Positions 1 through 64,000 of a stretch of DNA of 64,000 bases are shown in pieces; the first letter of the stretch is position 1, and each line of letters starts with the position of its first letter. This DNA is from a virus: IMG/VR virus record IMGVR_UViG_3300049489_000477, positions 52,507 through 116,506 of that record. One strand, given 5' to 3'. The notes under the pieces are model-generated. The model was not told the DNA's origin, did no database searches, and worked only from the letters and a program-made list of their open reading frames with translations. A program made the position numbers and the translations under genes.

Positions 1-818
1 AACTTCTCCTTGAGAATTTTAAGCTTCGATTCTTGTTCAGCTATGATCTTATCTTTTTCTTCGTCTAGTTTTCGTAACTTCTTTTCCTTTTCGATTTCTG
101 ATGGTGTTTTATTATTGTTATCATCTAGCTCTTTGTTGAGGCTCTTTGCTAAACTCTTTACTTCCGTATCAGATAATTTTTCGCCCTTGTTTATTTTCGC
201 CATCAATTTTTCAACGGTAGAATTGACGGCTTTAAATTGGTTATCTATCTTATTGGTTAATTCTTTGTGATTTTCTTTGGCTGTTTTCTGAAAATCTTGA
301 AATGTTGGTAGCAACTTTTCTTCTTGCTTAGGTTCTACATGTGACTTTGGGGCAATCAACTTCGACATGCCGCCAAACATGCTCTGAATCGACTTACCAA
401 GTGATTGCTCAATACTTGCTTGTGTTGCTGGGGCTGAATGGTCTTTAGCAAAATATCCAAATGCATCGCTTGCGACTGACCTGGCTCCTGTTACGCCACC
501 CGAAAGATACTTTTCACCAAATACCTTGAATTCACCTTTTATTTTGGCTAATGTTTCTTCTTTATCTTTATCTCTTTGCTTTTTAAATTCATTAAGTATT
601 TCGTCTGATAGTTGCTGTGGTGTCTTCTGTTTGCTTTGAGCTTCGAATTTTTCTTTTAATGCTTTGATGGTATTTTCACTACCGCCAAATTTTGTCATCA
701 ATTCAGCCATTGATGCAGAAAGAATATGCATCTCATGCCGCATGTCCATTAATGCTTGCTTCATGAGGTCTTGGTCAGACACCCCTATTTGATCAGCAAT
801 AATGCGACTATCAGCCAT
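1..818 (-). CDS. Probable tape measure / hub protein (gp29-like), 5' part only
   Basis: An open frame of about 272 codons starts at ATG 818 and runs off the left window edge without a stop, so the gene is partial. GAGG six bases before the ATG supports this start, which lies just after the stop of the preceding frameshift extension. The visible part is rich in Lys, Glu and Gln and looks mostly helical, with coiled-coil-like stretches and no catalytic motif. The call rests mainly on position: it follows tube, sheath and a tail-chaperone pair with a slippery site, where long-tailed phages place the tape measure that sets tail length. A baseplate hub protein is the main alternative. A late-promoter box lies about 170 bases upstream. 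Confidence 0.6.
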   Translation of the reverse strand, partial: MADSRIIADQIGVSDQDLMKQALMDMRHEMHILSASMAELMTKFGGSENTIKALKEKFEAQSKQKTPQQLSDEILNEFKKQRDKDKEETLAKIKGEFKVFGEKYLSGGVTGARSVASDAFGYFAKDHSAPATQASIEQSLGKSIQSMFGGMSKLIAPKSHVEPKQEEKLLPTFQDFQKTAKENHKELTNKIDNQFKAVNSTVEKLMAKINKGEKLSDTEVKSLAKSLNKELDDNNNKTPSEIEKEKKLRKLDEEKDKIIAEQESKLKILKEK

Positions 819-820
819 AA

Positions 821-1072
821 TTAACCTCGAATTGCCTTATAAAGATTGGTTATACCTTCAATGATAAGTTCATTCATTTGTTCTTTTTCTCTTGTTTCAT
901 CGTTTCTTTTCTCTTCGTATGTGTTTTTAAAAGTAAACGAATGGAAAATAAACTCAAAAAACTCTAGTTCTTCCGCCTGATGTATATTTATACAACCTTC
1001 GGAATTTTTTATAAGCTCAAGAATATCACGAAGCAATTCGAGGTAATATTCTCGTTCAATTGTTATTTTATA
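821..1072 (-). CDS. Frameshift extension of the tail assembly chaperone (GT-like)
   Basis: This frame is in -1 relation to the gene that ends at 1063 and has no convincing start of its own: its first in-frame start-like codon is a TTG at 1036 without a good ribosome-binding site. Read from the slippery run at 1072-1078 it is open for 83 codons and gives a fusion of about 342 residues. The extension begins YKITIEREYYLELLRD and is acidic and helical. Lambda-type G/GT chaperones use this arrangement: a minor frameshifted product, the tape measure immediately downstream. That it is made by frameshifting is inference; independent translation from the TTG is the alternative. Confidence 0.6.
   Translation of the reverse strand, partial: YKITIEREYYLELLRDILELIKNSEGCINIHQAEELEFFEFIFHSFTFKNTYEEKRNDETREKEQMNELIIEGITNLYKAIRG
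985..992 (-). promoter_or_regulatory. Possible late promoter ahead of the tape measure
   Basis: Minus strand TATAAATA inside the frameshift extension, about 167 bases before the tape-measure ATG at 818. Being within coding sequence it may be chance, but the octamer is exact and the gene is a typical late one. Confidence 0.4.
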
Positions 1073-1848
1073 AAAAAATCAATAAACTTGACCTCATCTT
1101 TACTCTGTTGTTGACAATGAACGCATGTAAAGTCCATTTCTAAAAATGTTCCAAAACCTTTGATCTGCGCGAAGTAGTTTTTTATGCGTTCAAAATCATC
1201 CAGGGTCAACGATTCAGCAAATTCAACTCTTTCTTTTATAGATGGTGTTACTTCTTTCTTCACATCATCAATAGATACCGTTATTGCTTTGATTGTAGAT
1301 GCCAAGAAAATAAAATTCTTCTCTACCTCACTCGTTACCTTGGAATCCTTAATATATTTCTCTATTTCAAGGTTGTCGCCACGCGACAGCAAGCCGACTG
1401 CGAAGGAAACATCACCGTTTTTAGAAACAATAACATTCGTTTGCTCTGGTTCTTTAAAAAACTTGGTCGTGATGTTTGTAAATGGGAATTTTACATCAAC
1501 ATTTGTCTTACCGCATGCTGAACATACATGGTCTATGGAGGCGTAGTCAAATTCCGTTGAATTTTTTCGTATTTCAGTCAAAATCTGCTGCCGTTCTTGA
1601 TCTACTAGCTTTTTAGCATCAATGGGCACTTCATCATCGGTTGCTGCGTATTTTTCAATAAGTTTGTCTGCAAAGGCATCAATAGCCGTCTCATCAGAAC
1701 CTTCCAGCACCTTTAAAAATTCCTTTTTGTCTCGTATTTTTATAGGGCGAAGCAAAATTTCTTTCCCGCTATAACATAATGTGACGGGCTTTGGTGCCGC
1801 TTTTGTTAAATACGCTTTTTTAATATCAGACATATTAATATCAGACAT
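1063..1848 (-). CDS. 26: gp26-like baseplate/tail assembly chaperone
   Basis: A 261-residue protein with two Cys pairs, CSACGKT near residue 109 and CVHCQQQ near residue 245, which look like split zinc-binding knuckles. It resembles the T4 gp26 baseplate family, though longer than T4 gp26 (about 208 residues). The gene lies between the tail-tube genes and the tape measure and ends two codons after a slippery T-run, so it probably acts as a tail assembly chaperone binding the tape measure. The first ten residues contain a direct repeat, MSDIN MSDIK, so the second ATG could also serve. A TATAAT box at 1871-1876 and AAGGGG ahead of the first ATG support the first start. Confidence 0.6.
   Translation of the reverse strand: MSDINMSDIKKAYLTKAAPKPVTLCYSGKEILLRPIKIRDKKEFLKVLEGSDETAIDAFADKLIEKYAATDDEVPIDAKKLVDQERQQILTEIRKNSTEFDYASIDHVCSACGKTNVDVKFPFTNITTKFFKEPEQTNVIVSKNGDVSFAVGLLSRGDNLEIEKYIKDSKVTSEVEKNFIFLASTIKAITVSIDDVKKEVTPSIKERVEFAESLTLDDFERIKNYFAQIKGFGTFLEMDFTCVHCQQQSKDEVKFIDFFIK
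1072..1078 (-). promoter_or_regulatory. Putative -1 ribosomal frameshift site (T TTT TTT)
   Basis: The coding strand reads GAT TTT TTT ATA AAA TAA. Seven T residues form a perfect -1 slippery heptamer (both tRNAs re-pair with UUU), two codons before the zero-frame stop at 1063-1065. The -1 frame is open from here to 821. No strong downstream stem was identified by eye. It lies directly upstream of the tape-measure-like gene, where a conserved frameshift is known in many tailed phages. Confidence 0.6.
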
Positions 1849-1870
1849 GAGATATCCCCTTGTTGTTTAA

Positions 1871-1876
1871 ATTATA
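1871..1876 (-). promoter_or_regulatory. Host-type -10 box for the gp26-like gene
   Basis: The minus strand reads GGGTATAATTTAAAC about 22 bases before the ATG at 1848, with AAGGGG between. It lies in the short gap after the tube paralogue. There is no clear -35 box. Confidence 0.45.
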
Positions 1877-1907
1877 CCCTAAAAACCAATTACTTTTTAT
1901 AAGAAAA

Positions 1908-2495
1908 TTAGTCGGTAGGTCTGTTGTTTGTTTGTTTTGGCTCTTGTTTATTTGACGGACTAAACAACTCTATTGTGTAGAAATCATATGTAAAATTAAC
2001 ATTAAAATGAGCCAAATCATTAGATGCGTTGTTTAATTCGTACCCACCAACCTTGCGTGGGAAGAAACCATTCATGGTATATTTGCAAACTGGTTGACCA
2101 ACTCTATTCAATTGATATACATGCGCAATTCTCTTGTATGACTTTTGCGTGGCAGCAGCTTTGCGGTTAAAATCCCATGCCAAAGATGACCATGCCAGAA
2201 AAGTTGATCGCAAAATATACGAATCGTCTGACCAAAATGTAACCGCCCAATCATCATCAAATCGTATACCCTCAACTGCCTTTATACTGAGATGTTGAAA
2301 CTCTATATTTTTTGATTTTAACTCGAAATTTGGTAAAGTTAGTGTTTGTGCAAATGCTGTTAATGTCGTTTTATCATCGGGTACGATACCAATGGCTGGT
2401 ATTTCGATAGCAAACATGTAAGAACGAGCAAAATCGCCGCCCAAAGCGGCGATTTTTTCTCTAAAACCTACAAGATTGATGTTGTGTATAGTCAT
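1908..2495 (-). CDS. Tail tube protein paralogue (gp19-like, second copy)
   Basis: A 195-residue protein of the T4 gp19 tail-tube family and clear paralogue of the next gene upstream. Both share NLVGFR near the N-terminus, the DFARSYMF / DWSRSFMF segment, and FNVNFTYDFYT near the C-terminus. It may be a second tube subunit, a tube-initiating ring (as gp48/gp54 are in T4) or a terminal ring. It differs from its neighbour in lacking a Shine-Dalgarno sequence: a TGGTATAAT box ends six bases before the ATG, so it may be made from a leaderless mRNA. The C-terminal 20 residues are polar and probably disordered. Confidence 0.8.
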   Translation of the reverse strand: MTIHNINLVGFREKIAALGGDFARSYMFAIEIPAIGIVPDDKTTLTAFAQTLTLPNFELKSKNIEFQHLSIKAVEGIRFDDDWAVTFWSDDSYILRSTFLAWSSLAWDFNRKAAATQKSYKRIAHVYQLNRVGQPVCKYTMNGFFPRKVGGYELNNASNDLAHFNVNFTYDFYTIELFSPSNKQEPKQTNNRPTD

Positions 2496-2501
2496 AAAAG
2501 A

Positions 2502-2507
2502 ATTATA
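2502..2507 (-). promoter_or_regulatory. Extended -10 box, predicted leaderless start
   Basis: The minus strand reads TGGTATAAT, then TCTTTT, then ATG at 2495. With the hexamer at -12 to -7, position +1 falls on the A of the ATG. No ribosome-binding site is present. Confidence 0.5.
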
Positions 2508-2535
2508 CCAACAAAACCAACAACATTAAGCGTTT

Positions 2536-3201
2536 TTATGCGTCTATTGGTCTGTTCGCTACCTGTGCTGGCTCGTCTGTGTTAACTTCATTACTTGGAA
2601 TGTTACGGTTAGGTGCAGATACAACCGCTCTTTCACTGTTATCACTTCCAATGTTGACTGCCTTGGCGTTAGCACCAGTAGCTACGGTATAGAAGTCATA
2701 TGTAAATGTTACATTAAACTTCGCTGGTTCTACATCGTCGTGTCCCAACTTTGGTGATTCAACGATACTTGGGAACAAACCATAGAAGGCATAAACCAAT
2801 ACTGGTGATCCAAGACGATCAAGCTGGCTTACATATATCTTATCCTTCTTATAGCTGGTAAGAGCAGCCCCTTCCATCGTTCCTGGGTCATGAATATACG
2901 AGGTCCAGCGAAGGAGGTTTCCGCGAAGAGCCTGCGCTTCATCAGCCAAGCACTCGACTTGCCATGTTTGGTCAAATTCGACTACCGATGCGACTTGCAT
3001 CTTCATGCCTTGGAAACCGATTGGACTCGTCTTGACCTTGTACGCAGGAAGAGTTATTGATCGAACCATCATTGATAATGTGTTCGTTCCAGCATCATCA
3101 AGCCACTGTGGCATGTCGATTTTGAACATGAATGACCTGGACCAATCTCCAAGTACAGTTCTAAATCCTACCAAGTTCTGGTTAAAAGCTTTGATTGCCA
3201 T
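2536..3201 (-). CDS. 19: Tail tube protein gp19
   Basis: A 221-residue homologue of T4 gp19, whose hexamers stack into the inner tail tube. It starts MAIKAFNQNLVGFRTVLGDW and contains the family-typical FNVTFTYDFYTV near residue 165. It is longer than T4 gp19 (163 residues), mainly from a polar C-terminal tail after residue 175. It lies 22 bases downstream of the sheath gene, as in T4, with AAGGAG before the ATG. Of the two paralogues this is the likelier main tube subunit because it is directly coupled to the sheath gene. Confidence 0.88.
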   Translation of the reverse strand: MAIKAFNQNLVGFRTVLGDWSRSFMFKIDMPQWLDDAGTNTLSMMVRSITLPAYKVKTSPIGFQGMKMQVASVVEFDQTWQVECLADEAQALRGNLLRWTSYIHDPGTMEGAALTSYKKDKIYVSQLDRLGSPVLVYAFYGLFPSIVESPKLGHDDVEPAKFNVTFTYDFYTVATGANAKAVNIGSDNSERAVVSAPNRNIPSNEVNTDEPAQVANRPIDA

Positions 3202-3223
3202 TGTTTTTTACTCCTTAATTAGA

Positions 3224-5236
3224 TTAGCCTCTGCCGACCAACTCTTGGAAATTGACTCCAGTAGCTACAGCGGTGAATATGAGCTTGATGAACTCTATTA
3301 CACGAACTGGCTTTACTAATATTTCAGCGACGAATTCGTTACGGTCGATGACTTCTGGTGTGTTGTTTCTTTCGTCAGCAACAACCAAGTAGTCATAGAC
3401 GCCGCGCTTGGCTTTGATTTCAGCAAGGAAGTTGTTGACACTGTTGCTGAAGCGTGAGCGTGTAACTTCATCATTCAACTCGAATATGTAGTAGCGAGCA
3501 AGTCTCTCGATTGAACGCTCCAAGTAGAGGAACAAACGACGGACATTGACGCGATCAAATGCCGATGGCTTGGCTTGAAGTGTCTTTTGACCCCAGATAA
3601 CGATACCTTGACCAAGGAACTTCACAATAGGATTGATACGGTTCTGGTAAAGGATATCGCGTTGTGCCTGTGTAGGATTGACGATGGTATCAATGACATT
3701 ATCAATGATGCCACGGTTCAAGCCGGCAGGTGCCCACCACTGTGCGTATGCGAAGTCGGTACGGGCATATGTTGCGCCGACGAAGCCGGTTGCTGGGATC
3801 CAGCGTTCCTTCTCGCCATAGTTATCAAATATCTTGAAGTAGTTTCCGTAGATAGCGGAATAGCTACTGTTGATATTCAAGTCACCAGCAACATAGTTAG
3901 CCATCTTGGTGTAAACTTGATCAACGACCTTCTTGGTTGTTGGGTTTACCATGATGGTTTCTGGTACATTCAATATTGCGAAGCAATCCTTACGGATGTT
4001 CTTGGCAAGATTGTCCATTTCTCTCTTGACATTATCCGAGTAATCGGCATCCAAGAGAAGGTCTACTTGCTGAGATTCCTTGTTTCCAAAGAACTTCTGC
4101 CATGCACCGAAGATTTCACCTTCGAGTTGACCAAGACCAGGATCTGCGTCAAGAACACCATCGTGTGATGCATCCGAGTAACCAGCCAATCCGTCTGCTC
4201 CCATAAGTGGGGTACGACCAATAGACCATGTTACTTCGATAGCATCTGAGGATTCTTCACTTGTACCGGTAAATACATTAAGGTACTTGTTGTTTCCGTT
4301 GATAACGGATGGACCAAACATGTTGTTACCGTATCCGTCTCTCTGTTCTGGATTGGTCGAAACCATATATACATCGTCTAATGTATCATTTTCGTTGAAC
4401 ACATAGAAGAGGTATGTATCGTAGAAGTATACTGGATTGCCTGACATGTCGTATGATACGACTGTTGGTTCTGGACCATATTCTGGTGAGGTATAGTTGC
4501 CCAACATGACTGAATCGACAGCCCAGCCAGCCGATGTGTTGCTTGTATCAACTTGACCGCCGCCAGTGCGTGGTTGTGCGACAATGACATCATCACGGAG
4601 AGATGGAGCGCGGCTCAAAAGAGCATCGCCCGATGTTCCCGACCAATACATAGCAATAATTGCTTGACGATCTGAATCAAGAACGGCTTGTGCCAAGTCG
4701 CGCTTGAGGTTTTGAAGTGTCTTGTATTCGAAATTCGAAACAACGGAGAATGAAATGTTTTCGTAGAATGGACCAGCGCCAACTGCGTACACATGGAACA
4801 ACTTTTCAGCACCAGATACGTCAAGAGGTCCACCAGTTGTTGTAGCGGTTCCGACAGAATCATACACAAGAGGATATTGCTCAACCTTCATTGGTTCTGG
4901 TTGTGCAGTCAAATCACCCTGTGGTTGGGTTGATGTTGGTGGTGTGAAACCAACGACTACACCAGCCGCATTACGAGTAGAATCTTCAATACGAACAACC
5001 TTGAGGGCGCTCGAAGCCTCGGAGAACTTCAGCGCAGTCCAAGCGAACTTGTAGTTAACATCATCTGGCTTACCAAAAACTTCTATATAGTTACTTGGGC
5101 TTGTGATGTCTACAATTTGATTAACTGGACCTTTAGTTGAGTGAACAACTATCGCACCCGTTGACGAGGTGACCGTTTCAATACGGAGTGTTCCGTCGCG
5201 CTCGATTACTTCTACGCCTGGAGAAAGAAGTGTCAT
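3224..5236 (-). CDS. 18: Contractile tail sheath protein gp18
   Basis: A 670-residue homologue of T4 gp18 (659 residues), the sheath subunit that contracts around the tube at infection. The N-terminus MTLLSPGVEVIERD and the C-terminal half, including WAPAGLNRG near residue 500 and an arginine-rich FDRVNVRRLFLYLERSIE segment, are typical of the family. The C-terminal part forms the conserved core and the middle part the variable surface domains. It has its own late-promoter box at 5263-5270 and AGGAG before the ATG, fitting very high late expression. It sits between the large terminase and the tube gene, as in T4. Confidence 0.95.
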   Translation of the reverse strand: MTLLSPGVEVIERDGTLRIETVTSSTGAIVVHSTKGPVNQIVDITSPSNYIEVFGKPDDVNYKFAWTALKFSEASSALKVVRIEDSTRNAAGVVVGFTPPTSTQPQGDLTAQPEPMKVEQYPLVYDSVGTATTTGGPLDVSGAEKLFHVYAVGAGPFYENISFSVVSNFEYKTLQNLKRDLAQAVLDSDRQAIIAMYWSGTSGDALLSRAPSLRDDVIVAQPRTGGGQVDTSNTSAGWAVDSVMLGNYTSPEYGPEPTVVSYDMSGNPVYFYDTYLFYVFNENDTLDDVYMVSTNPEQRDGYGNNMFGPSVINGNNKYLNVFTGTSEESSDAIEVTWSIGRTPLMGADGLAGYSDASHDGVLDADPGLGQLEGEIFGAWQKFFGNKESQQVDLLLDADYSDNVKREMDNLAKNIRKDCFAILNVPETIMVNPTTKKVVDQVYTKMANYVAGDLNINSSYSAIYGNYFKIFDNYGEKERWIPATGFVGATYARTDFAYAQWWAPAGLNRGIIDNVIDTIVNPTQAQRDILYQNRINPIVKFLGQGIVIWGQKTLQAKPSAFDRVNVRRLFLYLERSIERLARYYIFELNDEVTRSRFSNSVNNFLAEIKAKRGVYDYLVVADERNNTPEVIDRNEFVAEILVKPVRVIEFIKLIFTAVATGVNFQELVGRG

Positions 5237-5262
5237 AATTTACTCTCCTATTATCTTGATTA

Positions 5263-5270
5263 TATTTATA
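5263..5270 (-). promoter_or_regulatory. T4-type late promoter for gene 18
   Basis: Minus strand TATAAATA, the exact T4 late -10 octamer read by the gp55 sigma with the sliding clamp. It lies 27 bases before the ATG of the sheath gene, in the gap after the terminase gene. Confidence 0.8.
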
Positions 5271-5336
5271 TGCCTTATGTGTTTATCTTTTGGATTTTTT
5301 ATATGCATCGATAAACCACCAACATTTAAATATTTA

Positions 5337-6947
5337 TCAGATTCTCCCTAGCTGCTTTTTGAAAATATCCTTGTCTGACAGTGGGCGCACATATTTATTG
5401 AAGCTCTTAAGAATATCTTCATCTGTTTCGGCGTTTGGATTGTTTTCTTTAGTTTGTGCCGCCTTGCCAGCATAATACATGAAATCGTCTTGATAGTAGC
5501 GGGATCGTAAGGCATATGATACCCAATATGCCGATGAAATCGTATCGTCGTGTAGATTTCGACCCACTCTTGCTTTAAAAACTCCTGGGGTTACTTCTTC
5601 AAAATAGGTGAGTTCTGTGTACATATCACGCGACCGGATGCGTATCTTTCCACATTCCACATCATCTTTAAAAAAGTTTAAAGCCATAGGCTTGGTTTTT
5701 ACATTGGCATTTATGCCATGTTCTGCTCGTTCATAGTCAAAAAAGACATTTTCATACTCTTTATCGTGATAAAGAACCTTACACACGACTTCACCAGTTG
5801 TGTTGTTTTCCACAATGACCATTGGGTTATTGAACATAGGGGTTAACTTGAAAAGAACATCAATAAAATCAAATAACACAATATCATTTTTCCTGAATAT
5901 GCCAACTTGCTCAAAACACTGAGTTGTATTGAACTCGGTAACATCAAAAATGTTTATTACAGAGAAGTCTGTGTTGTTTCCAGCACCTTTAGATACATCG
6001 ACACCAAATGCATACAATCTTCCCTTCTGTGGTTGCTTCCACATATGAAGACCTTCTTCGGTGATATATGCTGCGTCACTTACTTGTTCAGCGAGACGCA
6101 AAAGAGCCTCACCAGAAATAAGTGTATTTGTTGATCCAGTGAAACTACATTCATGTTCTTGATTAAAACGAACCTTACCAAGTATTGCCAATGTTGTATC
6201 GTGCCACGCTTGATCACGATCAGGATGTCTATCCCACTTGACCTTTTTAGAGACGAATGGGTTGGTTATACCATTGATGACTTTTCCAGCGCCAGTGAAT
6301 ATTTCATAGAACTTACCAGTTGATCCGTTTGGTGTAGATACCATGATCATACGACCACCTGTGCTGATGGTCGGGAATACGGATGTGAAGAAGTTTTCTG
6401 CTATTTCTTGTGGCACATGCGCGAACTCATCGAGAGCGAGAAGAGATAACGATTCACCACGGAACGAATCTTCAGCGGTTGTTCCGCCCATGATGGTCGA
6501 TCCGTTATCAAAACCTATTACTGTCTGGTCCCACTTTTCTGCGCCTGGCTTCAAGAAATCCGGCATTTCAAGATATGCCGTCTTAATATCTTTCATAAGA
6601 CTCTTTGCCGACGCTTCTTTGTTCGACAAAATACCAACGGTCTTATCGACATCAAACATGGCAAGCCACAACATATAAATGGACAGACATGTTGACTTAC
6701 CAAGCTGACGCCCGAAATTTAGAACGATGAATCTGTGTTCAACGAATGCAAGTAATGTCTCAATTTGGTAATCGAATAATTTGATGATGTGCTTGCCGCG
6801 TTTTTCTTCGATAACCGTAAAATACTTTTCGGCAAAGTAAATAATATCTTTGGAGCATTTCTTTATTTCGTTGATCTGCTCTGTCGTAAACTCTGTATCA
6901 GAATTTGGACGCTTAAGACCTTTTACTTTATCATAACTTACGGGCAT
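5337..6947 (-). CDS. 17: Terminase large subunit gp17
   Basis: A 536-residue DNA-packaging motor with N-terminal ATPase and C-terminal nuclease. The Walker A-like GRQLGKST lies near residue 80 and Walker B plus catalytic Glu, LLALDEFAH, near residue 170. The RNase H-fold nuclease begins with GVDVSKGAGNNTDF near residue 310, and a later HDDTISSAYW gives further acidic residues. T4 gp17 has 610 residues; this one is shorter but has all core motifs and no intein. It overlaps the small-terminase stop at its start codon, giving coupled translation. Confidence 0.95.
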   Translation of the reverse strand: MPVSYDKVKGLKRPNSDTEFTTEQINEIKKCSKDIIYFAEKYFTVIEEKRGKHIIKLFDYQIETLLAFVEHRFIVLNFGRQLGKSTCLSIYMLWLAMFDVDKTVGILSNKEASAKSLMKDIKTAYLEMPDFLKPGAEKWDQTVIGFDNGSTIMGGTTAEDSFRGESLSLLALDEFAHVPQEIAENFFTSVFPTISTGGRMIMVSTPNGSTGKFYEIFTGAGKVINGITNPFVSKKVKWDRHPDRDQAWHDTTLAILGKVRFNQEHECSFTGSTNTLISGEALLRLAEQVSDAAYITEEGLHMWKQPQKGRLYAFGVDVSKGAGNNTDFSVINIFDVTEFNTTQCFEQVGIFRKNDIVLFDFIDVLFKLTPMFNNPMVIVENNTTGEVVCKVLYHDKEYENVFFDYERAEHGINANVKTKPMALNFFKDDVECGKIRIRSRDMYTELTYFEEVTPGVFKARVGRNLHDDTISSAYWVSYALRSRYYQDDFMYYAGKAAQTKENNPNAETDEDILKSFNKYVRPLSDKDIFKKQLGRI

Positions 6948-7525
6948 TAAGTATCCTTCTTCTCAACAACCTCTGCTGTTGCTTCGACAATCTTCTCTTC
7001 CTTTTCGGCTTGCTTCAATGCTCGAATAAGGTCGCCTGTCGATCCAACATGAACGATGTTATTAACTGTCTTACCTTGCTCACCACCAAATATACTTGCT
7101 TTATTGACGATGGACTCTGCCTTCATTCTATTAATGCCGACCTTTTCGCGCTCAATGCGTAATTTCTCTTCGTCTAATTCGACATTTTTTAGACCGTCCA
7201 AGGCTTGTGTTACGGAATTGGCGGCGGCTGCCAATGCTTCTACATTTTTATAGTCGCCGGTCATACCAGCTTCTTCTTGCATGATACGAACAGCCATCAT
7301 ACTTGTTTCGGCAACTTCACGATATAGATCCTTGATGAAATCCTTGTCTTGTTCGTATGTTGCACGCTTCTTTTCAAACTGATCCTTAATGGCTTTGAGT
7401 TTCTTCTGCCGTTCCTCATACATTCTTTTCTTCTCATTGTCGGTAGACTCGACATTTAACTTGTTAATATCATCAGCGATACCAAGTGCCTTTTCTATAC
7501 TCTTTGTTGATGGTGCCTTTGCCAT
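6947..7525 (-). CDS. 16: Terminase small subunit gp16
   Basis: A 192-residue protein upstream of and overlapping the large terminase, where T4 has gene 16. It is highly charged and mostly helical. A central predicted coiled coil (about residues 30-70) is followed by an Ala-rich helix and a second helix pair near residues 120-140, fitting the gp16 oligomerising core. The small terminase recognises phage DNA and regulates gp17. Assignment rests on position, size and helical pattern; sequence conservation in this family is low. Confidence 0.82.
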   Translation of the reverse strand: MAKAPSTKSIEKALGIADDINKLNVESTDNEKKRMYEERQKKLKAIKDQFEKKRATYEQDKDFIKDLYREVAETSMMAVRIMQEEAGMTGDYKNVEALAAAANSVTQALDGLKNVELDEEKLRIEREKVGINRMKAESIVNKASIFGGEQGKTVNNIVHVGSTGDLIRALKQAEKEEKIVEATAEVVEKKDT

Positions 7526-7540
7526 AAAATCCCCTATATA

Positions 7541-8737
7541 TTATACATCATCTGGATTGCTATTATACTTCTGATATGCGTACCAAACAACCGAGTATGA
7601 AGTATCTGGCGGAATAGCTGATAATCTTACTTGGAATTGACCAGGCTGGATATTCTCGAAATTCGTGATTGTAAACGGCGCTGTTCCCTGTTTTGTATTG
7701 ATAATAGCTTGTGGAATATATTCTGGAGCGTTCTGGAGCGTTGTGCTTGTAATTGTGATGATATCTGTGGTTCCGTCCAACTTTACCTCACCATACGCAA
7801 GTGGCGGTGGTGGTGTTGATGTTGGTGGCATAATGTCTTGTTTCGAAACTTGGCAATTCCAGAAAGGTTCGTATTGATTTGCTATCTGTGAATGCTCTGG
7901 ATCAGAGAACTTCTTAATGTAATTGACAATATCTGCATCATAATCATAGAAACAGTATCCAGATGTGGCAGATGTTTGGGCACTATCGCTATCGACTGTT
8001 TGTGAAACGGTTTGCTCACCCAAATCAACGCCAGGTGTGCGAGGTTCAGTAACTGCCGAGTATCTGACTGTGACTTTCTTAATCGGATCAGCCACTGGTT
8101 CTTCTGGCTTGTAGAGGTTACATTCGACATCAAAATTGAAAGAATATGTCAAGAACTTCGAGCGGAATTCTTTTTCTGGTATGTCGGGATTGAATTGAGC
8201 AGATTCGGCTGTTTTTACAACTCTTATCTTTCTTCCTATGCCAATTCCCTTTTCATACATTTCAAGATATATTTCTGGATGTATAAATGAATCGATATTC
8301 TCAATGATTTGAACCAAGTGGTCCATATACTTAGCCCATACGATGACATCGAATGACAACTTATATGGTATGGTCTGCATATCCAAATGCTGCTTCTCAA
8401 GCGGCTTTGAAGTTCCCGGCTGTTGAAGATATTCCACATATATCTTTCTCTTCTCACGAATACCTCTCATGCGTTCCTTGTCCAAACCCATCGACTTCCA
8501 TTGAATTGAAATCAACGGAAGCACATTTTCGTTGTCACGCATCAAATATGGATTGGAGGTATTGTTATTCATGAGCATCTGAATAACTTTTTCTTTGTAA
8601 GTCAGCTTGACAGGAACTGGTACCCGTCCAGTGGCTTTACCATTCTCATCAAAATCGAAGACTTCCATTTCATCAAAAATGGACGCGAATAGAAGAACAT
8701 GTGTGTGAAGGACATGGTTATAAAACCAATTACGCAT
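7541..8737 (-). CDS. 15: Tail completion / sheath stabiliser gp15
   Basis: A 398-residue homologue of T4 gp15 (272 residues), the ring that caps the tail and joins it to the neck. The first 220 residues match the family: MRNWFYNHVLHTHVLLFASIF at the start, a long helical middle and YSFNFDVECNLYKPEEP near residue 205 (T4 has a similar strand ending in MYPP). Residues about 225-398 are an addition with a proline-rich linker near residue 300 and a beta-rich end that T4 gp15 lacks. The gene overlaps its upstream neighbour by eight bases. Confidence 0.85.
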   Translation of the reverse strand: MRNWFYNHVLHTHVLLFASIFDEMEVFDFDENGKATGRVPVPVKLTYKEKVIQMLMNNNTSNPYLMRDNENVLPLISIQWKSMGLDKERMRGIREKRKIYVEYLQQPGTSKPLEKQHLDMQTIPYKLSFDVIVWAKYMDHLVQIIENIDSFIHPEIYLEMYEKGIGIGRKIRVVKTAESAQFNPDIPEKEFRSKFLTYSFNFDVECNLYKPEEPVADPIKKVTVRYSAVTEPRTPGVDLGEQTVSQTVDSDSAQTSATSGYCFYDYDADIVNYIKKFSDPEHSQIANQYEPFWNCQVSKQDIMPPTSTPPPPLAYGEVKLDGTTDIITITSTTLQNAPEYIPQAIINTKQGTAPFTITNFENIQPGQFQVRLSAIPPDTSYSVVWYAYQKYNSNPDDV

Positions 8738-10100
8738 GTGTTAGCTCTTTATAAAGATATTTAATAAACTTCGTTCTGTTCTCTGGTGTGAGGTCATTCA
8801 TAAACTCATCAATCTCTTTCATTCCCAACGCTTTTCCTTTTCTTATTCTATCAAGAATTTTCATTTTATTTTCATCTGTTAAGTGATTTATCTGATCAAT
8901 GTATTCTCTGGCGAATGCTGGGAATTCGATATCTGAATTGATGGTGTCGGTATATGATCCTGGTTTAACTTGTTTTTTCATGTTCGTAACGCCTGGATCC
9001 ATCATATGGGTCACTTCATGAACCAAGCCGCTGATCAGTCCATTTTTAAGGTCTTTTTTATAATCATTATAGAAGTTCGTAGCATTGACCAAAATGCGCG
9101 AATTAGGAACATCGATTCTAAAGTAGCTACCACCTTCTGAGGATGACATAACATTTTTTTGCATCTCAACGGTCAAATCCAGTTGCTCTTGGTTGTATGG
9201 ATTGGTGAGAATCAAACCATCTTCAATATATGTGTTGTAGCCTTTAGTAAGCGTTTCTTTTAATTTGTTAACGAATTCGTCGTAGTGTGTTTCCACCCAA
9301 CTGCGTATGTCATCAACTGGAACTTGTACAACGCCCTCATAGAAAATAGCATTAAGAGACTTTGTAAGAGATTCTCTTAGATTATCTGTTGCGATTGGCT
9401 TGGGTGATACGACAAACAATATGTCTGGGTTGCCCATCATCTCTCTGGTGAATTCTGGTATCTCTTTATATTTTCTATTTTCTGGGCTGTATAGATACTT
9501 GTGTGGGAAGTATCGTCCCAACTTTGCCCACACATCAAACGAACCCTTACCAGTTTCACCGGTCAAGTAGTTGTCAGAGTATAGTGCCCCAAAATAATTC
9601 TCTATCATGTAGATGTAGAGATTTATGGCAATTCCTCTTCCTTGATATTCGGTGACGATACCTACGCTTTCTGTTTTCCAGCCATATGCGTTTTTATACC
9701 AGCAAAATTCACCAATGGCATCTTGGGCTTTATTGAAAACATCGACTAATATGGTTTTTCCGCCGCTTCTTTCCCATACAATACATGTAAACCTCTCACT
9801 ACTTGCTATTAATTCAAATTTTCCCTTTTTCGTAAAAGATTGGTCCATTCTTTTGCTGATTATGCTACTGACATCACCAAATATTTCTTTCGATATATTT
9901 TTATTGGCATCGTTCCATGCGGGCATTTCAGATAAAGGCTTTTCTTTCGGTATGTTTGTATCTTCTTTACCATCCCAATTCGCGTATATAGCAGCTTGTT
10001 GTGCGCGAGCTTTCTCTTTACTCATGGGATGCTTACTCTTGTCCCCACTAGGACTAGATACTTTATAGCCACCGTCAACTTTGTGTACTTTAAAAGGCAT
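8730..10100 (-). CDS. GNAT-like acetyltransferase / metallopeptidase fusion
   Basis: A 456-residue protein with three visible parts. Residues 1-45 hold a short basic segment (HPMSKEKARAQQAAIYAN) of a kind seen at the ends of phage polyproteins. Residues about 100-240 look like a GNAT acetyltransferase, with VGIVTEYQGRGIAINLYIY carrying the acetyl-CoA motif and a later aromatic KLGRYFPHKYLY. Residues about 340-400 hold SGLVHEVTHMMDPG, a zinc-peptidase HExxH motif. It lies between neck gene 14 and gene 15, overlapping both, so it is probably late and may be a virion protein. Its substrate is unknown. Confidence 0.65.
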   Translation of the reverse strand: MPFKVHKVDGGYKVSSPSGDKSKHPMSKEKARAQQAAIYANWDGKEDTNIPKEKPLSEMPAWNDANKNISKEIFGDVSSIISKRMDQSFTKKGKFELIASSERFTCIVWERSGGKTILVDVFNKAQDAIGEFCWYKNAYGWKTESVGIVTEYQGRGIAINLYIYMIENYFGALYSDNYLTGETGKGSFDVWAKLGRYFPHKYLYSPENRKYKEIPEFTREMMGNPDILFVVSPKPIATDNLRESLTKSLNAIFYEGVVQVPVDDIRSWVETHYDEFVNKLKETLTKGYNTYIEDGLILTNPYNQEQLDLTVEMQKNVMSSSEGGSYFRIDVPNSRILVNATNFYNDYKKDLKNGLISGLVHEVTHMMDPGVTNMKKQVKPGSYTDTINSDIEFPAFAREYIDQINHLTDENKMKILDRIRKGKALGMKEIDEFMNDLTPENRTKFIKYLYKELTHA

Positions 10101-10849
10101 TACCAGCCTCCCCAGCGTCTGGAGATTTCATCGCTCTTTGGTGGAGCAATACCGTCGCCTTGACCAGTACCATCGACTTCTTTCTTCACTTCTTCATTAT
10201 CAATCATGGTATTTGGTGAAGCTTTTGGTTGCTGAACATCGTATTTCGCAGCAACACGACCAGATCCGTCATTAACCAAAGCATCGGCTGGAGCGTCTGG
10301 GCGTAGATTGCCTTGGCTATCGACCACACCAAATCTTTCACCATATCCAGCACTATGAATTGTAACGGCTCTTTCACGGGCATTAAGAACGAACAAGCTT
10401 TTGAATCCAAATATATTTCCTTCGCGTCCAAGAGCAGCATGAACGGCATGCGATACTTCGTACACGAATGTTGAATTGAATGGTAAATAAAATTGATCAC
10501 CAGCTATAGGTTCGCGTCCGACTGCTGCTAAAAATGTCGGTAAGTGCAAAAAGACTCTGAATTCAATATTGTTAAGCTCACCGAATCCCGTGTATAAAAG
10601 ATTCTCGTCAAATCCTTCGGTATCAATCTTACCTTTTATAACATGCTTTCTCATGTATCTTTTGGTTGTATCCTCACCAAATGCGATATCTTTACGAATA
10701 TTGACTTCCACGGGGTAGTAATCCATAGGGATTCCATACACATTGATCATTTCGGCTTGCATACTATCTAAAGTCGAAATTTCATTACCCTGGTTTTGTG
10801 GACCAGTACCTTGTGGGAAATATTTTGTGTATGAAAGTGGATCTTGCAT
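10100..10849 (-). CDS. 14: Neck protein gp14
   Basis: A 249-residue homologue of T4 gp14 (256 residues), which with gp13 forms the neck between head and tail. The N-terminal half carries the family signature around residues 35-65: YGIPMDYYPVE followed by IAFGED, matching the T4 tract with YYVPRE and IFGED. Residues 110-130 (GDQFYLPFNSTFVYEV) fit the next conserved strand. The C-terminus RRWGGW overlaps the start of the next gene. The position fits T4 order, apart from one gene placed between it and gene 13. Confidence 0.88.
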   Translation of the reverse strand: MQDPLSYTKYFPQGTGPQNQGNEISTLDSMQAEMINVYGIPMDYYPVEVNIRKDIAFGEDTTKRYMRKHVIKGKIDTEGFDENLLYTGFGELNNIEFRVFLHLPTFLAAVGREPIAGDQFYLPFNSTFVYEVSHAVHAALGREGNIFGFKSLFVLNARERAVTIHSAGYGERFGVVDSQGNLRPDAPADALVNDGSGRVAAKYDVQQPKASPNTMIDNEEVKKEVDGTGQGDGIAPPKSDEISRRWGGW

Positions 10850-10852
10850 AAA

Positions 10853-12094
10853 TTAATGGATAAGTAAGAGAGTTCCTAACACATCTGTTCTGGCAGCAGC
10901 ATCGTCGCCGTCACCTGGCTTAACAATAACATTATATTTCTTGGTATTATCAACGGGAAGCTTTACAAGTTCATCATAAGTTACGACGGAACCTGGATCT
11001 AAATCATACTTGAAAGTGACTCTCTTCTTTATCTCTTCCTTGTCTTGAGGTGAAAGTGGTTGACCTTTCACAAGATTCAAATCTCTGAACAATTCATCTG
11101 GTACAACTTTTGAGTGCTTTGCCGTGGTAAAATCAACATTTCTATCTTGTGTTCCACCCTTCGAGAAATTGAATATGAAATTATCTGGCTTAACATCATT
11201 GTATTTGTTGACTAAATCGACTTGCTTTGTGTAAGCATAGTGGCGAGTTTCTGGTGTCTGTTTTGCAACATCGAACGCAAGCATGAGATAGGTCTTTGAG
11301 AAGAAATCTCCTGCATCATGCCAACGCAATACAACTTTCTTGCCTCTCTTTGCGTTTGCTGCTACTGCCGCCTTCAATTCACTCAAAACTTTTTGCTTAA
11401 ATCCTTCATAGTCATTCATCAAAAAGTTTATTGTCCGAGTTGCCGACAACCATGGTCCTTCGTATTGAACATAACCACCCGATGTGGCATAACAATATGC
11501 TTTGCATGCACCAGCAGATGGACATGTTTTTACAACTTGAAACTTATTTTCGGCTTCGTTGTAAAAAAGACCTTGGAATGCTGGTAATGTCAAATCGTAG
11601 AAAACTTCATTGGCATTTGCACCAGATGCAGCTAATTTCGAATTTTGCTGAATGATGCTTTCTGGACGCTGTGTGATAAGTTGCTTAAGTTGTTTTTCAC
11701 TTATCTTTTTACCACTTGGTGTCAGAATTTTAAGTAATGTTGAACTATGTATCAACCGCTGTGGTCGCTCTGCTGGCTTATAGCCGCTACCAGTTTCTGG
11801 ATTAACAAGTGACTTATCACGCTTATACTGTTTTGATGGATTTGCTCTGTTAAATGCGATACCTTGAGCAATGTTGGGGTCATCTGTTTTTGATCTTGCG
11901 ATATCCATAGGATCAATGTCACGAACAGGAGCATCTGGAATTGGCTTTGCTTCCGCAAGACCAACGCCATTAAACTCTTCTTCTGTTGGAAGCTCCGATA
12001 GATCGCTAACAATTTGTTCAGCGCCTGGAGCTAAACCACCAGCAGTTTCTATCATCTTCCAAGATTCTTTAAGTTGTTCTAAAATTCTGTCCAT
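10853..12094 (-). CDS. GP88-family protein of unknown function
   Basis: A 413-residue protein. Residues about 165-340 resemble the phage GP88 family: a Cys cluster CPSAGACKAYCYA near residue 193, then RTINFL, LRWHDAGDFFS near residue 262 and HYAYTKQ near residue 290. The first 110 residues are acidic, proline-rich and probably flexible. The family occurs in mycobacteriophages and others, and its biochemistry is not known to me. The Cys pattern suggests a metal or iron-sulphur site. It lies three bases after gene 13 and four bases before gene 14, embedded in the neck operon, which is odd for a non-structural gene. Confidence 0.6.
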   Translation of the reverse strand: MDRILEQLKESWKMIETAGGLAPGAEQIVSDLSELPTEEEFNGVGLAEAKPIPDAPVRDIDPMDIARSKTDDPNIAQGIAFNRANPSKQYKRDKSLVNPETGSGYKPAERPQRLIHSSTLLKILTPSGKKISEKQLKQLITQRPESIIQQNSKLAASGANANEVFYDLTLPAFQGLFYNEAENKFQVVKTCPSAGACKAYCYATSGGYVQYEGPWLSATRTINFLMNDYEGFKQKVLSELKAAVAANAKRGKKVVLRWHDAGDFFSKTYLMLAFDVAKQTPETRHYAYTKQVDLVNKYNDVKPDNFIFNFSKGGTQDRNVDFTTAKHSKVVPDELFRDLNLVKGQPLSPQDKEEIKKRVTFKYDLDPGSVVTYDELVKLPVDNTKKYNVIVKPGDGDDAAARTDVLGTLLLIH

Positions 12095-12096
12095 AT

Positions 12097-13068
12097 TTAT
12101 CCTATGAAAAATGCTTGAGGTGGATATCCGAAGTAGTTTTCTGACAACTTCTTTTCTAAATCTTCTTTCTTTGATTTTCCTTCAGTAAAGAAAAAATCTG
12201 CATCAAACTCGACGCCGCCTTGGAACTTTGCTCCACGATATTTCTTCATGGTTGTTCCAACTTGTAACATACACAGTGCTAACGAATAGTGGCGAATAAA
12301 GTAATCATCATAAAGATATTCTGGAGCAACGCGAGTCCATACGCCGATGATATACATACCGGCGGTTTTTGGTGGTGGCGCTATACGCACACGACGGGAT
12401 GCTTCGTGAAAATCCAAATTCACCGTTACTTTAAAGCGTTGGTTGAGCATTTCCATGTATTCCATCGATAATTCGTATGTAATGACATCCATGCCGCCGC
12501 CGTCTGCTCTTGTTCCACCGCGAGTACCATAAGCTCCACCATTATACATGGTGCCGGGGAACCACAAACCAAGGAAATTATTTGTCGATGTATTTACTTG
12601 ACCACCAGCCATTCCACCCCACATGGTCTGTGAAATGGCTTCCGCGCTATTTAATGCTCGTTCGATGATTTCTTGTGTTGGCGCTGGAGCAGTTGTAAGC
12701 CAATTCAAGCCACCTGTACCGCTGCCGCCTGGTAATACCTTTGAAACACCAACGACACTTCTCGGAAGCTGATATTCAGCCCGATGTTGCATAATTGGAG
12801 CAGCAAGTTTTGGATCACAGAATGAGAATGGCGCTCCTGTCATAGTGCATACAGGGGCTGCCGAGGTAAGCATTGTTGAGGTATTGATAATGCAATAATT
12901 CTGTTCGTGACCTATGCCACCAGAAAACAATTGGTAATAATCGATTGCGTCATCAATACGATCTTCGATTTGTGAAGGCGAAAGTGGCATGACACCCATG
13001 ACAGATTCGCCTAAACTATCACGAATCCATGCAGCCAATTCCGACTTTTTAGAAGGTATCATAGGCAA
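12097..13068 (-). CDS. 13: Neck protein gp13
   Basis: A 323-residue homologue of T4 gp13 (309 residues), the head-completion and neck protein. The N-terminus has the family motif SPSQIEDRIDDAIDYYQLF near residue 30. The C-terminus (from about residue 275) has KYRGAKFQGGVEFDADFFFTE and ends GYPPQAFFIG, typical of gp13. The middle is Gly- and Ala-rich. A late-promoter box lies 14 bases ahead of the ATG, with AAGGA before the start. Genes downstream are packed with little or no spacing, so this is probably the first gene of a late neck transcript. Confidence 0.85.
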   Translation of the reverse strand: MPMIPSKKSELAAWIRDSLGESVMGVMPLSPSQIEDRIDDAIDYYQLFSGGIGHEQNYCIINTSTMLTSAAPVCTMTGAPFSFCDPKLAAPIMQHRAEYQLPRSVVGVSKVLPGGSGTGGLNWLTTAPAPTQEIIERALNSAEAISQTMWGGMAGGQVNTSTNNFLGLWFPGTMYNGGAYGTRGGTRADGGGMDVITYELSMEYMEMLNQRFKVTVNLDFHEASRRVRIAPPPKTAGMYIIGVWTRVAPEYLYDDYFIRHYSLALCMLQVGTTMKKYRGAKFQGGVEFDADFFFTEGKSKKEDLEKKLSENYFGYPPQAFFIG

Positions 13069-13081
13069 ATCCTTACCTATG

Positions 13082-13089
13082 TATTTATA
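13082..13089 (-). promoter_or_regulatory. T4-type late promoter for gene 13
   Basis: Minus strand TATAAATA followed by CATAGGTAAGGATTTGCCT and the ATG of gene 13 at 13068. The box directly abuts the stop codon of the preceding gene. Confidence 0.75.
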
Positions 13090-13644
13090 TTAGTTGTCTT
13101 CTATGTACTTCTTAAGCTTTTTTATAAGCTCGTTCTTATGGTTTGGAACATCGGAAAAATCCACCTTCAAACGCTCCAAGTATTCTATAGCTTTTTCCTT
13201 CCTCATCACAAACCAATTCTTTTGGCTGAACTTTTTCAAGAATGATATCAAAGCTTCATTATTCATATCATTTTCAGCGTCATTTTTATCTGGTATTTCT
13301 GGTGTTTTTTCTGTTGTATCCTCAACATATGAAACAACAGTTTTTTCTTCCCGCTTCAAGTTTTCAAGGAAGGTCTTGTGTGGGGCTTGCTTTTTTGCTT
13401 GTACAGCGACGATATCAAGCTCTTGACCATCATATACTTTAGTTGGATGCTTTGGATCGTGTGAAATTTCGCCTTGTTTTAATGGTGGTGTCCAGCCTAC
13501 GAATTTGAATCCAACAACATCCTTATATACGGCATAATCCGCATATATAACATCACCAGAATTAACGATTTGAGGTGGTTTTGTTATATCCAAACGCAAC
13601 CGAATTGGTGACGGATCTGACCGTAAAAAGTATCCGAAAGGCAT
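13090..13644 (-). CDS. Unknown protein, possible small head/neck protein
   Basis: I do not recognise this 184-residue protein. The first 85 residues are beta-rich (QIVNSGDVIYADYAVYKD). Residues 95-130 are acidic and probably flexible. The last 35 residues, IEYLERLKVDFSDVPNHKNE, form a helix-turn-helix-like end resembling small HeH/SAP-type modules. It follows the coiled-coil gene by two bases and precedes gene 13, so it belongs to the capsid/neck transcription unit. Confidence 0.55.
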   Translation of the reverse strand: MPFGYFLRSDPSPIRLRLDITKPPQIVNSGDVIYADYAVYKDVVGFKFVGWTPPLKQGEISHDPKHPTKVYDGQELDIVAVQAKKQAPHKTFLENLKREEKTVVSYVEDTTEKTPEIPDKNDAENDMNNEALISFLKKFSQKNWFVMRKEKAIEYLERLKVDFSDVPNHKNELIKKLKKYIEDN

Positions 13645-13646
13645 GG

Positions 13647-14093
13647 TTATCTTAATGCCTCCAGCCGAGAAATTTCCATCTTGGCTCTATGTATGTCGCG
13701 CTCGATTGTTTCTACGATAGCCAGTGCTTTTGATACGCCACCAGATAAATCTGCTCTTCCGACCCATGCTTCATAATCTTGTTTCGCATAGTGTAGCGAT
13801 TCTTCCAATTGATCGACTTCCTCTTTTAAGTTGGCTATCTTAAACAGGACATACTCTCTGTCATTCTTCTCGTCTACTTGAGAGTCGCGGATTCTGGCTT
13901 TGAGTTTAGCAAGCTTTTCTGCTTGTTCTTCTACTATTTTTTTATAGTCGTTTTTGATATCTTGCTGGGATTCCGATGCTTCATTGAGACTCTCTTTAAA
14001 AGATGGAATTATTAATTCTTCCCTTTTAATTGGAGCTATATCGGGAATATCATCAAGTGACTTGGGGAAGGTATCGTCTGGTAATTCGCTCAT
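13647..14093 (-). CDS. Unknown coiled-coil protein
   Basis: A 148-residue protein, not recognised by family. Residues about 45-105 and 120-148 form long charged heptad-like helices (EEQAEKLAKLKARI; KIANLKEEVDQLEESLHYAK). The first 40 residues are acidic and proline-rich. Its ATG overlaps the TGA of the gene before it, so the two are translationally coupled. Position between the capsid and neck genes suggests a morphogenetic role, but nothing in the sequence proves it. Confidence 0.55.
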   Translation of the reverse strand: MSELPDDTFPKSLDDIPDIAPIKREELIIPSFKESLNEASESQQDIKNDYKKIVEEQAEKLAKLKARIRDSQVDEKNDREYVLFKIANLKEEVDQLEESLHYAKQDYEAWVGRADLSGGVSKALAIVETIERDIHRAKMEISRLEALR

Positions 14094-14341
14094 AAGTAGT
14101 TCCTATTATCTATGAAGATTTGCTTATCTATATAATACCACTTTCTACATGCAATTTCTGATGTTTCTCCGTTTACAATGTCTAAAAACACTTTAAGCTT
14201 TTTGTCATCTTTTTGTATTTCGACATACTCATGAAGGAGAATTTGACAATATGCGTCACCTACTTTTGCACCATCTACTATAGATGCCACGATTTTAAGA
14301 TCCTCTGGGGTTAGGTATTTTGTTAGTTCAGTAATGTCCAC
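14090..14341 (-). CDS. Small unknown protein with predicted leaderless GTG start
   Basis: An 83-residue acidic protein, not recognised. It opens MDITELTKYLTPEDLK and ends in a Cys- and aromatic-rich helix (CRKWYYIDKQIFID). It starts at GTG, with a TATAAT box ending six bases upstream and no ribosome-binding site, so the GTG would be at +1. It lies directly after the capsid terminator and overlaps the next gene by ATGA, so it begins a new transcription unit. Confidence 0.55.
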   Translation of the reverse strand: MDITELTKYLTPEDLKIVASIVDGAKVGDAYCQILLHEYVEIQKDDKKLKVFLDIVNGETSEIACRKWYYIDKQIFIDNRNYL

Positions 14342-14347
14342 GGGTAT

Positions 14348-14353
14348 ATTATA
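14348..14353 (-). promoter_or_regulatory. -10 box, predicted leaderless GTG start
   Basis: Minus strand GATATAAT, then ATACCC, then GTG at 14341. This is the same six-base spacing as at other leaderless candidates in the window. It lies between the capsid terminator and the gene. Confidence 0.45.
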
Positions 14354-14392
14354 TCGTTAACTCATATTTTCATAGACCAAATTTATAAAAGA

Positions 14393-14419
14393 AAACCCCC
14401 CGGCATAGCCGAGGGGTTT
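14393..14419 (-). terminator. Rho-independent terminator after gene 23
   Basis: The minus strand forms a GC-rich hairpin with arms AAACCCCTCGGC and GCCGGGGGGTTT and a TAT loop, followed by TCTTTTAT. It lies 30 bases after the capsid gene and separates the head cassette from the neck genes. Confidence 0.8.
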
Positions 14420-14449
14420 CCTGTCTCACTTGTAGACGGTAAGCTAGGC

Positions 14450-15907
14450 TTATCCGAATACGACTCCGTTAGCCGAAGCACCCTGTGGGAGTGGGTTAGC
14501 GTAACCTGAGTTGTCATATCCAGCGATTGGGCTGTTGCCAAGGTTGACGCTGATGTAACGGTAGTAGTTTTCTGCGCCAAACAAGTTGTTGCAGATACCG
14601 TAACGTGTCATAACGCCGATTCTTGGGTTGAACGAATCAGGACCAACTGCTTCCATGAACATCAATGGAACGTATGGGCAGTAGATCACACCAGCGTCTG
14701 TGTCGCGGCTTCCCTTGTATCCTACGACTGCGTATTCGGTTTGAGCGAATACATCGCGGTATACGGTGAAGCGTCCGATTGTACCGACCTTGGCGACTCC
14801 ACTTACCTCTGTTGAGAGGTTTGTAGCGACGGACGAGAGAGCGAACTGCTCAAGTCCTTCAAGGATGGTGCATACGTTTGCGGAGCAGAGGATGAAGTTA
14901 CCAGCACCACGACGAGTTGCGCGAGCAATATCGTTCGAAGCCTTGACGAGCAAGGTGTAGAGGGTGCGGAACTTTTCCTGTTCCCAACGACCATCGGCTG
15001 TACCGTTAGCTGTACCGACTGAACCGTAGTTCCATGAATAGACGCCGCCGACCTTTGCAAGTTCAACGATGTTATTCTTCACTTCGGCATCGATTTCAGC
15101 AGCAACTTCGTAAGCCAAGAGGTCTGACAATTGCTCTTGGATGTCAACATTATGCATGTTGGCGATATCTTGCTGCGCTTCATATGTCCAACGAGCAGCG
15201 AGCTTACGGGTCTTTGCTGTGATTTCCTGACGCTCAATGGTCAATCCCATGTAGCGCATTTGTTCAGGAACACCTGTTCCACATACGTCACGAAGTTCAC
15301 CAAGTGTTTCACCTTCGTGGGTGATGTAGCCTGGCTTGTATCCTGCGCCGAGAGCGCCTGGATCACGCATACCACCCTTTACCTTGCCTGCGTCGGCTTC
15401 GGTAAGAGCATCGAATTGACCCGATGTTGGGAGTGATGCGCCAGTTGTACCAGCAGCCGAAGCAGGCTCAACGCCTGAGTAGAGTGCGTGTACGGTGTTG
15501 TATCCAGCTTCTTGTCCTGCGAAGTCGCCGCTCTGGTAGCGGTAGCGCAATGCATAAGCAAGTCCTACTGGAGTAAACATTGGTTGAACGCCTGCCAATT
15601 CGTTCGCAACGAGTTCTGGGAAGATACGAGCGACGAGTGGCATTGCGATAGGCTTGAAACGGGCGATACCCGCGCCTGGACCACAATTTGAATTGTATGA
15701 CGCTGCTCCGACTCCGGCGGCGTCTGATCCTGAGACGTTGAACGACTCATGTAATGGACCTTGGACTCTGCCTGGGTTCTGGAAATAGCGTTGTTCCATT
15801 TCAAGAAGTGCTGAAACGTTTTCAACAATTGAATCCTTCTTGATGTGGTTGGTTAATGGTGCCCACTTCTTGCGAAGGGCGTCCTTAAATACTCTAGCTT
15901 CTGACAT
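14450..15907 (-). CDS. 23: Major capsid protein gp23
   Basis: A 485-residue HK97-fold capsid protein of the T4 gp23 family (T4: 521 residues). Typical segments are ARFKPIAMPLVARIFPELVA (about 81-100), GVQPMFTPVGLAYALRYRY (about 106-124) and MRYMGLTIERQEITAKTRKL near 215. The N-terminal 54 residues should be removed by prohead protease: L52-H53-E54 before S55 fits the T4 LxE cleavage rule. AAAGGAAAA lies before the ATG. GC content is higher than in neighbouring genes, as common for very highly expressed genes. A terminator follows. No separate gene 24 vertex protein is seen in the window. Confidence 0.96.
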   Translation of the reverse strand: MSEARVFKDALRKKWAPLTNHIKKDSIVENVSALLEMEQRYFQNPGRVQGPLHESFNVSGSDAAGVGAASYNSNCGPGAGIARFKPIAMPLVARIFPELVANELAGVQPMFTPVGLAYALRYRYQSGDFAGQEAGYNTVHALYSGVEPASAAGTTGASLPTSGQFDALTEADAGKVKGGMRDPGALGAGYKPGYITHEGETLGELRDVCGTGVPEQMRYMGLTIERQEITAKTRKLAARWTYEAQQDIANMHNVDIQEQLSDLLAYEVAAEIDAEVKNNIVELAKVGGVYSWNYGSVGTANGTADGRWEQEKFRTLYTLLVKASNDIARATRRGAGNFILCSANVCTILEGLEQFALSSVATNLSTEVSGVAKVGTIGRFTVYRDVFAQTEYAVVGYKGSRDTDAGVIYCPYVPLMFMEAVGPDSFNPRIGVMTRYGICNNLFGAENYYRYISVNLGNSPIAGYDNSGYANPLPQGASANGVVFG

Positions 15908-15936
15908 AATATTTTCCTTTATGGGGGGTTAATTAG

Positions 15937-17016
15937 TTAGTTACGGCGCATACGGTCGAGGTTAGTCTTCCATGCGTCCATGTCTGATGTTTTGTCACTT
16001 GCAGGTTTATTTATTGATTCAACAATACGTTCAACTTGCTTTTTAGCGGTATCCACAACCGCTTGTGGCTTTGCATCCTTCTCACTTATCTTTGCAGGCT
16101 TCGCTGATTCGGTTATCACGATATCTTTGATGATCTTGAAACGAGGTTCAAGTTCTTCAACGGAACACGATTCCAAAAGCTTTTCAGCCTTTGTCTTTTG
16201 TGCCTGAGTCATACCTTCCGTAAGTTGCTTTAACTTAACAGTTTTCTCTAACTCTTTAACCCGTGAACCAAGTTTCACATTTTCTTGAGCCTTTACATTC
16301 ACAGACTCACTTAACTTGGCTATTTCAGCCTTGGCAGCCTTAAGCGCATCGTAACCAGATTTATCAACACTGATTCCGTGCTTCTCGATTACACTTACCA
16401 TGTTTTCGACAAGCGGCTCAAGCGCAGCGGCTTTAGCGGCAGCCTCCATAATTTGTTCAGGAACGATTGTCTTGAGTTGCGACTGCATGTACTCATTCGC
16501 CTTCTCAATCAAATCACCCTTGAACGTCTCTAACGATTTGGCGTCGGCTTCCTGACGCATTCTCTTAAATTCGGCTGCTGATTCCATTGCAGTCGATTCT
16601 ACGAAAGTCTTGTATTCATTTGCAGCAGCCATTGCTTCCTCTTCGATCTTATCGCGGTACAAGGCGGCTGTCTCTTGAAGAACCTTTGTCGATTCCTCTT
16701 GGTATTCTTTTAATGATTCAAAAAGTATTTCTTCTTTTTGCTTAAATTCTTCTGCAAGTTGCTTTCCGAAGTCAGCAGCAGCTTCCTTGAGGAAAGCTTC
16801 TTTCTCTGACATATCCTTCTTCATCTGTTCAATTTCGGCAACAAGCTTTGTCTTTTCTTCTTGTAGCGCAACTGTAGCAGATGCGGATTCGGAAGTCTTG
16901 GCAGCAACGCGAGCTTCAACAACTGTGTTGATCATCTCTGCGACTTTTGCTTTTACTTCTTCAGAAACCAACTTTTCATCGATTCCTTTAAAAATTTCAG
17001 CAATAATATCTTTCAT
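15937..17016 (-). CDS. 22: Prohead scaffold core protein gp22
   Basis: A 359-residue acidic/basic, almost entirely helical protein rich in Glu, Lys and Ala, as expected for the T4 gp22 scaffold (269 residues), which fills the prohead and is degraded by gp21. It opens MKDIIAEIFKGIDEKLVSEE and has coiled-coil heptads over about residues 50-190 and 235-270. The gene lies between protease 21 and capsid 23, exactly as in T4, with a late-promoter box and CAGGAG ahead of the ATG. It is longer than the T4 scaffold by about 90 residues. Confidence 0.9.
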   Translation of the reverse strand: MKDIIAEIFKGIDEKLVSEEVKAKVAEMINTVVEARVAAKTSESASATVALQEEKTKLVAEIEQMKKDMSEKEAFLKEAAADFGKQLAEEFKQKEEILFESLKEYQEESTKVLQETAALYRDKIEEEAMAAANEYKTFVESTAMESAAEFKRMRQEADAKSLETFKGDLIEKANEYMQSQLKTIVPEQIMEAAAKAAALEPLVENMVSVIEKHGISVDKSGYDALKAAKAEIAKLSESVNVKAQENVKLGSRVKELEKTVKLKQLTEGMTQAQKTKAEKLLESCSVEELEPRFKIIKDIVITESAKPAKISEKDAKPQAVVDTAKKQVERIVESINKPASDKTSDMDAWKTNLDRMRRN

Positions 17017-17037
17017 AAAAGACTCCTGATTAATCTA

Positions 17038-17045
17038 TATTTATA
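17038..17045 (-). promoter_or_regulatory. T4-type late promoter for genes 22-23
   Basis: Minus strand TATAAATA, 21 bases before the ATG of gene 22 at 17016. It overlaps the stop codon of gene 21. Confidence 0.78.
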
Positions 17046-17805
17046 TTGGTTTTGATAAATCATTTAAAAATTTTTCGGCAAGCTTGATAAACATCGCATC
17101 CCGATCATTTTTAGGCATGGATCTAAGCGATTCATCCAAATTTTTATATGCTTTTTCTGTACGACGAAGTGACGATTCTGTATATGCTCCACCAGAAATA
17201 ATATATTCTCTATTCTCATATATACCCTGGACGAAACCTTCTGGAGCAGATGGGTCAGCAACGATATCTTCTGCTATCAATTCGAACTCGGTTACGATAT
17301 TGGCATCAGATCCAAACTTGCTTACAGCATCTTCATAGAGCTTTGGGTTTTGCTGGCTTGGTGAATTCAATGCACCCATGCCGCGTGATGATGTACCAAG
17401 CTGACCGTCTGACTTCAAAATAGTATCGGCTATACGACCATATTCAGTATCGATGATTTTTGCACGACCTACGACATCATCGCCTTCCCAGCGTAATTCA
17501 GTAATCATGTGGGAAACACGGTGCAAATTTATTTCAACACCTTCTGGGTGACCTAATTCGCCGTATGAGCGCAACTTGTTACCAGTCATTCTATCGTTAA
17601 CATACTTTTGAACACACTGGACCATCAATTCTTTTGGATAGATTCTTCCATTGCGGTTCTTGACATTACATTGAATGAATGGACCGACAATTTCGGTTAT
17701 GGACTTTTTCTTACCGTCTGCTGCTACTTCTTCCCTAATAACAACATCTTTAATTGCTTTAAAGTTAGGAGAATTTGCTTCCGTAATAAGCTTGTATATC
17801 TTCAT
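17041..17805 (-). CDS. 21: Prohead core protease gp21
   Basis: A 254-residue serine protease of the T4 gp21/herpes assemblin fold (T4: 212 residues) that cleaves scaffold, capsid and internal proteins at LxE sites. The catalytic His is in YGELGHPEGV near residue 92 and the catalytic Ser in GTSSRGMGAL near residue 141. N-terminal FIQCNVKNRNGRIYPKEL is typical. It has its own late-promoter box and CAGGAG before the ATG. Gene order 20, small core gene, 21, 22, 23 matches T4. Confidence 0.95.
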   Translation of the reverse strand: MKIYKLITEANSPNFKAIKDVVIREEVAADGKKKSITEIVGPFIQCNVKNRNGRIYPKELMVQCVQKYVNDRMTGNKLRSYGELGHPEGVEINLHRVSHMITELRWEGDDVVGRAKIIDTEYGRIADTILKSDGQLGTSSRGMGALNSPSQQNPKLYEDAVSKFGSDANIVTEFELIAEDIVADPSAPEGFVQGIYENREYIISGGAYTESSLRRTEKAYKNLDESLRSMPKNDRDAMFIKLAEKFLNDLSKPI

Positions 17806-17824
17806 GTATAAAAACTCCTGAAAC

Positions 17825-17832
17825 TATTTATA
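17825..17832 (-). promoter_or_regulatory. T4-type late promoter for gene 21
   Basis: Minus strand TATAAATA, followed by GTTTCAGGAGTTTTTATAC and the ATG at 17805. It lies between the small core gene and the protease. Confidence 0.78.
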
Positions 17833-17838
17833 TACCTT

Positions 17839-18252
17839 TTAAGTTTCTGTGTGTGATTTCTTAAGCTTTTCAGCAAATTTGGCTAAAAACTCTTTACTAC
17901 GAGAATCGATAAGACTGTCATATGCGGCTTTTGTGAACTTTGGGAAGTATTCATTGGCTCGAACATAGTTACCTTGAGCCAACGAATTGATCCATTCTTG
18001 ACCGCTTTGTGTCGCATTTTCGCGTGCCATAACTATACTCCTTGCTTTATGAATGTAATAATCATTTACTTGCTGATCAAACTTATCCATGACTTTTCTT
18101 GTAAACATAGGATCTGTATCCGGCAAATCTGGTGTTTCGGCTTTTTGTTTTGTAACCGCACTGTCCCATGCCGGTTCTAATTCATTTGGCTTCAATCCAA
18201 TTTCATCAGCTTTCAAAGTAATGTAAGAATTATGTTCATCTAATCTTTTCAT
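17839..18252 (-). CDS. Small prohead core protein (position of gp67/68)
   Basis: A 137-residue charged, helical protein between portal and protease, where T4 has small core genes 67 and 68. It opens MKRLDEHNSYITLKADEIGL and ends with a Lys-rich helix (FLAKFAEKLKKSHTET). No motif links it to gp67 or gp68 by sequence. It begins ten bases after the portal gene, with AAGGA before the ATG, and is probably co-transcribed with it. Confidence 0.55.
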   Translation of the reverse strand: MKRLDEHNSYITLKADEIGLKPNELEPAWDSAVTKQKAETPDLPDTDPMFTRKVMDKFDQQVNDYYIHKARSIVMARENATQSGQEWINSLAQGNYVRANEYFPKFTKAAYDSLIDSRSKEFLAKFAEKLKKSHTET

Positions 18253-18261
18253 AGTATGTCC

Positions 18262-20007
18262 TTATACTGGAGTTGGGGCTGGCGGCTCTCCACCCTCGTC
18301 ACCACCGGCTGGTGGCTCTCCACCAGCGTCACCGCCTCCCATGTCGCCGCCCATATCGCCACCCATGTCACCGCCGAGGTCGCCTCCACCACCTCCACCG
18401 AGGTCACCTCCACCACCGCCTAATCCACCACCTCCACCAGCGTCACCTTCGGCTTCCTTTTCAAGTCTCTTGTTTATTTCACGTTCGATGTTTCTCTTCT
18501 TAACATTCTCGTCCCAATCATTATCATCAACTTCAAGATACTTCTTGATAACCCATTCTTGTGAAAGTGGCTTGTTTTCTGTATCGATAAGACCTTCGAA
18601 GTGCTTGAATACCTCAAACTTGAGAGAAAGCTTCTTGGCGTTCAAGAACATTTCGTACAAGTTATTCGAGAACATTTCAATATCGATGTCCTCTTCGGAT
18701 ATTCCCAATTCGTCAGAAATATGCTTGAGTTTCAAGTGCGACAAGAAAATATCTTTTAATGCTTTACAGAATCTCTTTGAGTATCTCTTCACATCTTTTA
18801 AGAACTTCAATTCGTCGTGGTTTATATCGCCAGCCGCGCCGAATTGTGTCTTTTTATCTTCGCCCCAACGAGACATTGGAATGTTCATTGCTAAATACAT
18901 TCTCTTTAAGAAGAATTCAACGTCTTGAATCTGATCAAGATGTTGACCGCCGGGCAAGGTTTCTACTTTTGAACCCTTTCCACCAGCAAATATTGGGAAG
19001 TAATAATCTTCGGTCATTGCAATAGGATCAAGACCTTCTGTGACATCACCTGTACTTGGATCGAAGAACTTTCTCTGTCTGTGTCTCTGAATTGTTTCGT
19101 TTAAATATTGTTCTGCTCTTGCTTTTGGTAAGTTACCGACATCGATGTTGAAGATTCTTCTTTCTGGAGCGCGAATAATTCTGTAGATAACAAGCGCATC
19201 TTCCATGAGCTTCAAACGACGATATGTTATCTTGGCATTTTCTAAAAATGAGTAAACTCTGATGTTCTGCTCGTTATCAGAGAACTCGCGTAATCCAGAG
19301 TTAGCATATGCCACCATTTCCTTTGGCATCTGTAGCAACTCTTGTGTTTGTTGAGCATGGTATGTGTAGAAGAAAATTTCATCAGCTTCTAAATCACCAT
19401 AGACGGGATAGACGAGGTTTGTCAAAAGCTTTTTGACTCTTGTAATGCCCAATTCTGGATTGTCGTTATCAATGACTTTTTCAAAGAAAATTTCACCATC
19501 TATCATGTAGTCTCTATACCACATATCGATGTTGTCATTAATTTTCATGACATCATGCATCAATGAGTTGAACTCGGCTTGAATGGTTTGCCGCTGATGT
19601 TCGTCTTCTCTTATGGCTTTTGACTTGATTTTAAGGTGTACGCAATTACCTTCATCATCGAAATTCACAGCCTCATCGACATACTCGTTTACAGCAAACG
19701 AAACAACAGGATACTTTGACATTTCACGGTATAGGCGTAAACTTTCTCTCTTATCGTTTTCAACACGATAGATTAACTTCGAGAAAATATTTAACTGGCT
19801 CTGAAAGTCACCAACTGCTAAGTCTTTTAACTCCGAGACTGCGATCTTATTCTTATCTTTTTTAATTTCTTGCGGCTTTTCATTTCCAGAAATAGCATTG
19901 AAAATGGTCTTTCGAACATTAGCAATTTGTGTTTGTTCATGTGGGGTAAGATTCTTAGCACGCTTATTGATGCCGCCCGTATATGAAAAATAGTCGCCTA
20001 TAGCCAT
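18262..20007 (-). CDS. 20: Portal vertex protein gp20
   Basis: A 581-residue portal protein, the dodecameric ring through which DNA is packaged. T4 gp20 has 524 residues and the core matches that family: QSQLNIFSKLIYRVENDKRE early, YRIIRAPERRIFNIDVGNLP near residue 275 and NIPMSRWGEDKKTQFGAAGD near 370. The last 65 residues are an extreme Gly/Asp/Pro run (GGGGG and GGDMGGDMGGDMGGG repeats) not expected in T4. It overlaps the stop of the upstream gene by one base, and a late-promoter box lies 68 bases upstream inside that gene. Confidence 0.93.
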   Translation of the reverse strand: MAIGDYFSYTGGINKRAKNLTPHEQTQIANVRKTIFNAISGNEKPQEIKKDKNKIAVSELKDLAVGDFQSQLNIFSKLIYRVENDKRESLRLYREMSKYPVVSFAVNEYVDEAVNFDDEGNCVHLKIKSKAIREDEHQRQTIQAEFNSLMHDVMKINDNIDMWYRDYMIDGEIFFEKVIDNDNPELGITRVKKLLTNLVYPVYGDLEADEIFFYTYHAQQTQELLQMPKEMVAYANSGLREFSDNEQNIRVYSFLENAKITYRRLKLMEDALVIYRIIRAPERRIFNIDVGNLPKARAEQYLNETIQRHRQRKFFDPSTGDVTEGLDPIAMTEDYYFPIFAGGKGSKVETLPGGQHLDQIQDVEFFLKRMYLAMNIPMSRWGEDKKTQFGAAGDINHDELKFLKDVKRYSKRFCKALKDIFLSHLKLKHISDELGISEEDIDIEMFSNNLYEMFLNAKKLSLKFEVFKHFEGLIDTENKPLSQEWVIKKYLEVDDNDWDENVKKRNIEREINKRLEKEAEGDAGGGGGLGGGGGDLGGGGGGDLGGDMGGDMGGDMGGGDAGGEPPAGGDEGGEPPAPTPV

Positions 20008-20459
20008 TAGATAACTCCCATGTTGTTCAAGCGGACTTTATGGAAATTACGCATTTCCTGTTGTGTCTCCCCTATATTTATATCTTTAATAGCTTTCATG
20101 TGTAAAGGATTGTAAATTCTCCATGCGTTTTCGACATCTGGATTGCGTAAAAACAGGGCTTTTAGAATACGAAAACTAAAGGCATGCGGGTGTTCGGGGG
20201 TGTACATTTCCTTAATTTTACCATCTTTCATATAAAACTTCTCATAATCCTCTAAAAATATTTCAGAATTACGAAGTATGCGCAGATCGAGTCCATGTAT
20301 CCGTCTGTTGCGATCAAGGGCTGAAAATACGATTACTGGATTAAGAACCATGGGTTCTTGCATCGTACTTTGCATATTGGGATATGAGAATTTGTAGAAA
20401 TGACCTCTCTTCATTTCTTGAAAATTAACTCCACCGATGTTTCCAGATAATAAATCCAT
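20007..20459 (-). CDS. Unknown 150-residue protein upstream of portal
   Basis: Not recognised with confidence. The protein has FYKFSYPNMQ near residue 22, PVIVFSALDRNRRIHGLDLR near residues 41-60 and a Lys/Arg-rich second half, and looks like a compact beta-rich fold. Similar small genes sit beside portal or gene 4 homologues in other T4-like phages. The start codon is seven bases from a -10 box with no ribosome-binding site. It is transcribed divergently from the gene 4 nuclease through a shared palindromic -10 sequence. Confidence 0.6.
   Translation of the reverse strand: MDLLSGNIGGVNFQEMKRGHFYKFSYPNMQSTMQEPMVLNPVIVFSALDRNRRIHGLDLRILRNSEIFLEDYEKFYMKDGKIKEMYTPEHPHAFSFRILKALFLRNPDVENAWRIYNPLHMKAIKDINIGETQQEMRNFHKVRLNNMGVI
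20075..20082 (-). promoter_or_regulatory. T4-type late promoter upstream of gene 20
   Basis: Minus strand TATAAATA inside the preceding coding region, 68 bases before the portal ATG. This gives gene 20 and downstream genes a late start independent of the leaderless promoter further upstream. Confidence 0.6.
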
Positions 20460-20466
20460 AAATAGT

Positions 20467-20474
20467 ATTATAAT
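20467..20474. promoter_or_regulatory. Shared divergent -10 palindrome ATTATAAT
   Basis: The 21 bases between the two divergent starts contain ATTATAAT, its own reverse complement. On plus, TATAAT (20469-20474) is followed by six bases and ATG 20481. On minus, TATAAT (20472-20467) is followed by seven bases and ATG 20459. Neither gene has a ribosome-binding site, and there is no room for separate promoters. Confidence 0.55.
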
Positions 20475-20480
20475 ATATTT

Positions 20481-20945
20481 ATGTCAAAATTACATGTCTC
20501 AAAGTCAAAATGGAAGAAAGATATCTATACACCACATAATAGGATGAAATATAAGGGTACGGCTTTACCTGTTTGCCGATCAAGGTGGGAGTATCGATTT
20601 TGCCGGTTTCTTGATTTCAACGAAAATGTTATTGAATGGATAAGTGAGGAACCCAAGATTCCATATTTAAATCCGAATACAAACACTATGTGGAATTATC
20701 ATCCAGATTTTGTCATTCGCGTAAAGACCCTATCGGGACCACCAAGAACACAAATGGTTGAAATAAAACCCAAAAAACAGACCGTGCCACCCATTGTGAC
20801 CAAGGGTAAGCACCAGAGAACTATATTGTATGAAGCATGCACTTGGCGACAAAATTGCGCCAAATGGGAAGCAGCCCGCGCCTACTGTGCGTCAAGGGGC
20901 TGGGAATTTAAGATACTTACCGAAGATAACTTATTCGGCTGCTGA
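20481..20945 (+). CDS. 4: Head completion nuclease gp4
   Basis: A 154-residue homologue of T4 gp4 (gp50/65 head completion protein), a TnsA-like PD-(D/E)XK fold. Visible are YKGTALPVCRSRWEYRFCRF near residue 24 with the first Glu, YHPDFVIRV near residue 73 with the catalytic Asp, and MVEIKPKKQT near residue 91 with the E-x-K pair. It closes filled heads and contributes to progeny infectivity. It starts at +1 of a predicted leaderless message. Its end overlaps the convergent RNase H gene by 15 bases. Confidence 0.88.
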   Translation: MSKLHVSKSKWKKDIYTPHNRMKYKGTALPVCRSRWEYRFCRFLDFNENVIEWISEEPKIPYLNPNTNTMWNYHPDFVIRVKTLSGPPRTQMVEIKPKKQTVPPIVTKGKHQRTILYEACTWRQNCAKWEAARAYCASRGWEFKILTEDNLFGC

Positions 20946-21821
20946 TGCTTTAAACTCGGTAAGCGGCTTCATTTGCTGCTTGTATTTTTCCAAGTTTTCA
21001 AACATTTCTCGTAGATTACGATCAATTAAATATCTAAACAGCTTCTTACCATCAGCCAACTTGTAATCTATTAATTGCTGTTGAAGTTTCGCTGTGAGTT
21101 CTGCTGGAATATAATCCATATCAATCAGCTTCTTGTTTCTTTCGAAGTTTTTGGCAAACTCTGTTAACTTTCCTTCACTGTCAACTTCGGTAATCAGCCT
21201 TGGTAAATCACCGGAAGCAATGAGTTTAGCCGCCTTTTTTTCACCCAAACCTTTTCTCACACCAGGAATATTATCTGACGAATCTCCGCAAATTATCTTT
21301 AATAACAATGATTGCTCTGGATCTTCCTTAACATAATCCTTTTTGTTTGGTGACCATAACTTGGTGTTAGGATACTTAAGTAATTGTATGTAGTCACCAT
21401 CACCCGTGACGATGGTTTTTTCATATTCTCTTGGTAATGTTTTTACAAGCCAGCCGATGATATCGTCAGCTTCTAAGCGAGGAACCGCTGGAGCATAAAA
21501 TGGAAAAACCTCTTGAAGCTCGATAACAAACTCATCCATAAACTTATAGAATCCATCCCAATCGACTTCGGATGCTTTCTTTTCTCGTATCTCTACTCTG
21601 TTGGCTTTATACGATTCTACTTCGTCTTTTCTCCAAGACTTTTTACAATCAACACCAATATAAACAGCATCTGGTTTAAATTGGCTGATATATGGAAATA
21701 TACCGTTAGCCAACAGTAGATGGCGCAACATGTTAAAACCAATGATTTTAATATCTGCTGCTTTTACAAACAAATATCTGTGCGCTAAATGTCCAAGATC
21801 AATGAGAAGAACCTTTTTCAT
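20931..21821 (-). CDS. rnh: RNase H / 5'-3' exonuclease (FEN family)
   Basis: A 296-residue flap-endonuclease-family enzyme like T4 RNase H (305 residues), which removes lagging-strand RNA primers. Acidic metal sites are visible: LLIDLGHLAHR at the N-terminus, YIGVDCKKSWRKDEVESYKA near residue 63, RLEADDIIGWL near 115, VTGDGDYIQLL near 136 and ICGDSSDNIPGVRKGLGEKK near 175 (helix-3-turn-helix). I start at the ATG giving MKKVLLIDLG; a TTG 33 bases upstream in frame is less likely. A TGT-TAGTAT box ends five bases before this ATG with no ribosome-binding site, another leaderless candidate. Confidence 0.9.
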   Translation of the reverse strand: MKKVLLIDLGHLAHRYLFVKAADIKIIGFNMLRHLLLANGIFPYISQFKPDAVYIGVDCKKSWRKDEVESYKANRVEIREKKASEVDWDGFYKFMDEFVIELQEVFPFYAPAVPRLEADDIIGWLVKTLPREYEKTIVTGDGDYIQLLKYPNTKLWSPNKKDYVKEDPEQSLLLKIICGDSSDNIPGVRKGLGEKKAAKLIASGDLPRLITEVDSEGKLTEFAKNFERNKKLIDMDYIPAELTAKLQQQLIDYKLADGKKLFRYLIDRNLREMFENLEKYKQQMKPLTEFKASAAE

Positions 21822-21826
21822 GACCG

Positions 21827-21832
21827 ATACTA
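21827..21832 (-). promoter_or_regulatory. Extended -10-like box at RNase H start
   Basis: Minus strand TGT TAGTAT, then five bases, then ATG at 21821. One mismatch to TATAAT but with the TGn extension. Weakest of the leaderless candidates. Confidence 0.35.
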
Positions 21833-21867
21833 ACACGAATATTAATAATAACAATACCCAAAAATAA

Positions 21868-21891
21868 AAGCCGTCCCTTTCGGAACGGCTT
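21868..21891 (-). terminator. Rho-independent terminator after the small repeat-family gene
   Basis: Minus strand AAGCCGTTCC, GAAA loop, GGGACGGCTT, then TTATTTTT. It ends the unit whose last gene stops at 21918 and insulates RNase H from it. Confidence 0.82.
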
Positions 21892-21917
21892 CTATTCTCC
21901 TTTAAAAATTTTTAAAC

Positions 21918-22412
21918 TTACTTAGGTGTGTCTGGTGTTCCAGCCTTATTTGGCTCGGTTGATCCACCCTTTGGTGACTTGTTCAATCCATCATTACCCT
22001 TATTCAATGGGCTATTGAGTGGAAGACCAAGTTGTGAGCGAAGCTTCTCGCGGAATTCTGATGGCTTGATCCATTCCTTTGGAGCAGCGCCAACACCCTC
22101 GTCGCGGGTTACTGGCTTGACATCAGCACCTTGTGCTGGCTGTTCTGCCTTGAATTCCTTGGCTCCACCCTTGACGCCTTCTGGACGCTTAACAGGTGTA
22201 ACCTTATTACCTTCTGGTTCGCCACCCTTGCCGTGGTCTTCGCCAACTTCCTTGACTCCAGCTTTTACGCCTTCTTCACGGTTGACTTCCTTTGGTTCTT
22301 TGGCTGGCTTTGTTTCAACGCCATCGACCTTGAACTTCTTACCAGTGTAAGTCTTCGACTCTTGGATTTTTGCCTTGAGAGCCTTAAGTTGCTTGAGTGT
22401 TGGAAATGCCAT
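21918..22412 (-). CDS. Low-complexity late protein, probable internal head protein
   Basis: A 164-residue protein rich in Lys, Glu, Gly and Pro, not recognised as an enzyme. Short repeats of the type REEGVKAGVKEV, RPEGVKGGAKEF and RDEGVGAAPKEW recur at 25-30 residue steps. Near residue 125 it has FREKLRSQLGLPLNSPLNK, which closely matches a motif present twice in the next gene upstream. Two late-promoter boxes lie in the 50 bases upstream, and a strong terminator follows. High late expression with a disordered charged sequence suits a DNA-associated internal capsid protein, but this is inference. Confidence 0.6.
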   Translation of the reverse strand: MAFPTLKQLKALKAKIQESKTYTGKKFKVDGVETKPAKEPKEVNREEGVKAGVKEVGEDHGKGGEPEGNKVTPVKRPEGVKGGAKEFKAEQPAQGADVKPVTRDEGVGAAPKEWIKPSEFREKLRSQLGLPLNSPLNKGNDGLNKSPKGGSTEPNKAGTPDTPK

Positions 22413-22429
22413 AATATTCTCCTGTGATA

Positions 22430-22437
22430 TATTTATA
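22430..22437 (-). promoter_or_regulatory. T4-type late promoter (proximal of two)
   Basis: Minus strand TATAAATA, 17 bases before the ATG at 22412, with CAGGAG between. A second identical octamer lies exactly 20 bases further upstream. Confidence 0.75.
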
Positions 22438-22449
22438 TGGGGTTAAATG

Positions 22450-22457
22450 TATTTATA
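22450..22457 (-). promoter_or_regulatory. T4-type late promoter (distal of two)
   Basis: Second TATAAATA on the minus strand, centred 20 bases upstream of the first, in the same 53-base gap. Tandem boxes on the same face suggest strong or stepped late expression. Confidence 0.65.
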
Positions 22458-22465
22458 TGAAAAAT

Positions 22466-23641
22466 TTACATGCCCGCCAAATCGTAGAGTCTTTCTGTCC
22501 ATTGGCGTGATGCTAGCAAATTATCTGTTGGTTTTAGACCAATTTTTATATATGTATTGGGATCCATAAGTGCAGTCTCGACTTTAGATGGTACTATATG
22601 TGGCGCTTTTGCTTTATTAGCTTCCCATTGTTTCTTTTGTTCGTCAGCGGCTCGTTGGGCTTCTTCGGGGGTGGCTGGTTGAAATGGGACTTGCTGAACT
22701 TTGGCTGGTGGAGTTGCTGGTTTAAAATTCCTATTTAAATACGCACCGCGTTCACGACTTCTAGTAACTCTATTACCTTCATCGTCAAACTTGTCACCAG
22801 GGACGAACATCGCCTCATCTAATTTTTTTTTTGATTCTGACAAGCCTTCCTTGCCCATATTTGGCTTATTGAGCTTATCGTCCAGTGATAAACCAAACAC
22901 GCCACGAACCTTTTCGCGGAATGCTTTTGCAACATAGTCTTTGGCTATGACAGCACCAGCAGCAGCGCCTTCTTTACGATCTGTGCCTTCATCTTTTCCA
23001 GCGGCTTTCTTGCTGCCTTCAAATTCTTTGGCAGCCTCTTCAGCACCTTCTTTATTCTTGTTGTTTGGATCGTTGTCCATCTTCTTACTGGCATCGAATT
23101 CTTCGGCGGCATTTTCAGCACCTTCTTTACCAGTTTCTACCTTTGCATCCTTATGAATTGGCTTGGAATCTGGCTTGAATCCCTTATCACCGTACAATTC
23201 TTTTGATGATTCTGCAAGACCTGTCTTACCAGCATTTGGCTTATTCAACTTATCGTCTAATGAAAGACCAAATGATGCGCGAATTTTCTTACCAAATGAT
23301 GCTGCGCCATATCCGTCCTTGGATATTTCAGCGCCACCCTCTGCGCCTTCTTTACGTTCTTCCTTTTCCTTGTTAGGAGCTTTGTCTGAACCTTCGAACT
23401 TATCAGCGGCATTGTCAGCGCCAGCTTTATTTTCATTTTCTGGTGTGTTATCCATTTTCTTACTGGCATCAAATTCGTCGGCAGCAGCTTTTACGCCGTC
23501 CTTACCAACTTTAACATCGGCGTCCTTATGAAGCGGGTCAGCTTTGGTTTTTAGACCCTTATCGCCATACAATTCCTTTGTCGATTCAGAAATAACTTTT
23601 TCTATTTCTGCCCATTTCTTTTCGATATCTTCGCGCTTCAT
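22466..23641 (-). CDS. Duplicated-repeat late protein, probable internal head protein
   Basis: A 391-residue, highly charged, low-complexity protein built from two repeats of about 130 residues, each starting KELYGDKG and ending FGLSLDDKLNKPN. The end motif is followed by GKTGLAES and GKEGLSES, which contain LxE sequences of the T4 prohead protease type. I start at MKREDIEKKW (ATG 23641), with AAGGAG and a late-promoter box placed correctly; an upstream in-frame extension overlaps that promoter. Family unknown; proposed packaged internal head protein processed by gp21. Confidence 0.62.
   Translation of the reverse strand: MKREDIEKKWAEIEKVISESTKELYGDKGLKTKADPLHKDADVKVGKDGVKAAADEFDASKKMDNTPENENKAGADNAADKFEGSDKAPNKEKEERKEGAEGGAEISKDGYGAASFGKKIRASFGLSLDDKLNKPNAGKTGLAESSKELYGDKGFKPDSKPIHKDAKVETGKEGAENAAEEFDASKKMDNDPNNKNKEGAEEAAKEFEGSKKAAGKDEGTDRKEGAAAGAVIAKDYVAKAFREKVRGVFGLSLDDKLNKPNMGKEGLSESKKKLDEAMFVPGDKFDDEGNRVTRSRERGAYLNRNFKPATPPAKVQQVPFQPATPEEAQRAADEQKKQWEANKAKAPHIVPSKVETALMDPNTYIKIGLKPTDNLLASRQWTERLYDLAGM
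22779..23591 (-). repeat. Two ~130-residue tandem protein repeats in one gene
   Basis: Inside the late gene, two copies run from KELYGDKG to LDDKLNKPN and the following GL(A/S)ES. They share DASKKMDN and EGSxKA blocks in the same order. The nucleotide sequences have diverged, so the duplication is not recent. Boundaries are approximate. Confidence 0.65.
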
Positions 23642-23661
23642 AGGAAAGCTCCTTATAAATC

Positions 23662-23669
23662 TATTTATA
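23662..23669 (-). promoter_or_regulatory. T4-type late promoter for the duplicated-repeat gene
   Basis: Minus strand TATAAATA, 20 bases before the ATG at 23641, followed by GATTTATAAGGAGC. It fixes the start choice for that gene. Confidence 0.78.
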
Positions 23670-23675
23670 TATAAA

Positions 23676-24305
23676 TTACTTTGGTTTTGTATAAAACCAA
23701 TCTTCAACAGATTTATATAGCTTGAAGTAATTATCCATAAACACGGACTTCTCTAAAATGATATATTTGCCCTTATAAACAAGTGCTGTTTCTGGAAGGG
23801 TCGGGTTACGATGCTCTACAAAGTCAATAAATGATTGGCGTTCCAAGCATACATAGCCGCTACGCTTTGATGTTATTCTAAAAATAATAAGCATCTTTTT
23901 ATCAACTTTGGCAGCGTCCTCCGTTGCCTGTCCAATCCACTTATCAAGCATCTTGTCCTCACCATTTAAAATCTTATGAAACTGTGGATCGTCATCATAT
24001 GCCTTGGATTCTAATGAAAACTTCATCCATGTTGGAGTGATGATGTCGCCGGTAAGGGTTTTCTTAGCCTCTTCGTTGATCTTCATATTCTTATTAAAAT
24101 TAAATCCGCCCATGAATGCGCCCGACATGGGTACACGACGGAATATATCACCAGGAAAAAGCGCCTCAAGTTCGTGACAAATATCACGCTCTGCTGCCTT
24201 GCCCTTTCGGCAACCATTGACCTTTTTCTTCTTTTCTTTTAAATGATTATCCTCTGGAATATCATTTACATTAAGGTTATCTAAAATGTCTTGGACATCT
24301 GCCAT
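23676..24305 (-). CDS. PD-(D/E)XK nuclease, Holliday-junction-resolvase-like
   Basis: A 209-residue protein with a basic patch (KEKKKKVNGCRKGK) followed by the resolvase-type layout: Glu in GKAAERDICHELEALFPG near residue 40, Asp in TGDIITP near 87 and E-x-K in FSLESKAYDDD near 97. The spacing fits archaeal Hjc/RecU-type nucleases. T4 uses the unrelated gp49 for this step, and no gp49 is visible here, so this gene may resolve branched DNA before packaging. Start at ATG 24305, six bases after TGATATAAT with no ribosome-binding site. Activity is inferred from the fold only. Confidence 0.65.
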   Translation of the reverse strand: MADVQDILDNLNVNDIPEDNHLKEKKKKVNGCRKGKAAERDICHELEALFPGDIFRRVPMSGAFMGGFNFNKNMKINEEAKKTLTGDIITPTWMKFSLESKAYDDDPQFHKILNGEDKMLDKWIGQATEDAAKVDKKMLIIFRITSKRSGYVCLERQSFIDFVEHRNPTLPETALVYKGKYIILEKSVFMDNYFKLYKSVEDWFYTKPK

Positions 24306-24311
24306 ATGCAA

Positions 24312-24317
24312 ATTATA
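24312..24317 (-). promoter_or_regulatory. Extended -10 box, predicted leaderless start
   Basis: Minus strand TGATATAAT, then TTGCAT, then ATG at 24305. Full TGn extension and exact six-base spacing; no ribosome-binding site. Confidence 0.55.
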
Positions 24318-24358
24318 TCACAATTTTTGATAACCACTAACCCGAAGATTATGTCTTA

Positions 24359-27178
24359 TTAAACTATGCCTAGTTTCTTAAGCTCTTCGTAGCCTTCTGC
24401 AAGACGCTGTTGTACATCAACGCCACGGGTGCATTGTGTCTTGAATCCATATGATTGATCAACTTCGTTGATACTTTCTGGATTCGAGTCATCGTACTTG
24501 AGACTCATAACAGCATCGTCGTAAATCTTCTCAATACTTGATTCAGTATTTTGGAAGTTACCAAGCAAATGGCTGATTGCCGTTTGGCGTGGGGTCGTGT
24601 GGAGATTATTCATCTTGATGTATGAATAAACGTCCTTATCTGACGCCTTGCGCGAAATTGAGCAGATAGGTGTAGCAATGAATGACGATACCATGGATGA
24701 AACATTACCAATACCAGCGGTATTGTTTGTTACATGCATTGGACCACCGATGGTGCAAACACCACCAGCACATCCTTCGGTAACCATGCTCTTTTCCATT
24801 TCTTCCCAGACTGCTCTGGTGTCCTCAAGAATAGCAGATGTTCTCTGCCACTTCAAGTCCTTGTCAGCGTCCAAGTCAAACTTGTCGGTATTTGGATCGA
24901 TGGTTACGGTGAGCTTACCTTCAGTCAATACAAAGCGAACTGGTTCAAGAGTTATCTTTGTTAAGTCAAATGACTTCTGGTAGCCAGGCAACTTGATCTT
25001 ATCACCGAGACGGAAACCGTTGAAACGAGTCGCTTCCTTCAAATTTGGGCGACCCTTCTTGAAATCTTTCGTCTCGTACTCGTCTTTCTTATTCTTGTCA
25101 CCAGCGGTTTTCTTCTTCTTGCCCTCTTCGTCAACTTCGGCTTTTTCAGCCTCTTCTTGTGTCAAAGGAATCTTTGCTTCCTCTTCTGACCACTGTTCTG
25201 CTGGCTCCTTTGATGGATCATGTACGGTTTTTACATACTTGACGATATGACCATCTGGCTTTTCACCAGTGGCTTCACGCTTGGCTGGAATGATTTCTGG
25301 CTTGGCAACAAACTTGTGCTTTCCAACTTTCTTCTCTTCAAATTCTTGAAGCTTTTCTTGGGCTGGTTCTTCGTCCTCTATTTCACCCATATCATCGTCA
25401 GCTTCGGCTGGTTCTGTTGGTTCTGTTGGTTCTGTTGGTTCTACTGGTTCGCCAGCTTCACCATCTTCTGCTTCGAAACCATCCTCGACTTCACAATCTT
25501 CGCCTTCGCATGCTTCTGGTTCTTCGGAAGCAGGGGCTTCTTTTTCAACATCAGTAAGAGCTTCAACAGCAGCCTTCAAATCCTCAAGAGCTTTTTCAGC
25601 GGTTTCAATCTTATCTTCTGCTTTTTCGGCAGCGGATTGAACGCCTTCGATAGCCTTCTCTTCGGCTTCTTCATGCTCGGCAGCTTCCTCTTCGGCTTCT
25701 TCGGCGGCTTCCTTCTCTTCTGGTGTTTGTTCAATCTCTTGTTCTTGGTCAACCGCGCCTTCGGCACCGGCTTCTGGAGCAAGTTCGACTTCACCATCTG
25801 TACCGGGAACGCCTAGCTCATTTTCACCGACAATAGGTTGTCCAACTGGTCCGTCTACTGCTGGAGCAGCTTGAGCGGCTGGTGATCCGATAGGACCATT
25901 TACATCGACTTCATCGACAACTGGTTGTCCAATAGGACCGTCTACGGCTGGATCTGTTGTAGCTGCTGGTGAGCCAATAGGACCATTTACACCTTGTGTA
26001 AATTCATCCAATAATGATTGGGCTACTGATTGAACATCTGTATTACCCTCTTGCATTCCGCAGCCTTCTTTTGCACATTGCTTGGCAACGCGCAAGAAAG
26101 CAGAGCGAGCGTTAGCTTCGTCAAATGTACCTCTCTTCATTTGTGCTTTGAGGTTCTTTTCGACTTGACGATAAATTGGAGATTCTTTGTATTGCGATAA
26201 ATCACTTGATCCTGCTGATGTATCGGCAAACGCATTTGCTGAGATATTTTCTGCTGCCATTGCTGGATCTTCTGGTGATGTGCTTACTACTGGACCTTCA
26301 GCATTTGCGGCTGGCTGTTGTTCAACGCCCGCGCCCATACTGTATTCAGCAATAACATTGTCGAGTTGTTCTAATTGTTCTTCTGTGAAGTTTTCCAAAC
26401 CTTCTTGAGACTTGGTTTCTTCATTGTATGAAATCATAGGGTCGCCATTTTCCTTGCAGACCTTATAAACCGTATCTTCGCCACGCTGTTCAACGCAGAA
26501 CTTTACCTTTTCACCAAGCCACATGCCTTCTTGCCATGGGGTTGGTTCTGGTTCGGTTGGTGGTAATTGTGCAGCTTGGGTTGGATCAACTGGCAATCCA
26601 GGCTCTGTTACGCCCGGAGGTGGTACTTCTAAACCAGGAGCGACACCAGTATCTTCAAAACCGCTTGGACCTACGGCTGGATCGGATGTGATAATAGGAC
26701 CAGCTTCTGGTTCACCTTCAAGTCCTGGCATGATGCCTGGCATATCTTCGATACCTTCCATGAGCTTCAAACGATACACAACACGGGCATCAATTTCATG
26801 TCTTTCAGCCATAGCGTGAGCATAGTTGACTATCTTCTCAATGGATTCGACCATTTGTATAACATCTTCCTTACGATCCCCACCAATGACATTTGCTGTA
26901 TTGATATTTTCAGTTATTTCCATGAGCTTTTCAACGATGATATCAACATCCTCTTTATTATTGAGCATATTGAGACGCATTTCGTTTACGACCGTCGCGG
27001 CTCTGGCTTCAAGAACCCCAGCCAATTTTGTCATCACACCGTTCATAAAGACGCGGTATGTGCCTTCTTTAAATACCGTTTCACCTCTGAACTCTGTGCC
27101 ACAATCGTCACAGCGAGTGATATTACGATATTCTGTGTCCGATAAATTGGTATTGCGACAATGTGGGCAACGATTCAT
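24359..27178 (-). CDS. Large acidic late protein with N-terminal zinc ribbon
   Basis: A 939-residue protein, not recognised as a family. Residues 4-28 form a zinc ribbon (CPHC ... CDDC). Residues 130-430 are Pro/Gly-rich, with a duplicated NGPIGSPAA-DGPIGQP block near 400-460. Residues 470-680 are extremely Glu/Ala-rich, including three EPT triplets. From about residue 740 a folded part follows, with WQRTSAILEDTRAVWEEMEK and GCAGGVCTIGGPMHV. A late-promoter box and AGGAG precede the ATG. The size and disordered acidic centre suggest an abundant structural or internal virion protein. Function unknown. Confidence 0.6.
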   Translation of the reverse strand: MNRCPHCRNTNLSDTEYRNITRCDDCGTEFRGETVFKEGTYRVFMNGVMTKLAGVLEARAATVVNEMRLNMLNNKEDVDIIVEKLMEITENINTANVIGGDRKEDVIQMVESIEKIVNYAHAMAERHEIDARVVYRLKLMEGIEDMPGIMPGLEGEPEAGPIITSDPAVGPSGFEDTGVAPGLEVPPPGVTEPGLPVDPTQAAQLPPTEPEPTPWQEGMWLGEKVKFCVEQRGEDTVYKVCKENGDPMISYNEETKSQEGLENFTEEQLEQLDNVIAEYSMGAGVEQQPAANAEGPVVSTSPEDPAMAAENISANAFADTSAGSSDLSQYKESPIYRQVEKNLKAQMKRGTFDEANARSAFLRVAKQCAKEGCGMQEGNTDVQSVAQSLLDEFTQGVNGPIGSPAATTDPAVDGPIGQPVVDEVDVNGPIGSPAAQAAPAVDGPVGQPIVGENELGVPGTDGEVELAPEAGAEGAVDQEQEIEQTPEEKEAAEEAEEEAAEHEEAEEKAIEGVQSAAEKAEDKIETAEKALEDLKAAVEALTDVEKEAPASEEPEACEGEDCEVEDGFEAEDGEAGEPVEPTEPTEPTEPAEADDDMGEIEDEEPAQEKLQEFEEKKVGKHKFVAKPEIIPAKREATGEKPDGHIVKYVKTVHDPSKEPAEQWSEEEAKIPLTQEEAEKAEVDEEGKKKKTAGDKNKKDEYETKDFKKGRPNLKEATRFNGFRLGDKIKLPGYQKSFDLTKITLEPVRFVLTEGKLTVTIDPNTDKFDLDADKDLKWQRTSAILEDTRAVWEEMEKSMVTEGCAGGVCTIGGPMHVTNNTAGIGNVSSMVSSFIATPICSISRKASDKDVYSYIKMNNLHTTPRQTAISHLLGNFQNTESSIEKIYDDAVMSLKYDDSNPESINEVDQSYGFKTQCTRGVDVQQRLAEGYEELKKLGIV

Positions 27179-27197
27179 AAAAATTCTCCTAATGTCT

Positions 27198-27205
27198 ATT
27201 TATAA
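27198..27205 (-). promoter_or_regulatory. T4-type late promoter for the zinc-ribbon gene
   Basis: Minus strand TATAAATA, 19 bases before the ATG at 27178, with TTAGGAG in between. Confidence 0.78.
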
Positions 27206-27214
27206 GGTTTTTAC

Positions 27215-28051
27215 TTAAATCTTGTCTGTGTACATCTTTTTTATAACTTCCATAACGGTCTTTGTGTTAAACTCGAATTCCTCATTTGTCCGTTCATGGA
27301 GTCTGATGTCTGGGAAGATATGTCTAAAGACCATATCGTACTTTTCGTTCTTTGTTAAGAAATGCATCAACTTGACCGAATCTAGCGAATCTTGAAGGTT
27401 GTATTTGTAAGCGAAATTTTTCAATTCAAGTGCAGATGGACGAATACCATCCAACAGGCAGCAAGCTTTGATCATTTTTCCGGTCATTGGTATTTTCTTG
27501 AAATATTCTTCATACATGATTGGTGTATGTTCATAAGTCATAAAGCCAATATTCAAGCCATTATTTGAGAAAACATGGGTTATTTCTTTTATATCTTGGA
27601 TATTCGTGGCTTCGTTTGGTCTGATAACGATAAGAATGTTAGCATTATCAAAGTTATCTTTTAGTGCTGTAGAAGCGGAATTGACTTCGGAACTTAACTT
27701 CTTCTTTTTATCAAAGTGAGCCAATGAGAACATTTCCTTGAAGTCGATAGGAAACATCTTGAATCCAAAAAACTTACCAGCGATATATTGTCTTTCCTCG
27801 AAAGTAAGACTGTACTTCATTTTTGTATTAATCTCATTTTCCGACGATGATGGAGTTAACAATCCCAAATCGGCGTTTTCATCGAACGCCTCTCTTTTAG
27901 ACCCTACATAGTTTTTAATGTAATCCTTAATTCTATGGAATTCTTCTTTGCAAACGGGATCAAACTCACCAGTAAACAGTATAACATTCCATTTCATGGG
28001 TGGTTGTTGTGGGGTGTTTGCGCTGTAGAATTCTTTGAATGTTTTACTCAT
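27215..28051 (-). CDS. Nucleotidyltransferase-fold-like protein, degenerate
   Basis: A 278-residue protein. Residues about 20-42, WNVILFTGEFDPVCKEEFHR, resemble the first strand and loop of cytidylyltransferase-like enzymes (GxFDPxHxGH), but the second His/Gly pair is replaced by Cys, Glu and Phe. Residue 140 onward has NILIVIRPNEATN, a plausible later strand. No ISTSSIR-type C-terminal motif was seen. It may be a catalytically dead relative or a coincidental match. A late-promoter box lies 37 bases upstream inside the overlapping upstream gene, so it is probably expressed late. Confidence 0.5.
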   Translation of the reverse strand: MSKTFKEFYSANTPQQPPMKWNVILFTGEFDPVCKEEFHRIKDYIKNYVGSKREAFDENADLGLLTPSSSENEINTKMKYSLTFEERQYIAGKFFGFKMFPIDFKEMFSLAHFDKKKKLSSEVNSASTALKDNFDNANILIVIRPNEATNIQDIKEITHVFSNNGLNIGFMTYEHTPIMYEEYFKKIPMTGKMIKACCLLDGIRPSALELKNFAYKYNLQDSLDSVKLMHFLTKNEKYDMVFRHIFPDIRLHERTNEEFEFNTKTVMEVIKKMYTDKI

Positions 28052-28415
28052 TGATGTTTCCTTGTAGACCCATAGCTTCTAAAAGTATATTTATACTTTC
28101 TATTTGCTTTTTCTTCAAAAATGGTTTCTTTACGAGTTTACAGGATTCGATGATGTACTTTGGGCGAATGGTCAGTATGTCCGTGTTGCCGATACCATAA
28201 AATTTTAGTATCTGTAAAACATACAGCATTTTTATCTTACCATCTTGTAGGTTTTTTATGAGCGATCCTAGAATAATGATCATGGGTTTTAAATCTTTAT
28301 CGATTTTTTCTAAAGCCTCTAGGATAATATCGACTTGGCTATTCGTTATCGACGGAGCCTTATCGTACTGAATTTTGGCTATTTGATCGTTGATTTCGTC
28401 TTGTATTTTATTCAT
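28044..28415 (-). CDS. Unknown 123-residue helical protein
   Basis: Not recognised. The sequence is helical and Lys/Ile-rich, with LEALEKIDKDLKPMIIILG in the middle and a Lys-rich end (KKPFLKKKQIESINILLEAM). It is transcribed divergently from uvsY, sharing a palindromic promoter. It overlaps the next gene by eight bases. Leader about 22 bases with only a weak ribosome-binding site (AAGAAAGA). Confidence 0.55.
   Translation of the reverse strand: MNKIQDEINDQIAKIQYDKAPSITNSQVDIILEALEKIDKDLKPMIIILGSLIKNLQDGKIKMLYVLQILKFYGIGNTDILTIRPKYIIESCKLVKKPFLKKKQIESINILLEAMGLQGNINE
28088..28095 (-). promoter_or_regulatory. T4-type late promoter inside the preceding gene
   Basis: Minus strand TATAAATA 37 bases before ATG 28051, within the coding end of the neighbouring small gene. 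It separates expression of the two genes. Confidence 0.6.
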
Positions 28416-28433
28416 TTTTTATCTTTCTTGTGA

Positions 28434-28443
28434 TATAATTATA
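28434..28443. promoter_or_regulatory. Overlapping divergent -10 boxes (TATAATTATA)
   Basis: TATAATTATA is its own reverse complement. On plus it reads TGA-TATAAT and serves uvsY; on minus TGG-TATAAT and serves the gene starting at 28415. Both carry TGn extensions. The boxes overlap, so only one polymerase can bind at a time. Confidence 0.6.
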
Positions 28444-28456
28444 CCAGGAGTTTTAC

Positions 28457-28945
28457 ATGACTAGCGAAAATTTAAACGACGAACCAGTGAACGAACAAAA
28501 AGAAGTGCAGGAGTTTTTAGATAACTTAGAAACCGCCTACGCAAACAAGCTGGACGAGATTAAAAATGAAGTCGAAGATGTATTTACTATAGATGATAAT
28601 AATCTTGTCGAAGAGAATATGCGAACCGTTTCGCGGTTGCACTTATGGATAACACGCCACGCCATAGAAAAAAGAAAATTATTAAGCCTACGGAGAAAGC
28701 GTGACGATGTTTATTCGAAGCTTCATAAGCATTATCGTGAAGGTAAGGGTGGAGTTGTTTCGTTAACAGATAAAGGAATAGATGCCCGTATAAACTTAGA
28801 TGGAACTTATAAGAGGTTTAACGCATTGTTCGAAGAACAAGAAAACATCGTTGAGTTTATTGAGCAAATCTGTTGGGCATTGAAGCAAACCAAAATGTCT
28901 GCATTACGGAATATTCAAGAATCCAAGCGAATCGAAGGCGCATGA
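28457..28945 (+). CDS. uvsY: Recombination mediator UvsY
   Basis: A 162-residue helical protein matching T4 UvsY (137 residues) in layout: LHLWITRHAIEKRKLLSLRR near residue 60 corresponds to the T4 segment with KWLNKHSSIKKEML, followed by a long charged helix. The extra 25 residues are an acidic N-terminal tail. UvsY loads UvsX recombinase on single-stranded DNA coated by gp32. The gene overlaps uvsW by ATGA, and T4 also pairs these two genes. CAGGAG precedes the ATG. Confidence 0.82.
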   Translation: MTSENLNDEPVNEQKEVQEFLDNLETAYANKLDEIKNEVEDVFTIDDNNLVEENMRTVSRLHLWITRHAIEKRKLLSLRRKRDDVYSKLHKHYREGKGGVVSLTDKGIDARINLDGTYKRFNALFEEQENIVEFIEQICWALKQTKMSALRNIQESKRIEGA

Positions 28946-30396
28946 CCGAAGCAGCTAATAAAGTCAGTATTGTAAAGATCAACAACACATGGGGTCATGT
29001 CGTTTGTAACGACATTCCAACTATGGAAGCGTTGTATAAACGGTTCGCTGTTCCTGTCGAGAATTATTGGTTTATGCCAAAATACAGAGCGGGTGTGTGG
29101 GATGGAAAGGTTCACTTCGTAACGGAAGCTGGTAGATTTTACAATGGTTTACTTCCCAAGATATTACAATTCTTTGGTGATGATTACGATATTGAATTAG
29201 ACTCTTCCTATGAAAAAGAATTCGTTGATGTTGAGTTGTTGAAAAAGGATTTCATAGAATATACCGACCAGACATTAACGACATTAGATCCGTATCGGTA
29301 TCAGTGGAGAGGTTCTATCAAAGCACTCTACCACAAAAGGGCAATATGTGAACACGGAACGGGAAGTGGTAAGTCGTACACGATCACGATGATCGTTAAT
29401 TATTTAAGACACAAAAATATCAATCATAAATTTTTGATACTTGTTCCTAAGTTGGATTTAATAGAACAGTTCTATGACAACATGATTGAGTTCGGATTTC
29501 CAGAAACCATACTTGGAAAATATAACGGATTTCAAAAGGATACACAACAGCCAATTATTATTTCAACTTGGCAATCCATCTACAAAAACGCAGCCTTCTT
29601 AAAAATGTTTACGGTATTCATAGCAGACGAGTGCCATGGTTTGAAGGCTGATCATGTCCGTGGCGTTGCGGAACGAGTTGTCAACTGTGAATGGAGACTC
29701 GGTTTCACAGGAACCATGCCAGATCAAAAATCCGATCATCTTTTGATTCAGGGTGTTCTTGGACCTGTTGTTGACCAGGCACTATACGAAGAATTACAGC
29801 GTGAGAAAACTATCAGTGCTTTAAAAATAACTTTATTAAAGCTTATATATCCAGAGCCGGTCATAGAACAGATGAAAGATATTCCATATGATCTTGAAAA
29901 AGAATTCATAGAAAATGATCCTTTTAGAAACAATCTTATTTGTAAGATAGCCGATAAGTTTGCCAAGGCGAATAAAAACTGTCTTATTCTTGTAAAAAAG
30001 ATAGACCATGGTGAACGGCTTATCAATATGTTAAAAGGTCTTGGTCATGATCCATCGTTTGTATATGGTGATGTAAAAATTGATGAGCGTAACGATATTC
30101 GTCGTGGTATTGAAGAAAAAGAAGGGCAAATCATCGTTGCAACCACTGGCGTCTACTCGACGGGTATTTCTATAAACCGACTACATGTACTGATGTTTGC
30201 ATCTAGCGGAAAAAGCAAAATCCAAACACTTCAATCGGTTGGTCGAGGACTACGAAAACATCCTACAAAAAATGAGTTGCAATTGTTTGACATTGGTGAA
30301 AACTGTAACCATTCTCGAAAACATTTAAATATCCGTGTAAAATATTACGAGAAGAATAAGTTTAATTATACTATAAAAGAGGTAACAGTCACATGA
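28942..30396 (+). CDS. uvsW: UvsW helicase (SF2)
   Basis: A 484-residue superfamily 2 helicase like T4 UvsW (503 residues), which migrates and unwinds branched recombination intermediates and R-loops. Motifs: CEHGTGSGKSYT (I, near residue 136), VFIADECHGLK (II, DECH, near 226), GFTGTMP (III, near 253), VATTGVYSTGISI (V, near 398) and QSVGRGLRKH (VI, near 430). The N-terminal 80 residues fit its DNA-binding domain. The ATG overlaps the uvsY stop; a longer upstream frame lies inside uvsY and is not used. Confidence 0.93.
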   Translation: MTEAANKVSIVKINNTWGHVVCNDIPTMEALYKRFAVPVENYWFMPKYRAGVWDGKVHFVTEAGRFYNGLLPKILQFFGDDYDIELDSSYEKEFVDVELLKKDFIEYTDQTLTTLDPYRYQWRGSIKALYHKRAICEHGTGSGKSYTITMIVNYLRHKNINHKFLILVPKLDLIEQFYDNMIEFGFPETILGKYNGFQKDTQQPIIISTWQSIYKNAAFLKMFTVFIADECHGLKADHVRGVAERVVNCEWRLGFTGTMPDQKSDHLLIQGVLGPVVDQALYEELQREKTISALKITLLKLIYPEPVIEQMKDIPYDLEKEFIENDPFRNNLICKIADKFAKANKNCLILVKKIDHGERLINMLKGLGHDPSFVYGDVKIDERNDIRRGIEEKEGQIIVATTGVYSTGISINRLHVLMFASSGKSKIQTLQSVGRGLRKHPTKNELQLFDIGENCNHSRKHLNIRVKYYEKNKFNYTIKEVTVT

Positions 30397-32195
30397 TACT
30401 CCGAAACGACAAGAAAAAACCCATCACTGTTGTGTATCAGGGTAAGCGGATATTGGTTCATCCTAATCAGACTATCGATGGTCCGATTCAATTAACTATT
30501 TTTGGATTAACAGTAGTAACATCACCAACTCAACAACAATCCATTCATTCATTTTTAAAACCAGCCGAAGAAGTTTTATCAAATACCAACACAGCTACCA
30601 TCGACAGAGCTATTGAATATATAAAAAATTATACAACATTACCTTCGGTTGGTATTTGTATACTTTCAAAAGATTCTTTTAATCTCATATCGGAATGTAT
30701 TGATAGTATTTGTAAACATGTGGAATATCCAAAAACTAAAATTTATATTTTCGACACGGGAACAACTGATCACCAAACATTAAACTATTATAGTCATATT
30801 TCCAAAACATGTAAATTCCCAATTACTATCATGTCCGTGGGTGAATACCATTTTTCAAAGAATTACAATAAAGGACTAAAACAAGTTGATACGGATTTCT
30901 TCTTCATTCAAAATAACGACACCGTGGCTTTGAATGATTATGTAACGAAATTAATGAAGGTTGCTATTTTAGATAAAGTTGGAGCATGTGGTCCGCGTAT
31001 GTTATATAAGGACGGATCTATACAACATGATGGACAGTTGCTTTATAATCACCAACAAAAGGGATTCGGAAGTCCAACACATGTGAACTTGAGAAGAAAC
31101 CCAAATGAAGTTGGTAGTGGTTTGCTACCAGCAGATGGAATCACATGCGCGGGTATGTTGATAAAATCAAATACATATTGGGAAGCTGGTGGATTGAATG
31201 AATCATATCATGATATTTTCCAAGATGTAGAGTTGAATGTAAAAATACGAATGAATGGAAAAGCAATATTCTGTGATAGACAAGCTCTCATACATCACTA
31301 CGACAATACATCAAGAAATGCATTCTGGGCTAAGAATGTTGAAAAATTAAAATTGAAACATGCTGATTATGCAAACTTGTTTGGTAAATTCAATAACCAG
31401 TTACGATACACCGAAAGAAAGACATATAAATTCAGTATTGTAACCATCGTTAATAATATTGATCAATATTTGGATTTACTGAATGATTTGAAACAACAAG
31501 AATACAATTATGAAATCGAAATAATTGCAATACCAAATTTTGATGGAATATTTACATCAGCCGCTGAAGCATTAAATATCGGTATTCGTGTTTCGGAAAG
31601 TGATTACACTATTCTTTGTCATCAAGATTTACGTTTACCAAAAAACTGGCTTGAAACATTACATGAAAGAATTAAAGAAATAAAAATTGAACATTCTGAT
31701 TTTGGTGTTATTGGTATAGCTGGTTCGTGGGTGAATAGATATAGTGATGATGGGATTAGTTACTTGACTAATAGTGATACACCATTGAAATCAGTTCATA
31801 CAAAATATATTGAAGTACAGTGTTTAGATGAGTTGTGTTTGGTTGTAAACACGAAAAATAATATTTTGTTTGATGCAAATAACTTTACTGGATTTCATGG
31901 TTATGGATCAGACTTATGTTTATCATATCTTGAAACAGGATTAAAAAACTTTGCTGTCAATGCTCCGTGTACACATTTAAGTGATGGGTTTAAAAATTTA
32001 TTGACTAATGAAGGTTTACAATCGTATCTACAAGCAACTTTTACATTATTTAAAAAGTGGAGAGGTCGCTTCATTTCATTCAGAAATACAACAGCAGCAT
32101 TCAAATCTCAAGAAAATTCAATCTATTTCTTTATTGCTGATGAACTAAACAAGCGAGGAATACCGTTGAAAGATAAATTTATACTATCCGACTAA
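30393..32195 (+). CDS. Tandem two-domain GT2 glycosyltransferase
   Basis: A 600-residue protein. Residues 1-55 form a small beta domain (VVYQGKRILVHPNQ). Residues about 85-320 are a GT2 domain: VGICILSKDSFNLISECIDS, the donor/metal region FFFIQNNDT and an acceptor-side IFQDVELNVKIRMNG with an acidic base. Residues about 345-580 are a second, more diverged GT-like domain: SIVTIVNNIDQYLDLLNDLK and YTILCHQDLRLPKNW. It overlaps the uvsW stop by ATGA, so it is expressed with recombination genes. Acceptor unknown; virion, DNA or cell envelope are all possible. Confidence 0.75.
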   Translation: MILRNDKKKPITVVYQGKRILVHPNQTIDGPIQLTIFGLTVVTSPTQQQSIHSFLKPAEEVLSNTNTATIDRAIEYIKNYTTLPSVGICILSKDSFNLISECIDSICKHVEYPKTKIYIFDTGTTDHQTLNYYSHISKTCKFPITIMSVGEYHFSKNYNKGLKQVDTDFFFIQNNDTVALNDYVTKLMKVAILDKVGACGPRMLYKDGSIQHDGQLLYNHQQKGFGSPTHVNLRRNPNEVGSGLLPADGITCAGMLIKSNTYWEAGGLNESYHDIFQDVELNVKIRMNGKAIFCDRQALIHHYDNTSRNAFWAKNVEKLKLKHADYANLFGKFNNQLRYTERKTYKFSIVTIVNNIDQYLDLLNDLKQQEYNYEIEIIAIPNFDGIFTSAAEALNIGIRVSESDYTILCHQDLRLPKNWLETLHERIKEIKIEHSDFGVIGIAGSWVNRYSDDGISYLTNSDTPLKSVHTKYIEVQCLDELCLVVNTKNNILFDANNFTGFHGYGSDLCLSYLETGLKNFAVNAPCTHLSDGFKNLLTNEGLQSYLQATFTLFKKWRGRFISFRNTTAAFKSQENSIYFFIADELNKRGIPLKDKFILSD

Positions 32196-32227
32196 AAAAT
32201 AATATTGAAAAAATATTATAGTGATGT

Positions 32228-32233
32228 TATACT
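32228..32233 (+). promoter_or_regulatory. Extended -10 box ahead of the repeat region
   Basis: Plus strand TGT-TATACT, 30 bases after the stop of the glycosyltransferase gene, with no gene following on this strand until the terminator at 32482. This predicts a non-coding transcript. Confidence 0.4.
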
Positions 32234-32293
32234 GTACTTGTCGCAGCGATATATTATAAAAGTTACTCAGCCAAAAAAGATAGTTTGGTTGAC

Positions 32294-32324
32294 ATAAGAA
32301 ATCTATTTTCTTATATTTTTTTTT
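32294..32324 (+). terminator. AT-only hairpin with T-run
   Basis: ATAAGAAA pairs with TTTCTTAT across a short loop, followed by a run of nine to ten T. The stem has few GC pairs, so it is a weak terminator candidate at most. Confidence 0.3.
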
Positions 32325-32331
32325 AATAAAT

Positions 32332-32475
32332 AAGTTACTTTCGAAGCTTCTTATAAAAGTTACTTCTTAAAATCTGCTTCTGAAGTTTCTTCGAAAGTTG
32401 CTTGTTAAATCTGCTTGTAAAGTTACTTGTTTAAGAATGGTTAATATATAGTTACTTGTTAAGTTAATTAAGCTA
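32332..32475 (+). repeat. Degenerate tandem repeat, consensus AGTTACTTgTTAA
   Basis: About ten imperfect 12-13-base units run head to tail. AGTTACTT occurs at 32333, 32358, 32421 and 32450, with variants AGTTTCTT (32384) and AGTTGCTT (32396). AATCTGCTT and ATCTGCTT occur between them. Units are offset by 12-13 or about 25 bases. They are too short and degenerate, with no spacers, for CRISPR. Confidence 0.7.
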
Positions 32476-32481
32476 CTAGCG

Positions 32482-32515
32482 AAAAAAGCCACGACTAAAA
32501 AATCGTGGCTTTTTT
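32482..32515. terminator. Bidirectional rho-independent terminator
   Basis: Arms AAAAAAGCCACGA and TCGTGGCTTTTTT form a 13-bp stem with A and T tracts on both sides, so it can work on either strand. It lies between convergent genes, 22 bases from the end of the minus-strand gene. Confidence 0.85.
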
Positions 32516-32537
32516 ATTTCAAAATGTATAAAGCTTT

Positions 32538-33584
32538 TTACTTATATACATCCAAGTAAAGCTGATAGTTTTTCGGATCCTCAAGCCAACGCTTATTGAG
32601 TTCCGTTTGACCGGCTTCAAGACTCTGGAATCGAGTGACCGGATCTTCCATAGCTTTAATAGCTTGATACCAATCATCGATATTATTTCTAACAGTCGTT
32701 GCGTTTGGTACCAAATCATATGGTCCTTGTTTGTTACCAATTGCGCTACAAATTGTCGGCAATCCTATAGCACTCATTTCGAGCAGCTTAAGATCAGACT
32801 TCGCATAATTGAATTCTGAATCACCGATAGGAGCTATGGCAATATCAGCATCGACTTCATCCATAGCCGATGGGAATTCATAGAAATCCTTCCAGTTATG
32901 GAATTCAACCAAATCAACCAGACCAGGCGGCTTGGTTCCGAAGAATACCCATTCAAATTCTGTCGCCGTCTTCTTTATTAAAGGAACCAGGAACTCAAGA
33001 TCACCGCCTGGTCCAACATGGGATGATGAACCAGCCCAGAAGATACGCAGCTTTCCCTTTTTACCCTTATTGTACTTATCACGCTTACCAAGATTACCCC
33101 ACATGAACTTAGGTAAGAAGTTTGGTACGACTGTTGAGTTTTTTACATTATAGTTAGCACTATAATAATCTTTGAGATAATTCGTTGAGAATGTCACAAT
33201 ATCAGCGATATTAAACATTTCAATCAGGTTATTTCTGCGTGTTTTTGTATAGAACTGGTAAGCGAGGATGTTGTGATCACCAATACCATGGACCAAATCA
33301 TCTAACTCATATACGATTTTAGCTTTTGATCCCATTTGTTGGATCATTCTCTTATATTCCTTGACGATTTTTAATTGTGCTACTGTCACTTGTCTTTGGA
33401 ATCGTACATAGTCCGCTCTGGCAAGATAGTTCAAGTCAAACAAAAACGCGAACATTGCTGGGCAATCATATGCAAATTTTGATGCTAGAAAGTTAAACGG
33501 AACGAATGTTCTATGAAATCCACAGCCGTTTTTATCGGACGGGAAGAGAATAACTGTCTTCATTTTCTTTTCGGGTTGATCCAT
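32538..33584 (-). CDS. GT4-type glycosyltransferase
   Basis: A 348-residue GT-B fold glycosyltransferase. The N-terminal half opens MKTVILFPSDKNGCGFHRTF, and IVYELDDLVHG near residue 95 resembles phage/capsule transferases. The C-terminal donor domain has RIFWAGSSSHVG near residue 183 and YAKSDLKLLEMSAIGLPTI near residue 275, carrying the E-x7-like nucleotide-sugar site. I start at ATG 33584, preceded by AAAGGA and TGATATAAT; the upstream in-frame start would precede the transcript. It is a lone minus-strand gene among replication genes. Acceptor unknown. Confidence 0.75.
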   Translation of the reverse strand: MDQPEKKMKTVILFPSDKNGCGFHRTFVPFNFLASKFAYDCPAMFAFLFDLNYLARADYVRFQRQVTVAQLKIVKEYKRMIQQMGSKAKIVYELDDLVHGIGDHNILAYQFYTKTRRNNLIEMFNIADIVTFSTNYLKDYYSANYNVKNSTVVPNFLPKFMWGNLGKRDKYNKGKKGKLRIFWAGSSSHVGPGGDLEFLVPLIKKTATEFEWVFFGTKPPGLVDLVEFHNWKDFYEFPSAMDEVDADIAIAPIGDSEFNYAKSDLKLLEMSAIGLPTICSAIGNKQGPYDLVPNATTVRNNIDDWYQAIKAMEDPVTRFQSLEAGQTELNKRWLEDPKNYQLYLDVYK

Positions 33585-33603
33585 TGGGTAATCCTTTAGG
33601 GTT

Positions 33604-33609
33604 ATTATA
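33604..33609 (-). promoter_or_regulatory. Extended -10 box for the GT4 gene
   Basis: Minus strand TGATATAAT, 19 bases before ATG 33584, with AAAGGA between. It is divergent from the sigma 55 promoter 33 bases away. Confidence 0.55.
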
Positions 33610-33641
33610 TCAAAAATAAACAAATTTGTAATATTTAATGG

Positions 33642-33647
33642 TATAAT
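33642..33647 (+). promoter_or_regulatory. Extended -10 box for gene 55
   Basis: Plus strand TGGTATAAT, 18 bases before ATG 33666, followed by AAGGAG. This host-type promoter would allow the late sigma to be made before late transcription. Confidence 0.6.
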
Positions 33648-33665
33648 TTTAATAAGGAGCTATAT

Positions 33666-34109
33666 ATGGCGCACAAGATTTTAAAAAGAAGGAAAGTTGC
33701 TGATCCATCAAGATATTACATCGACCACGACGAATATACAGGCGAAGTTGTAAAATTCATCAAGACGCAAGTAGCCTCCGAGCGCCTGGGTGAGATATGG
33801 AAGATGCATGTCGATAAGTGTGCAAGTGCCGCATGTTTTAAGAGCTATACATATCTTGACGAAATGAAAGGTTGTGCATTGCTGTTTCTTGTTAAATATT
33901 CGAAGTCATTCAATCCAAAGAAGATTTTAGACTCAGGAAAAGCACCAAACGCTTTTAAATATTGCACTTCGATAATTCACAACGCATTTATCCAGGTTAT
34001 TAATAAAGAGAAAAAGCATTCGAAGCTAAAAGACAAGATTATCAAATTACACCAACGAATTGTATATAATCTAAATAATTTTACAACTCCTTCAACTATT
34101 GACGATTAG
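33666..34109 (+). CDS. 55: Late transcription sigma factor gp55
   Basis: A 147-residue homologue of T4 gp55 (185 residues), which directs host RNA polymerase to TATAAATA promoters. The match is clearest at GKAPNAFKYCTSIIHNAFIQ near residue 97, followed by KEKKHSKLKDKI; T4 has NPHAYITQACFNAFVQ followed by KKERKE. This is the sigma region 2 helix that reads the -10 octamer. The T4 C-terminal clamp-binding tail (SLDFLYE) is not evident: the protein ends FTTPSTIDD. Its target octamer occurs at least thirteen times in the window. Confidence 0.82.
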   Translation: MAHKILKRRKVADPSRYYIDHDEYTGEVVKFIKTQVASERLGEIWKMHVDKCASAACFKSYTYLDEMKGCALLFLVKYSKSFNPKKILDSGKAPNAFKYCTSIIHNAFIQVINKEKKHSKLKDKIIKLHQRIVYNLNNFTTPSTIDD

Positions 34110-34119
34110 GAATTTATCA

Positions 34120-34125
34120 TATAAT
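34120..34125 (+). promoter_or_regulatory. -10 box, predicted leaderless start of gene 47
   Basis: Plus strand TATAAT, then ACCCAT, then ATG at 34132, giving +1 on the A of the start codon. No ribosome-binding site lies at a workable distance. Confidence 0.5.
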
Positions 34126-34131
34126 ACCCAT

Positions 34132-35208
34132 ATGGGTCATAGGATACTTTTAGTTTCTGATGTACATTTCGGCGTCAAGAGCAACAGTGAGTCATTCTTA
34201 AAGGTAACAGAAAATCTTTTTCTCAATACCATTAAGAAAATAATAATTGACGAGAATATCACTGATATCCGCATTCTTGGCGACTTGTTCGATAATAGAA
34301 ATACTGTAAATGTCAGAACATTTAACAGCGTTATGAAAGTCTTTCGTTGGTACCAAACGAACATGCCTGCGGTGAAGTGGAAGGTACTACTTGGCAACCA
34401 CGATATATACTACCACAATCGTTTAGATATTAATTCCATTGAAATGTTGCGTGAGTTGCCTAATGTTCAAATTATAGAAGATGTCGTTGAAGAGACGATT
34501 AATAATAAATCAATCATCACATTCCCGTGGCTCATAAAAGATTCGTCGCAGTATATAAAATTTAAAGAGGTATCTAAAGGATCTAAAAAGTACGACTTAT
34601 GTTTAGGTCACTTTGAGATAAATGGATTTGAAGTGATGCATGGCATCGTCCATGATGGTGGAAATGATAACGGAGAATTCAAAAACTTCGGCAGAGTGTT
34701 CACTGGACATTTTCATATCCGCGCCACGAAGAATCATATTTCATACCTTGGATCCCCATATCAAATAACCTGGGGTGATTACGGTGACGAAAAGGGTATT
34801 CATATCTATGATATTGATGAAAAAACAGTCAAGTTTATTCCAAATATCGATTCGCCTGTTTATATTCGTATAAACATGAAAGATTTGATAGATAAAAATA
34901 TAGAAAAGTTAAAGCGCGTAAAAGACAACTATGTAAAGCTCGTTATTGACGAGAAATATTCTGATGCGTTCATTGTCAAAGCGATTGCAAAAATTGAAAG
35001 CTTTATGCCAGTGAAATTAGAAGTAGAAAATAATTTCATCGAGCCATTTGATGGTGAAAATGTCGCTGATGTTGATTTCACAAAAATGAACGATCCGATG
35101 GTCTTTTTAGATGAGTACATACGAAATCTTGAAAACTTCGATCAGAACATTGATAAGAACGAATTTTCAGAGTATGTAAGAAATGTATACGGAGCAATAA
35201 ACAAATGA
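34132..35208 (+). CDS. 47: Recombination nuclease subunit gp47 (Mre11/SbcD)
   Basis: A 358-residue calcineurin-like phosphodiesterase that with gp46 resects DNA ends. Metal motifs in order: LLVSDVHFG (near residue 5), LGDLFDNR (near 48), LLGNHDIYYHNR (near 84), a later GHFEI, and FTGHFHIR (near 195). T4 gp47 has 339 residues. I choose ATG 34132; an in-frame TTG 33 bases upstream has no ribosome-binding site. The stop overlaps the gene 46 ATG. Confidence 0.95.
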   Translation: MGHRILLVSDVHFGVKSNSESFLKVTENLFLNTIKKIIIDENITDIRILGDLFDNRNTVNVRTFNSVMKVFRWYQTNMPAVKWKVLLGNHDIYYHNRLDINSIEMLRELPNVQIIEDVVEETINNKSIITFPWLIKDSSQYIKFKEVSKGSKKYDLCLGHFEINGFEVMHGIVHDGGNDNGEFKNFGRVFTGHFHIRATKNHISYLGSPYQITWGDYGDEKGIHIYDIDEKTVKFIPNIDSPVYIRINMKDLIDKNIEKLKRVKDNYVKLVIDEKYSDAFIVKAIAKIESFMPVKLEVENNFIEPFDGENVADVDFTKMNDPMVFLDEYIRNLENFDQNIDKNEFSEYVRNVYGAINK

Positions 35209-37004
35209 AACTACTCTTTGAGAAGGTTGAAATACGAAACTTTTTAAGTTTTGGAAATATACCGACCGTATTTGATTATGAGTCTGGAATAAACATCGTA
35301 ACGGGTCGCAACCTGGATAATAGTACGAGAAATGGTGTTGGTAAGTCAAGTTTAATAGCCGACTCCATATCATTCGCTATATATGGTAAACCGCTTCGTG
35401 GTGAACATATTAATAAAGATGAACTCGTCAACGAACTCAATAAGAAAAATTGCGAAGTTTCCGTCTATTTTAAAATCGGAAACGATGCATATAAAGTCAC
35501 CAGACAAATAAAGCCTACCGCTTTTACAGTAGTATTGAATGATGAAGAAATTAAATTCGATTGTATAAAAAATACAGAAAAATGGCTGGAAGATAAGATA
35601 GGTATAAGTCACACATGTTTTTCAAATATATTAGTATTGAACATGAATGACACGACTCCATTTTTAACAATGGATGCTGCCAATAAGAGAAGAGTCATTG
35701 AAGATGTTATGAACATGAATGTCTATGGAAAAATTGCCGATGTTGCGAAGGACAATCATTTAGTTGCTAAGAATGATTTACGAACATATGAAAATGATGT
35801 GAAGCTCTCGAAAGAGACGCTTGAATTAGCAACAACCAATAAATTAAACTATGATGCCGAGCGTGAAAAGTTTGAGGCTACGAAAAAGGAAAAGGTAGCT
35901 TTATTTTTGAATCAAGTTGAACAGATGGAAAAGGAAAAAGAAGGATTGTTGTCGAATATAGATACGGTTAATTATGATAAGGAAATTCAGAACACGACAT
36001 CCAAAAAGGACAAGGCATTAGAGCTTGTACAAAAATATAAGATTAAATTAGCCGAGAACAAGCTTGAGTTACAAAACGCTAAAGAAACACTTAATAAATT
36101 AGAAGATAAACCACACTGTCCGACATGTAAGATACCAACGGACAATCCCATCATTAAAAAGTATGTGATAGAAACACAGAAAATTTTCAAAAATACAACG
36201 GAAGAGATTTCCAGCTTAAATGAAAAAATAAAGAATGGCGAAAATGTCATTAGTATTTTGGCTGGAAAAATCAAATCATTTGAACAATTGAAAGAGAAGA
36301 AAAAGCAAGTACAAAGTAAGATAGAAATACTTGATGCGAATATAAAATCTAAAAAAGAAGCAGTTGATGAAGAGAGATTGCGGGTGTTTACTGTTTCAAA
36401 CATCATTTCTGATGCTGATTTAAAGAAATTTCAGAAAAAGCATGATGATGCCATCCTGGCGTTCAATACCGCTTCAAAGTCATATAACTTTAATGGAATG
36501 TTGCGAAAGATTCTTGGCGAAGAGGGCGTCCGTAAGTTCGTCATATCCAAGATACTTCCATTCTTCAACACGAAGATAAACCATTATTTGAAAATAATGG
36601 GATCCGATTTAACATTAAAGTTCAATTCCAATTTAGAAGAGCAGATACTTACGCGCATCCGTGAAGAAAGAACATACGGTTCGTTCTCCGCTGGTGAAAA
36701 GAAGAGAATTGATATTGCCATATTGATGGCGCTTATGGACTTAGCAAAGCTTCAAAACAGCGTCGATACAAATCTTCTTGTTTTAGATGAGGTATTAGAT
36801 ACCGCTATGGATAACGAAGGTGTTGAAAGCTTTTTAAATTATCTCAAAGATGGATTTAAAACACTGTATCCAGATAAAGCCGTTTATATAATAACTCACA
36901 GAAACACGATTAGTGATGACTTTTACGATAGAATGGTGTGCTTACAAAAGAAAGACGGATTTACATCAATCGATAGTATTGTTAATATGAGAGCCAAATC
37001 CTGA
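35205..37004 (+). CDS. 46: Recombination ATPase subunit gp46 (Rad50/SbcC)
   Basis: A 599-residue SMC-like ATPase, partner of gp47. Walker A is GVGKSSL near residue 46. Long coiled coils flank the zinc hook CPTCKIP near residue 305. The signature GSFSAGEKKRIDIAI lies near residue 490 and Walker B LLVLDEVLD near 525. T4 gp46 has 560 residues. An ATGA overlap couples it to gene 47, so the two subunits are made together. Confidence 0.96.
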   Translation: MKLLFEKVEIRNFLSFGNIPTVFDYESGINIVTGRNLDNSTRNGVGKSSLIADSISFAIYGKPLRGEHINKDELVNELNKKNCEVSVYFKIGNDAYKVTRQIKPTAFTVVLNDEEIKFDCIKNTEKWLEDKIGISHTCFSNILVLNMNDTTPFLTMDAANKRRVIEDVMNMNVYGKIADVAKDNHLVAKNDLRTYENDVKLSKETLELATTNKLNYDAEREKFEATKKEKVALFLNQVEQMEKEKEGLLSNIDTVNYDKEIQNTTSKKDKALELVQKYKIKLAENKLELQNAKETLNKLEDKPHCPTCKIPTDNPIIKKYVIETQKIFKNTTEEISSLNEKIKNGENVISILAGKIKSFEQLKEKKKQVQSKIEILDANIKSKKEAVDEERLRVFTVSNIISDADLKKFQKKHDDAILAFNTASKSYNFNGMLRKILGEEGVRKFVISKILPFFNTKINHYLKIMGSDLTLKFNSNLEEQILTRIREERTYGSFSAGEKKRIDIAILMALMDLAKLQNSVDTNLLVLDEVLDTAMDNEGVESFLNYLKDGFKTLYPDKAVYIITHRNTISDDFYDRMVCLQKKDGFTSIDSIVNMRAKS

Positions 37005-37047
37005 CTTGACTCTAAACCGATGTAAATAGAATACTAACGAGGTTTGT

Positions 37048-39861
37048 ATGTTGTCATATGTTTATCCAGATTATTACAAAAGCCAAATTGTATTTTGGGA
37101 ATATGAAAACGGTATTAAGCGTAAGTATGAAGAAGACATGCCGTTATATTTTTTTACCGAAGATGAAAAGGGTGATTATAAAACTATTCAAGGAAAAGCA
37201 GCTAAAAAACATGAGTTCACTTCATGGAACTCCTTTAAAGATAAACGCGAGAAATACAGAGAATATGGCATAAAACTCTACGAATCTGACATAAGTTTAC
37301 AGACGAAGTTTATTTGTAATCAATACCTTGGGGTGGATTTAAAGAAGCCTAAAGAATTCAATATATTTTTCATCGACATTGAAGTGCATCTTGAGCATGG
37401 ATTTCCTCGACCAGAGGATGCCGAAGGAAAGATAACACTCATAACCATTTTCTCAACAAGAGATAAAAAATTCTATGTCTTTTGTGAAAAGGACTTCGAC
37501 GCCACATTCATAAAAACAGAGCTTGGTTTCGATTACCAAAAGCGCGTTCATTCGACAGAAGAAGAATTATTACGCGACTTTATTCGATTCGTTCGTCATG
37601 AGCATCCCGATGTCATGAGTGGTTGGAATAGCCAATATTATGATCTTCCATACATCGTCAATCGCGGCAGAAAGATTTTAAATCAAGACGAAATAAATGA
37701 AATATCACCCGTTAACCACATACGAGAAGAGGAAATACGCGACAAAAAGACGGGTTTGATGTATAAGCAGTATTTCATATCAGGCATAAACTGTTTGGAT
37801 CTGATGGAAGTTTATAAAAATTACACAGCATCCATAAAGCCATCGTATGCATTAAATGCTATCGCATTAGAAGAAATTGGCGAAGGTAAGATGGAATATG
37901 CTGGATCGCTTGTCGAGTTATACAACAACGATTGGCAAACATATTGTAAGTACAACCTCCAAGACGTAAATCTACTCCGTAAGCTTGACGATAAACTCGG
38001 CTATATGAATTTGTTAATCACATTCTGCTACGGATGTAAGGTTCCGTTCGAACATTATTCAAAAACAACGAGAGTTCTTGACGGCGCGTTCATATCAAAG
38101 CTTGTTGAAGAAAAGATCGTGCTGCCCGATGTGAATCGTGCATTAATTGATGAAATGAAGCGTCTGAAAGATTTAGCCGAGGCTGGTACGATTGACGATG
38201 ATGATTTAAATAAAATAAACAACATAAAATATGTTGGCGGCTATGTTGCAGATCCAGAAAAGGGCGCTCACGAATGGATTTGCTCATTTGATGCAACTTC
38301 ACTGTACCCGTCTATCATGATTGGTTTTAATATCAGCCCAGAAACGAAACTCGGGACGATAAACGAATCACATGGTGTTGACATGGTGTATGAGTATATC
38401 CACGGTGATACAAAAAACGCTCAATCTAAGGTGCCGTTTACCATAGCAAATAAGCAAGGAACGACAACCGTACAGAAGCTTTCTGAATTAATTAAAAAGA
38501 ACAATTACTGTTTGGCGGCTAACGGAACATTCTATAGGCAAGATTTCGTTGGTGTTATTCCAAAATTCGTTAATGAATGGTTCCAGAAGAGAAAAGACTT
38601 TAAAAAGAAGATGTTGGATTGTAAATCATTAGGTGATAAAGACGGCGAGCAATACTACAATCTTCTTCAATGGAATTTTAAGATTCTGATCAACTCCGTT
38701 TATGGATATCTCGGAACACGATACTCACGATTCTACGATGTTGATAATGCCCGCGCCGTTACGCTGACAGGTCAATATGGTCTGAAAAGGACCATGACAA
38801 GACTCAATAACTTCTTTCTTAAAGAATGGGAAACACATCCTCTTGGTGTGAGACTACATGCCAAAAACTTCAAAGATATCGTTGTTTATGGTGATACCGA
38901 TAGTACATATGTCTCGGTAGGTCGTTTATTAAAGAGTATAGCATTCAAACCACAACAAACCGTGTCCGAAGAAAATAAAGAAAAATACAAGAAAGAATTC
39001 CACGCCGATACGATTGAGATAGATGATAAGAACATTACCTACACGGTTAAGGATAAAAAGATAACCCATAGTATTGAAAATGAAAATACTATCGATTTCA
39101 TCACAACAGAGATAGAGCCATTTATACAGAAGCTTATCGAAGATACCATGGTGGAATTCACACAGAAATCTGCCAACTGCTTGACCAACAAAATTTCGTT
39201 CAAGAGAGAATCTATCTGTCGTTCTGCTATATTCGTAGAAAAGAAGAAATACGCCATATGGCTTCTCAACGATGAAGGAAACGTGGTTGCCGATAAACTT
39301 AAGGTTACTGGTCTTGATATCGTCAGGTCAAGCACACCAACCGTTGCTAAAAAGTTATTGAAAGAAATCATTTACGATATGCTTCGTAGAATGAATCACG
39401 ACCACACAACAACACAGATACGCGAAGCAAGAAGTAAGTTCTTAACTGCAAAACCAGAAGATATCGCTTTTAACTCACCGGTTAATGGGCTTGATAAGTA
39501 TAAAGAAAAATACACATCAAATAACGATACATTCAAAAGCACACCAATAGCCGTCAGATCGGCTATTATTTACAACACACTTCTCGCCACAAGACCAGAT
39601 TTACAAGATACATATAACTTCATCTATAATGGTGATAAGATAAAGTATCTGTATATGAAAACTGGCGCGGAATGGGAATACGATGTATTCGCCATCAAAG
39701 GAAGATGGATAACAGAATTGAATAACGAAAAACTGATCGACAGAGAAATGCAATTCCAAGTCGCTGTTTTGAACCTCATGAAAAAGATGTTTGATCTTAT
39801 GGATTGGGAATTACCACGATTCGATCATCACGATTTCAAGTCGATATTCAAGAAAAGTTAA
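37048..39861 (+). CDS. 43: Replicative DNA polymerase gp43 (family B)
   Basis: A 937-residue family B polymerase with proofreading (T4: 898 residues). Exonuclease motif I is FFIDIEVH near residue 110. The polymerase metal motifs are DATSLYPSI near residue 413 and YGDTDST near residue 614, with KILINSVYGYLG between them. No intein or split is present. A 44-base gap follows gene 46 with CGAGG before the ATG. T4 instead places gene 43 after regA; here it follows the recombination genes. The 3' end overlaps a convergent late gene by four bases. Confidence 0.97.
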   Translation: MLSYVYPDYYKSQIVFWEYENGIKRKYEEDMPLYFFTEDEKGDYKTIQGKAAKKHEFTSWNSFKDKREKYREYGIKLYESDISLQTKFICNQYLGVDLKKPKEFNIFFIDIEVHLEHGFPRPEDAEGKITLITIFSTRDKKFYVFCEKDFDATFIKTELGFDYQKRVHSTEEELLRDFIRFVRHEHPDVMSGWNSQYYDLPYIVNRGRKILNQDEINEISPVNHIREEEIRDKKTGLMYKQYFISGINCLDLMEVYKNYTASIKPSYALNAIALEEIGEGKMEYAGSLVELYNNDWQTYCKYNLQDVNLLRKLDDKLGYMNLLITFCYGCKVPFEHYSKTTRVLDGAFISKLVEEKIVLPDVNRALIDEMKRLKDLAEAGTIDDDDLNKINNIKYVGGYVADPEKGAHEWICSFDATSLYPSIMIGFNISPETKLGTINESHGVDMVYEYIHGDTKNAQSKVPFTIANKQGTTTVQKLSELIKKNNYCLAANGTFYRQDFVGVIPKFVNEWFQKRKDFKKKMLDCKSLGDKDGEQYYNLLQWNFKILINSVYGYLGTRYSRFYDVDNARAVTLTGQYGLKRTMTRLNNFFLKEWETHPLGVRLHAKNFKDIVVYGDTDSTYVSVGRLLKSIAFKPQQTVSEENKEKYKKEFHADTIEIDDKNITYTVKDKKITHSIENENTIDFITTEIEPFIQKLIEDTMVEFTQKSANCLTNKISFKRESICRSAIFVEKKKYAIWLLNDEGNVVADKLKVTGLDIVRSSTPTVAKKLLKEIIYDMLRRMNHDHTTTQIREARSKFLTAKPEDIAFNSPVNGLDKYKEKYTSNNDTFKSTPIAVRSAIIYNTLLATRPDLQDTYNFIYNGDKIKYLYMKTGAEWEYDVFAIKGRWITELNNEKLIDREMQFQVAVLNLMKKMFDLMDWELPRFDHHDFKSIFKKS

Positions 39862-41132
39862 CGGGTAAGCCAATCCCCGACTTTTCCGAGCATTCCCTTT
39901 TTCTTTGCAGCACCCTCGATCTTAGACTTCACAGACTTCAATGGAATATCATATTCTTGACCAGTTTCCTTGAAATCTGATTTTCCATTTTTTCCGTTCG
40001 ATGTTTTCTGCATAAGCTCGACTTTGACCATACCCTTTGAAGTATCGACATTTTTTACTAATCCAATAAGCTCCATTTCGGTAGCGCCTGGTATCTTCTT
40101 CAATGTGGTGTAGCTGTTTATCTTACTATCAACGAATTCCTTTTTGGCTTTGAATGCTTCGTCGTTAGGATCTATACCATATTGCTTAGGTGATTTTTGT
40201 ACTGCCAAAAACTTGGCTTTTGCTGCGTCAGCCGACTTCTTTGGTAATGCTGGTGGCGCTGCGGGTGTTGTAGCCGCTGGTGTAGCTGGTGTCGCCGCAG
40301 GCGCTGGTGGTGTAGCTGCTGGTGTTGGTGTGGCTGGCGCTGCTGATGCGGGCGGCGTGGTAGCTTCTTCAAATAAGTAAATAATGGCTTCTTTCATAAG
40401 CCAAATCATTTCTTCATTGATAGTTATGTAATTTTTATCATTCAACGCATGCCATGCGTTTTTAACAGCATTCTTTTGCTTTTCATTGGCTGGATCGATC
40501 TTTGTAGGATCTGCTTTGATATACGCATCGAAAAATTCTTGGTCAGTCTTAAATGTTTTCGCACTCTTCTTTGCGAAATCAGTCAATGAAGTAACTGCTT
40601 CTTGGCTCAATCCAGATACATTTTTTGAGGCTTCAACATTGTTTTGTAATTCCTTCTCTTCTTCTGGCGAAAGAGTAGGACTTGGTGTTGTTGGTGATGT
40701 AGGTGCTTGTGGGTTTGGGCTGTTTACCATCTTTAAAATTTCAGCAGCTATTTTACTCTTGGTGTCAACATCGAGATTCTTCAATTGTTCCATTGCTCCA
40801 TTTTGCTTCAACATCTTAAGAAAATCGCCTATTTCCTTTTCACCAGGCTTTCCGCTTCCTTTTTGCTGGGCTTGTTGCGACTGTGGCGATTGTTGTGACT
40901 GATTATTATCACCAAAAGAAACCTTTTTAGTCATGTCATCGTAATCCAGTTGTCCGTATGTGGCGGTACGAATCTGACGCAAGGTTTGTTCAAGTCTTGA
41001 AAGCTCTGGTCGCAAATCAATTTTTACCACATCATTTGGAATTATCGATGTGTCTGCCGACGAATCAATTTCAAAGGCTTCAAAAAAAGTTTGAATTATT
41101 AGCTTTTGGATGTCATCATGTGCGTCTGTCAT
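39858..41132 (-). CDS. Late Pro/Ala-rich protein of unknown function
   Basis: A 424-residue protein, not recognised. An acidic helical N-terminus (MTDAHDDIQKLIIQTFFEAF) is followed by a Gln/Ser run near residue 80, a charged helical middle and an extreme Pro/Ala/Thr run near residues 255-295. A Lys-rich folded end (from residue 320) contains LIGLVKNVDTSKGMVKVELM, a beta-strand pair. It lies on the minus strand between plus-strand polymerase and uvsX and has its own TATAAATA box and GGAG, so it is probably a late virion or assembly protein. Confidence 0.6.
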   Translation of the reverse strand: MTDAHDDIQKLIIQTFFEAFEIDSSADTSIIPNDVVKIDLRPELSRLEQTLRQIRTATYGQLDYDDMTKKVSFGDNNQSQQSPQSQQAQQKGSGKPGEKEIGDFLKMLKQNGAMEQLKNLDVDTKSKIAAEILKMVNSPNPQAPTSPTTPSPTLSPEEEKELQNNVEASKNVSGLSQEAVTSLTDFAKKSAKTFKTDQEFFDAYIKADPTKIDPANEKQKNAVKNAWHALNDKNYITINEEMIWLMKEAIIYLFEEATTPPASAAPATPTPAATPPAPAATPATPAATTPAAPPALPKKSADAAKAKFLAVQKSPKQYGIDPNDEAFKAKKEFVDSKINSYTTLKKIPGATEMELIGLVKNVDTSKGMVKVELMQKTSNGKNGKSDFKETGQEYDIPLKSVKSKIEGAAKKKGMLGKVGDWLTR

Positions 41133-41150
41133 AGCTCACTCCATAATTCT

Positions 41151-41158
41151 TATTTATA
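41151..41158 (-). promoter_or_regulatory. T4-type late promoter inside the replication region
   Basis: Minus strand TATAAATA, 18 bases before ATG 41132, followed by AGAATTATGGAGTGAGCT. It drives a single minus-strand gene among early and middle genes. Confidence 0.72.
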
Positions 41159-41187
41159 ATTAAATTAAAAAATATTTATCCATATTG

Positions 41188-41193
41188 TATAAT
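41188..41193 (+). promoter_or_regulatory. -10 box for uvsX
   Basis: Plus strand TTGTATAAT, 18 bases before ATG 41212, with GGAAGGAG between. It is divergent from the late promoter at 41151. Confidence 0.55.
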
Positions 41194-41211
41194 ACGGAAG
41201 GAGAAAACAAA

Positions 41212-42426
41212 ATGCCTAAAAGCAATGTAGCCGATATTATTAAAGCACTAAAAAACGCAAATAAGAAAGAATTCGCTGATATTATCCAGCTTTCCGAATC
41301 AAAAACCGCAAAAGTTACCGATTGGATTAGCACAGGAAGTCACGCATTAAACAAGATTATTTCTGGTGATCCCCGTAAAGGAATACCAGTTGGCTTAATC
41401 ACAGCTTTTGCTGGTGAAGAAAGCACGGGTAAGTCGTACTTGGGTGCGAATATAGCCAGAGAGGCACAAAAGAAGGAATTTTTAGTTATCTATGTTGAGA
41501 CTGAAAATTCACCTATCGGAGAAATGTTAGTCAAAGTAGGGGCAAACCCAGATGAGATTATAAAACTTGAAAATTGCTTTACAATCGCTGAAGTCAAGAA
41601 TAAGCTCGTTAAGGTCATGCGTGAGATTCATGCTCAGTATCCAGATTCGCGTTTGTTGATTATTCTTGACTCCCTTGGAAACCTTGTTTCAGATAAGCAA
41701 CTTTACGGCGATGTTGAAGATAATAAGATCGGTCACGATCAAGGTATGAAAGCCAAGGAGCTTAAAGCCCTTGCCGCTATTTTGACCACCGAATTAGGTC
41801 GTTGCAACGGAACCATGGTTGTCATAAATCACATCTACCTTAAGCCTGGTCAAAATCCAGCCCTTCCACCAGAACAAGTATTCTCTGGCGGATCTGGTTT
41901 CTTATATACCGCATCGGTTATCATGTACATGCACAAGCGGGCTGAGAAGGAAGAAGCTGAAAGCCTCGCTACAGGAAAGACAGTCAAAAACACCGTTGGT
42001 GTTTTCATTCGTGGAATAACTAAAAAGAATAGAATAATTCCAGAAGGTAAAACTGGCGAATTCCATATTTCATTCACTGAAGGTATGAACAAGTGGTACG
42101 GTCTTTTAGAGGATGCACTTCAATACGGATTCTTTGAAGAGGCATCTGCTGGTTGGTATAATATCAAACATTTAAATAAAAAGGTTCGTACTGGTGAGCT
42201 TTATAATGATGAAAATTGGGAACCTATTTATGAACAGCTATGTGAAAAAATAGCTGAATCGAATAGATACATTTCTGCATCTGATGCGATTGTCGAGGAA
42301 ATTGAAAAGACAGTTACTCCAGAAGCATCCGTAGAACCCGGCATTTGTGTTAATAAAAATGATGAATGTGGGGACTCGGAAGACGATTCTTCTCCAAAAA
42401 AGCGGGGAAGAAAAAGCAAAAAATAA
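41212..42426 (+). CDS. uvsX: RecA-like recombinase UvsX
   Basis: A 404-residue recombinase (T4: 391 residues). Walker A is GEESTGKSYLG near residue 68 and Walker B LLIILDSLGNL near residue 148. VVINHIYLKPGQNP near residue 203 is the typical following segment. The C-terminus is acidic and ends in a Lys-rich KKRGRKSKK. I start at ATG 41212, with GGAAGGAG eight bases upstream; a TTG 27 bases earlier would lie within the promoter. Confidence 0.95.
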   Translation: MPKSNVADIIKALKNANKKEFADIIQLSESKTAKVTDWISTGSHALNKIISGDPRKGIPVGLITAFAGEESTGKSYLGANIAREAQKKEFLVIYVETENSPIGEMLVKVGANPDEIIKLENCFTIAEVKNKLVKVMREIHAQYPDSRLLIILDSLGNLVSDKQLYGDVEDNKIGHDQGMKAKELKALAAILTTELGRCNGTMVVINHIYLKPGQNPALPPEQVFSGGSGFLYTASVIMYMHKRAEKEEAESLATGKTVKNTVGVFIRGITKKNRIIPEGKTGEFHISFTEGMNKWYGLLEDALQYGFFEEASAGWYNIKHLNKKVRTGELYNDENWEPIYEQLCEKIAESNRYISASDAIVEEIEKTVTPEASVEPGICVNKNDECGDSEDDSSPKKRGRKSKK

Positions 42427-42480
42427 TAATTCGTATCTTGAATTAAATATCCGTTATATATACTAGCCAAAGGAGTATAT

Positions 42481-43890
42481 ATGGCGGATAAGGATAGAAA
42501 GCAGCTTTACATTTTAAAAGGATTATTGAAGCATACAGACTATGTTTCAAAGTTTATAGACAAACTTAATCCAGATTGGTTTTCATTTGAAGTTGCTCCA
42601 GTTGTTTTAACAGTTAAAAAGTATTTCTTAAATTATCAGAAGTTACCATCCATTGAGATGGTTTGTGATGTGCATTTAGAGAAAATATGCAACGGAGATA
42701 CTGAACGAAAAGATAATGCGGTATTAGCTATTGAAGAAGCTCTATCATTGCCTTTTGAACAAAAAGAATATGAAGAACATTTCGATTGGCTTGTTTCGAT
42801 GTCAAAAGAATGGATTATAGACAAATCCGTTGAACATGCGCTCATGCAAGCCGCCAATCTTTATGAGCAAGGCAAGCGACAAGAAGCAGTCCATAAGATT
42901 CTTGAAGCATCGCACATAAATTTTGATGATGATATAGGTTTGGAATATATTGCCGATATTGATCGCCGCATAGAAAATTTACGAGAAAAGAAACTTATCA
43001 TTCCTACAGGGATAACTTCACTTGATGATCGTATTGGTGGTGGCTGGCGTCCAAAGTCTCTGATCGTTTTTGGTGCTGCTACCAATGTTGGTAAGACATT
43101 GATTTTAGGTGCCATAACCGCTCACTTGATGCAACAAGGCTATGACGGTTTATATATAACCCTTGAAATTAATGATTACATGTTATCCAATAGAATTGAC
43201 GCAAACATTGCTGATATTCCGCTGAATGATTTAGTTAACCAGGCAGATAGATTAAAAGAAATCATATCAAACAAAGTCGAAACAGCTAAAAGAAACAATA
43301 AGCCAATTGGTCGTTTGATTGTCAAAGAATATCCACCGGCTACTGTTTCAGCACAGACGATTTTAGCAGCTATTCGTGAATTAGAGATTAAGCGCGGTGG
43401 TTTTAAACCAGACTTCATTTGTGTGGACTATCTTGGTTTAATGACGCCGAATGCCAAGGCTTTCTCTGATAATACATATGGAAAATTAAAGACAGTTGCC
43501 GAAGAATTACGAGCCATAGGCACAAAGCTATCGGTTCCTGTTTTTAGTGCCGTACAGGTAAACAGAGAAGGTTTCAATCAAGAGAAGTTGGGTCTGCAAA
43601 ATACCAGCGACTCGATGGGCATTCCTATGACCGCCGATTTGATGATCATGGTCAGTAGAAATGAAGAATTAGATAAGCAAAATAAGATGCGTTGGGAAAT
43701 AGCCAAATCGCGCTGGTCCCGCAATGGTGAAGGTATGACGATTCATGTTGATTTCGACCATATGAGAATATCCGATACATCCGATGCTCTTGCTGCTGAA
43801 CCAACAGCCGAGCAGCTTCGCATACATGCAAATTTAGAAACGAAGGAACAGCTTAATGCTCTTCCTGTTAAAAAACCGATTATTACTTAA
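42481..43890 (+). CDS. 41: Replicative helicase gp41 (DnaB family)
   Basis: A 469-residue hexameric helicase (T4: 475 residues) that unwinds ahead of gp43 and works with primase gp61. The N-terminal helical domain covers about 150 residues. Walker A is GAATNVGKTLI near residue 198 and Walker B FICVDYLGLM near residue 313. VFSAVQVNREG near residue 355 is the sensor region. AAAGGAG precedes the ATG. It is the first gene of the 41-32 stretch. Confidence 0.95.
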   Translation: MADKDRKQLYILKGLLKHTDYVSKFIDKLNPDWFSFEVAPVVLTVKKYFLNYQKLPSIEMVCDVHLEKICNGDTERKDNAVLAIEEALSLPFEQKEYEEHFDWLVSMSKEWIIDKSVEHALMQAANLYEQGKRQEAVHKILEASHINFDDDIGLEYIADIDRRIENLREKKLIIPTGITSLDDRIGGGWRPKSLIVFGAATNVGKTLILGAITAHLMQQGYDGLYITLEINDYMLSNRIDANIADIPLNDLVNQADRLKEIISNKVETAKRNNKPIGRLIVKEYPPATVSAQTILAAIRELEIKRGGFKPDFICVDYLGLMTPNAKAFSDNTYGKLKTVAEELRAIGTKLSVPVFSAVQVNREGFNQEKLGLQNTSDSMGIPMTADLMIMVSRNEELDKQNKMRWEIAKSRWSRNGEGMTIHVDFDHMRISDTSDALAAEPTAEQLRIHANLETKEQLNALPVKKPIIT

Positions 43891-43899
43891 GGAATTTTT

Positions 43900-44166
43900 A
43901 TGAAAACCGCCAAAGAAAAACAACTAACTTTTGAACAAATATCAGAATTATTTGATATGTCCATATCAGAGGTTAATGCCGTTATAAATACAGCATACAA
44001 TAAGATGGTTCATGAACTAGTGTTCACCCATCACTTTGACATCTGGGACGTAGTGGTTGAATTAAAAAGTCAATTTCATATGACAGAAAAAGAAGCTGTC
44101 GAGAAATTATCAAACGAACATCAAGAACTGTTAAAAAAATCGGCACAAAAAAGAGGCGACAATTAA
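43900..44166 (+). CDS. Small HTH protein resembling sigma region 4
   Basis: An 88-residue protein. Residues 9-36, TFEQISELFDMSISEVNAVI followed by NTAYNKM, have the spacing of a sigma-70 region 4 helix-turn-helix. Residues 47-80 form a second helical pair. It begins nine bases after gene 41 with AAGGAA upstream. A role in transcription, perhaps as the missing gp33-type late co-activator, is possible but is inference; T4 gp33 is larger and ends in a clamp-binding motif not seen here. Confidence 0.5.
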   Translation: MKTAKEKQLTFEQISELFDMSISEVNAVINTAYNKMVHELVFTHHFDIWDVVVELKSQFHMTEKEAVEKLSNEHQELLKKSAQKRGDN

Positions 44167-44181
44167 TAATATTAAATTTTG

Positions 44182-44201
44182 GGTGTTGCGCGTAGCACAC
44201 C
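44182..44201 (+). promoter_or_regulatory. Hairpin/operator-like inverted repeat before gene 32
   Basis: GGTGTTGC and GCACACC form an imperfect GC-rich hairpin around GCGTA (one bulged T), followed by only a short T-poor tail. It lies immediately upstream of the first -10 box of gene 32. It may be a weak terminator of the gene 41 unit or an operator; T4 gene 32 is also controlled by upstream RNA structure. Confidence 0.4.
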
Positions 44202-44206
44202 TTGTG

Positions 44207-44241
44207 TATAATGAATCCGTAGTTATACATTTCCGTATAAT
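44207..44241 (+). promoter_or_regulatory. Two -10 boxes in the gene 32 leader
   Basis: TATAAT occurs at 44207-44212 and again at 44236-44241, 29 bases apart, giving possible leaders of about 60 and 30 bases before ATG 44278. AAGGAAG lies at 44264. Two starts would give messages with and without the upstream leader part. Confidence 0.5.
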
Positions 44242-44277
44242 AAACGCAAACTAACAAACGAGAAAGGAAGCGTACCT

Positions 44278-45270
44278 ATGACTATATCAATGACAAACAT
44301 GGCTTCAAAAGCAGAAGAGCTTCGCGCCAGATTAAAGGCAGAGCAGGAAGCGAAAGAAGCCAAATCCACAAAGCAACCAACCCAATTCGAAGATATCAAA
44401 TTCAAGGGCGAATTGATTGGTGCGAAAACAAACTATGTTCTTCGCATTCTCCCACATATCCATGTGGATAATGGAGAGAACGAACCGTGGGTAAGAACCT
44501 ATGTTCACATCTTCCCAACACCACAAGGTGTTAAGAGATTCGCACTCTGCCCATCAACATTTGACGCGAAAGCACCGTGTCCGATGTGTGAGCGCAGTAG
44601 AGAGTTGTTCAAGAAAGTCAATGCACAAGAGGCTTCAAAAGCCGAAGAGGAAGTAGCCAGGAAGTTCTATAGAAAGCCTCGCTATTTCGTCAATGTTCTT
44701 GTCGTTGAAGATCCGCGCCCAACAGACAAGGGAAACCAAAAGGGTAAGATCCTTATTTGGGAGCTTGGTCAACAGATTTTCGAGAAGTTTAATGAAGCAC
44801 TTGTCGATCAAGGAAAGTTCTTCTACCTTCCAAATGGTGGATTCAACTTCAACTTGACCATCAAGAAGAAGGCTGAATTCGTTAACTACGAATCAAGCCA
44901 CTTCGCAAGTGAGGCATCCAATCTTCCCGATGATGTTGTTGCCCAGCTTGAGAGTAAGGTTCATGACCTGAACAAGTTTGCTCTCAAGAATGGCGCTCGT
45001 CCATATGACGATTTGATCGCTCTTATGGAAGGCAAGGAGATTGTGAAGAAAGAAAGAGAGTATGATTCGGCAACTGGTAAGACAGATACCCGCCCGATGA
45101 ACTCTTCCTTGAACGAATCGGTTGAGCTTCACGACGAACCGGCTGCTCCAAAAGCCGCCGCTGCTGTTGTGGCTGCACCAGCCGCTCCTGCTGCTAAACC
45201 AAAGCCGAAGGCGCTGACTGATGACGAATTGCTTGCATCGATTGACGATCTGACCGTCGATCCCAAGTAA
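44278..45270 (+). CDS. 32: Single-stranded DNA-binding protein gp32
   Basis: A 330-residue homologue of T4 gp32 (301 residues), which coats single-stranded DNA and organises replication, recombination and repair proteins. Basic N-terminus KAEELRARLKAEQEAKEAK; the zinc site uses H and Cys residues in YVHIFPTPQGVKRFALCPST and APCPMCERS near residues 80-108. An Ala/Pro linker follows residue 280 and the acidic tail is DDELLASIDDLTVDPK. Codon use is GC-richer than in neighbours, as for the capsid gene. A terminator follows. Confidence 0.95.
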   Translation: MTISMTNMASKAEELRARLKAEQEAKEAKSTKQPTQFEDIKFKGELIGAKTNYVLRILPHIHVDNGENEPWVRTYVHIFPTPQGVKRFALCPSTFDAKAPCPMCERSRELFKKVNAQEASKAEEEVARKFYRKPRYFVNVLVVEDPRPTDKGNQKGKILIWELGQQIFEKFNEALVDQGKFFYLPNGGFNFNLTIKKKAEFVNYESSHFASEASNLPDDVVAQLESKVHDLNKFALKNGARPYDDLIALMEGKEIVKKEREYDSATGKTDTRPMNSSLNESVELHDEPAAPKAAAAVVAAPAAPAAKPKPKALTDDELLASIDDLTVDPK

Positions 45271-45298
45271 GTCCTTCTAAAAAATTAAAAGGAGAAAT

Positions 45299-45322
45299 AA
45301 AGGGGGTAGAAATACTCCCTTT
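45299..45322 (+). terminator. Terminator after gene 32
   Basis: AAAGGGGGTA and TACTCCCTTT pair (one G-T) around a GAAA loop, followed by ATTTGTT. It lies 28 bases after the gene 32 stop. Confidence 0.75.
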
Positions 45323-45328
45323 ATTTGT

Positions 45329-45334
45329 TATAAT
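45329..45334 (+). promoter_or_regulatory. Extended -10 box for the rml cassette
   Basis: Plus strand TGT-TATAAT directly after the gene 32 terminator, 18 bases before ATG 45353, with TAGGAG between. Confidence 0.6.
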
Positions 45335-45352
45335 ACCATCTAGGAGTATGTC

Positions 45353-46345
45353 ATGAAAAAAGGTCTTATATTAACTGGTTGTGCTGGTTTTATCGGTGTA
45401 AATATACTTTTAAAATTCACCAAATCACTTCGTGATAAGTATGATCAAGTATATAGTGTTGATAAATTAGGTTATGCCACAACATATAACAGAGACATTT
45501 ACAATGAGTTATGCGACAGCTTAAACATCGAGCGCATACATGTGAATATTAATGATCTTGCTGCTCATAAGAAATTCTCAGCCAATTTCGATTGGGATAT
45601 TTTAGACTTAGCTAGCGAGTCCCATGTTGATGTGTCGATAAAGAATCCTGCTGACTTGTTTAAAGAGAACGCGACCATACCAGCTAACTTTTTAGCTGCA
45701 TTTGATGATCTGAATTCTATACGGGCATATTACCACATTTCGACAGATGAAGTATATGGTGACCTCCCAACTGACGCTCCAGAATCAGCTTGGTTTACAG
45801 CAGCAAGCCAATTCAACCCAAGCAATCCATACAGTGCTTCAAAAGTCGCTCAAGATGCATACCTCATGGCAATGAGAAGAACATTTGGTGTTCCTGTTCA
45901 TTTCATCCGTATGGCAAACCAATTTGGAAGCTTCCAACATCCAGAGAAGATGATACCAGCATCATGCTTGCGTGCATATAGGGGTCAAGCCATTCAAGTA
46001 TATGGAACTGGAATGAATATGCGCCAATGGACTCCAGTTGAAGTAACAGCGCAAATCATCGTAGATAAGCTGTCAAAGGAAGAACGATTCGATGTTCTGC
46101 ATATTGCTAACAAGGATGGTTTAGTATCCAACAACCGTATTGTTGATATCTTGTCAGAAGCCATCGGTTTCTGCACCGGTCAAAAGCCACAAATTGACTT
46201 CGTTTCGGATAGAAAAGGTCATGATCTGTGCTACGCATTGCAAACGACCCCAGAAGTCGATGCATATTTCAAGGATATCAAGTTGGAAGATGCCGTCATT
46301 CATGCGGCAGAATTCTACTATATGAAAAGGGAAGAATTTAAGTGA
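45353..46345 (+). CDS. rmlB: dTDP-glucose 4,6-dehydratase-like (RmlB)
   Basis: A 330-residue extended SDR enzyme. The NAD site is LTGCAGFIGVNIL at residues 7-19, the catalytic T-D-E is in HISTDEVYGD near residue 128 and the active Tyr/Lys in NPYSASKVAQD near residue 162. This pattern is typical of RmlB, which converts dTDP-glucose to the 4-keto-6-deoxy sugar. The specific nucleotide sugar cannot be read from sequence. It overlaps the next gene by ATGA-type coupling, so the product probably passes to the RmlC/RmlD fusion. Confidence 0.82.
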   Translation: MKKGLILTGCAGFIGVNILLKFTKSLRDKYDQVYSVDKLGYATTYNRDIYNELCDSLNIERIHVNINDLAAHKKFSANFDWDILDLASESHVDVSIKNPADLFKENATIPANFLAAFDDLNSIRAYYHISTDEVYGDLPTDAPESAWFTAASQFNPSNPYSASKVAQDAYLMAMRRTFGVPVHFIRMANQFGSFQHPEKMIPASCLRAYRGQAIQVYGTGMNMRQWTPVEVTAQIIVDKLSKEERFDVLHIANKDGLVSNNRIVDILSEAIGFCTGQKPQIDFVSDRKGHDLCYALQTTPEVDAYFKDIKLEDAVIHAAEFYYMKREEFK

Positions 46346-47592
46346 ATACTGTATCACATAAAAGGCTATTCAATTTGTGGGACGGAAAAGTCATCGTAGA
46401 CGAAATCCGTCAATTTAAAGACTCGCGTGGTATGTTAACAGAATTGTGGCGAGTAGATGATGATACCATGAATGCTTCCCCTCCAGCCATGAGCTATTGG
46501 TCGGTAACAAATCCATTGGTCATGCGTGGACCACATGAACACCTGACACAAGACGATTGGTTCGTGTCATGGTTTAACAGAATGGTCTATCAGCTATATA
46601 ATCCACAGACCAATGAAATGTTCCATTTCATAACAGACCCGTTATGTGTCTATCGCATAAAGGTCGGAGTGGGAATAATTCATAGTTATAGAAACCTTGA
46701 GCAGCGTCCGATGGTTACAGGTAACTTCCCATCAGCATTGTTTATGGGTAAAGATAAGAAATCACCAATTGATGAAATTCGCCACGAAGAAAAGATCGGT
46801 GAAGATTTGAAGACATATGTTATTATCGGTGCTGGTGGTAGACTTGGAAAAGCAGTAACAAAAACTTTATTCGATAACATGGGCTATCACAAATACCATG
46901 TCATACCAGTGTACGAAAAATTCCTTGATAAAGTATCCATCCAATGTTTCTTTGACGAGTTATTTAAAACCGAACCTCTCTTGTGTAAGCCAGAAAATAC
47001 ACATGTCATCAACTGCGCGGCACTAACTAATGTACAAAGCTTAAAAGAGTTTACGCCAGAAGTTAGATGGGTCAATGTTGAATTACCCGAGACATTAGCA
47101 AAAACATCTGCACACTACGATTTTAGCTTCTACCATATAAGTTCAGACTATGTATATCGAGTAGATGACAACTCGGTGTACACGCAGTCTAAAAAGCAAG
47201 CAGAAGAGGCTTTGCAGTCATTGGGTGCATATATCATTCGCGCAGCCAATCTATTCTCTTTAGATGTAAATGACACACACAACATCATTAGCAAGCTAAA
47301 GGAAAAAGCTAAAAATAATGAAGCTATTAGTGCCGATCCCGTCCAGATGATATTCCCGACCGAAGTTGGTGCGTTATCAAAAGAGATCATAGCTTACATC
47401 GACACCGATAACAGACCAACGAGCATCAATATATGCGGTCATGAAATGACTATTGAAGAGTTATATCGCTTAATGGGTGGTCAAACCGTATATCAGAGCA
47501 AATCATCCATATTCTTCAACCAGGACCAATTCGCCAAGAATTGTGTTATGGTAGATTGTTCTAAAGAAATAGACATAAAAATAAAGCAATAA
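46342..47592 (+). CDS. Fused RmlC-like epimerase and RmlD-like reductase
   Basis: A 416-residue two-domain protein. Residues about 10-150 are an RmlC-type cupin: SRGMLTELWR, VMRGPHEHLTQ near residue 60 and VGVGIIHSYRN near residue 112. Residues about 158-416 are an RmlD-type SDR: YVIIGAGGRLGKAV, ISSDYVYRV near residue 265 with the Tyr/Lys pair in VYTQSKKQAEEAL, and IIRAANLFSL. With RmlB upstream this gives the last three steps to a dTDP-rhamnose-like sugar. The active-site loop of the reductase is shortened, so the exact product is uncertain. It starts with GTG 46342 overlapping the rmlB stop. Confidence 0.78.
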   Translation: MNTVSHKRLFNLWDGKVIVDEIRQFKDSRGMLTELWRVDDDTMNASPPAMSYWSVTNPLVMRGPHEHLTQDDWFVSWFNRMVYQLYNPQTNEMFHFITDPLCVYRIKVGVGIIHSYRNLEQRPMVTGNFPSALFMGKDKKSPIDEIRHEEKIGEDLKTYVIIGAGGRLGKAVTKTLFDNMGYHKYHVIPVYEKFLDKVSIQCFFDELFKTEPLLCKPENTHVINCAALTNVQSLKEFTPEVRWVNVELPETLAKTSAHYDFSFYHISSDYVYRVDDNSVYTQSKKQAEEALQSLGAYIIRAANLFSLDVNDTHNIISKLKEKAKNNEAISADPVQMIFPTEVGALSKEIIAYIDTDNRPTSINICGHEMTIEELYRLMGGQTVYQSKSSIFFNQDQFAKNCVMVDCSKEIDIKIKQ

Positions 47593-47594
47593 TT

Positions 47595-47602
47595 TATAAA
47601 TA
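47595..47602 (+). promoter_or_regulatory. T4-type late promoter on the plus strand
   Basis: Plus strand TATAAATA starting three bases after the stop of the RmlC/D gene, 16 bases before ATG 47619, followed by CAGGTAGGAG. It is the only exact plus-strand late octamer I found. Confidence 0.75.
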
Positions 47603-47618
47603 CAGGTAGGAGCTATAT

Positions 47619-48392
47619 ATGAGAAACATCCTACTTGTATTGTTTGCGACAATGTGTGTTAGCTTTTTTGCATCATGTGGATACATGAGTGATGCCCGCG
47701 AAAAAGCCGTTACAACTGGTTTTAAAGATATAAAAGAATTAACTGTTGCTGTTCAACAGTGGGCGGTTCCGCCAGCCGAAGTTATTGCTACTATTAATGT
47801 AATAGCATCAACACTAGCACAGAGCATGGACCCAAATAACGAGGTCTTACCTACAAAATCAGCATATGAAATATACCAAGGTCACTTATTCGGTGTTCAG
47901 CACAATAAACCAAATCCAGCTTTGAAAGAAATCGAAGAGGCTACAAAAGCAAATGTTGATGATATCGGTACATGGACTTGGAGTGGTGTATTCGCTGGAT
48001 CATTAATCGCTCTTGGTTTCGCTGGAAAATTGATGGGTGGTCCATGGAATGTTGCTGGTACGGTATTACAAGGAATTGGTCGCCGCATGGTTCCTGACTA
48101 CGACAAGACCAAGAAAGCTGTTATTGGAGCCATCGCATCGGTTGATAGGGCACTTACCGATTACGGTGATTTGCTTGAAACATTACCAGAAACGCGCAAG
48201 GCACTAACCGAAAAGCTTGGTAAGGATCCTGTCGAATGGATGAAAGAGCGTCTGAATAAGGCACAAACAGACTTGAACACACCAGAGGTTTCAGAAATGA
48301 TGTCGCTTATGAAAAAGCACATGACAACCGAAGATGGTGTTTTAAAGCCAACTACCAGTGAAATTGACAGCTTCTTCAAAAAGATGCTGTAA
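47619..48392 (+). CDS. Late lipoprotein
   Basis: A 257-residue predicted lipoprotein: MRNILLVLFATMCVSFF, then lipobox FASC with Cys20. The residue after Cys is Gly, so outer-membrane sorting would be expected in an enterobacterial host. Residues about 112-135 (TWSGVFAGSLIALGFAGKLM) form a second hydrophobic segment, with charged helices on both sides. It has its own late promoter and good ribosome-binding site. Candidate roles are superinfection exclusion or a lysis accessory protein; no spanin partner was identified nearby. Confidence 0.65.
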   Translation: MRNILLVLFATMCVSFFASCGYMSDAREKAVTTGFKDIKELTVAVQQWAVPPAEVIATINVIASTLAQSMDPNNEVLPTKSAYEIYQGHLFGVQHNKPNPALKEIEEATKANVDDIGTWTWSGVFAGSLIALGFAGKLMGGPWNVAGTVLQGIGRRMVPDYDKTKKAVIGAIASVDRALTDYGDLLETLPETRKALTEKLGKDPVEWMKERLNKAQTDLNTPEVSEMMSLMKKHMTTEDGVLKPTTSEIDSFFKKML

Positions 48393-48422
48393 ACTCTCGG
48401 CTTGAATAGATTTATTGGTGGC

Positions 48423-48428
48423 TATAAT
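48423..48428 (+). promoter_or_regulatory. -10 box for gene 45
   Basis: Plus strand GGCTATAAT, 17 bases before ATG 48446, with AAAGGAT between. Confidence 0.5.
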
Positions 48429-48445
48429 CCGTAAAAGGATTTCAT

Positions 48446-49189
48446 ATGTCATCGTCAGAACCTATTCTTGAGGGAACCTTTTCAAAAGATAAGGCAAACG
48501 CTTTTGTAGATGCGCTATCACTGTTAGCAAGCATCGATGTTAAAAAACTTGTTCTTGAATTTAAAGGGGACGGAGTAAAGACATTAAGTGTATATGCACT
48601 TAACACCGCAAACACCGTAAATATGCGTCTGCATTTCGATCCGTGTCTTTTAGATGGCTTCACGATTACAAAGGATTTTAATTACGGTATAACCGATATC
48701 AATGATCTTGTGGGTATACTTGATGTTTTTGAAAATGGTTTCTCTATAAAAATGTCAGAAGATATAGCATCCATTAGCTCGAATGAAAACTACCTTGATT
48801 ACTACGGGGCGGATCAATCACGCATCAAGCGCGGCGAATCTGCTGAGTTAGATTGTAAGCTGCTTGCCAGCATAACATGCGATGGAACATTTAAAGAATT
48901 CATAAAAGCCATTGGTAAGACAGAGAATAACCATATCGTATTTAAAGGCGATGCTGCAAAGAAATCCATTACCATATCTCTTATGGATAAAGATGTTCGC
49001 GGCAACACATTTTCAAAACTTGTTCAAGTACCGGATCTTGCCGAAGATTTCAAAGTATCCATTAACAGAGAGTATTTCAAAAAAGTATTAACAACAAACT
49101 GCTCATTCAATATATATAGAGAAGCTATCCAGTTGACAAAAAAGACCGACTTGTTTAACATTGAATATCTTATTTTAACCCTTGTTTGA
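48446..49189 (+). CDS. 45: Sliding clamp gp45
   Basis: A 247-residue processivity clamp (T4: 228 residues). The order 45, 44, 62, regA matches T4. The sequence has the clamp-like duplicated beta pattern: KLVLEFKGDGVKTLSVYALN early, and FKVSINREYFKKVLTTNCSF then DLFNIEYLILTLV at the end, resembling the T4 C-terminus. In T4-type phages the clamp also activates late transcription together with gp55. Confidence 0.88.
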   Translation: MSSSEPILEGTFSKDKANAFVDALSLLASIDVKKLVLEFKGDGVKTLSVYALNTANTVNMRLHFDPCLLDGFTITKDFNYGITDINDLVGILDVFENGFSIKMSEDIASISSNENYLDYYGADQSRIKRGESAELDCKLLASITCDGTFKEFIKAIGKTENNHIVFKGDAAKKSITISLMDKDVRGNTFSKLVQVPDLAEDFKVSINREYFKKVLTTNCSFNIYREAIQLTKKTDLFNIEYLILTLV

Positions 49190-49199
49190 AAGTTGATGC

Positions 49200-49412
49200 A
49201 TGAAAAAGACAGAAGATTTAGCTTTTGAATATCAAAGCCGTGTACACAAAGCAGCAGCGCCAGAAGGATATGAGATTATCCAAAGTCCATATGAACAAGT
49301 AAGGCGCGATGATTTGAAATACACAGCCAATAATGCGTGGGCAGAAATTGGCGGCAGCGAAGGTATTCGCGCATTGGGATTTTATTTAGTCGCTCGTAAA
49401 ATACATCAATGA
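49200..49412 (+). CDS. Small unknown protein between clamp and loader genes
   Basis: A 70-residue protein, not recognised. It contains YEIIQSPYEQVRRDDLKY and ends in a hydrophobic helix (IRALGFYLVARKIHQ). It lies ten bases after gene 45 with a weak ribosome-binding site (GAAAG), and 13 bases before gene 44. Confidence 0.5.
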   Translation: MKKTEDLAFEYQSRVHKAAAPEGYEIIQSPYEQVRRDDLKYTANNAWAEIGGSEGIRALGFYLVARKIHQ

Positions 49413-49425
49413 AAGGTTATCGTTT

Positions 49426-50349
49426 ATGCCGATTAGTGATAGTCCATGGGTCGAAAAATATAAACCACGAAAGATCGATGATGTTATAGGCGATCCTGTA
49501 ATGATCGGTAAATTCAAAGAGTTTATCGAAAAGAAGGATCTACAACATCTTCTCTTTTGTGGGCGACCAGGCACAGGTAAAAGCACATGTGCCAAGCTGC
49601 TTGCCAACGAGATAACATCAGAAAACAATGTCATGTACATCAATGCCTCCGAAGAAAAAGGCATTGATGTACTTCGTAATAAAGTCGCAAACTTCTGCCA
49701 GATGACTTCATTTGGTAAATTGCGCATTGTCATATTTGATGAATTCGATGGCATGTCATGGCAATCGATGGATGCCATGCGCAATACCATGGAAGAATAC
49801 ATTTCAAATAGCCGCTTCATTTTGACATGTAATTATGAACGAAAGATTATTGAGCCTATAAAGTCTCGCTGTCAAATGTGGGACTTCACGGCAAATGAGA
49901 ATGTGCAAAAAGTCGCCATCGGTAAAAAGTTATTAAGCATACTTCGAAGCGAGGATGTTACCGTACCAGAGAAATCCGACATCATTAAACTCGTTCACAA
50001 ATTCTATCCAGACATTCGGCGCACCATCAATGCTCTTCAAAAATTAACAATTAATAAAGTATTCTCGTTTAACAATGAATTGTTAGATAATAACTACGAA
50101 GATAAGTTGCTTTCTCATCTAAAAGATATGAATATAAAAGCAATTAGAGAAGAATTGTTGGGGCATGCCGATTATAATGAAATGTACCGAATTCTTTTCT
50201 ATAAAGCTGGCGACATCAATGTGGACAAGAAGCTACAAATCATGAGTATTGTAGGCGATGCCGTTCGCTGGCATTCAATCGTATTAGATCCTGAGATAAA
50301 CTTCGTCACATGTCTTCTTAAAATATGCGAAGAGATTAATAAAGAATGA
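49426..50349 (+). CDS. 44: Clamp loader large subunit gp44
   Basis: A 307-residue AAA+ ATPase (T4: 319 residues) that with gp62 loads the clamp. N-terminal PWVEKYKPRKIDDVIG; Walker A FCGRPGTGKSTC near residue 44; Walker B IVIFDEFDGMS near residue 102; sensor and SRC motif EPIKSRCQMW near residue 145. AAAGG precedes the ATG. The stop overlaps the next ATG. Confidence 0.95.
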   Translation: MPISDSPWVEKYKPRKIDDVIGDPVMIGKFKEFIEKKDLQHLLFCGRPGTGKSTCAKLLANEITSENNVMYINASEEKGIDVLRNKVANFCQMTSFGKLRIVIFDEFDGMSWQSMDAMRNTMEEYISNSRFILTCNYERKIIEPIKSRCQMWDFTANENVQKVAIGKKLLSILRSEDVTVPEKSDIIKLVHKFYPDIRRTINALQKLTINKVFSFNNELLDNNYEDKLLSHLKDMNIKAIREELLGHADYNEMYRILFYKAGDINVDKKLQIMSIVGDAVRWHSIVLDPEINFVTCLLKICEEINKE

Positions 50350-51305
50350 TATTTGATTTCTTCAAGGTACTTTTTAAAAACAAGCAAGGTTCGCCAAAAG
50401 AACCAGCACAAGAGGATACTTTGGAAACTCCAGATGCGGTCCAATTGGTAAATATGAATGTACCGGAACAAACCAATGAACCACCAAAAGTAACACCAGC
50501 AAAAGTCATTCGGGAAAGCCAGAAGCCACCATCAGTTAAAAATATTCCACCAAGTAATTTAAAAAAAGATGCTATAATCAATAATATACCTCACAAGGAG
50601 CCTTCAATGTCGGAAATATTTTTAGTCGTTTTAGATGCAACTGGAAGAACAAACTTCAAGGCACTTACACAGAATATACAAAACTTCTACTTTGTATATG
50701 CAACCGACGAAGCAAGAGCCAAGGAAATGGTTTTGTATTCGTTCCTCCGATCCCAACGCCGCCCAGCCGATCAGTTGATAAATGAAATTCAAGCTGCTCT
50801 AAAAGCGACAAGAATGTCGGCTATTCTTCGGAACATGAATGAACAGAACAACTTCTGGACCTATGTTCCATTCGGTCGCAAGCCGGGCGCTGGTCAGCAA
50901 ATTGTAGCACCAGATCCGTCACGCATGGTTCACCACACCGATCCGAATATGCCCGATGCAACATCGGCAAGAGCATATGTTCCTGCCGCGCCCGCTAGTG
51001 GTGTCGAGGTAACACCAGATGATTTGCGTGGGGTACAATTCAGCGCCCAAGACGGTGCTGTGCTGAATAAACTCAAAGCAACGGCAAATGGCGGCAAGGT
51101 ACCAATGCCATTGACCGAAGATGCTCCACCGTTAAATCCCGAGAACGAAGAAGTCGTTCGCCAGGTCAAGGAACAAAACAATCAATTGCTTGAAGCCAAT
51201 AAGCAAATGATGGCGAAGATGGAAGCTATGATAACCGCTATGAGTCAGCCAAAGAAGCGTGGTAGAAAACCAGCCGACGAAACCCAGCCACCACAAGAAG
51301 GCTAA
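50346..51305 (+). CDS. Unknown 319-residue protein with possible internal start
   Basis: Not recognised. Residues 1-87 are polar and proline-rich. From residue 88 a folded region begins MSEIFLVVLDATGRTNFKAL. A proline-rich middle follows, then a coiled-coil helix near residues 280-300 and a basic PKKRGRKPA end. The first ATG overlaps the gene 44 stop. A second start at ATG 50607, preceded by AAGGAG and a TATAAT box at 50573, gives a 232-residue product. It lies between the two clamp-loader genes, so a replisome role is possible. Confidence 0.55.
   Translation: MIFDFFKVLFKNKQGSPKEPAQEDTLETPDAVQLVNMNVPEQTNEPPKVTPAKVIRESQKPPSVKNIPPSNLKKDAIINNIPHKEPSMSEIFLVVLDATGRTNFKALTQNIQNFYFVYATDEARAKEMVLYSFLRSQRRPADQLINEIQAALKATRMSAILRNMNEQNNFWTYVPFGRKPGAGQQIVAPDPSRMVHHTDPNMPDATSARAYVPAAPASGVEVTPDDLRGVQFSAQDGAVLNKLKATANGGKVPMPLTEDAPPLNPENEEVVRQVKEQNNQLLEANKQMMAKMEAMITAMSQPKKRGRKPADETQPPQEG
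50573..50578 (+). promoter_or_regulatory. Internal -10 box and strong internal ribosome-binding site
   Basis: TATAAT at 50573-50578 is followed by AAGGAG at 50595-50600 and ATG 50607, all in frame with the surrounding gene. Spacing from box to ATG is 28 bases. Confidence 0.45.
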
Positions 51306-51308
51306 TAC

Positions 51309-51740
51309 ATGGAAAAACGAGTTGGGTTGACTAAGAAAGAAAAACCGAAATCGACAGCGTTTTTCGATGTGTTAAAAGACATACGAACAACCAAACAAGG
51401 AAACTTGTTCGATGTTGAGGGGTCGGCTTATGAGAACGAATTCAGCCCCATGATGGCTCTTCGCTTTCTTTCCATGAATGAAGAATTGTGCCCGCTCGTA
51501 AATTCCATAAATCACATTCAAGATTCGTTTGATAAAAAACAGATATACACATTGCTTATCGAGTTGATTCCAAAGACACAATATAGCCAATTCATCAAGT
51601 CGCATAAAGAACACTTCGAATATGAAAAGGATGTTGCTGACTATTACCAATGTTCATTGAAAGACGCGAGAGAGTACATCAAACTCATGGGATCAGCCTG
51701 GGCAGAAGAGATACACAGGTCATACGGAGGCGCACAATGA
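51309..51740 (+). CDS. 62: Clamp loader small subunit gp62
   Basis: A 143-residue protein resembling gp62 of distant T4-like phages (T4: 187 residues). Family-like segments are FSPMMALRFLSMNEELCPLV near residue 45, LVNSINHIQDSFDKKQIYTL near 63 and DVADYYQCSLKDAREYIKLM near 109. One gp62 joins four gp44 subunits in the loader. Position just before regA matches T4. The stop overlaps the regA ATG. Confidence 0.8.
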   Translation: MEKRVGLTKKEKPKSTAFFDVLKDIRTTKQGNLFDVEGSAYENEFSPMMALRFLSMNEELCPLVNSINHIQDSFDKKQIYTLLIELIPKTQYSQFIKSHKEHFEYEKDVADYYQCSLKDAREYIKLMGSAWAEEIHRSYGGAQ

Positions 51741-52126
51741 CTATTGGTATAAAAGTAGAGCTTCTTACAGATTATTCCATCATTTGTGAAACACTTGAAC
51801 GCATTGGTGTTGTAAACAAGAAAGAGAAGAAAATCTATCCATCGTGTTATTGTCATAAAATGACAGATGACGCCGGAAACACAGAATATCGTATTTGTCA
51901 CTTTAAAGAAATGTTCACACTACAAGGTAAGCCGACAACTTTTAATAACCTTGATAAGTTGCGTTTAAAAACAATAGTTTATTTCTTAATAAAGTGGAAT
52001 CTTATACGAGTTGAAAAAGCCATTGATGAAATTTTAAAAGAAAAAATCGATATTGTCAAATATAGTGACAAAAAAGATTATAAAATAATTCATAAATTTA
52101 AGCATAACGAGCAACCAGAGGCTTGA
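51737..52126 (+). CDS. regA: Translational repressor RegA
   Basis: A 129-residue homologue of T4 RegA (122 residues), which binds start regions of early mRNAs. CETLERIGVVNKKEKKIYPS near residue 16 and YRICHFKEMFTLQGK near residue 52 match the T4 sequence closely. IIHKFKHNE near the end matches the T4 tract with LIHKY. I start at ATG 51737, overlapping the gene 62 stop with GGAGG upstream; a longer frame to the left lies inside gene 62. Confidence 0.93.
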   Translation: MTIGIKVELLTDYSIICETLERIGVVNKKEKKIYPSCYCHKMTDDAGNTEYRICHFKEMFTLQGKPTTFNNLDKLRLKTIVYFLIKWNLIRVEKAIDEILKEKIDIVKYSDKKDYKIIHKFKHNEQPEA

Positions 52127-52139
52127 TATTCAAAATACA

Positions 52140-52164
52140 CTCCTATAATCTCAAATTATAGGAG
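52140..52164 (+). promoter_or_regulatory. Inverted repeat combining promoter and ribosome-binding site
   Basis: CTCCTATAAT and ATTATAGGAG are perfect 10-base complements around CTCAA. The left arm contains a TATAAT box (52144-52149). The right arm contains the AGGAG of the gene at 52170. A read-through transcript can fold and hide AGGAG; a transcript started from the local box begins near 52156 and lacks the left arm. Confidence 0.65.
52144..52149 (+). promoter_or_regulatory. -10 box downstream of regA
   Basis: Plus strand CTCCTATAAT, 20 bases before ATG 52170. It lies in the left arm of the inverted repeat described at 52140-52164. No clear -35 or TGn extension. Confidence 0.4.
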
Positions 52165-52169
52165 TTCAC

Positions 52170-52481
52170 ATGCGTAAGACAAAAAATACCGACGATGTAC
52201 CAGCCGATGAGGCGACCAAGCCACAGAAGCCCAAGAAAGAGTTCGAAGTAACCATCACGATCTGGGATGACGGTGAGGTTACGAATAAACTTGTAGAGTT
52301 TATTAAAAAGGAGCGTGGCGCTCCCGAAAAGTGGCTGCGTAAGCCCGATCAGTTCAATGCCGCCATTAAGGACAAGATTTCAGAGAATCCTGTCCTCTTA
52401 CTGGAAAAGATTGCCGAAGGATTGAGTATCAATCTGTCAGCTTTCTTCGCAGCCAAGACAAAAGCCGAAGAAGGTAAGTAA
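52170..52481 (+). CDS. Unknown 103-residue protein under RBS-hairpin control
   Basis: Not recognised. A Lys/Pro-rich N-terminus is followed by KEFEVTITIWDDGEVTNKLV, a beta segment, and a helical end (LLEKIAEGLSINLSAFFAAK). Its ribosome-binding site lies in the right arm of a perfect inverted repeat. It starts 43 bases after regA and is followed four bases later by the Nudix gene. Confidence 0.55.
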   Translation: MRKTKNTDDVPADEATKPQKPKKEFEVTITIWDDGEVTNKLVEFIKKERGAPEKWLRKPDQFNAAIKDKISENPVLLLEKIAEGLSINLSAFFAAKTKAEEGK

Positions 52482-52485
52482 GCAT

Positions 52486-52899
52486 ATGCGCTACGCCCTT
52501 GGCTTTTGCTTTACCACTGATAAAAAGCATGTGGCTTTGATTCATAAAGAAAAGCCATTGTGGCAAGCCGGTTATGTAAACGGCATTGGTGGAAAAATCG
52601 AAGAGAACGAATCGCCAATTGACTGCATGCAACGAGAGTTTCGTGAAGAAACCGGTGTTGACATCAACAATTGGCGATTCTTTTGTGTGGTGAGTGGAGA
52701 ATGGGGTGAAATCCATATCTTCAAAGCATTCAACAATAAAGTTTGGAGCGCAACCACACAAGAGGAAGAAAAAGTCGAGATTATGGAGATTGATAAGCTA
52801 CCGTATAACATGATGATTCAAAATCTACGGTGGATTATCCCCTTGGCATTAGATAAAGATGATGTTGCTGGTGATATGCGAGAACGAAAAATACAATAA
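52486..52899 (+). CDS. Nudix hydrolase
   Basis: A 137-residue Nudix pyrophosphohydrolase. The Nudix box is visible from GGKIEENESPIDCMQ to REFREETGVDI near residues 33-58, with the consensus G, E and REUxEExGU residues intact. The N-terminus RYALGFCFTTDKKHVALIHK is typical of MutT-like enzymes acting on nucleotides. The substrate (oxidised dNTP, NAD-type cofactor or RNA cap) cannot be decided. It may be coupled to the preceding gene. Confidence 0.88.
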   Translation: MRYALGFCFTTDKKHVALIHKEKPLWQAGYVNGIGGKIEENESPIDCMQREFREETGVDINNWRFFCVVSGEWGEIHIFKAFNNKVWSATTQEEEKVEIMEIDKLPYNMMIQNLRWIIPLALDKDDVAGDMRERKIQ

Positions 52900-52909
52900 G
52901 GAACATACT

Positions 52910-53089
52910 ATGATGCAAAAGAATCTACTCAATGCATATGAGAAACTTGATCATTTGCGCGAGCGACTTGAATTCTCGGGTCTAAAGAAAGAGTGCGACA
53001 TTCTTGAAGAGGCGCGAGAAGAGTTGAACAGGTATCTGGCTGTTGTCGAGAAGTTCGATAGAACCGGTAAAAAGAAGTTTGACGAATGA
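52910..53089 (+). CDS. Small coiled-coil protein
   Basis: A 59-residue charged protein forming one or two helices (NAYEKLDHLRERLEFSGLKK; EEAREELNRYLAVVEKFD). AAGGAA precedes ATG 52910; a longer in-frame start lies inside the Nudix gene and lacks a ribosome-binding site. It overlaps the next gene by ATGA. Function unknown. Confidence 0.5.
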   Translation: MMQKNLLNAYEKLDHLRERLEFSGLKKECDILEEAREELNRYLAVVEKFDRTGKKKFDE

Positions 53090-53547
53090 ACTTTTCACAA
53101 GTTAAGAGAGATATCTATTACGGTTCTGAAAAGAACCATACGTTCTGGATAGTCAAGGAATCAGATAAATTCAAAGCATCTGTATGGGTACTTTTACCAG
53201 AACCATCTACAGAGCCAATACAAGAAGCTTCATTTGGATCAAAGGAAGAAGCCGAAGAATATCTCAACGGTATTTCCGCGACCATTGGCTTGAAATTGGT
53301 GAACGAAGCTAAACCTTTACCTAACATAAAGAATGCATTTGAAGAACTGCTATCTCACGCCCGCATGGAAATGATACGGGATGGTAGTGGTCGTGGCATA
53401 ATAAAAATCGATTTTCGTGTCAATATATCAGAGAATCCACTTCATAAATTCATATATGAATACAAGCATACCATAGATAATACCAATGCGGGCGTCGATG
53501 AATACAACAAGTATTTACAGCTTAAGGCAAAATACGAAGGAAAATAA
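53086..53547 (+). CDS. Unknown 153-residue protein
   Basis: Not recognised. A beta-rich first half (FWIVKESDKFKASVWVLLPE) includes FGSKEEAEEYLNGI, followed by a helical second half ending NKYLQLKAKYEGK. It is coupled to neighbours on both sides by overlapping stop and start codons and lies directly before thyA. Confidence 0.5.
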   Translation: MNFSQVKRDIYYGSEKNHTFWIVKESDKFKASVWVLLPEPSTEPIQEASFGSKEEAEEYLNGISATIGLKLVNEAKPLPNIKNAFEELLSHARMEMIRDGSGRGIIKIDFRVNISENPLHKFIYEYKHTIDNTNAGVDEYNKYLQLKAKYEGK

Positions 53548-54533
53548 TGAGCGACTTTAATGTAGTATCCGATGAAGAGTTTGCCGTTATTTTGCGGGCA
53601 AGGAAAGAAAAACAACATGAGGAATACAAATATCTCCACTTGCTCCAAGATATTATGGAGAAGGGTGTCACGAAAGGCGACCGCACTGGTACGGGGACCA
53701 AAAGCTTATTTGGCACGCAACTTTCATTTGATGTTTCAAACTCATTACCCGTGTTGACCACCAAGAAAGTTTTCTTTAAAGGAATTGTTGAAGAGTTGCT
53801 TTGGTTCATTAGGGGTGATACAGATTCAAAGTTACTTGAAGCCAAAGGTGTGAATATCTGGAAAGGAAACACTTCTAGAGAGTTTCTTGACAAAAGGGGT
53901 CTGGATTATCCAGAAGGCTTCGCCGGTCCCGTGTATGGTTTCCAATGGAGGCATTGGGGCGGTGGATACAACATCAGAGCATTAATCAATGATGGTAATA
54001 TAACATATACGCAACAAATTGGTCAAGTTACACCTAGTAGTGGTAATTACGGAGTAGATCAACTTGCGAATGTCGTTGAAACTTTAAAAAAGAACCCTAA
54101 TGACCGTAGAATGATAGTTAGCGCATGGAATGTTGCTGAATTAGATCGAGTAGCACTTCCAAGTTGCCACTTGCTTTATCAGTTTGATGTATCTGATGGA
54201 AAATTAAATTGCCAGTGGTATCAGCGCAGTTGTGATACTCTACTCGGAATTCCATTTAATATAGCATCATATGCATTATTGACTTATCTTATCGCAAAAA
54301 TAACCAATCTAAAACCAGGAACTTTGACATTTACTGGCGGCGATACGCACATCTATCTTAATCACATCGACCAGTGTAAGGAACAGATTTCAAGAACACC
54401 ATATCCGTTTCCTAAACTGAATATCAAGAAAGACATTAAGACACTTGAAGATATTGAGAACCTTCAATTTGAAGATTTTGAATTGGTAGATTACATGTAT
54501 CATCCAGCGATTAAAGCTCCGATGGCGGTATAA
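53547..54533 (+). CDS. thyA: Thymidylate synthase
   Basis: A 328-residue thymidylate synthase, converting dUMP to dTMP with methylene-tetrahydrofolate. GDRTGTGTKSLFGTQLSFD lies near residue 46; the catalytic Cys is in ALPSCHLLYQF near residue 210. QRSCDTLLGIPFNIASYALL keeps the Asn that selects dUMP, so a dCMP hydroxymethylase is unlikely. GDTHIYLNH near residue 265 is typical. The N-terminal 25 residues are an extra charged segment. The start overlaps the previous stop (TAATG). Confidence 0.95.
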   Translation: MSDFNVVSDEEFAVILRARKEKQHEEYKYLHLLQDIMEKGVTKGDRTGTGTKSLFGTQLSFDVSNSLPVLTTKKVFFKGIVEELLWFIRGDTDSKLLEAKGVNIWKGNTSREFLDKRGLDYPEGFAGPVYGFQWRHWGGGYNIRALINDGNITYTQQIGQVTPSSGNYGVDQLANVVETLKKNPNDRRMIVSAWNVAELDRVALPSCHLLYQFDVSDGKLNCQWYQRSCDTLLGIPFNIASYALLTYLIAKITNLKPGTLTFTGGDTHIYLNHIDQCKEQISRTPYPFPKLNIKKDIKTLEDIENLQFEDFELVDYMYHPAIKAPMAV

Positions 54534-54535
54534 GT

Positions 54536-54709
54536 ATGTTAATCAACCCAAACTATCTCGCTAATATTCTTTTTCATAAACTTCAAATGTTCGATGAAGG
54601 TCGAAAGATTGAAAGTTTAACGATTAAGGAAATACAAGAACTCGCTTATAACATCAACCAAGAGATTGAACACGACAATAAAAAAGGTGATGACGAGCCG
54701 CCATTTTAA
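54536..54709 (+). CDS. 57-residue protein with SSB-like acidic tip
   Basis: A small protein starting three bases after thyA (MLINPNYLANILFHKLQMFD). It is helical and ends DDEPPF. Bacterial single-stranded DNA-binding proteins end DDDIPF, the tip that docks on many repair enzymes, so this end may mimic it. No other motif is visible. Ribosome-binding site weak; coupling to thyA is likely. Confidence 0.5.
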   Translation: MLINPNYLANILFHKLQMFDEGRKIESLTIKEIQELAYNINQEIEHDNKKGDDEPPF

Positions 54710-54717
54710 GGACTTAT

Positions 54718-54897
54718 ATGAGAAACTACGAATTGCGCCTCCAACTTATCATAGCCAAAGCCCAGCTTCTTTTAAAGGAACCTGGAAGACCCTGGCATAG
54801 CGACATAAAAGCTGCGCTTGCTGAAATCGCATCGGAAGCTAAAAAAGCCTACGACGAAGTAGCCAACGATAGAGGCTGGGAAGCGGGTGACAGATGA
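54718..54897 (+). CDS. 59-residue unknown protein
   Basis: An open frame of 59 codons with AAGGA before the ATG, filling the gap after the SSB-tip gene. It is helical (LRLQLIIAKAQLLLKEPG; KAALAEIASEAKKAYDEVAN). Its TGA overlaps the next ATG. Function unknown. Confidence 0.5.
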   Translation: MRNYELRLQLIIAKAQLLLKEPGRPWHSDIKAALAEIASEAKKAYDEVANDRGWEAGDR

Positions 54898-55265
54898 GTG
54901 AAGAATTGTCACCGTGGGAAGATTATTTGAAGATGCTTGATATGTATATTCCTCAAGTAATTAGTAAAGAAAGAAAGTTAACCCATTTAGAATTTGCTAT
55001 GCCGTGGTACTCTAAAGAGTATTCACAGATGGTATATGGAACACTTGTTAATTTCCTTCAATGGAAGAAATTTTTAAATCTTGATGTACCAGAGTTTGGA
55101 AGTGAAGAACACATGGATAAAATTGATAAAGGTCTTTTGGGGGAAGATACGATAGCAGAATATACACTCAAAGACGGATTTAACATCAAGGATATACAGA
55201 CCGAAGAAATGCATAAGGATTTCAGAGGTATGTTGGATACACACTATGAAGGATGGATAAAATAA
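54894..55265 (+). CDS. Unknown 123-residue acidic protein
   Basis: Not recognised. Aromatic-rich and acidic (SPWEDYLKMLDMYIPQVISK; FAMPWYSKEYSQMVYGTLVN). No membrane segment or known motif. It is linked by ATGA overlap to the gene before and by a one-base gap to the gene after, within the accessory row that follows thyA. Confidence 0.5.
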   Translation: MSEELSPWEDYLKMLDMYIPQVISKERKLTHLEFAMPWYSKEYSQMVYGTLVNFLQWKKFLNLDVPEFGSEEHMDKIDKGLLGEDTIAEYTLKDGFNIKDIQTEEMHKDFRGMLDTHYEGWIK

Positions 55266-55266
55266 C

Positions 55267-55527
55267 ATGGCAGATAAACCAATTGAAATATTCAGAGAAT
55301 TGATATGGAGAGCCAACCCATGGCTTCATGATTGTGAACGTCATTCCATGCAAGTAGCTTGGGACAAGTATCGTGAAACTGGTGAAAGACCATCAGAATA
55401 TTACTTGCCTGGAGGAATGATTAAGAAACTGACCGCTGAACAGCGGGAGATTCTTTCAAAGCTGACTTCGGATGAAGTTTCTAAAGAAGCTAATCCACAC
55501 ACATGGTATAAAAAGGAAAACAAATGA
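55267..55527 (+). CDS. Unknown 86-residue protein
   Basis: Not recognised. It contains EIFRELIWRANPWLHDCERH and DKYRETGERPSEYYLPGGMI. One base separates it from the upstream gene, and its TGA overlaps the downstream ATG. Part of the accessory row. Confidence 0.5.
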   Translation: MADKPIEIFRELIWRANPWLHDCERHSMQVAWDKYRETGERPSEYYLPGGMIKKLTAEQREILSKLTSDEVSKEANPHTWYKKENK

Positions 55528-55721
55528 GCAAAAAAACAAAAAGTAAATCCAGTGGTCAAATTTTTACTTTAGAATTATCTAAAGATAAACTTATAGAAAT
55601 ACTCACACCGATACTTAAGAAAAATAAAGTTATTAAAGATCAAGTCATTTACGACTTTATGATTTCATTAGACACTAACCAGCGATTTCATTCTATGACA
55701 GTTGTGATGTTACCAAAGTAA
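55524..55721 (+). CDS. Unknown 65-residue basic protein
   Basis: Not recognised. A Lys/Ser-rich start (MSKKTKSKSSGQIFTLELSK) is followed by a hydrophobic helix and beta strand. It overlaps the preceding gene by ATGA and ends three bases before the next start. Confidence 0.45.
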   Translation: MSKKTKSKSSGQIFTLELSKDKLIEILTPILKKNKVIKDQVIYDFMISLDTNQRFHSMTVVMLPK

Positions 55722-55724
55722 ACG

Positions 55725-56105
55725 ATGCTCAAATCCTTCCAAACATACTTCAACGAAGCAACTGACGAGGAAATCGTACAGTTCTTTTCTGCGTTCACAG
55801 CCGAAGAGCGTAACAAAGAATTCGCTGATATGTTTGGTCTGATTAGCTGCATCTTACGAGTCAAAGACGGTGACGATTGGGTTCGTAAATATTTCGTCTA
55901 CAGAGACTTGATCGTTAAGGAAGTCGATACCAGCACCCTTGGACCGGCGCTCGATAAGATCATTGCAGCCAACGAGAAAGCCTGGAAGGAATATACTGGC
56001 GGTAAAGAACAAGCCATTGGTCGGTTTATTGGGCAACTAGCTAAAGCAACGGGTGTAACTCCACAAGACGCGAAGGTGTTTATAGAGGCGAGGAAAGCAA
56101 AATGA
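55725..56105 (+). CDS. YqeY/GatB-tail-like protein
   Basis: A 126-residue protein. The last 50 residues, NEKAWKEYTGGKEQAIGRFI then GQLAKATGVTPQDAKVFIEA, resemble the tail domain of GatB and YqeY, which contacts tRNA in amidotransferases. The first 75 residues are helical and not recognised. The full YqeY protein is about 150 residues. The similarity is a by-eye match to a short, common helical pattern, so it is tentative. It overlaps the next gene by ATGA. Confidence 0.45.
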   Translation: MLKSFQTYFNEATDEEIVQFFSAFTAEERNKEFADMFGLISCILRVKDGDDWVRKYFVYRDLIVKEVDTSTLGPALDKIIAANEKAWKEYTGGKEQAIGRFIGQLAKATGVTPQDAKVFIEARKAK

Positions 56106-56269
56106 CCATTCAAGACGATTTCAGACAATTTTCAGAAGATGAATCTCTGATTATGAAAGTTAATCAAAAGCCTGACAGATCAATTCATATAATTGATGTC
56201 GGAAACGCTTCCAAAGAGGCGGCAGAAGAAGCCATACAAAAACTACGCGAAAAATTCAAAGGAACATAA
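56102..56269 (+). CDS. 55-residue unknown protein
   Basis: A short acidic/basic open frame overlapping the preceding stop. It reads MTIQDDFRQFSEDESLIMKV, then a beta segment (SIHIIDVGN) and a helix (EAAEEAIQKLREKFKGT). Two bases separate it from the next gene. No family recognised. Confidence 0.45.
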   Translation: MTIQDDFRQFSEDESLIMKVNQKPDRSIHIIDVGNASKEAAEEAIQKLREKFKGT

Positions 56270-56270
56270 C

Positions 56271-56513
56271 ATGGCATTTAGCGGCGTAAGACACACCAAA
56301 AAGATTCTAAAAGAAGTCAATTTAGCAATCGCGGATTTACAAAAGGCAAAAGAACACCTTGAGTATTGTAATGACACAAAAGGGCTGTATTGTGATGGCA
56401 GACCCGATGAAGTCGATGCTTCAAAAGAAGAAACGGAAGGGGAAGCTCTTTCGTGTATGAGTGAAGCAGAAGCCCGTTTATCAACCATTTTGACAGAGAA
56501 CGGAATGATGTGA
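56271..56513 (+). CDS. 80-residue helical unknown protein
   Basis: It starts at ATG 56271, with AAAGGA upstream; an in-frame ATG further upstream lies inside the preceding gene. The protein is two helices (TKKILKEVNLAIADLQKAKE; GEALSCMSEAEARLSTILTE) joined by a Gly/Asp loop. Its stop overlaps the GTG of the ATP-grasp gene. Confidence 0.5.
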   Translation: MAFSGVRHTKKILKEVNLAIADLQKAKEHLEYCNDTKGLYCDGRPDEVDASKEETEGEALSCMSEAEARLSTILTENGMM

Positions 56514-57322
56514 AAGCCTTTGTTTTAGCCGATCCACAAGGACAAATACGCGATAGGGATCAACTCGACCTCTACGACGGCTATCTCGCATTGTGTTACG
56601 ACACGAAGCTCGTAACTGCATCCGACATATACTCTAATAAAGAGAAAATAACCAGAGACGATATTTTCTGTGGGCATGTGCAGCTTTGTCAATACATCTG
56701 GAAGCAGCTTAAAGTGGCTGATCCGTGCATCCCCAACTATCCAGAGGAACTTAAAGAGTATTTTGGTCGGTCGATTCGCAAGATGAAATTCTATCAATTT
56801 AGGAATCTCCTCAAAGAGAACGAAGAATTTGGAAACATATACTTCGTCAAGCCCGTCAAGAATAAGCTATTTACAGGATTCACATGTGTAACCGAACAAG
56901 AATGTCTTTCTAAAACAAACTGCTCGCCAGAAACAGATGTATATGTTTCTAGCTATGTAAACTTCGGAGCAGAATTCCGTGCCTATGTCTATAAAGGCAA
57001 GGTCGTTGATTGCTTTAGATATTGGGGTGATGATTGGAAAGTCACTATTCCACATATGAACATTGAAGAAATGGTCAGTAAACTCAATATCAATGCCGTA
57101 TTCTACAGTCTTGATGTTGGCATAGATATCGACAAGAAACAAACACTTCTTATGGAAGTCAATGATGGGTACGCTCTTGGTAACTACGGACTCGCACCAG
57201 TTGATTATGCTCGATACTCGGCTGAAAGATGGCGTGAGATAATGAAAGACCCATTGGATGTAGACCCGTCCAAATGGTCGAAAGCATGCGAGAAGATGGG
57301 TTGTGAAAGAGTAGATTTTTAA
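56510..57322 (+). CDS. ATP-grasp protein (R2K-like / DUF4343)
   Basis: A 270-residue ATP-grasp domain protein. ATP-binding strands are visible in NIYFVKPVKNKLFTGF near residue 107 and SYVNFGAEFRAYVYKGKVVD near residue 147. The metal-binding end is TLLMEVNDGYALGNYGL near residue 208, followed by YARYSAERWREIM. Enzymes of this superfamily join a carboxylate to an amine using ATP; the phage R2K-type members are of unknown specificity. It starts at GTG 56510, overlapping the previous stop. The N-terminal 100 residues may select the substrate. Confidence 0.68.
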   Translation: MKAFVLADPQGQIRDRDQLDLYDGYLALCYDTKLVTASDIYSNKEKITRDDIFCGHVQLCQYIWKQLKVADPCIPNYPEELKEYFGRSIRKMKFYQFRNLLKENEEFGNIYFVKPVKNKLFTGFTCVTEQECLSKTNCSPETDVYVSSYVNFGAEFRAYVYKGKVVDCFRYWGDDWKVTIPHMNIEEMVSKLNINAVFYSLDVGIDIDKKQTLLMEVNDGYALGNYGLAPVDYARYSAERWREIMKDPLDVDPSKWSKACEKMGCERVDF

Positions 57323-57332
57323 AGGAAATACT

Positions 57333-57626
57333 ATGAACCACCGGAAACTTCGCAAACTCGCTGAACAAGCAACACATGGACCATGGTTTAGAAGTGCAGG
57401 AAGGACAGATGAATTTGATATATGGCATTATGAAATAGGTCCAGTTGGCACAAGAGAAAATCTTCACCAATATGAAGATACTATATGTGAGTGTACGGAT
57501 GCTGAACACGATGGAGCAAGAAACGGTGCATATATCGCCGCATGCGATCCGAATACCATCATTGGTCTGTTAGATGAAATAGCGAATTTAAAAAAGAAAA
57601 TTAAGAAATTAAAAGGATCCAGATGA
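57333..57626 (+). CDS. Ead/Ea22-like protein
   Basis: A 97-residue protein with the Ead/Ea22 layout: LRKLAEQATHGPWFRS at the start, GAYIAACDPNTIIGLLDEIA near residue 67, and a Lys-rich end. These proteins occur in phage accessory regions and their role is not established. AAAGGAAAT precedes the ATG, and the stop overlaps the next ATG. Confidence 0.62.
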   Translation: MNHRKLRKLAEQATHGPWFRSAGRTDEFDIWHYEIGPVGTRENLHQYEDTICECTDAEHDGARNGAYIAACDPNTIIGLLDEIANLKKKIKKLKGSR

Positions 57627-57943
57627 TTTACTTTATTGACTTCGATGGTACGATATGCCCAGGTGGACCACCAACCGCTGCATGTGTCCGTACCATCAAA
57701 AAACTCAAAGAACATAACCACACGGTTGTCATTTATTCGTGTCGATCCAATCCAAATTGCGTGGAAGATGCTGCATTTGAAACCGCCGAAATGGTGAATT
57801 TCTTAAAAACATACGGAATTCCATTTGACCGCATAGAACCCAACAAGCCGCTATTCAACTTCATCATTGACGATCGAGCATTGGGTGTTCCATTGACTCC
57901 ACAACATGATGTTGATTGGGAACGCATAGAAAGACTCATATGA
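57623..57943 (+). CDS. HAD-superfamily hydrolase
   Basis: A 106-residue HAD phosphatase core. Motif I is FIDFDGTICPGG with the nucleophile and general acid Asp at residues 6 and 8. Motif II is VVIYSCRS near residue 37, and motif IV FIIDDRALG near residue 82. There is no cap domain, so the substrate could be a macromolecule such as a polynucleotide 3'-phosphate end. Sandwiched by ATGA overlaps with its neighbours. Confidence 0.8.
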   Translation: MIYFIDFDGTICPGGPPTAACVRTIKKLKEHNHTVVIYSCRSNPNCVEDAAFETAEMVNFLKTYGIPFDRIEPNKPLFNFIIDDRALGVPLTPQHDVDWERIERLI

Positions 57944-58323
57944 AAAAAGCATTCAAATTTAACATAAAAGACATCGTAAGTGTAACTGACGGTGATACAT
58001 GTACCATGAATGTCGATTTAGGATTTAAACTCACATACAAGGTAAATGTTCGTGTTTCTGGTATTGATACTCCAGAAAAATCCACACCAGAAGGAAAGAT
58101 CGTCAAGAAAAAGGTTGAAGAATGGTTCACACAAGGATCTGACTTTACCTTGGAATCCCATAGTCTTGACAAATATGGTCGTGTACTAGGTGATATTCGC
58201 AACGGTAAAAATGTTTCTCTGTCGGCATACCTTATTGATAACCAGCTTGGAAGATACTATAAAGGCGACAAGAAAGTTGCATGGACAAAAGCTGAAATAG
58301 AAAATATTCTGAAAATGGCATGA
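57940..58323 (+). CDS. Staphylococcal-nuclease-like protein
   Basis: A 127-residue SNase-fold protein. Catalytic positions of staphylococcal nuclease are kept: SVTDGDTCTM (Asp19/Asp21), NVRVSGIDTPEKSTP (Arg35, Asp40, Thr41, Glu43) and DKYGRVLGDI (Arg87). It lacks a signal peptide, so it would act in the cytoplasm, possibly on host nucleic acid. It starts at ATG 57940, overlapping the HAD stop; a longer frame lies inside that gene. Confidence 0.85.
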   Translation: MKKAFKFNIKDIVSVTDGDTCTMNVDLGFKLTYKVNVRVSGIDTPEKSTPEGKIVKKKVEEWFTQGSDFTLESHSLDKYGRVLGDIRNGKNVSLSAYLIDNQLGRYYKGDKKVAWTKAEIENILKMA

Positions 58324-58344
58324 TGTAATTTTTCACATTATCAG

Positions 58345-58350
58345 TATAAT
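58345..58350 (+). promoter_or_regulatory. -10 box, predicted leaderless start of gene 61
   Basis: Plus strand TATAAT, then ACCATT, then ATG at 58357. Exact six-base spacing, and no ribosome-binding site in the 33-base gap. Confidence 0.52.
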
Positions 58351-58356
58351 ACCATT

Positions 58357-59430
58357 ATGAAGGTTCCGCAGCACATTGCCAAAGAAATTTTTTCTCGAAC
58401 GGTTCGTGCTGTTGAACAAGTAAGAACATCCAATCTCTTTTTGTACAGAGGTCATTGCCCAATTTGCAACGATCTTAAGAAAAAGAGAATGTATTTGAAG
58501 GAATATCCAGAGCATTATTTGGTATATTGCCACAATTGCGGATATTCACATAAATTTGAAGTGTTCTTAAAAAATAACTATCCGAGCGAATATGTTAAGC
58601 TCAAGCCGTATATTTTCGAATCCATCAAAAACGGTTCCTTTGCCCGCCGCAGAGAAAGTGTAAAATTCGAACCCGTCAAGCGGCTCTTGACGGATGAAGA
58701 TATCAACCGGAAGCTAACAACATATCTTCCAATGGTTTCATTTAACATCATGGATGAGCAGCTTGATACTCGTCGGGAGAAGTATCGGGCGCTCTGTTTG
58801 AAGTATCTTATTGACCGCCGCATACCCGAAGCCGTATTCAGAGACTTCTATTGCATATATGCCAGGTCACTGGCTGGATACATCGGAATACCGTTCTTCG
58901 ATAAGACGAAAAAGAACCTACTCCATGTTCAAGGCAGATTAGTCCTGCCGCGCAAGAACCCTGGATATGAACAACAAAAGTATCTGTTTTTAAAAGATTC
59001 AGACATGGGTGTAGAGCTTGAATCAAAACAATTATGGGGTATGTGGCGCATCCAATCCGACAAGCCTGTTATTATTTGTGAGGGCACGCTGGACGCCTGC
59101 GCATTCGAGAATGGAGTAGCTACATGCGGAGCCACCTTAAGCGAAACCTTTATTCGCAATATTATAAAACAGTATAAAAATAGAATATGGTGTGTCGATA
59201 ATTACTTTTTAGACAAAGCAGGACGAGACTTGACCCAGCGACTTTTAGAAATGGGTGAATCGTGCTTTGTCATACCAAGGAACATGATTGACAAAAAAGA
59301 TGCCAACGATCTTATAAAAGACACCTTCAAGGAATATACATATATTCCCGAGTCGTTTATTCAAGAAAATACATATGTCGGCGGCGTTAATGGAGGAATG
59401 GGATTAAGTAAGTTGCGTATACTTACTTGA
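58357..59430 (+). CDS. 61: DNA primase gp61
   Basis: A 357-residue primase (T4: 342 residues) making RNA primers with helicase gp41. The N-terminal zinc site is GHCPICNDLKKKRMYL near residue 29 with CHNCGYSHKF near residue 52. The Toprim catalytic core includes VIICEGTLDACAFENGVAT near residue 235 and NRIWCVDNYFLDKAGRDLTQ near residue 272 (DxD-like acids). The ATG lies at the predicted +1. The 3' end overlaps a convergent minus-strand gene by eight bases. Confidence 0.92.
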   Translation: MKVPQHIAKEIFSRTVRAVEQVRTSNLFLYRGHCPICNDLKKKRMYLKEYPEHYLVYCHNCGYSHKFEVFLKNNYPSEYVKLKPYIFESIKNGSFARRRESVKFEPVKRLLTDEDINRKLTTYLPMVSFNIMDEQLDTRREKYRALCLKYLIDRRIPEAVFRDFYCIYARSLAGYIGIPFFDKTKKNLLHVQGRLVLPRKNPGYEQQKYLFLKDSDMGVELESKQLWGMWRIQSDKPVIICEGTLDACAFENGVATCGATLSETFIRNIIKQYKNRIWCVDNYFLDKAGRDLTQRLLEMGESCFVIPRNMIDKKDANDLIKDTFKEYTYIPESFIQENTYVGGVNGGMGLSKLRILT

Positions 59431-59920
59431 TCCTGTTCATCACATCAAGCCACGGTCCACCCAACTCACGCATTTGCAGCAACACATATTCGCGCAATGC
59501 GGTGTCTTTTATGACCAATTGATCGGTGCGCTGGGCTAACGACTCGGGGGTGCCGATAACCCGTATGAGCAACGCATGGAAGGCGAAAATGGTGTCAATG
59601 TACTTGGTCATCATTTCCTGCATAACATCTTGCTTGCGTGCGTTTTCGTTCAATCTCGCAACCTCTTTAGCCACGGACTTACTTATGAGTGGGCTAGTAT
59701 CGGAAGGTACGAAATCGTGTGGTACAGTATCCGTTTTTTCAAATCTCCGCACAAACTCCGATGTAGTTGTTTTTGAAACGAACTGGTCGGCTGCACCCTC
59801 ATGTTCATGTGGGGCATGTGGAATATCTTTGTAAGTCACTGTCCCGTCAGGATTTTTGACAACAATCTTCAAATCCCCGTTCACATAACACAAGTCGCAA
59901 ATAGTGTCTTTATCGTTCAT
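59423..59920 (-). CDS. Lone minus-strand unknown gene
   Basis: A 165-residue protein, not recognised. The N-terminal TICDLCYVNGDLKIVVKNPD contains a Cys pair and HAPHEHEG follows, which could form a metal site. The rest is helical and amphipathic (MMTKYIDTIFAFHALLIRVI). AAGGAA precedes the ATG. Base composition is more GC-rich than that of its neighbours. An AATAAATA box (one mismatch to the late octamer) lies 49 bases upstream. It looks like an added single-gene unit between primase and the glycan cluster. Confidence 0.55.
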   Translation of the reverse strand: MNDKDTICDLCYVNGDLKIVVKNPDGTVTYKDIPHAPHEHEGAADQFVSKTTTSEFVRRFEKTDTVPHDFVPSDTSPLISKSVAKEVARLNENARKQDVMQEMMTKYIDTIFAFHALLIRVIGTPESLAQRTDQLVIKDTALREYVLLQMRELGGPWLDVMNRIK

Positions 59921-59990
59921 TTTTATATTCCTTGCAGTAAGAATACACAGATTTTTTAAAATTCAACCTATTTATTTTTATCTGACATGA

Positions 59991-59996
59991 TATAAT
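59991..59996 (+). promoter_or_regulatory. Extended -10 box for the glycan cluster
   Basis: Plus strand TGATATAAT, 15 bases before GTG 60012, with GAGG at 60003-60006. The predicted leader is about nine bases, so the ribosome-binding site starts at +1. Confidence 0.5.
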
Positions 59997-60011
59997 TACC
60001 GCGAGGTTATT

Positions 60012-61895
60012 GTGAATATTATTATACCGTTAGGTGGCATTGGTGAGCGTTTTAAAAAGGAAGGGTATAGTCTTCCCAAACCCTTGGTCCGAGTTAACGG
60101 CACATGCCTACTCAATCTCGTTCTCCAGAAACTGAAAACATCACAAGAAGACACAATTTTCATAATTTATAACAAGGTACTGGATGATTACCAATTCAGT
60201 AACATCATCAAATTCCATAACAAGAATCTTAACATCAAATTTATTGAAATTGATTTTAAGACGCGAGGCGCGGCTGAAACAATATTGTGCGGTCTGAATA
60301 CATTCACAGAAGAACAATTGAACGATTTAACCTTATCAATTGACTGCGACACATACTACGACGATGACATCATCACGGCATGTAAAAAGATCAATGATAA
60401 TCTCATATTTTATTTCACCGATACCGATACAAAGCCCATTTACTCATACATTGAATTTGATCAGTCAAACAGAGTCTACGGCATTAAAGAGAAGATAAAA
60501 ATTTCGGATAATGCCAATGTTGGTGCGTACTGCTTCAAGAATGGAACGACTCTCAAAAAATACTGTGAAATATTGACCGATACGAATTTGTCAGACAAAA
60601 AAGAATACTATGTTTCAAACATATACGCAACAATGCTTACAGATGGTCATCAAGTAAAAGCCGAAAAGATAGAAAATTTCAAAGTTCTTGGAACACCAGA
60701 GCAACTTCAAACATACTGCTTGACAACGGAACATGCGAAGAAGAGAAGGTTCTGTTTTGATCTGGATAACACACTTGTAACCTATCCGCAAATAGACGGG
60801 GACTACTCATCAGTATTACCGATCAAAAAAGCAGTAGAATATGTCAGGTTTCTCAAATCACACGGACATACGATCATCATTCACACAGCCAGGCGCATGA
60901 AGACGCATAATGGCAATGTAAATGCTGTTGTTGCTGACATTGGAAAAGTCACCATCGAGACACTTGAAAAGTTCAACATTCCTTACGATGAAATTTGCTT
61001 TGGAAAGCCATATGCTGATTTCTATATTGATGACTTATCAGCAAATCCATTCGTTGATATGGAGAAGCAGACCGGCTACTATATGCCGACCATTGAAAAC
61101 AGAAAATTTAATACCATTGAAATGTTCGAAAATGAGGTTGTCAAGTATTCGAAGAGTGATTCTATCTGTGGTGAGATACATTGGTATAAGAACATACCCG
61201 AAGAAATAAGCGACCTATTTCCGAAGTTGCTAGATGCTGGTGACCATAAGCTCAGAATAGAAAAGATTCACGGAATACCCGTATCGCTTCTCTACACAAA
61301 CTTGTCGTTAACCAAATCGCATTTACACAGAATATTTGATAGCATAGATAGAATCCATAACATAAGACCATATAATATAAAAAAATTCTATGGCTACTAT
61401 ACAAAAAAGTTAATAGAACGCCACGAATTAATCAATTATGCAACCTTTAGCCCGTCATCTGAATTAACATTTGTTGATTTGATGGGTAAACTCATCAAGT
61501 ATGAAGAAACTATTCGGTTAACATGCATCCACGGTGACCCCGTATTCACCAATATACTCATATCTAACAACAGTGATATAAAGTTTATCGATATGCGTGG
61601 CATGGTGAATGGTGAACTAACAATTTGTGGCGATTATCTGTATGACATTGCAAAAATCTACCAATCAATCATTGGATATGATTTCATCCATGCAGGAAAA
61701 GAACCAGCGACCGAATACATCAACAAGATGAAGCTTATATGTGAAGCAGAAATTGTCGCCAGATATGGTGAAGAAAATCTCAAGAAAGTCAAGCTCATTT
61801 GTGCATCGTTATTGTTCACACTGATACCGCTCCATAGCGACATGCAAAAGCAACAAGAATACTACAATCTTATCGAAGGACACAATCTCTTATGA
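60012..61895 (+). CDS. Three-domain nucleotidyltransferase-HAD-kinase protein
   Basis: A 627-residue fusion. Residues 1-230 are an NTP-transferase: MNIIIPLGGIGERFKKEGYS and LPKPLVRVNG, then SIDCDTYYDDD with the metal site near residue 115. Residues about 248-355 are HAD-like: RFCFDLDNTLVTYPQ, HTIIIHTARRM and DFYIDDLSAN. Residues about 400-600 resemble choline/aminoglycoside kinases: RLTCIHGDPVFTNILIS near residue 505 and FIDMRGMVNG near residue 525. A nucleotidyltransferase fused to a choline-kinase-like domain recalls the LicC/LicA phosphocholine pathway. Product unknown. GTG start with GAGG. Confidence 0.75.
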   Translation: MNIIIPLGGIGERFKKEGYSLPKPLVRVNGTCLLNLVLQKLKTSQEDTIFIIYNKVLDDYQFSNIIKFHNKNLNIKFIEIDFKTRGAAETILCGLNTFTEEQLNDLTLSIDCDTYYDDDIITACKKINDNLIFYFTDTDTKPIYSYIEFDQSNRVYGIKEKIKISDNANVGAYCFKNGTTLKKYCEILTDTNLSDKKEYYVSNIYATMLTDGHQVKAEKIENFKVLGTPEQLQTYCLTTEHAKKRRFCFDLDNTLVTYPQIDGDYSSVLPIKKAVEYVRFLKSHGHTIIIHTARRMKTHNGNVNAVVADIGKVTIETLEKFNIPYDEICFGKPYADFYIDDLSANPFVDMEKQTGYYMPTIENRKFNTIEMFENEVVKYSKSDSICGEIHWYKNIPEEISDLFPKLLDAGDHKLRIEKIHGIPVSLLYTNLSLTKSHLHRIFDSIDRIHNIRPYNIKKFYGYYTKKLIERHELINYATFSPSSELTFVDLMGKLIKYEETIRLTCIHGDPVFTNILISNNSDIKFIDMRGMVNGELTICGDYLYDIAKIYQSIIGYDFIHAGKEPATEYINKMKLICEAEIVARYGEENLKKVKLICASLLFTLIPLHSDMQKQQEYYNLIEGHNLL

Positions 61896-62590
61896 AAGTA
61901 GCTGTTTGTTTTTCTGGTCAGCCAAGATATCTCGGCAATCAGTATGAAAAGATACATAAGACTCTGATAGAGCCATATAATTCCGATGTCTTTATTCATT
62001 GCTGGTGGGATCCGTCGTATATCGGGCAAAGATTCGATTTTTCTCCCCACGCCTCATCCCGAACGGGCACCTGGGAATTCAACACAGATTTTAAAGTAAA
62101 ACAGCTATACAACCCCAAAAAAGTTGCATTTGAACCCCACAAGAACTTTGACATGACAGCCTTTGCTGGTGCTAATTTTGAGAGACAGTCGCCACACATA
62201 TTAAAGAGCATGTGGTATTCTGTTAACAAAGCAAACCAGTTAAAAGCCGAATACGAAAAAGAAAATGCGATGGTGTATGACCTTGTTATACGCACCCGTT
62301 TTGATTTGAAGATTGAGTCATTTTCGTTGGATTTGAACGCAGTAGATACGAATAAGATATATGTTTCGGGTGAAATAAATCCATTATGTAACGATCAGTG
62401 CGCTTTCTCTAGCTCAAAGAACATGGATATCTATTGTGATTTATATAACAGACTTGAATCTTATTGGGTAAATGATAAACTCCCGAGTATGGTCAATGAA
62501 AAGGTGCTAACACACCACTTAAACAAAAACAAACTTGATATACATTTTTGTAGCAAAGATGAAATGTATGTCAATATATTAAAGGTATAA
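61892..62590 (+). CDS. Putative glycosyltransferase (GT-A-like)
   Basis: A 232-residue protein opening MKVAVCFSGQPRYLGNQYEK. FIHCWWDP near residue 33 and YDLVIRTRFDLKI near residue 131 resemble a family of small glycan-cluster proteins whose RxRxD segment may bind metal and sugar nucleotide. No signal peptide. It overlaps the preceding gene by ATGA and is one base from the next, so it belongs to the glycan operon. Acceptor and donor unknown. Confidence 0.55.
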   Translation: MKVAVCFSGQPRYLGNQYEKIHKTLIEPYNSDVFIHCWWDPSYIGQRFDFSPHASSRTGTWEFNTDFKVKQLYNPKKVAFEPHKNFDMTAFAGANFERQSPHILKSMWYSVNKANQLKAEYEKENAMVYDLVIRTRFDLKIESFSLDLNAVDTNKIYVSGEINPLCNDQCAFSSSKNMDIYCDLYNRLESYWVNDKLPSMVNEKVLTHHLNKNKLDIHFCSKDEMYVNILKV

Positions 62591-62591
62591 T

Positions 62592-63215
62592 ATGTACTAC
62601 TCACAAGTCGGACAAGATAAATTTTTAAACGAAACCATATTTAAAAACAAGAAGCATGGTAAATTTTTAGATATCGGCGCACACGACGGTGTTACATTCA
62701 GCAACACCTGCTTCTTCGAAAAGGAACTGGAATGGTCTGGTATCTGTGTCGAACCAAATCCGACAATCTTTGATAAGCTCATAAAAAATAGGTCATGTAT
62801 ATGCATGAACAACTGCGTATCCATGTCTGATTTGGAACTTGATTTTACCGTCATCAGTGGATATTCCGAAATGTTGAGTGGTATAACAGAAAACTATGAC
62901 CCCCGCCATATAGCCAGGATTCGCCGGGAAGTCATGGCACACGGTGGAAACATACAAAGTATAAAGATAAAATCAGAAACAATAACGAGTCTGTGCGACA
63001 AGAACAACATACACGAATTCGATTTCTGCACAATTGATGTCGAAGGTAGCGAATTGTCCATTGTTAAAAGTATAGATTTCTCAAAAGTAAACATCAAATA
63101 TTTCATCGTTGAAAATAACTACGGTACTACCGATGTTCAGCAATTCCTCGAAGCTAACGGACACAAGAAAATTGCATCGGTTGATTCAGATGATGTATAT
63201 GAGAGACAAGCATGA
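62592..63215 (+). CDS. FkbM-family methyltransferase
   Basis: A 207-residue SAM-dependent O-methyltransferase of the FkbM type. The SAM site is GKFLDIGAHDGVTFSNTCFF near residue 24, the acidic ribose ligand is in WSGICVEPNPTIFDKL near residue 49, and FCTIDVEGSELSIVKSI near residue 142 is the typical motif. Such enzymes methylate sugars in surface glycans. It overlaps the next gene by ATGA. Confidence 0.85.
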   Translation: MYYSQVGQDKFLNETIFKNKKHGKFLDIGAHDGVTFSNTCFFEKELEWSGICVEPNPTIFDKLIKNRSCICMNNCVSMSDLELDFTVISGYSEMLSGITENYDPRHIARIRREVMAHGGNIQSIKIKSETITSLCDKNNIHEFDFCTIDVEGSELSIVKSIDFSKVNIKYFIVENNYGTTDVQQFLEANGHKKIASVDSDDVYERQA

Positions 63216-64000
63216 AAGTAGCTTTTTATACGGAGCATCTATCTTTACGAGGCACAGAAATAGCTTTGTTTGATTATGCAAAGTATAATAAACTCATTCT
63301 CAATAATGAATCGTTTGTGCTTATCAATGGCGCTCAACCAGAACACAAGAATCCAGCCAGAGAGAAGTTTACGAACGAATTTGGTTGTGTTTACCCACAA
63401 TACTCAAGACAAACAATAGAACAATTCATAGACGAGAAGAAAATCGATGTGTTTTATAAGATATGCGCTGGACATATAGAAGAATTGCCACGCAACTGTA
63501 AGACAGCAATCCATACGGTTTTTCCAAACTTCACACCATTTGGTGATGTATATGCCTATGTCTCTGAATGGCTGCGCGACTATTCTGTTCCGTGTGAGTT
63601 AAAAGAGAAGTACGATTTCGTTCCACATATCGTGGAACTACCAACGATAGAAGAGGATATTCGTGAGAGTCTAGGTATTCCACGGGACGCCGTTGTTTTT
63701 GGTTATTATGGTGGCAACGACTCGTTTGATCTGTCATTTGTAAAAAGCTGCATACATAGAACATTAAATGAAAGAAAAGATATTTTCTTTTTGTTTATGA
63801 ATATATCACCATTTATAAACCACCCAAGAATCAAGTTCTTGCCAGGAACATTTCGTTTAGAAGATAAGGTAAAATTCATCAACACATGTGATGCCATGAT
63901 ACATGCCAGGTCACGGGGAGAAACCTTCGGATTGGCAATAGCCGAATTCTCTTTAAAAAACAAAAGAATAGTGACATACGGACAAAGTACAGAAAAATGT
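63212..64000 (+). CDS. GT4-type glycosyltransferase, 5' part only
   Basis: An open frame of 263 codons from ATG 63212 runs off the right edge, so the protein is partial. It starts MKVAFYTEHLSLRGTEIALF, with the GT4-like Gly/Thr-Glu loop. Near residue 168 VVFGYYGGNDSFDLSF begins the donor domain, and near residue 230 MIHARSRGETFGLAIAEFS has the E-x7-E type nucleotide-sugar site of GT4 enzymes. It is the fourth visible gene of the glycan operon. Confidence 0.78.
   Translation, partial: MKVAFYTEHLSLRGTEIALFDYAKYNKLILNNESFVLINGAQPEHKNPAREKFTNEFGCVYPQYSRQTIEQFIDEKKIDVFYKICAGHIEELPRNCKTAIHTVFPNFTPFGDVYAYVSEWLRDYSVPCELKEKYDFVPHIVELPTIEEDIRESLGIPRDAVVFGYYGGNDSFDLSFVKSCIHRTLNERKDIFFLFMNISPFINHPRIKFLPGTFRLEDKVKFINTCDAMIHARSRGETFGLAIAEFSLKNKRIVTYGQSTEKC

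Follow-up and report, generated by a model that had tools for sequence, protein, structure and literature searches.

The element at positions 52139-52165, which lies behind the regA gene of an uncultured T4-like phage, is likely to be a cis-acting translational insulator that allows the 103-aa gene downstream to be translated only from RNA made at its own promoter. RNA reading through from the clamp-loader/regA operon would carry both arms of an inverted repeat, fold and hide the Shine-Dalgarno (SD) sequence of the gene. The 5′ arm lies in and just before the -10 box of the gene itself, and RNA started at this local sigma70-type promoter would begin at the right arm. With its leader of about 14 nt, such RNA would be unable to fold, would leave the SD sequence open and would be translated. 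Throughout, the window is the whole stretch of DNA analysed, 64 kb taken from an IMG/VR virus record of 116.5 kb.

The inverted repeat behind regA

The + strand of the window carries a T4-type replication set, comprising a gp55-like late sigma factor (gene at 33666), a gp47/gp46-like nuclease, DNA polymerase, UvsX, a DnaB/gp41-type helicase, the sliding clamp, the clamp loader subunits gp44 and gp62, and regA, while the terminase, portal, capsid and tail sheath genes are on the - strand (genes were called by a simple script and not by a standard gene finder). The regA stop codon occupies 52124-52126. Relatives of the 103-aa gene are 56-64% identical in four other aligned contigs, with one further match; a protein search of the phage collection with the 103-aa protein gave no match, and its predicted structure was of low confidence (pLDDT 51) and was set aside. 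The Nudix hydrolase gene that follows is possibly coupled to the 103-aa gene, and the relatives that could be read beyond the 103-aa gene are without a Nudix gene at that place.

Table 1. Coordinates of the sites predicted to be insulated, their neighbouring genes, the late motif and comparable sites in T4
Feature	Position	Strand	Remark
regA translational repressor	51737..52126	+	closes the operon upstream (clamp, gp44, gp62, regA)
-35 box TTGATA	52123..52128	+	overlaps the regA stop codon
Left arm ACTCCTATAAT	52139..52149	+	11-bp repeat; -10 box inside
-10 box TATAAT	52144..52149	+	15-nt spacer; read from the sequence, kept in relatives
Loop CTCAA	52150..52154	+	read from the sequence
Right arm ATTATAGGAGT	52155..52165	+	SD sequence inside
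SD sequence AGGAG	52160..52164	+	sequence and folding
103-aa gene, function unassigned	52170..52481	+	translation predicted to be gated
Nudix hydrolase gene	52486..52899	+	4 nt past the 103-aa gene
Sliding-clamp gene, second instance	48402..48446	+	TTGAAT-N15-TATAAT (48423-48428); p = 0.007
gp41-type helicase gene, third instance	42438..42481	+	TTGAAT-N15-TATACT (42459-42464); p = 0.007
Late motif TATAAATA, examples	27204, 23669, 17832, 17045, 13089	-	motif
Late motif TATAAATA, lone + strand copy	47595	+	precedes a lipoprotein-like gene, a short way ahead of the clamp operon
T4 regB, alc, alt.-3	L083 13240, L084 37278, L084 24032	-	hairpins of -23 to -25 kcal/mol

The first-pass annotation had described a perfect 10-bp repeat with TATAAT in its left arm and AGGAG in its right arm. 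The arms CTCCTATAAT (52140-52149) and ATTATAGGAG (52155-52164) and the loop CTCAA (52150-52154) are all exact and both boxes lie in the arms to which it had assigned them (at 52144-52149 and 52160-52164), but each arm is one base longer, giving an 11-bp perfect inverted repeat (ACTCCTATAAT/ATTATAGGAGT) with a 5-nt loop that is followed by TCAC and the ATG of the 103-aa gene at 52170. The motif is present in a single copy in the window and in 0/100 shuffles, even allowing 3 mismatches. Five sites in the 64 kb carry a perfect hairpin whose arms reach 10 bp or more around a loop of 3-12 nt. First-order Markov sequences of this length yield about 0.9 hits, a tally to which a single long hairpin may contribute more than once, and the repeat by itself is therefore only mildly unusual. 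The unlikely part is its placement over a promoter box and a ribosome-binding site (RBS) together.

Transcription is predicted from the sequence to start at about 52155-52156, some 6 nt past TATAAT. The 15-nt spacer between the -35 and -10 boxes is below the optimal length, and a consensus scan of the region, which excluded the 15-nt spacer of the 52144 box, returned 21 promoter matches where 21.3 were expected (not significant). The promoter at 52123-52149 is thus supported by its conservation in relatives and not by its consensus match. Rfam gave no match at gathering score between 40000 and 58000, and querying the phage collection with the locus at the DNA level gave none either. The exact repeat pattern was also absent from the viral contigs scanned, which would be expected of arms that can vary freely.

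As computed at 37 °C with one energy model, for a phage and host that are uncultured and with promoter calls that rest on consensus and conservation, the pairing probability of AGGAG falls from 0.999 in the long RNA to 0.41 in RNA that begins at 52156. Opening the RBS takes 14.9 kcal/mol in the long RNA versus 2.6 kcal/mol from the predicted start. The model thus agrees with both earlier claims, namely that the long regA-operon RNA would sequester AGGAG and that locally started RNA would free it. The difference in opening cost, 12.3 kcal/mol, compares with 3.6 +/- 2.0 in permutations that fixed the -35 box, the -10 box, the SD sequence and the coding sequence and permuted the remaining positions (p = 0.001-0.005 in four runs of 1000). 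With the 5′ end placed 6 nt or more before the -10 box, the opening cost always stays at about 13-15 kcal/mol. It drops to 11.0 for an end 3 nt before the box and to 3.7 for one at the box itself, where the left arm is lost and the switch occurs.

Since the hairpin lies directly 3′ of the regA stop codon, it could instead end or attenuate transcription of the regA operon, as a terminator or as a stabiliser of the RNA end, and the scan does list a terminator-like match on the - strand. However, the + strand has no such match and no U-run after the stem (AGGAGUUCACAUG), the stem is A+T-rich and no nearby - strand gene is in need of a terminator. An intrinsic terminator was rejected on the stem composition, the missing U-run and the absence of a + strand match, and we regard this wider reading as quite unlikely.

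Hairpins re-made around kept promoters

Relatives of regA were found among viral contigs, and a promoter of the form TTGAtt/TTGACA-N15-17-TATAAT-like is kept after regA in L002, L003, L004, L005, L008, L010 and L016, with TTGATT in L002-L005 where the window has the -35 box TTGATA. In two of the three other lineages with a promoter before the 103-aa gene, hairpins of different sequence bury the RBS, namely TTCCTTTCTCCTTC..GGAAGGACAAAGGAG over the SD sequence in L016 (p = 0.003) and CCTTGTTCC-TATAAT-GGATTCAAGG over the SD sequence in L002 (p = 0.037). The hairpin is thus re-made with other sequences in these two lineages, but lacks significance in the near-identical L004 and L005 (p about 0.4), in which promoter and gene are kept. 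L003 is a natural experiment, in which an extra gene inserted between regA and the 103-aa gene took over both promoter and hairpin. The promoter and a hairpin, TTCATGCCC-TATAAT-GGGTTCATGAA, remain next to regA, where they overlie the inserted gene's start codon (p = 0.010). Displaced from them, the 103-aa gene has neither promoter nor hairpin, and its RBS is open (2.8 kcal/mol, p = 0.46). A more distant group carries a different gene behind regA, which is not insulated.

The same arrangement recurs at other genes. Gene starts were called, scored for sigma70 promoters blind to structure and then fold-tested; among the genomes G000-G005, 15/44 promoter-borne starts had p < 0.05, and with G006, G007, G009, G010 and G012 added, 30/98 promoter sites reached p <= 0.05 where 5 were expected (binomial tail 5e-16, orthologous sites being not fully independent). 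Starts with a weak or no promoter score were positive at 6/55 sites between genes and 4/69 in tight operons, and several of the six intergenic ones have a late-type TATAAATA box or a TATAAT box that the scoring had missed. The other 68 of the 98 promoter sites tested are not significantly insulated, so that the hairpin rule is gene-specific and selection for the hairpin acts on particular genes. In Pelagibacter phage HTVC008M (50 kb tested) 0/10 promoter sites are insulated and the design is therefore not universal; the scan of an Ochrobactrum phage yielded no testable site.

The sliding-clamp gene is significant in all ten genomes tested (p 0.007-0.03). Its arms are AATCC (48426-48430)/GGATT (48437-48441) in the window and vary elsewhere, being ATAATGAT/ATCATTAT in L047, GGGT/ACCC in L050 and CCTGTATCTC/GAGATGCAGG with one G-U pair in L057. 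At the helicase gene, where the window has the arms ATATACT (42458-42464)/AGTATAT (42474-42480), orthologues with a promoter score of at least 9 are insulated in 8/12 cases versus 0/10 without a promoter (one-sided hypergeometric about 0.0015), a contrast that is partly confounded by relatedness, since most of the promoterless orthologues are distant. An independent new helicase case, with arms ACTCCTTAT/ATAAGGAGT, occurs in L090.

It is very unlikely that the palindrome is a functionless, A+T-rich product of chance, arising from a TATAAT near an SD sequence. TATAAT does pair partly with A+T-rich leaders and L004 and L005 have no significant hairpin, but the permutations with the boxes held fixed, the recurrence at so many promoter sites and the unbroken series at the clamp gene all argue against it. 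A DNA operator, at which a dimeric repressor or activator would bind the palindrome over the -10 box with only an incidental overlap of the RBS, is unlikely as well. The perfect palindrome does overlap the -10 box, and at L044 19756 (-) a promoter before a 67-aa gene has its -35 box in the palindrome TTGATTTTTAAAAATCAA, which is possibly a protein operator. The arms, however, are not the same from gene to gene within a genome, nor from relative to relative at a given gene, and therefore offer no shared operator site; despite these changes the right arm still covers the SD sequence or the start codon, and several helices contain bulges or G-U pairs.

The variation of the arms also bears on a switch operated by RegA or another phage RNA-binding protein in place of a passive block to read-through RNA. 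RegA is encoded immediately upstream and the T4 protein represses several replication mRNAs (PMC3014915), but T4 RegA sites are unstructured, A+U-rich and include the AUG (PMC3014915), whereas the arm sequences here vary freely, and we give such a switch very little credence.

As for other promoter types, hairpins were also seen over a late-type box at L049 17418 (+), with GTGTATCT/AGATACAC after TATAAATA, and over late-type or -35-less boxes at L052 13371 (+) and L054 13386 (-), with AAATAGC/GCTATTT and AACTCCTAT/ATAGGAGTT respectively, which suggests that the relatives also use the hairpin design there. At 34132 in the window, L010 5407, L025 4446 and L003 5430, an ATG lies exactly 6 nt past a TATAAT-like box with a good -35 box, and leaderless mRNAs are predicted for these genes. 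Strong symmetric hairpins at 2430 (AAAATCGCCGC/GCGGCGATTTT) and 32483 (AAAAAGCCACGA/TCGTGGCTTTTT) in the window are likely bidirectional terminators.

Comparison with T4 and other read-through blocks

The design logic is already known from T4 gene e, which encodes lysozyme. In the group of such genes, which includes soc, 49, 25, 26, I-TevI, I-TevII, I-TevIII, segB and Aeh1 mobE, long RNA reading through from upstream folds up and conceals the RBS, and a promoter inside or just past the left arm gives RNA without that arm (PMC3014915, PMC2988022). One review describes the genes known to be regulated by T4-type RBS hairpins as all late (PMC2988022), whereas the window promoters are of the sigma70 type (TTGAnn/TATAAT) and the gated genes are replication genes. 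At 52170 the SD sequence is predicted to lie in a stable helix of the long transcript, the short RNA from the gene's own promoter would lack the 5′ arm, and the regA operon stands upstream on the same strand with no + strand terminator at the site, so that read-through is predicted; the box is TTGATA-N15-TATAAT and not the T4-type late promoter (TATAAATA, gp55). The earlier proposal that the site follows the logic of T4 late genes thus holds for the read-through RBS hairpin but not for the box, which is of a sigma70-type early kind.

In Bacillus subtilis, a large hairpin at sigG has been proposed to prevent the translation of RNA reading through from the upstream spoIIG promoter, whereas RNA made at the promoter of sigG itself is unable to fold in this way (PMC5942855). 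This case differs in being a single chromosomal sporulation gene of unrelated sequence. Transcripts from outside the IS10 and IS50 transposase genes also hide the RBS while RNA from their own promoter does not, but these hairpins derive from the end repeats of mobile elements and are unrelated.

When applied to T4 itself (NC_000866), the structure-blind scan was positive at 6/20 sites and recovered blind the known RBS-sequestered cases of I-TevI, I-TevII and gene 26. The other three positives, regB, alc and alt.-3, have boxes that resemble early promoters, and in each of them the left arm falls within the -35/-10 spacer and the right arm holds the SD sequence. The regB helix, at -23 kcal/mol, is kept in Mosigvirus with both arms changed (CCTCTTGACTG/CAGTTAAGAGG vs CCTCTAGTTG/CAACTAGAGG). 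The open-access reviews consulted make no mention of these three cases, which may have been reported earlier in a subscription journal. A search of the contig for a homologue of the RegB nuclease gave no match, and its control likewise gave none.

Proposed translational gating and the timing of replication genes

The late motif TATAAATA is found mainly on the - strand, which carries the structural genes, and 10 of its 12 copies on that strand have a gene start within 45 nt. Late RNA from the lone + strand copy at 47595 would run through the clamp operon toward 52170, and the hairpins at 48446 and 52170 would stop it from making replication proteins, in a mirror image of T4 gene e. The purpose of the insulator is probably that the output of the replication genes follows their own early promoters and that read-through RNA, including late RNA, is silenced. 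Behind the + strand late motif, the 257-aa gene at 47619 has an RBS that pairs with its own early codons in a 13-bp helix of -18 kcal/mol, which a change of promoter would not fully remove.

What is new here is the repeated use of the gene e logic on sigma70-type promoters of replication genes. T4-like phages may widely restrict the translation of early and replication operons to their own early promoters and keep read-through and late RNA silent, a generalisation to which we give somewhat less than an even chance; if true, these phages would have a general layer of time gating, extending to T4 regB, alc and alt.-3, as the counterpart of the silencing already known for late genes in early RNA. 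The hairpin design would also serve as a compact, naturally occurring part for shielding genes from transcription that arrives from upstream, and the early promoters of regB and alc would allow its role to be tested directly in T4. If our reading is correct, it would also allow true promoters in uncultured phages to be recognised by a test on the sequence, and the handful of T4 late-gene cases would become a repeated design in which new hairpins evolve around conserved promoters. Much of the read-through RNA over replication genes would then be untranslated, and RNA levels alone could therefore not give the timing of phage gene expression.
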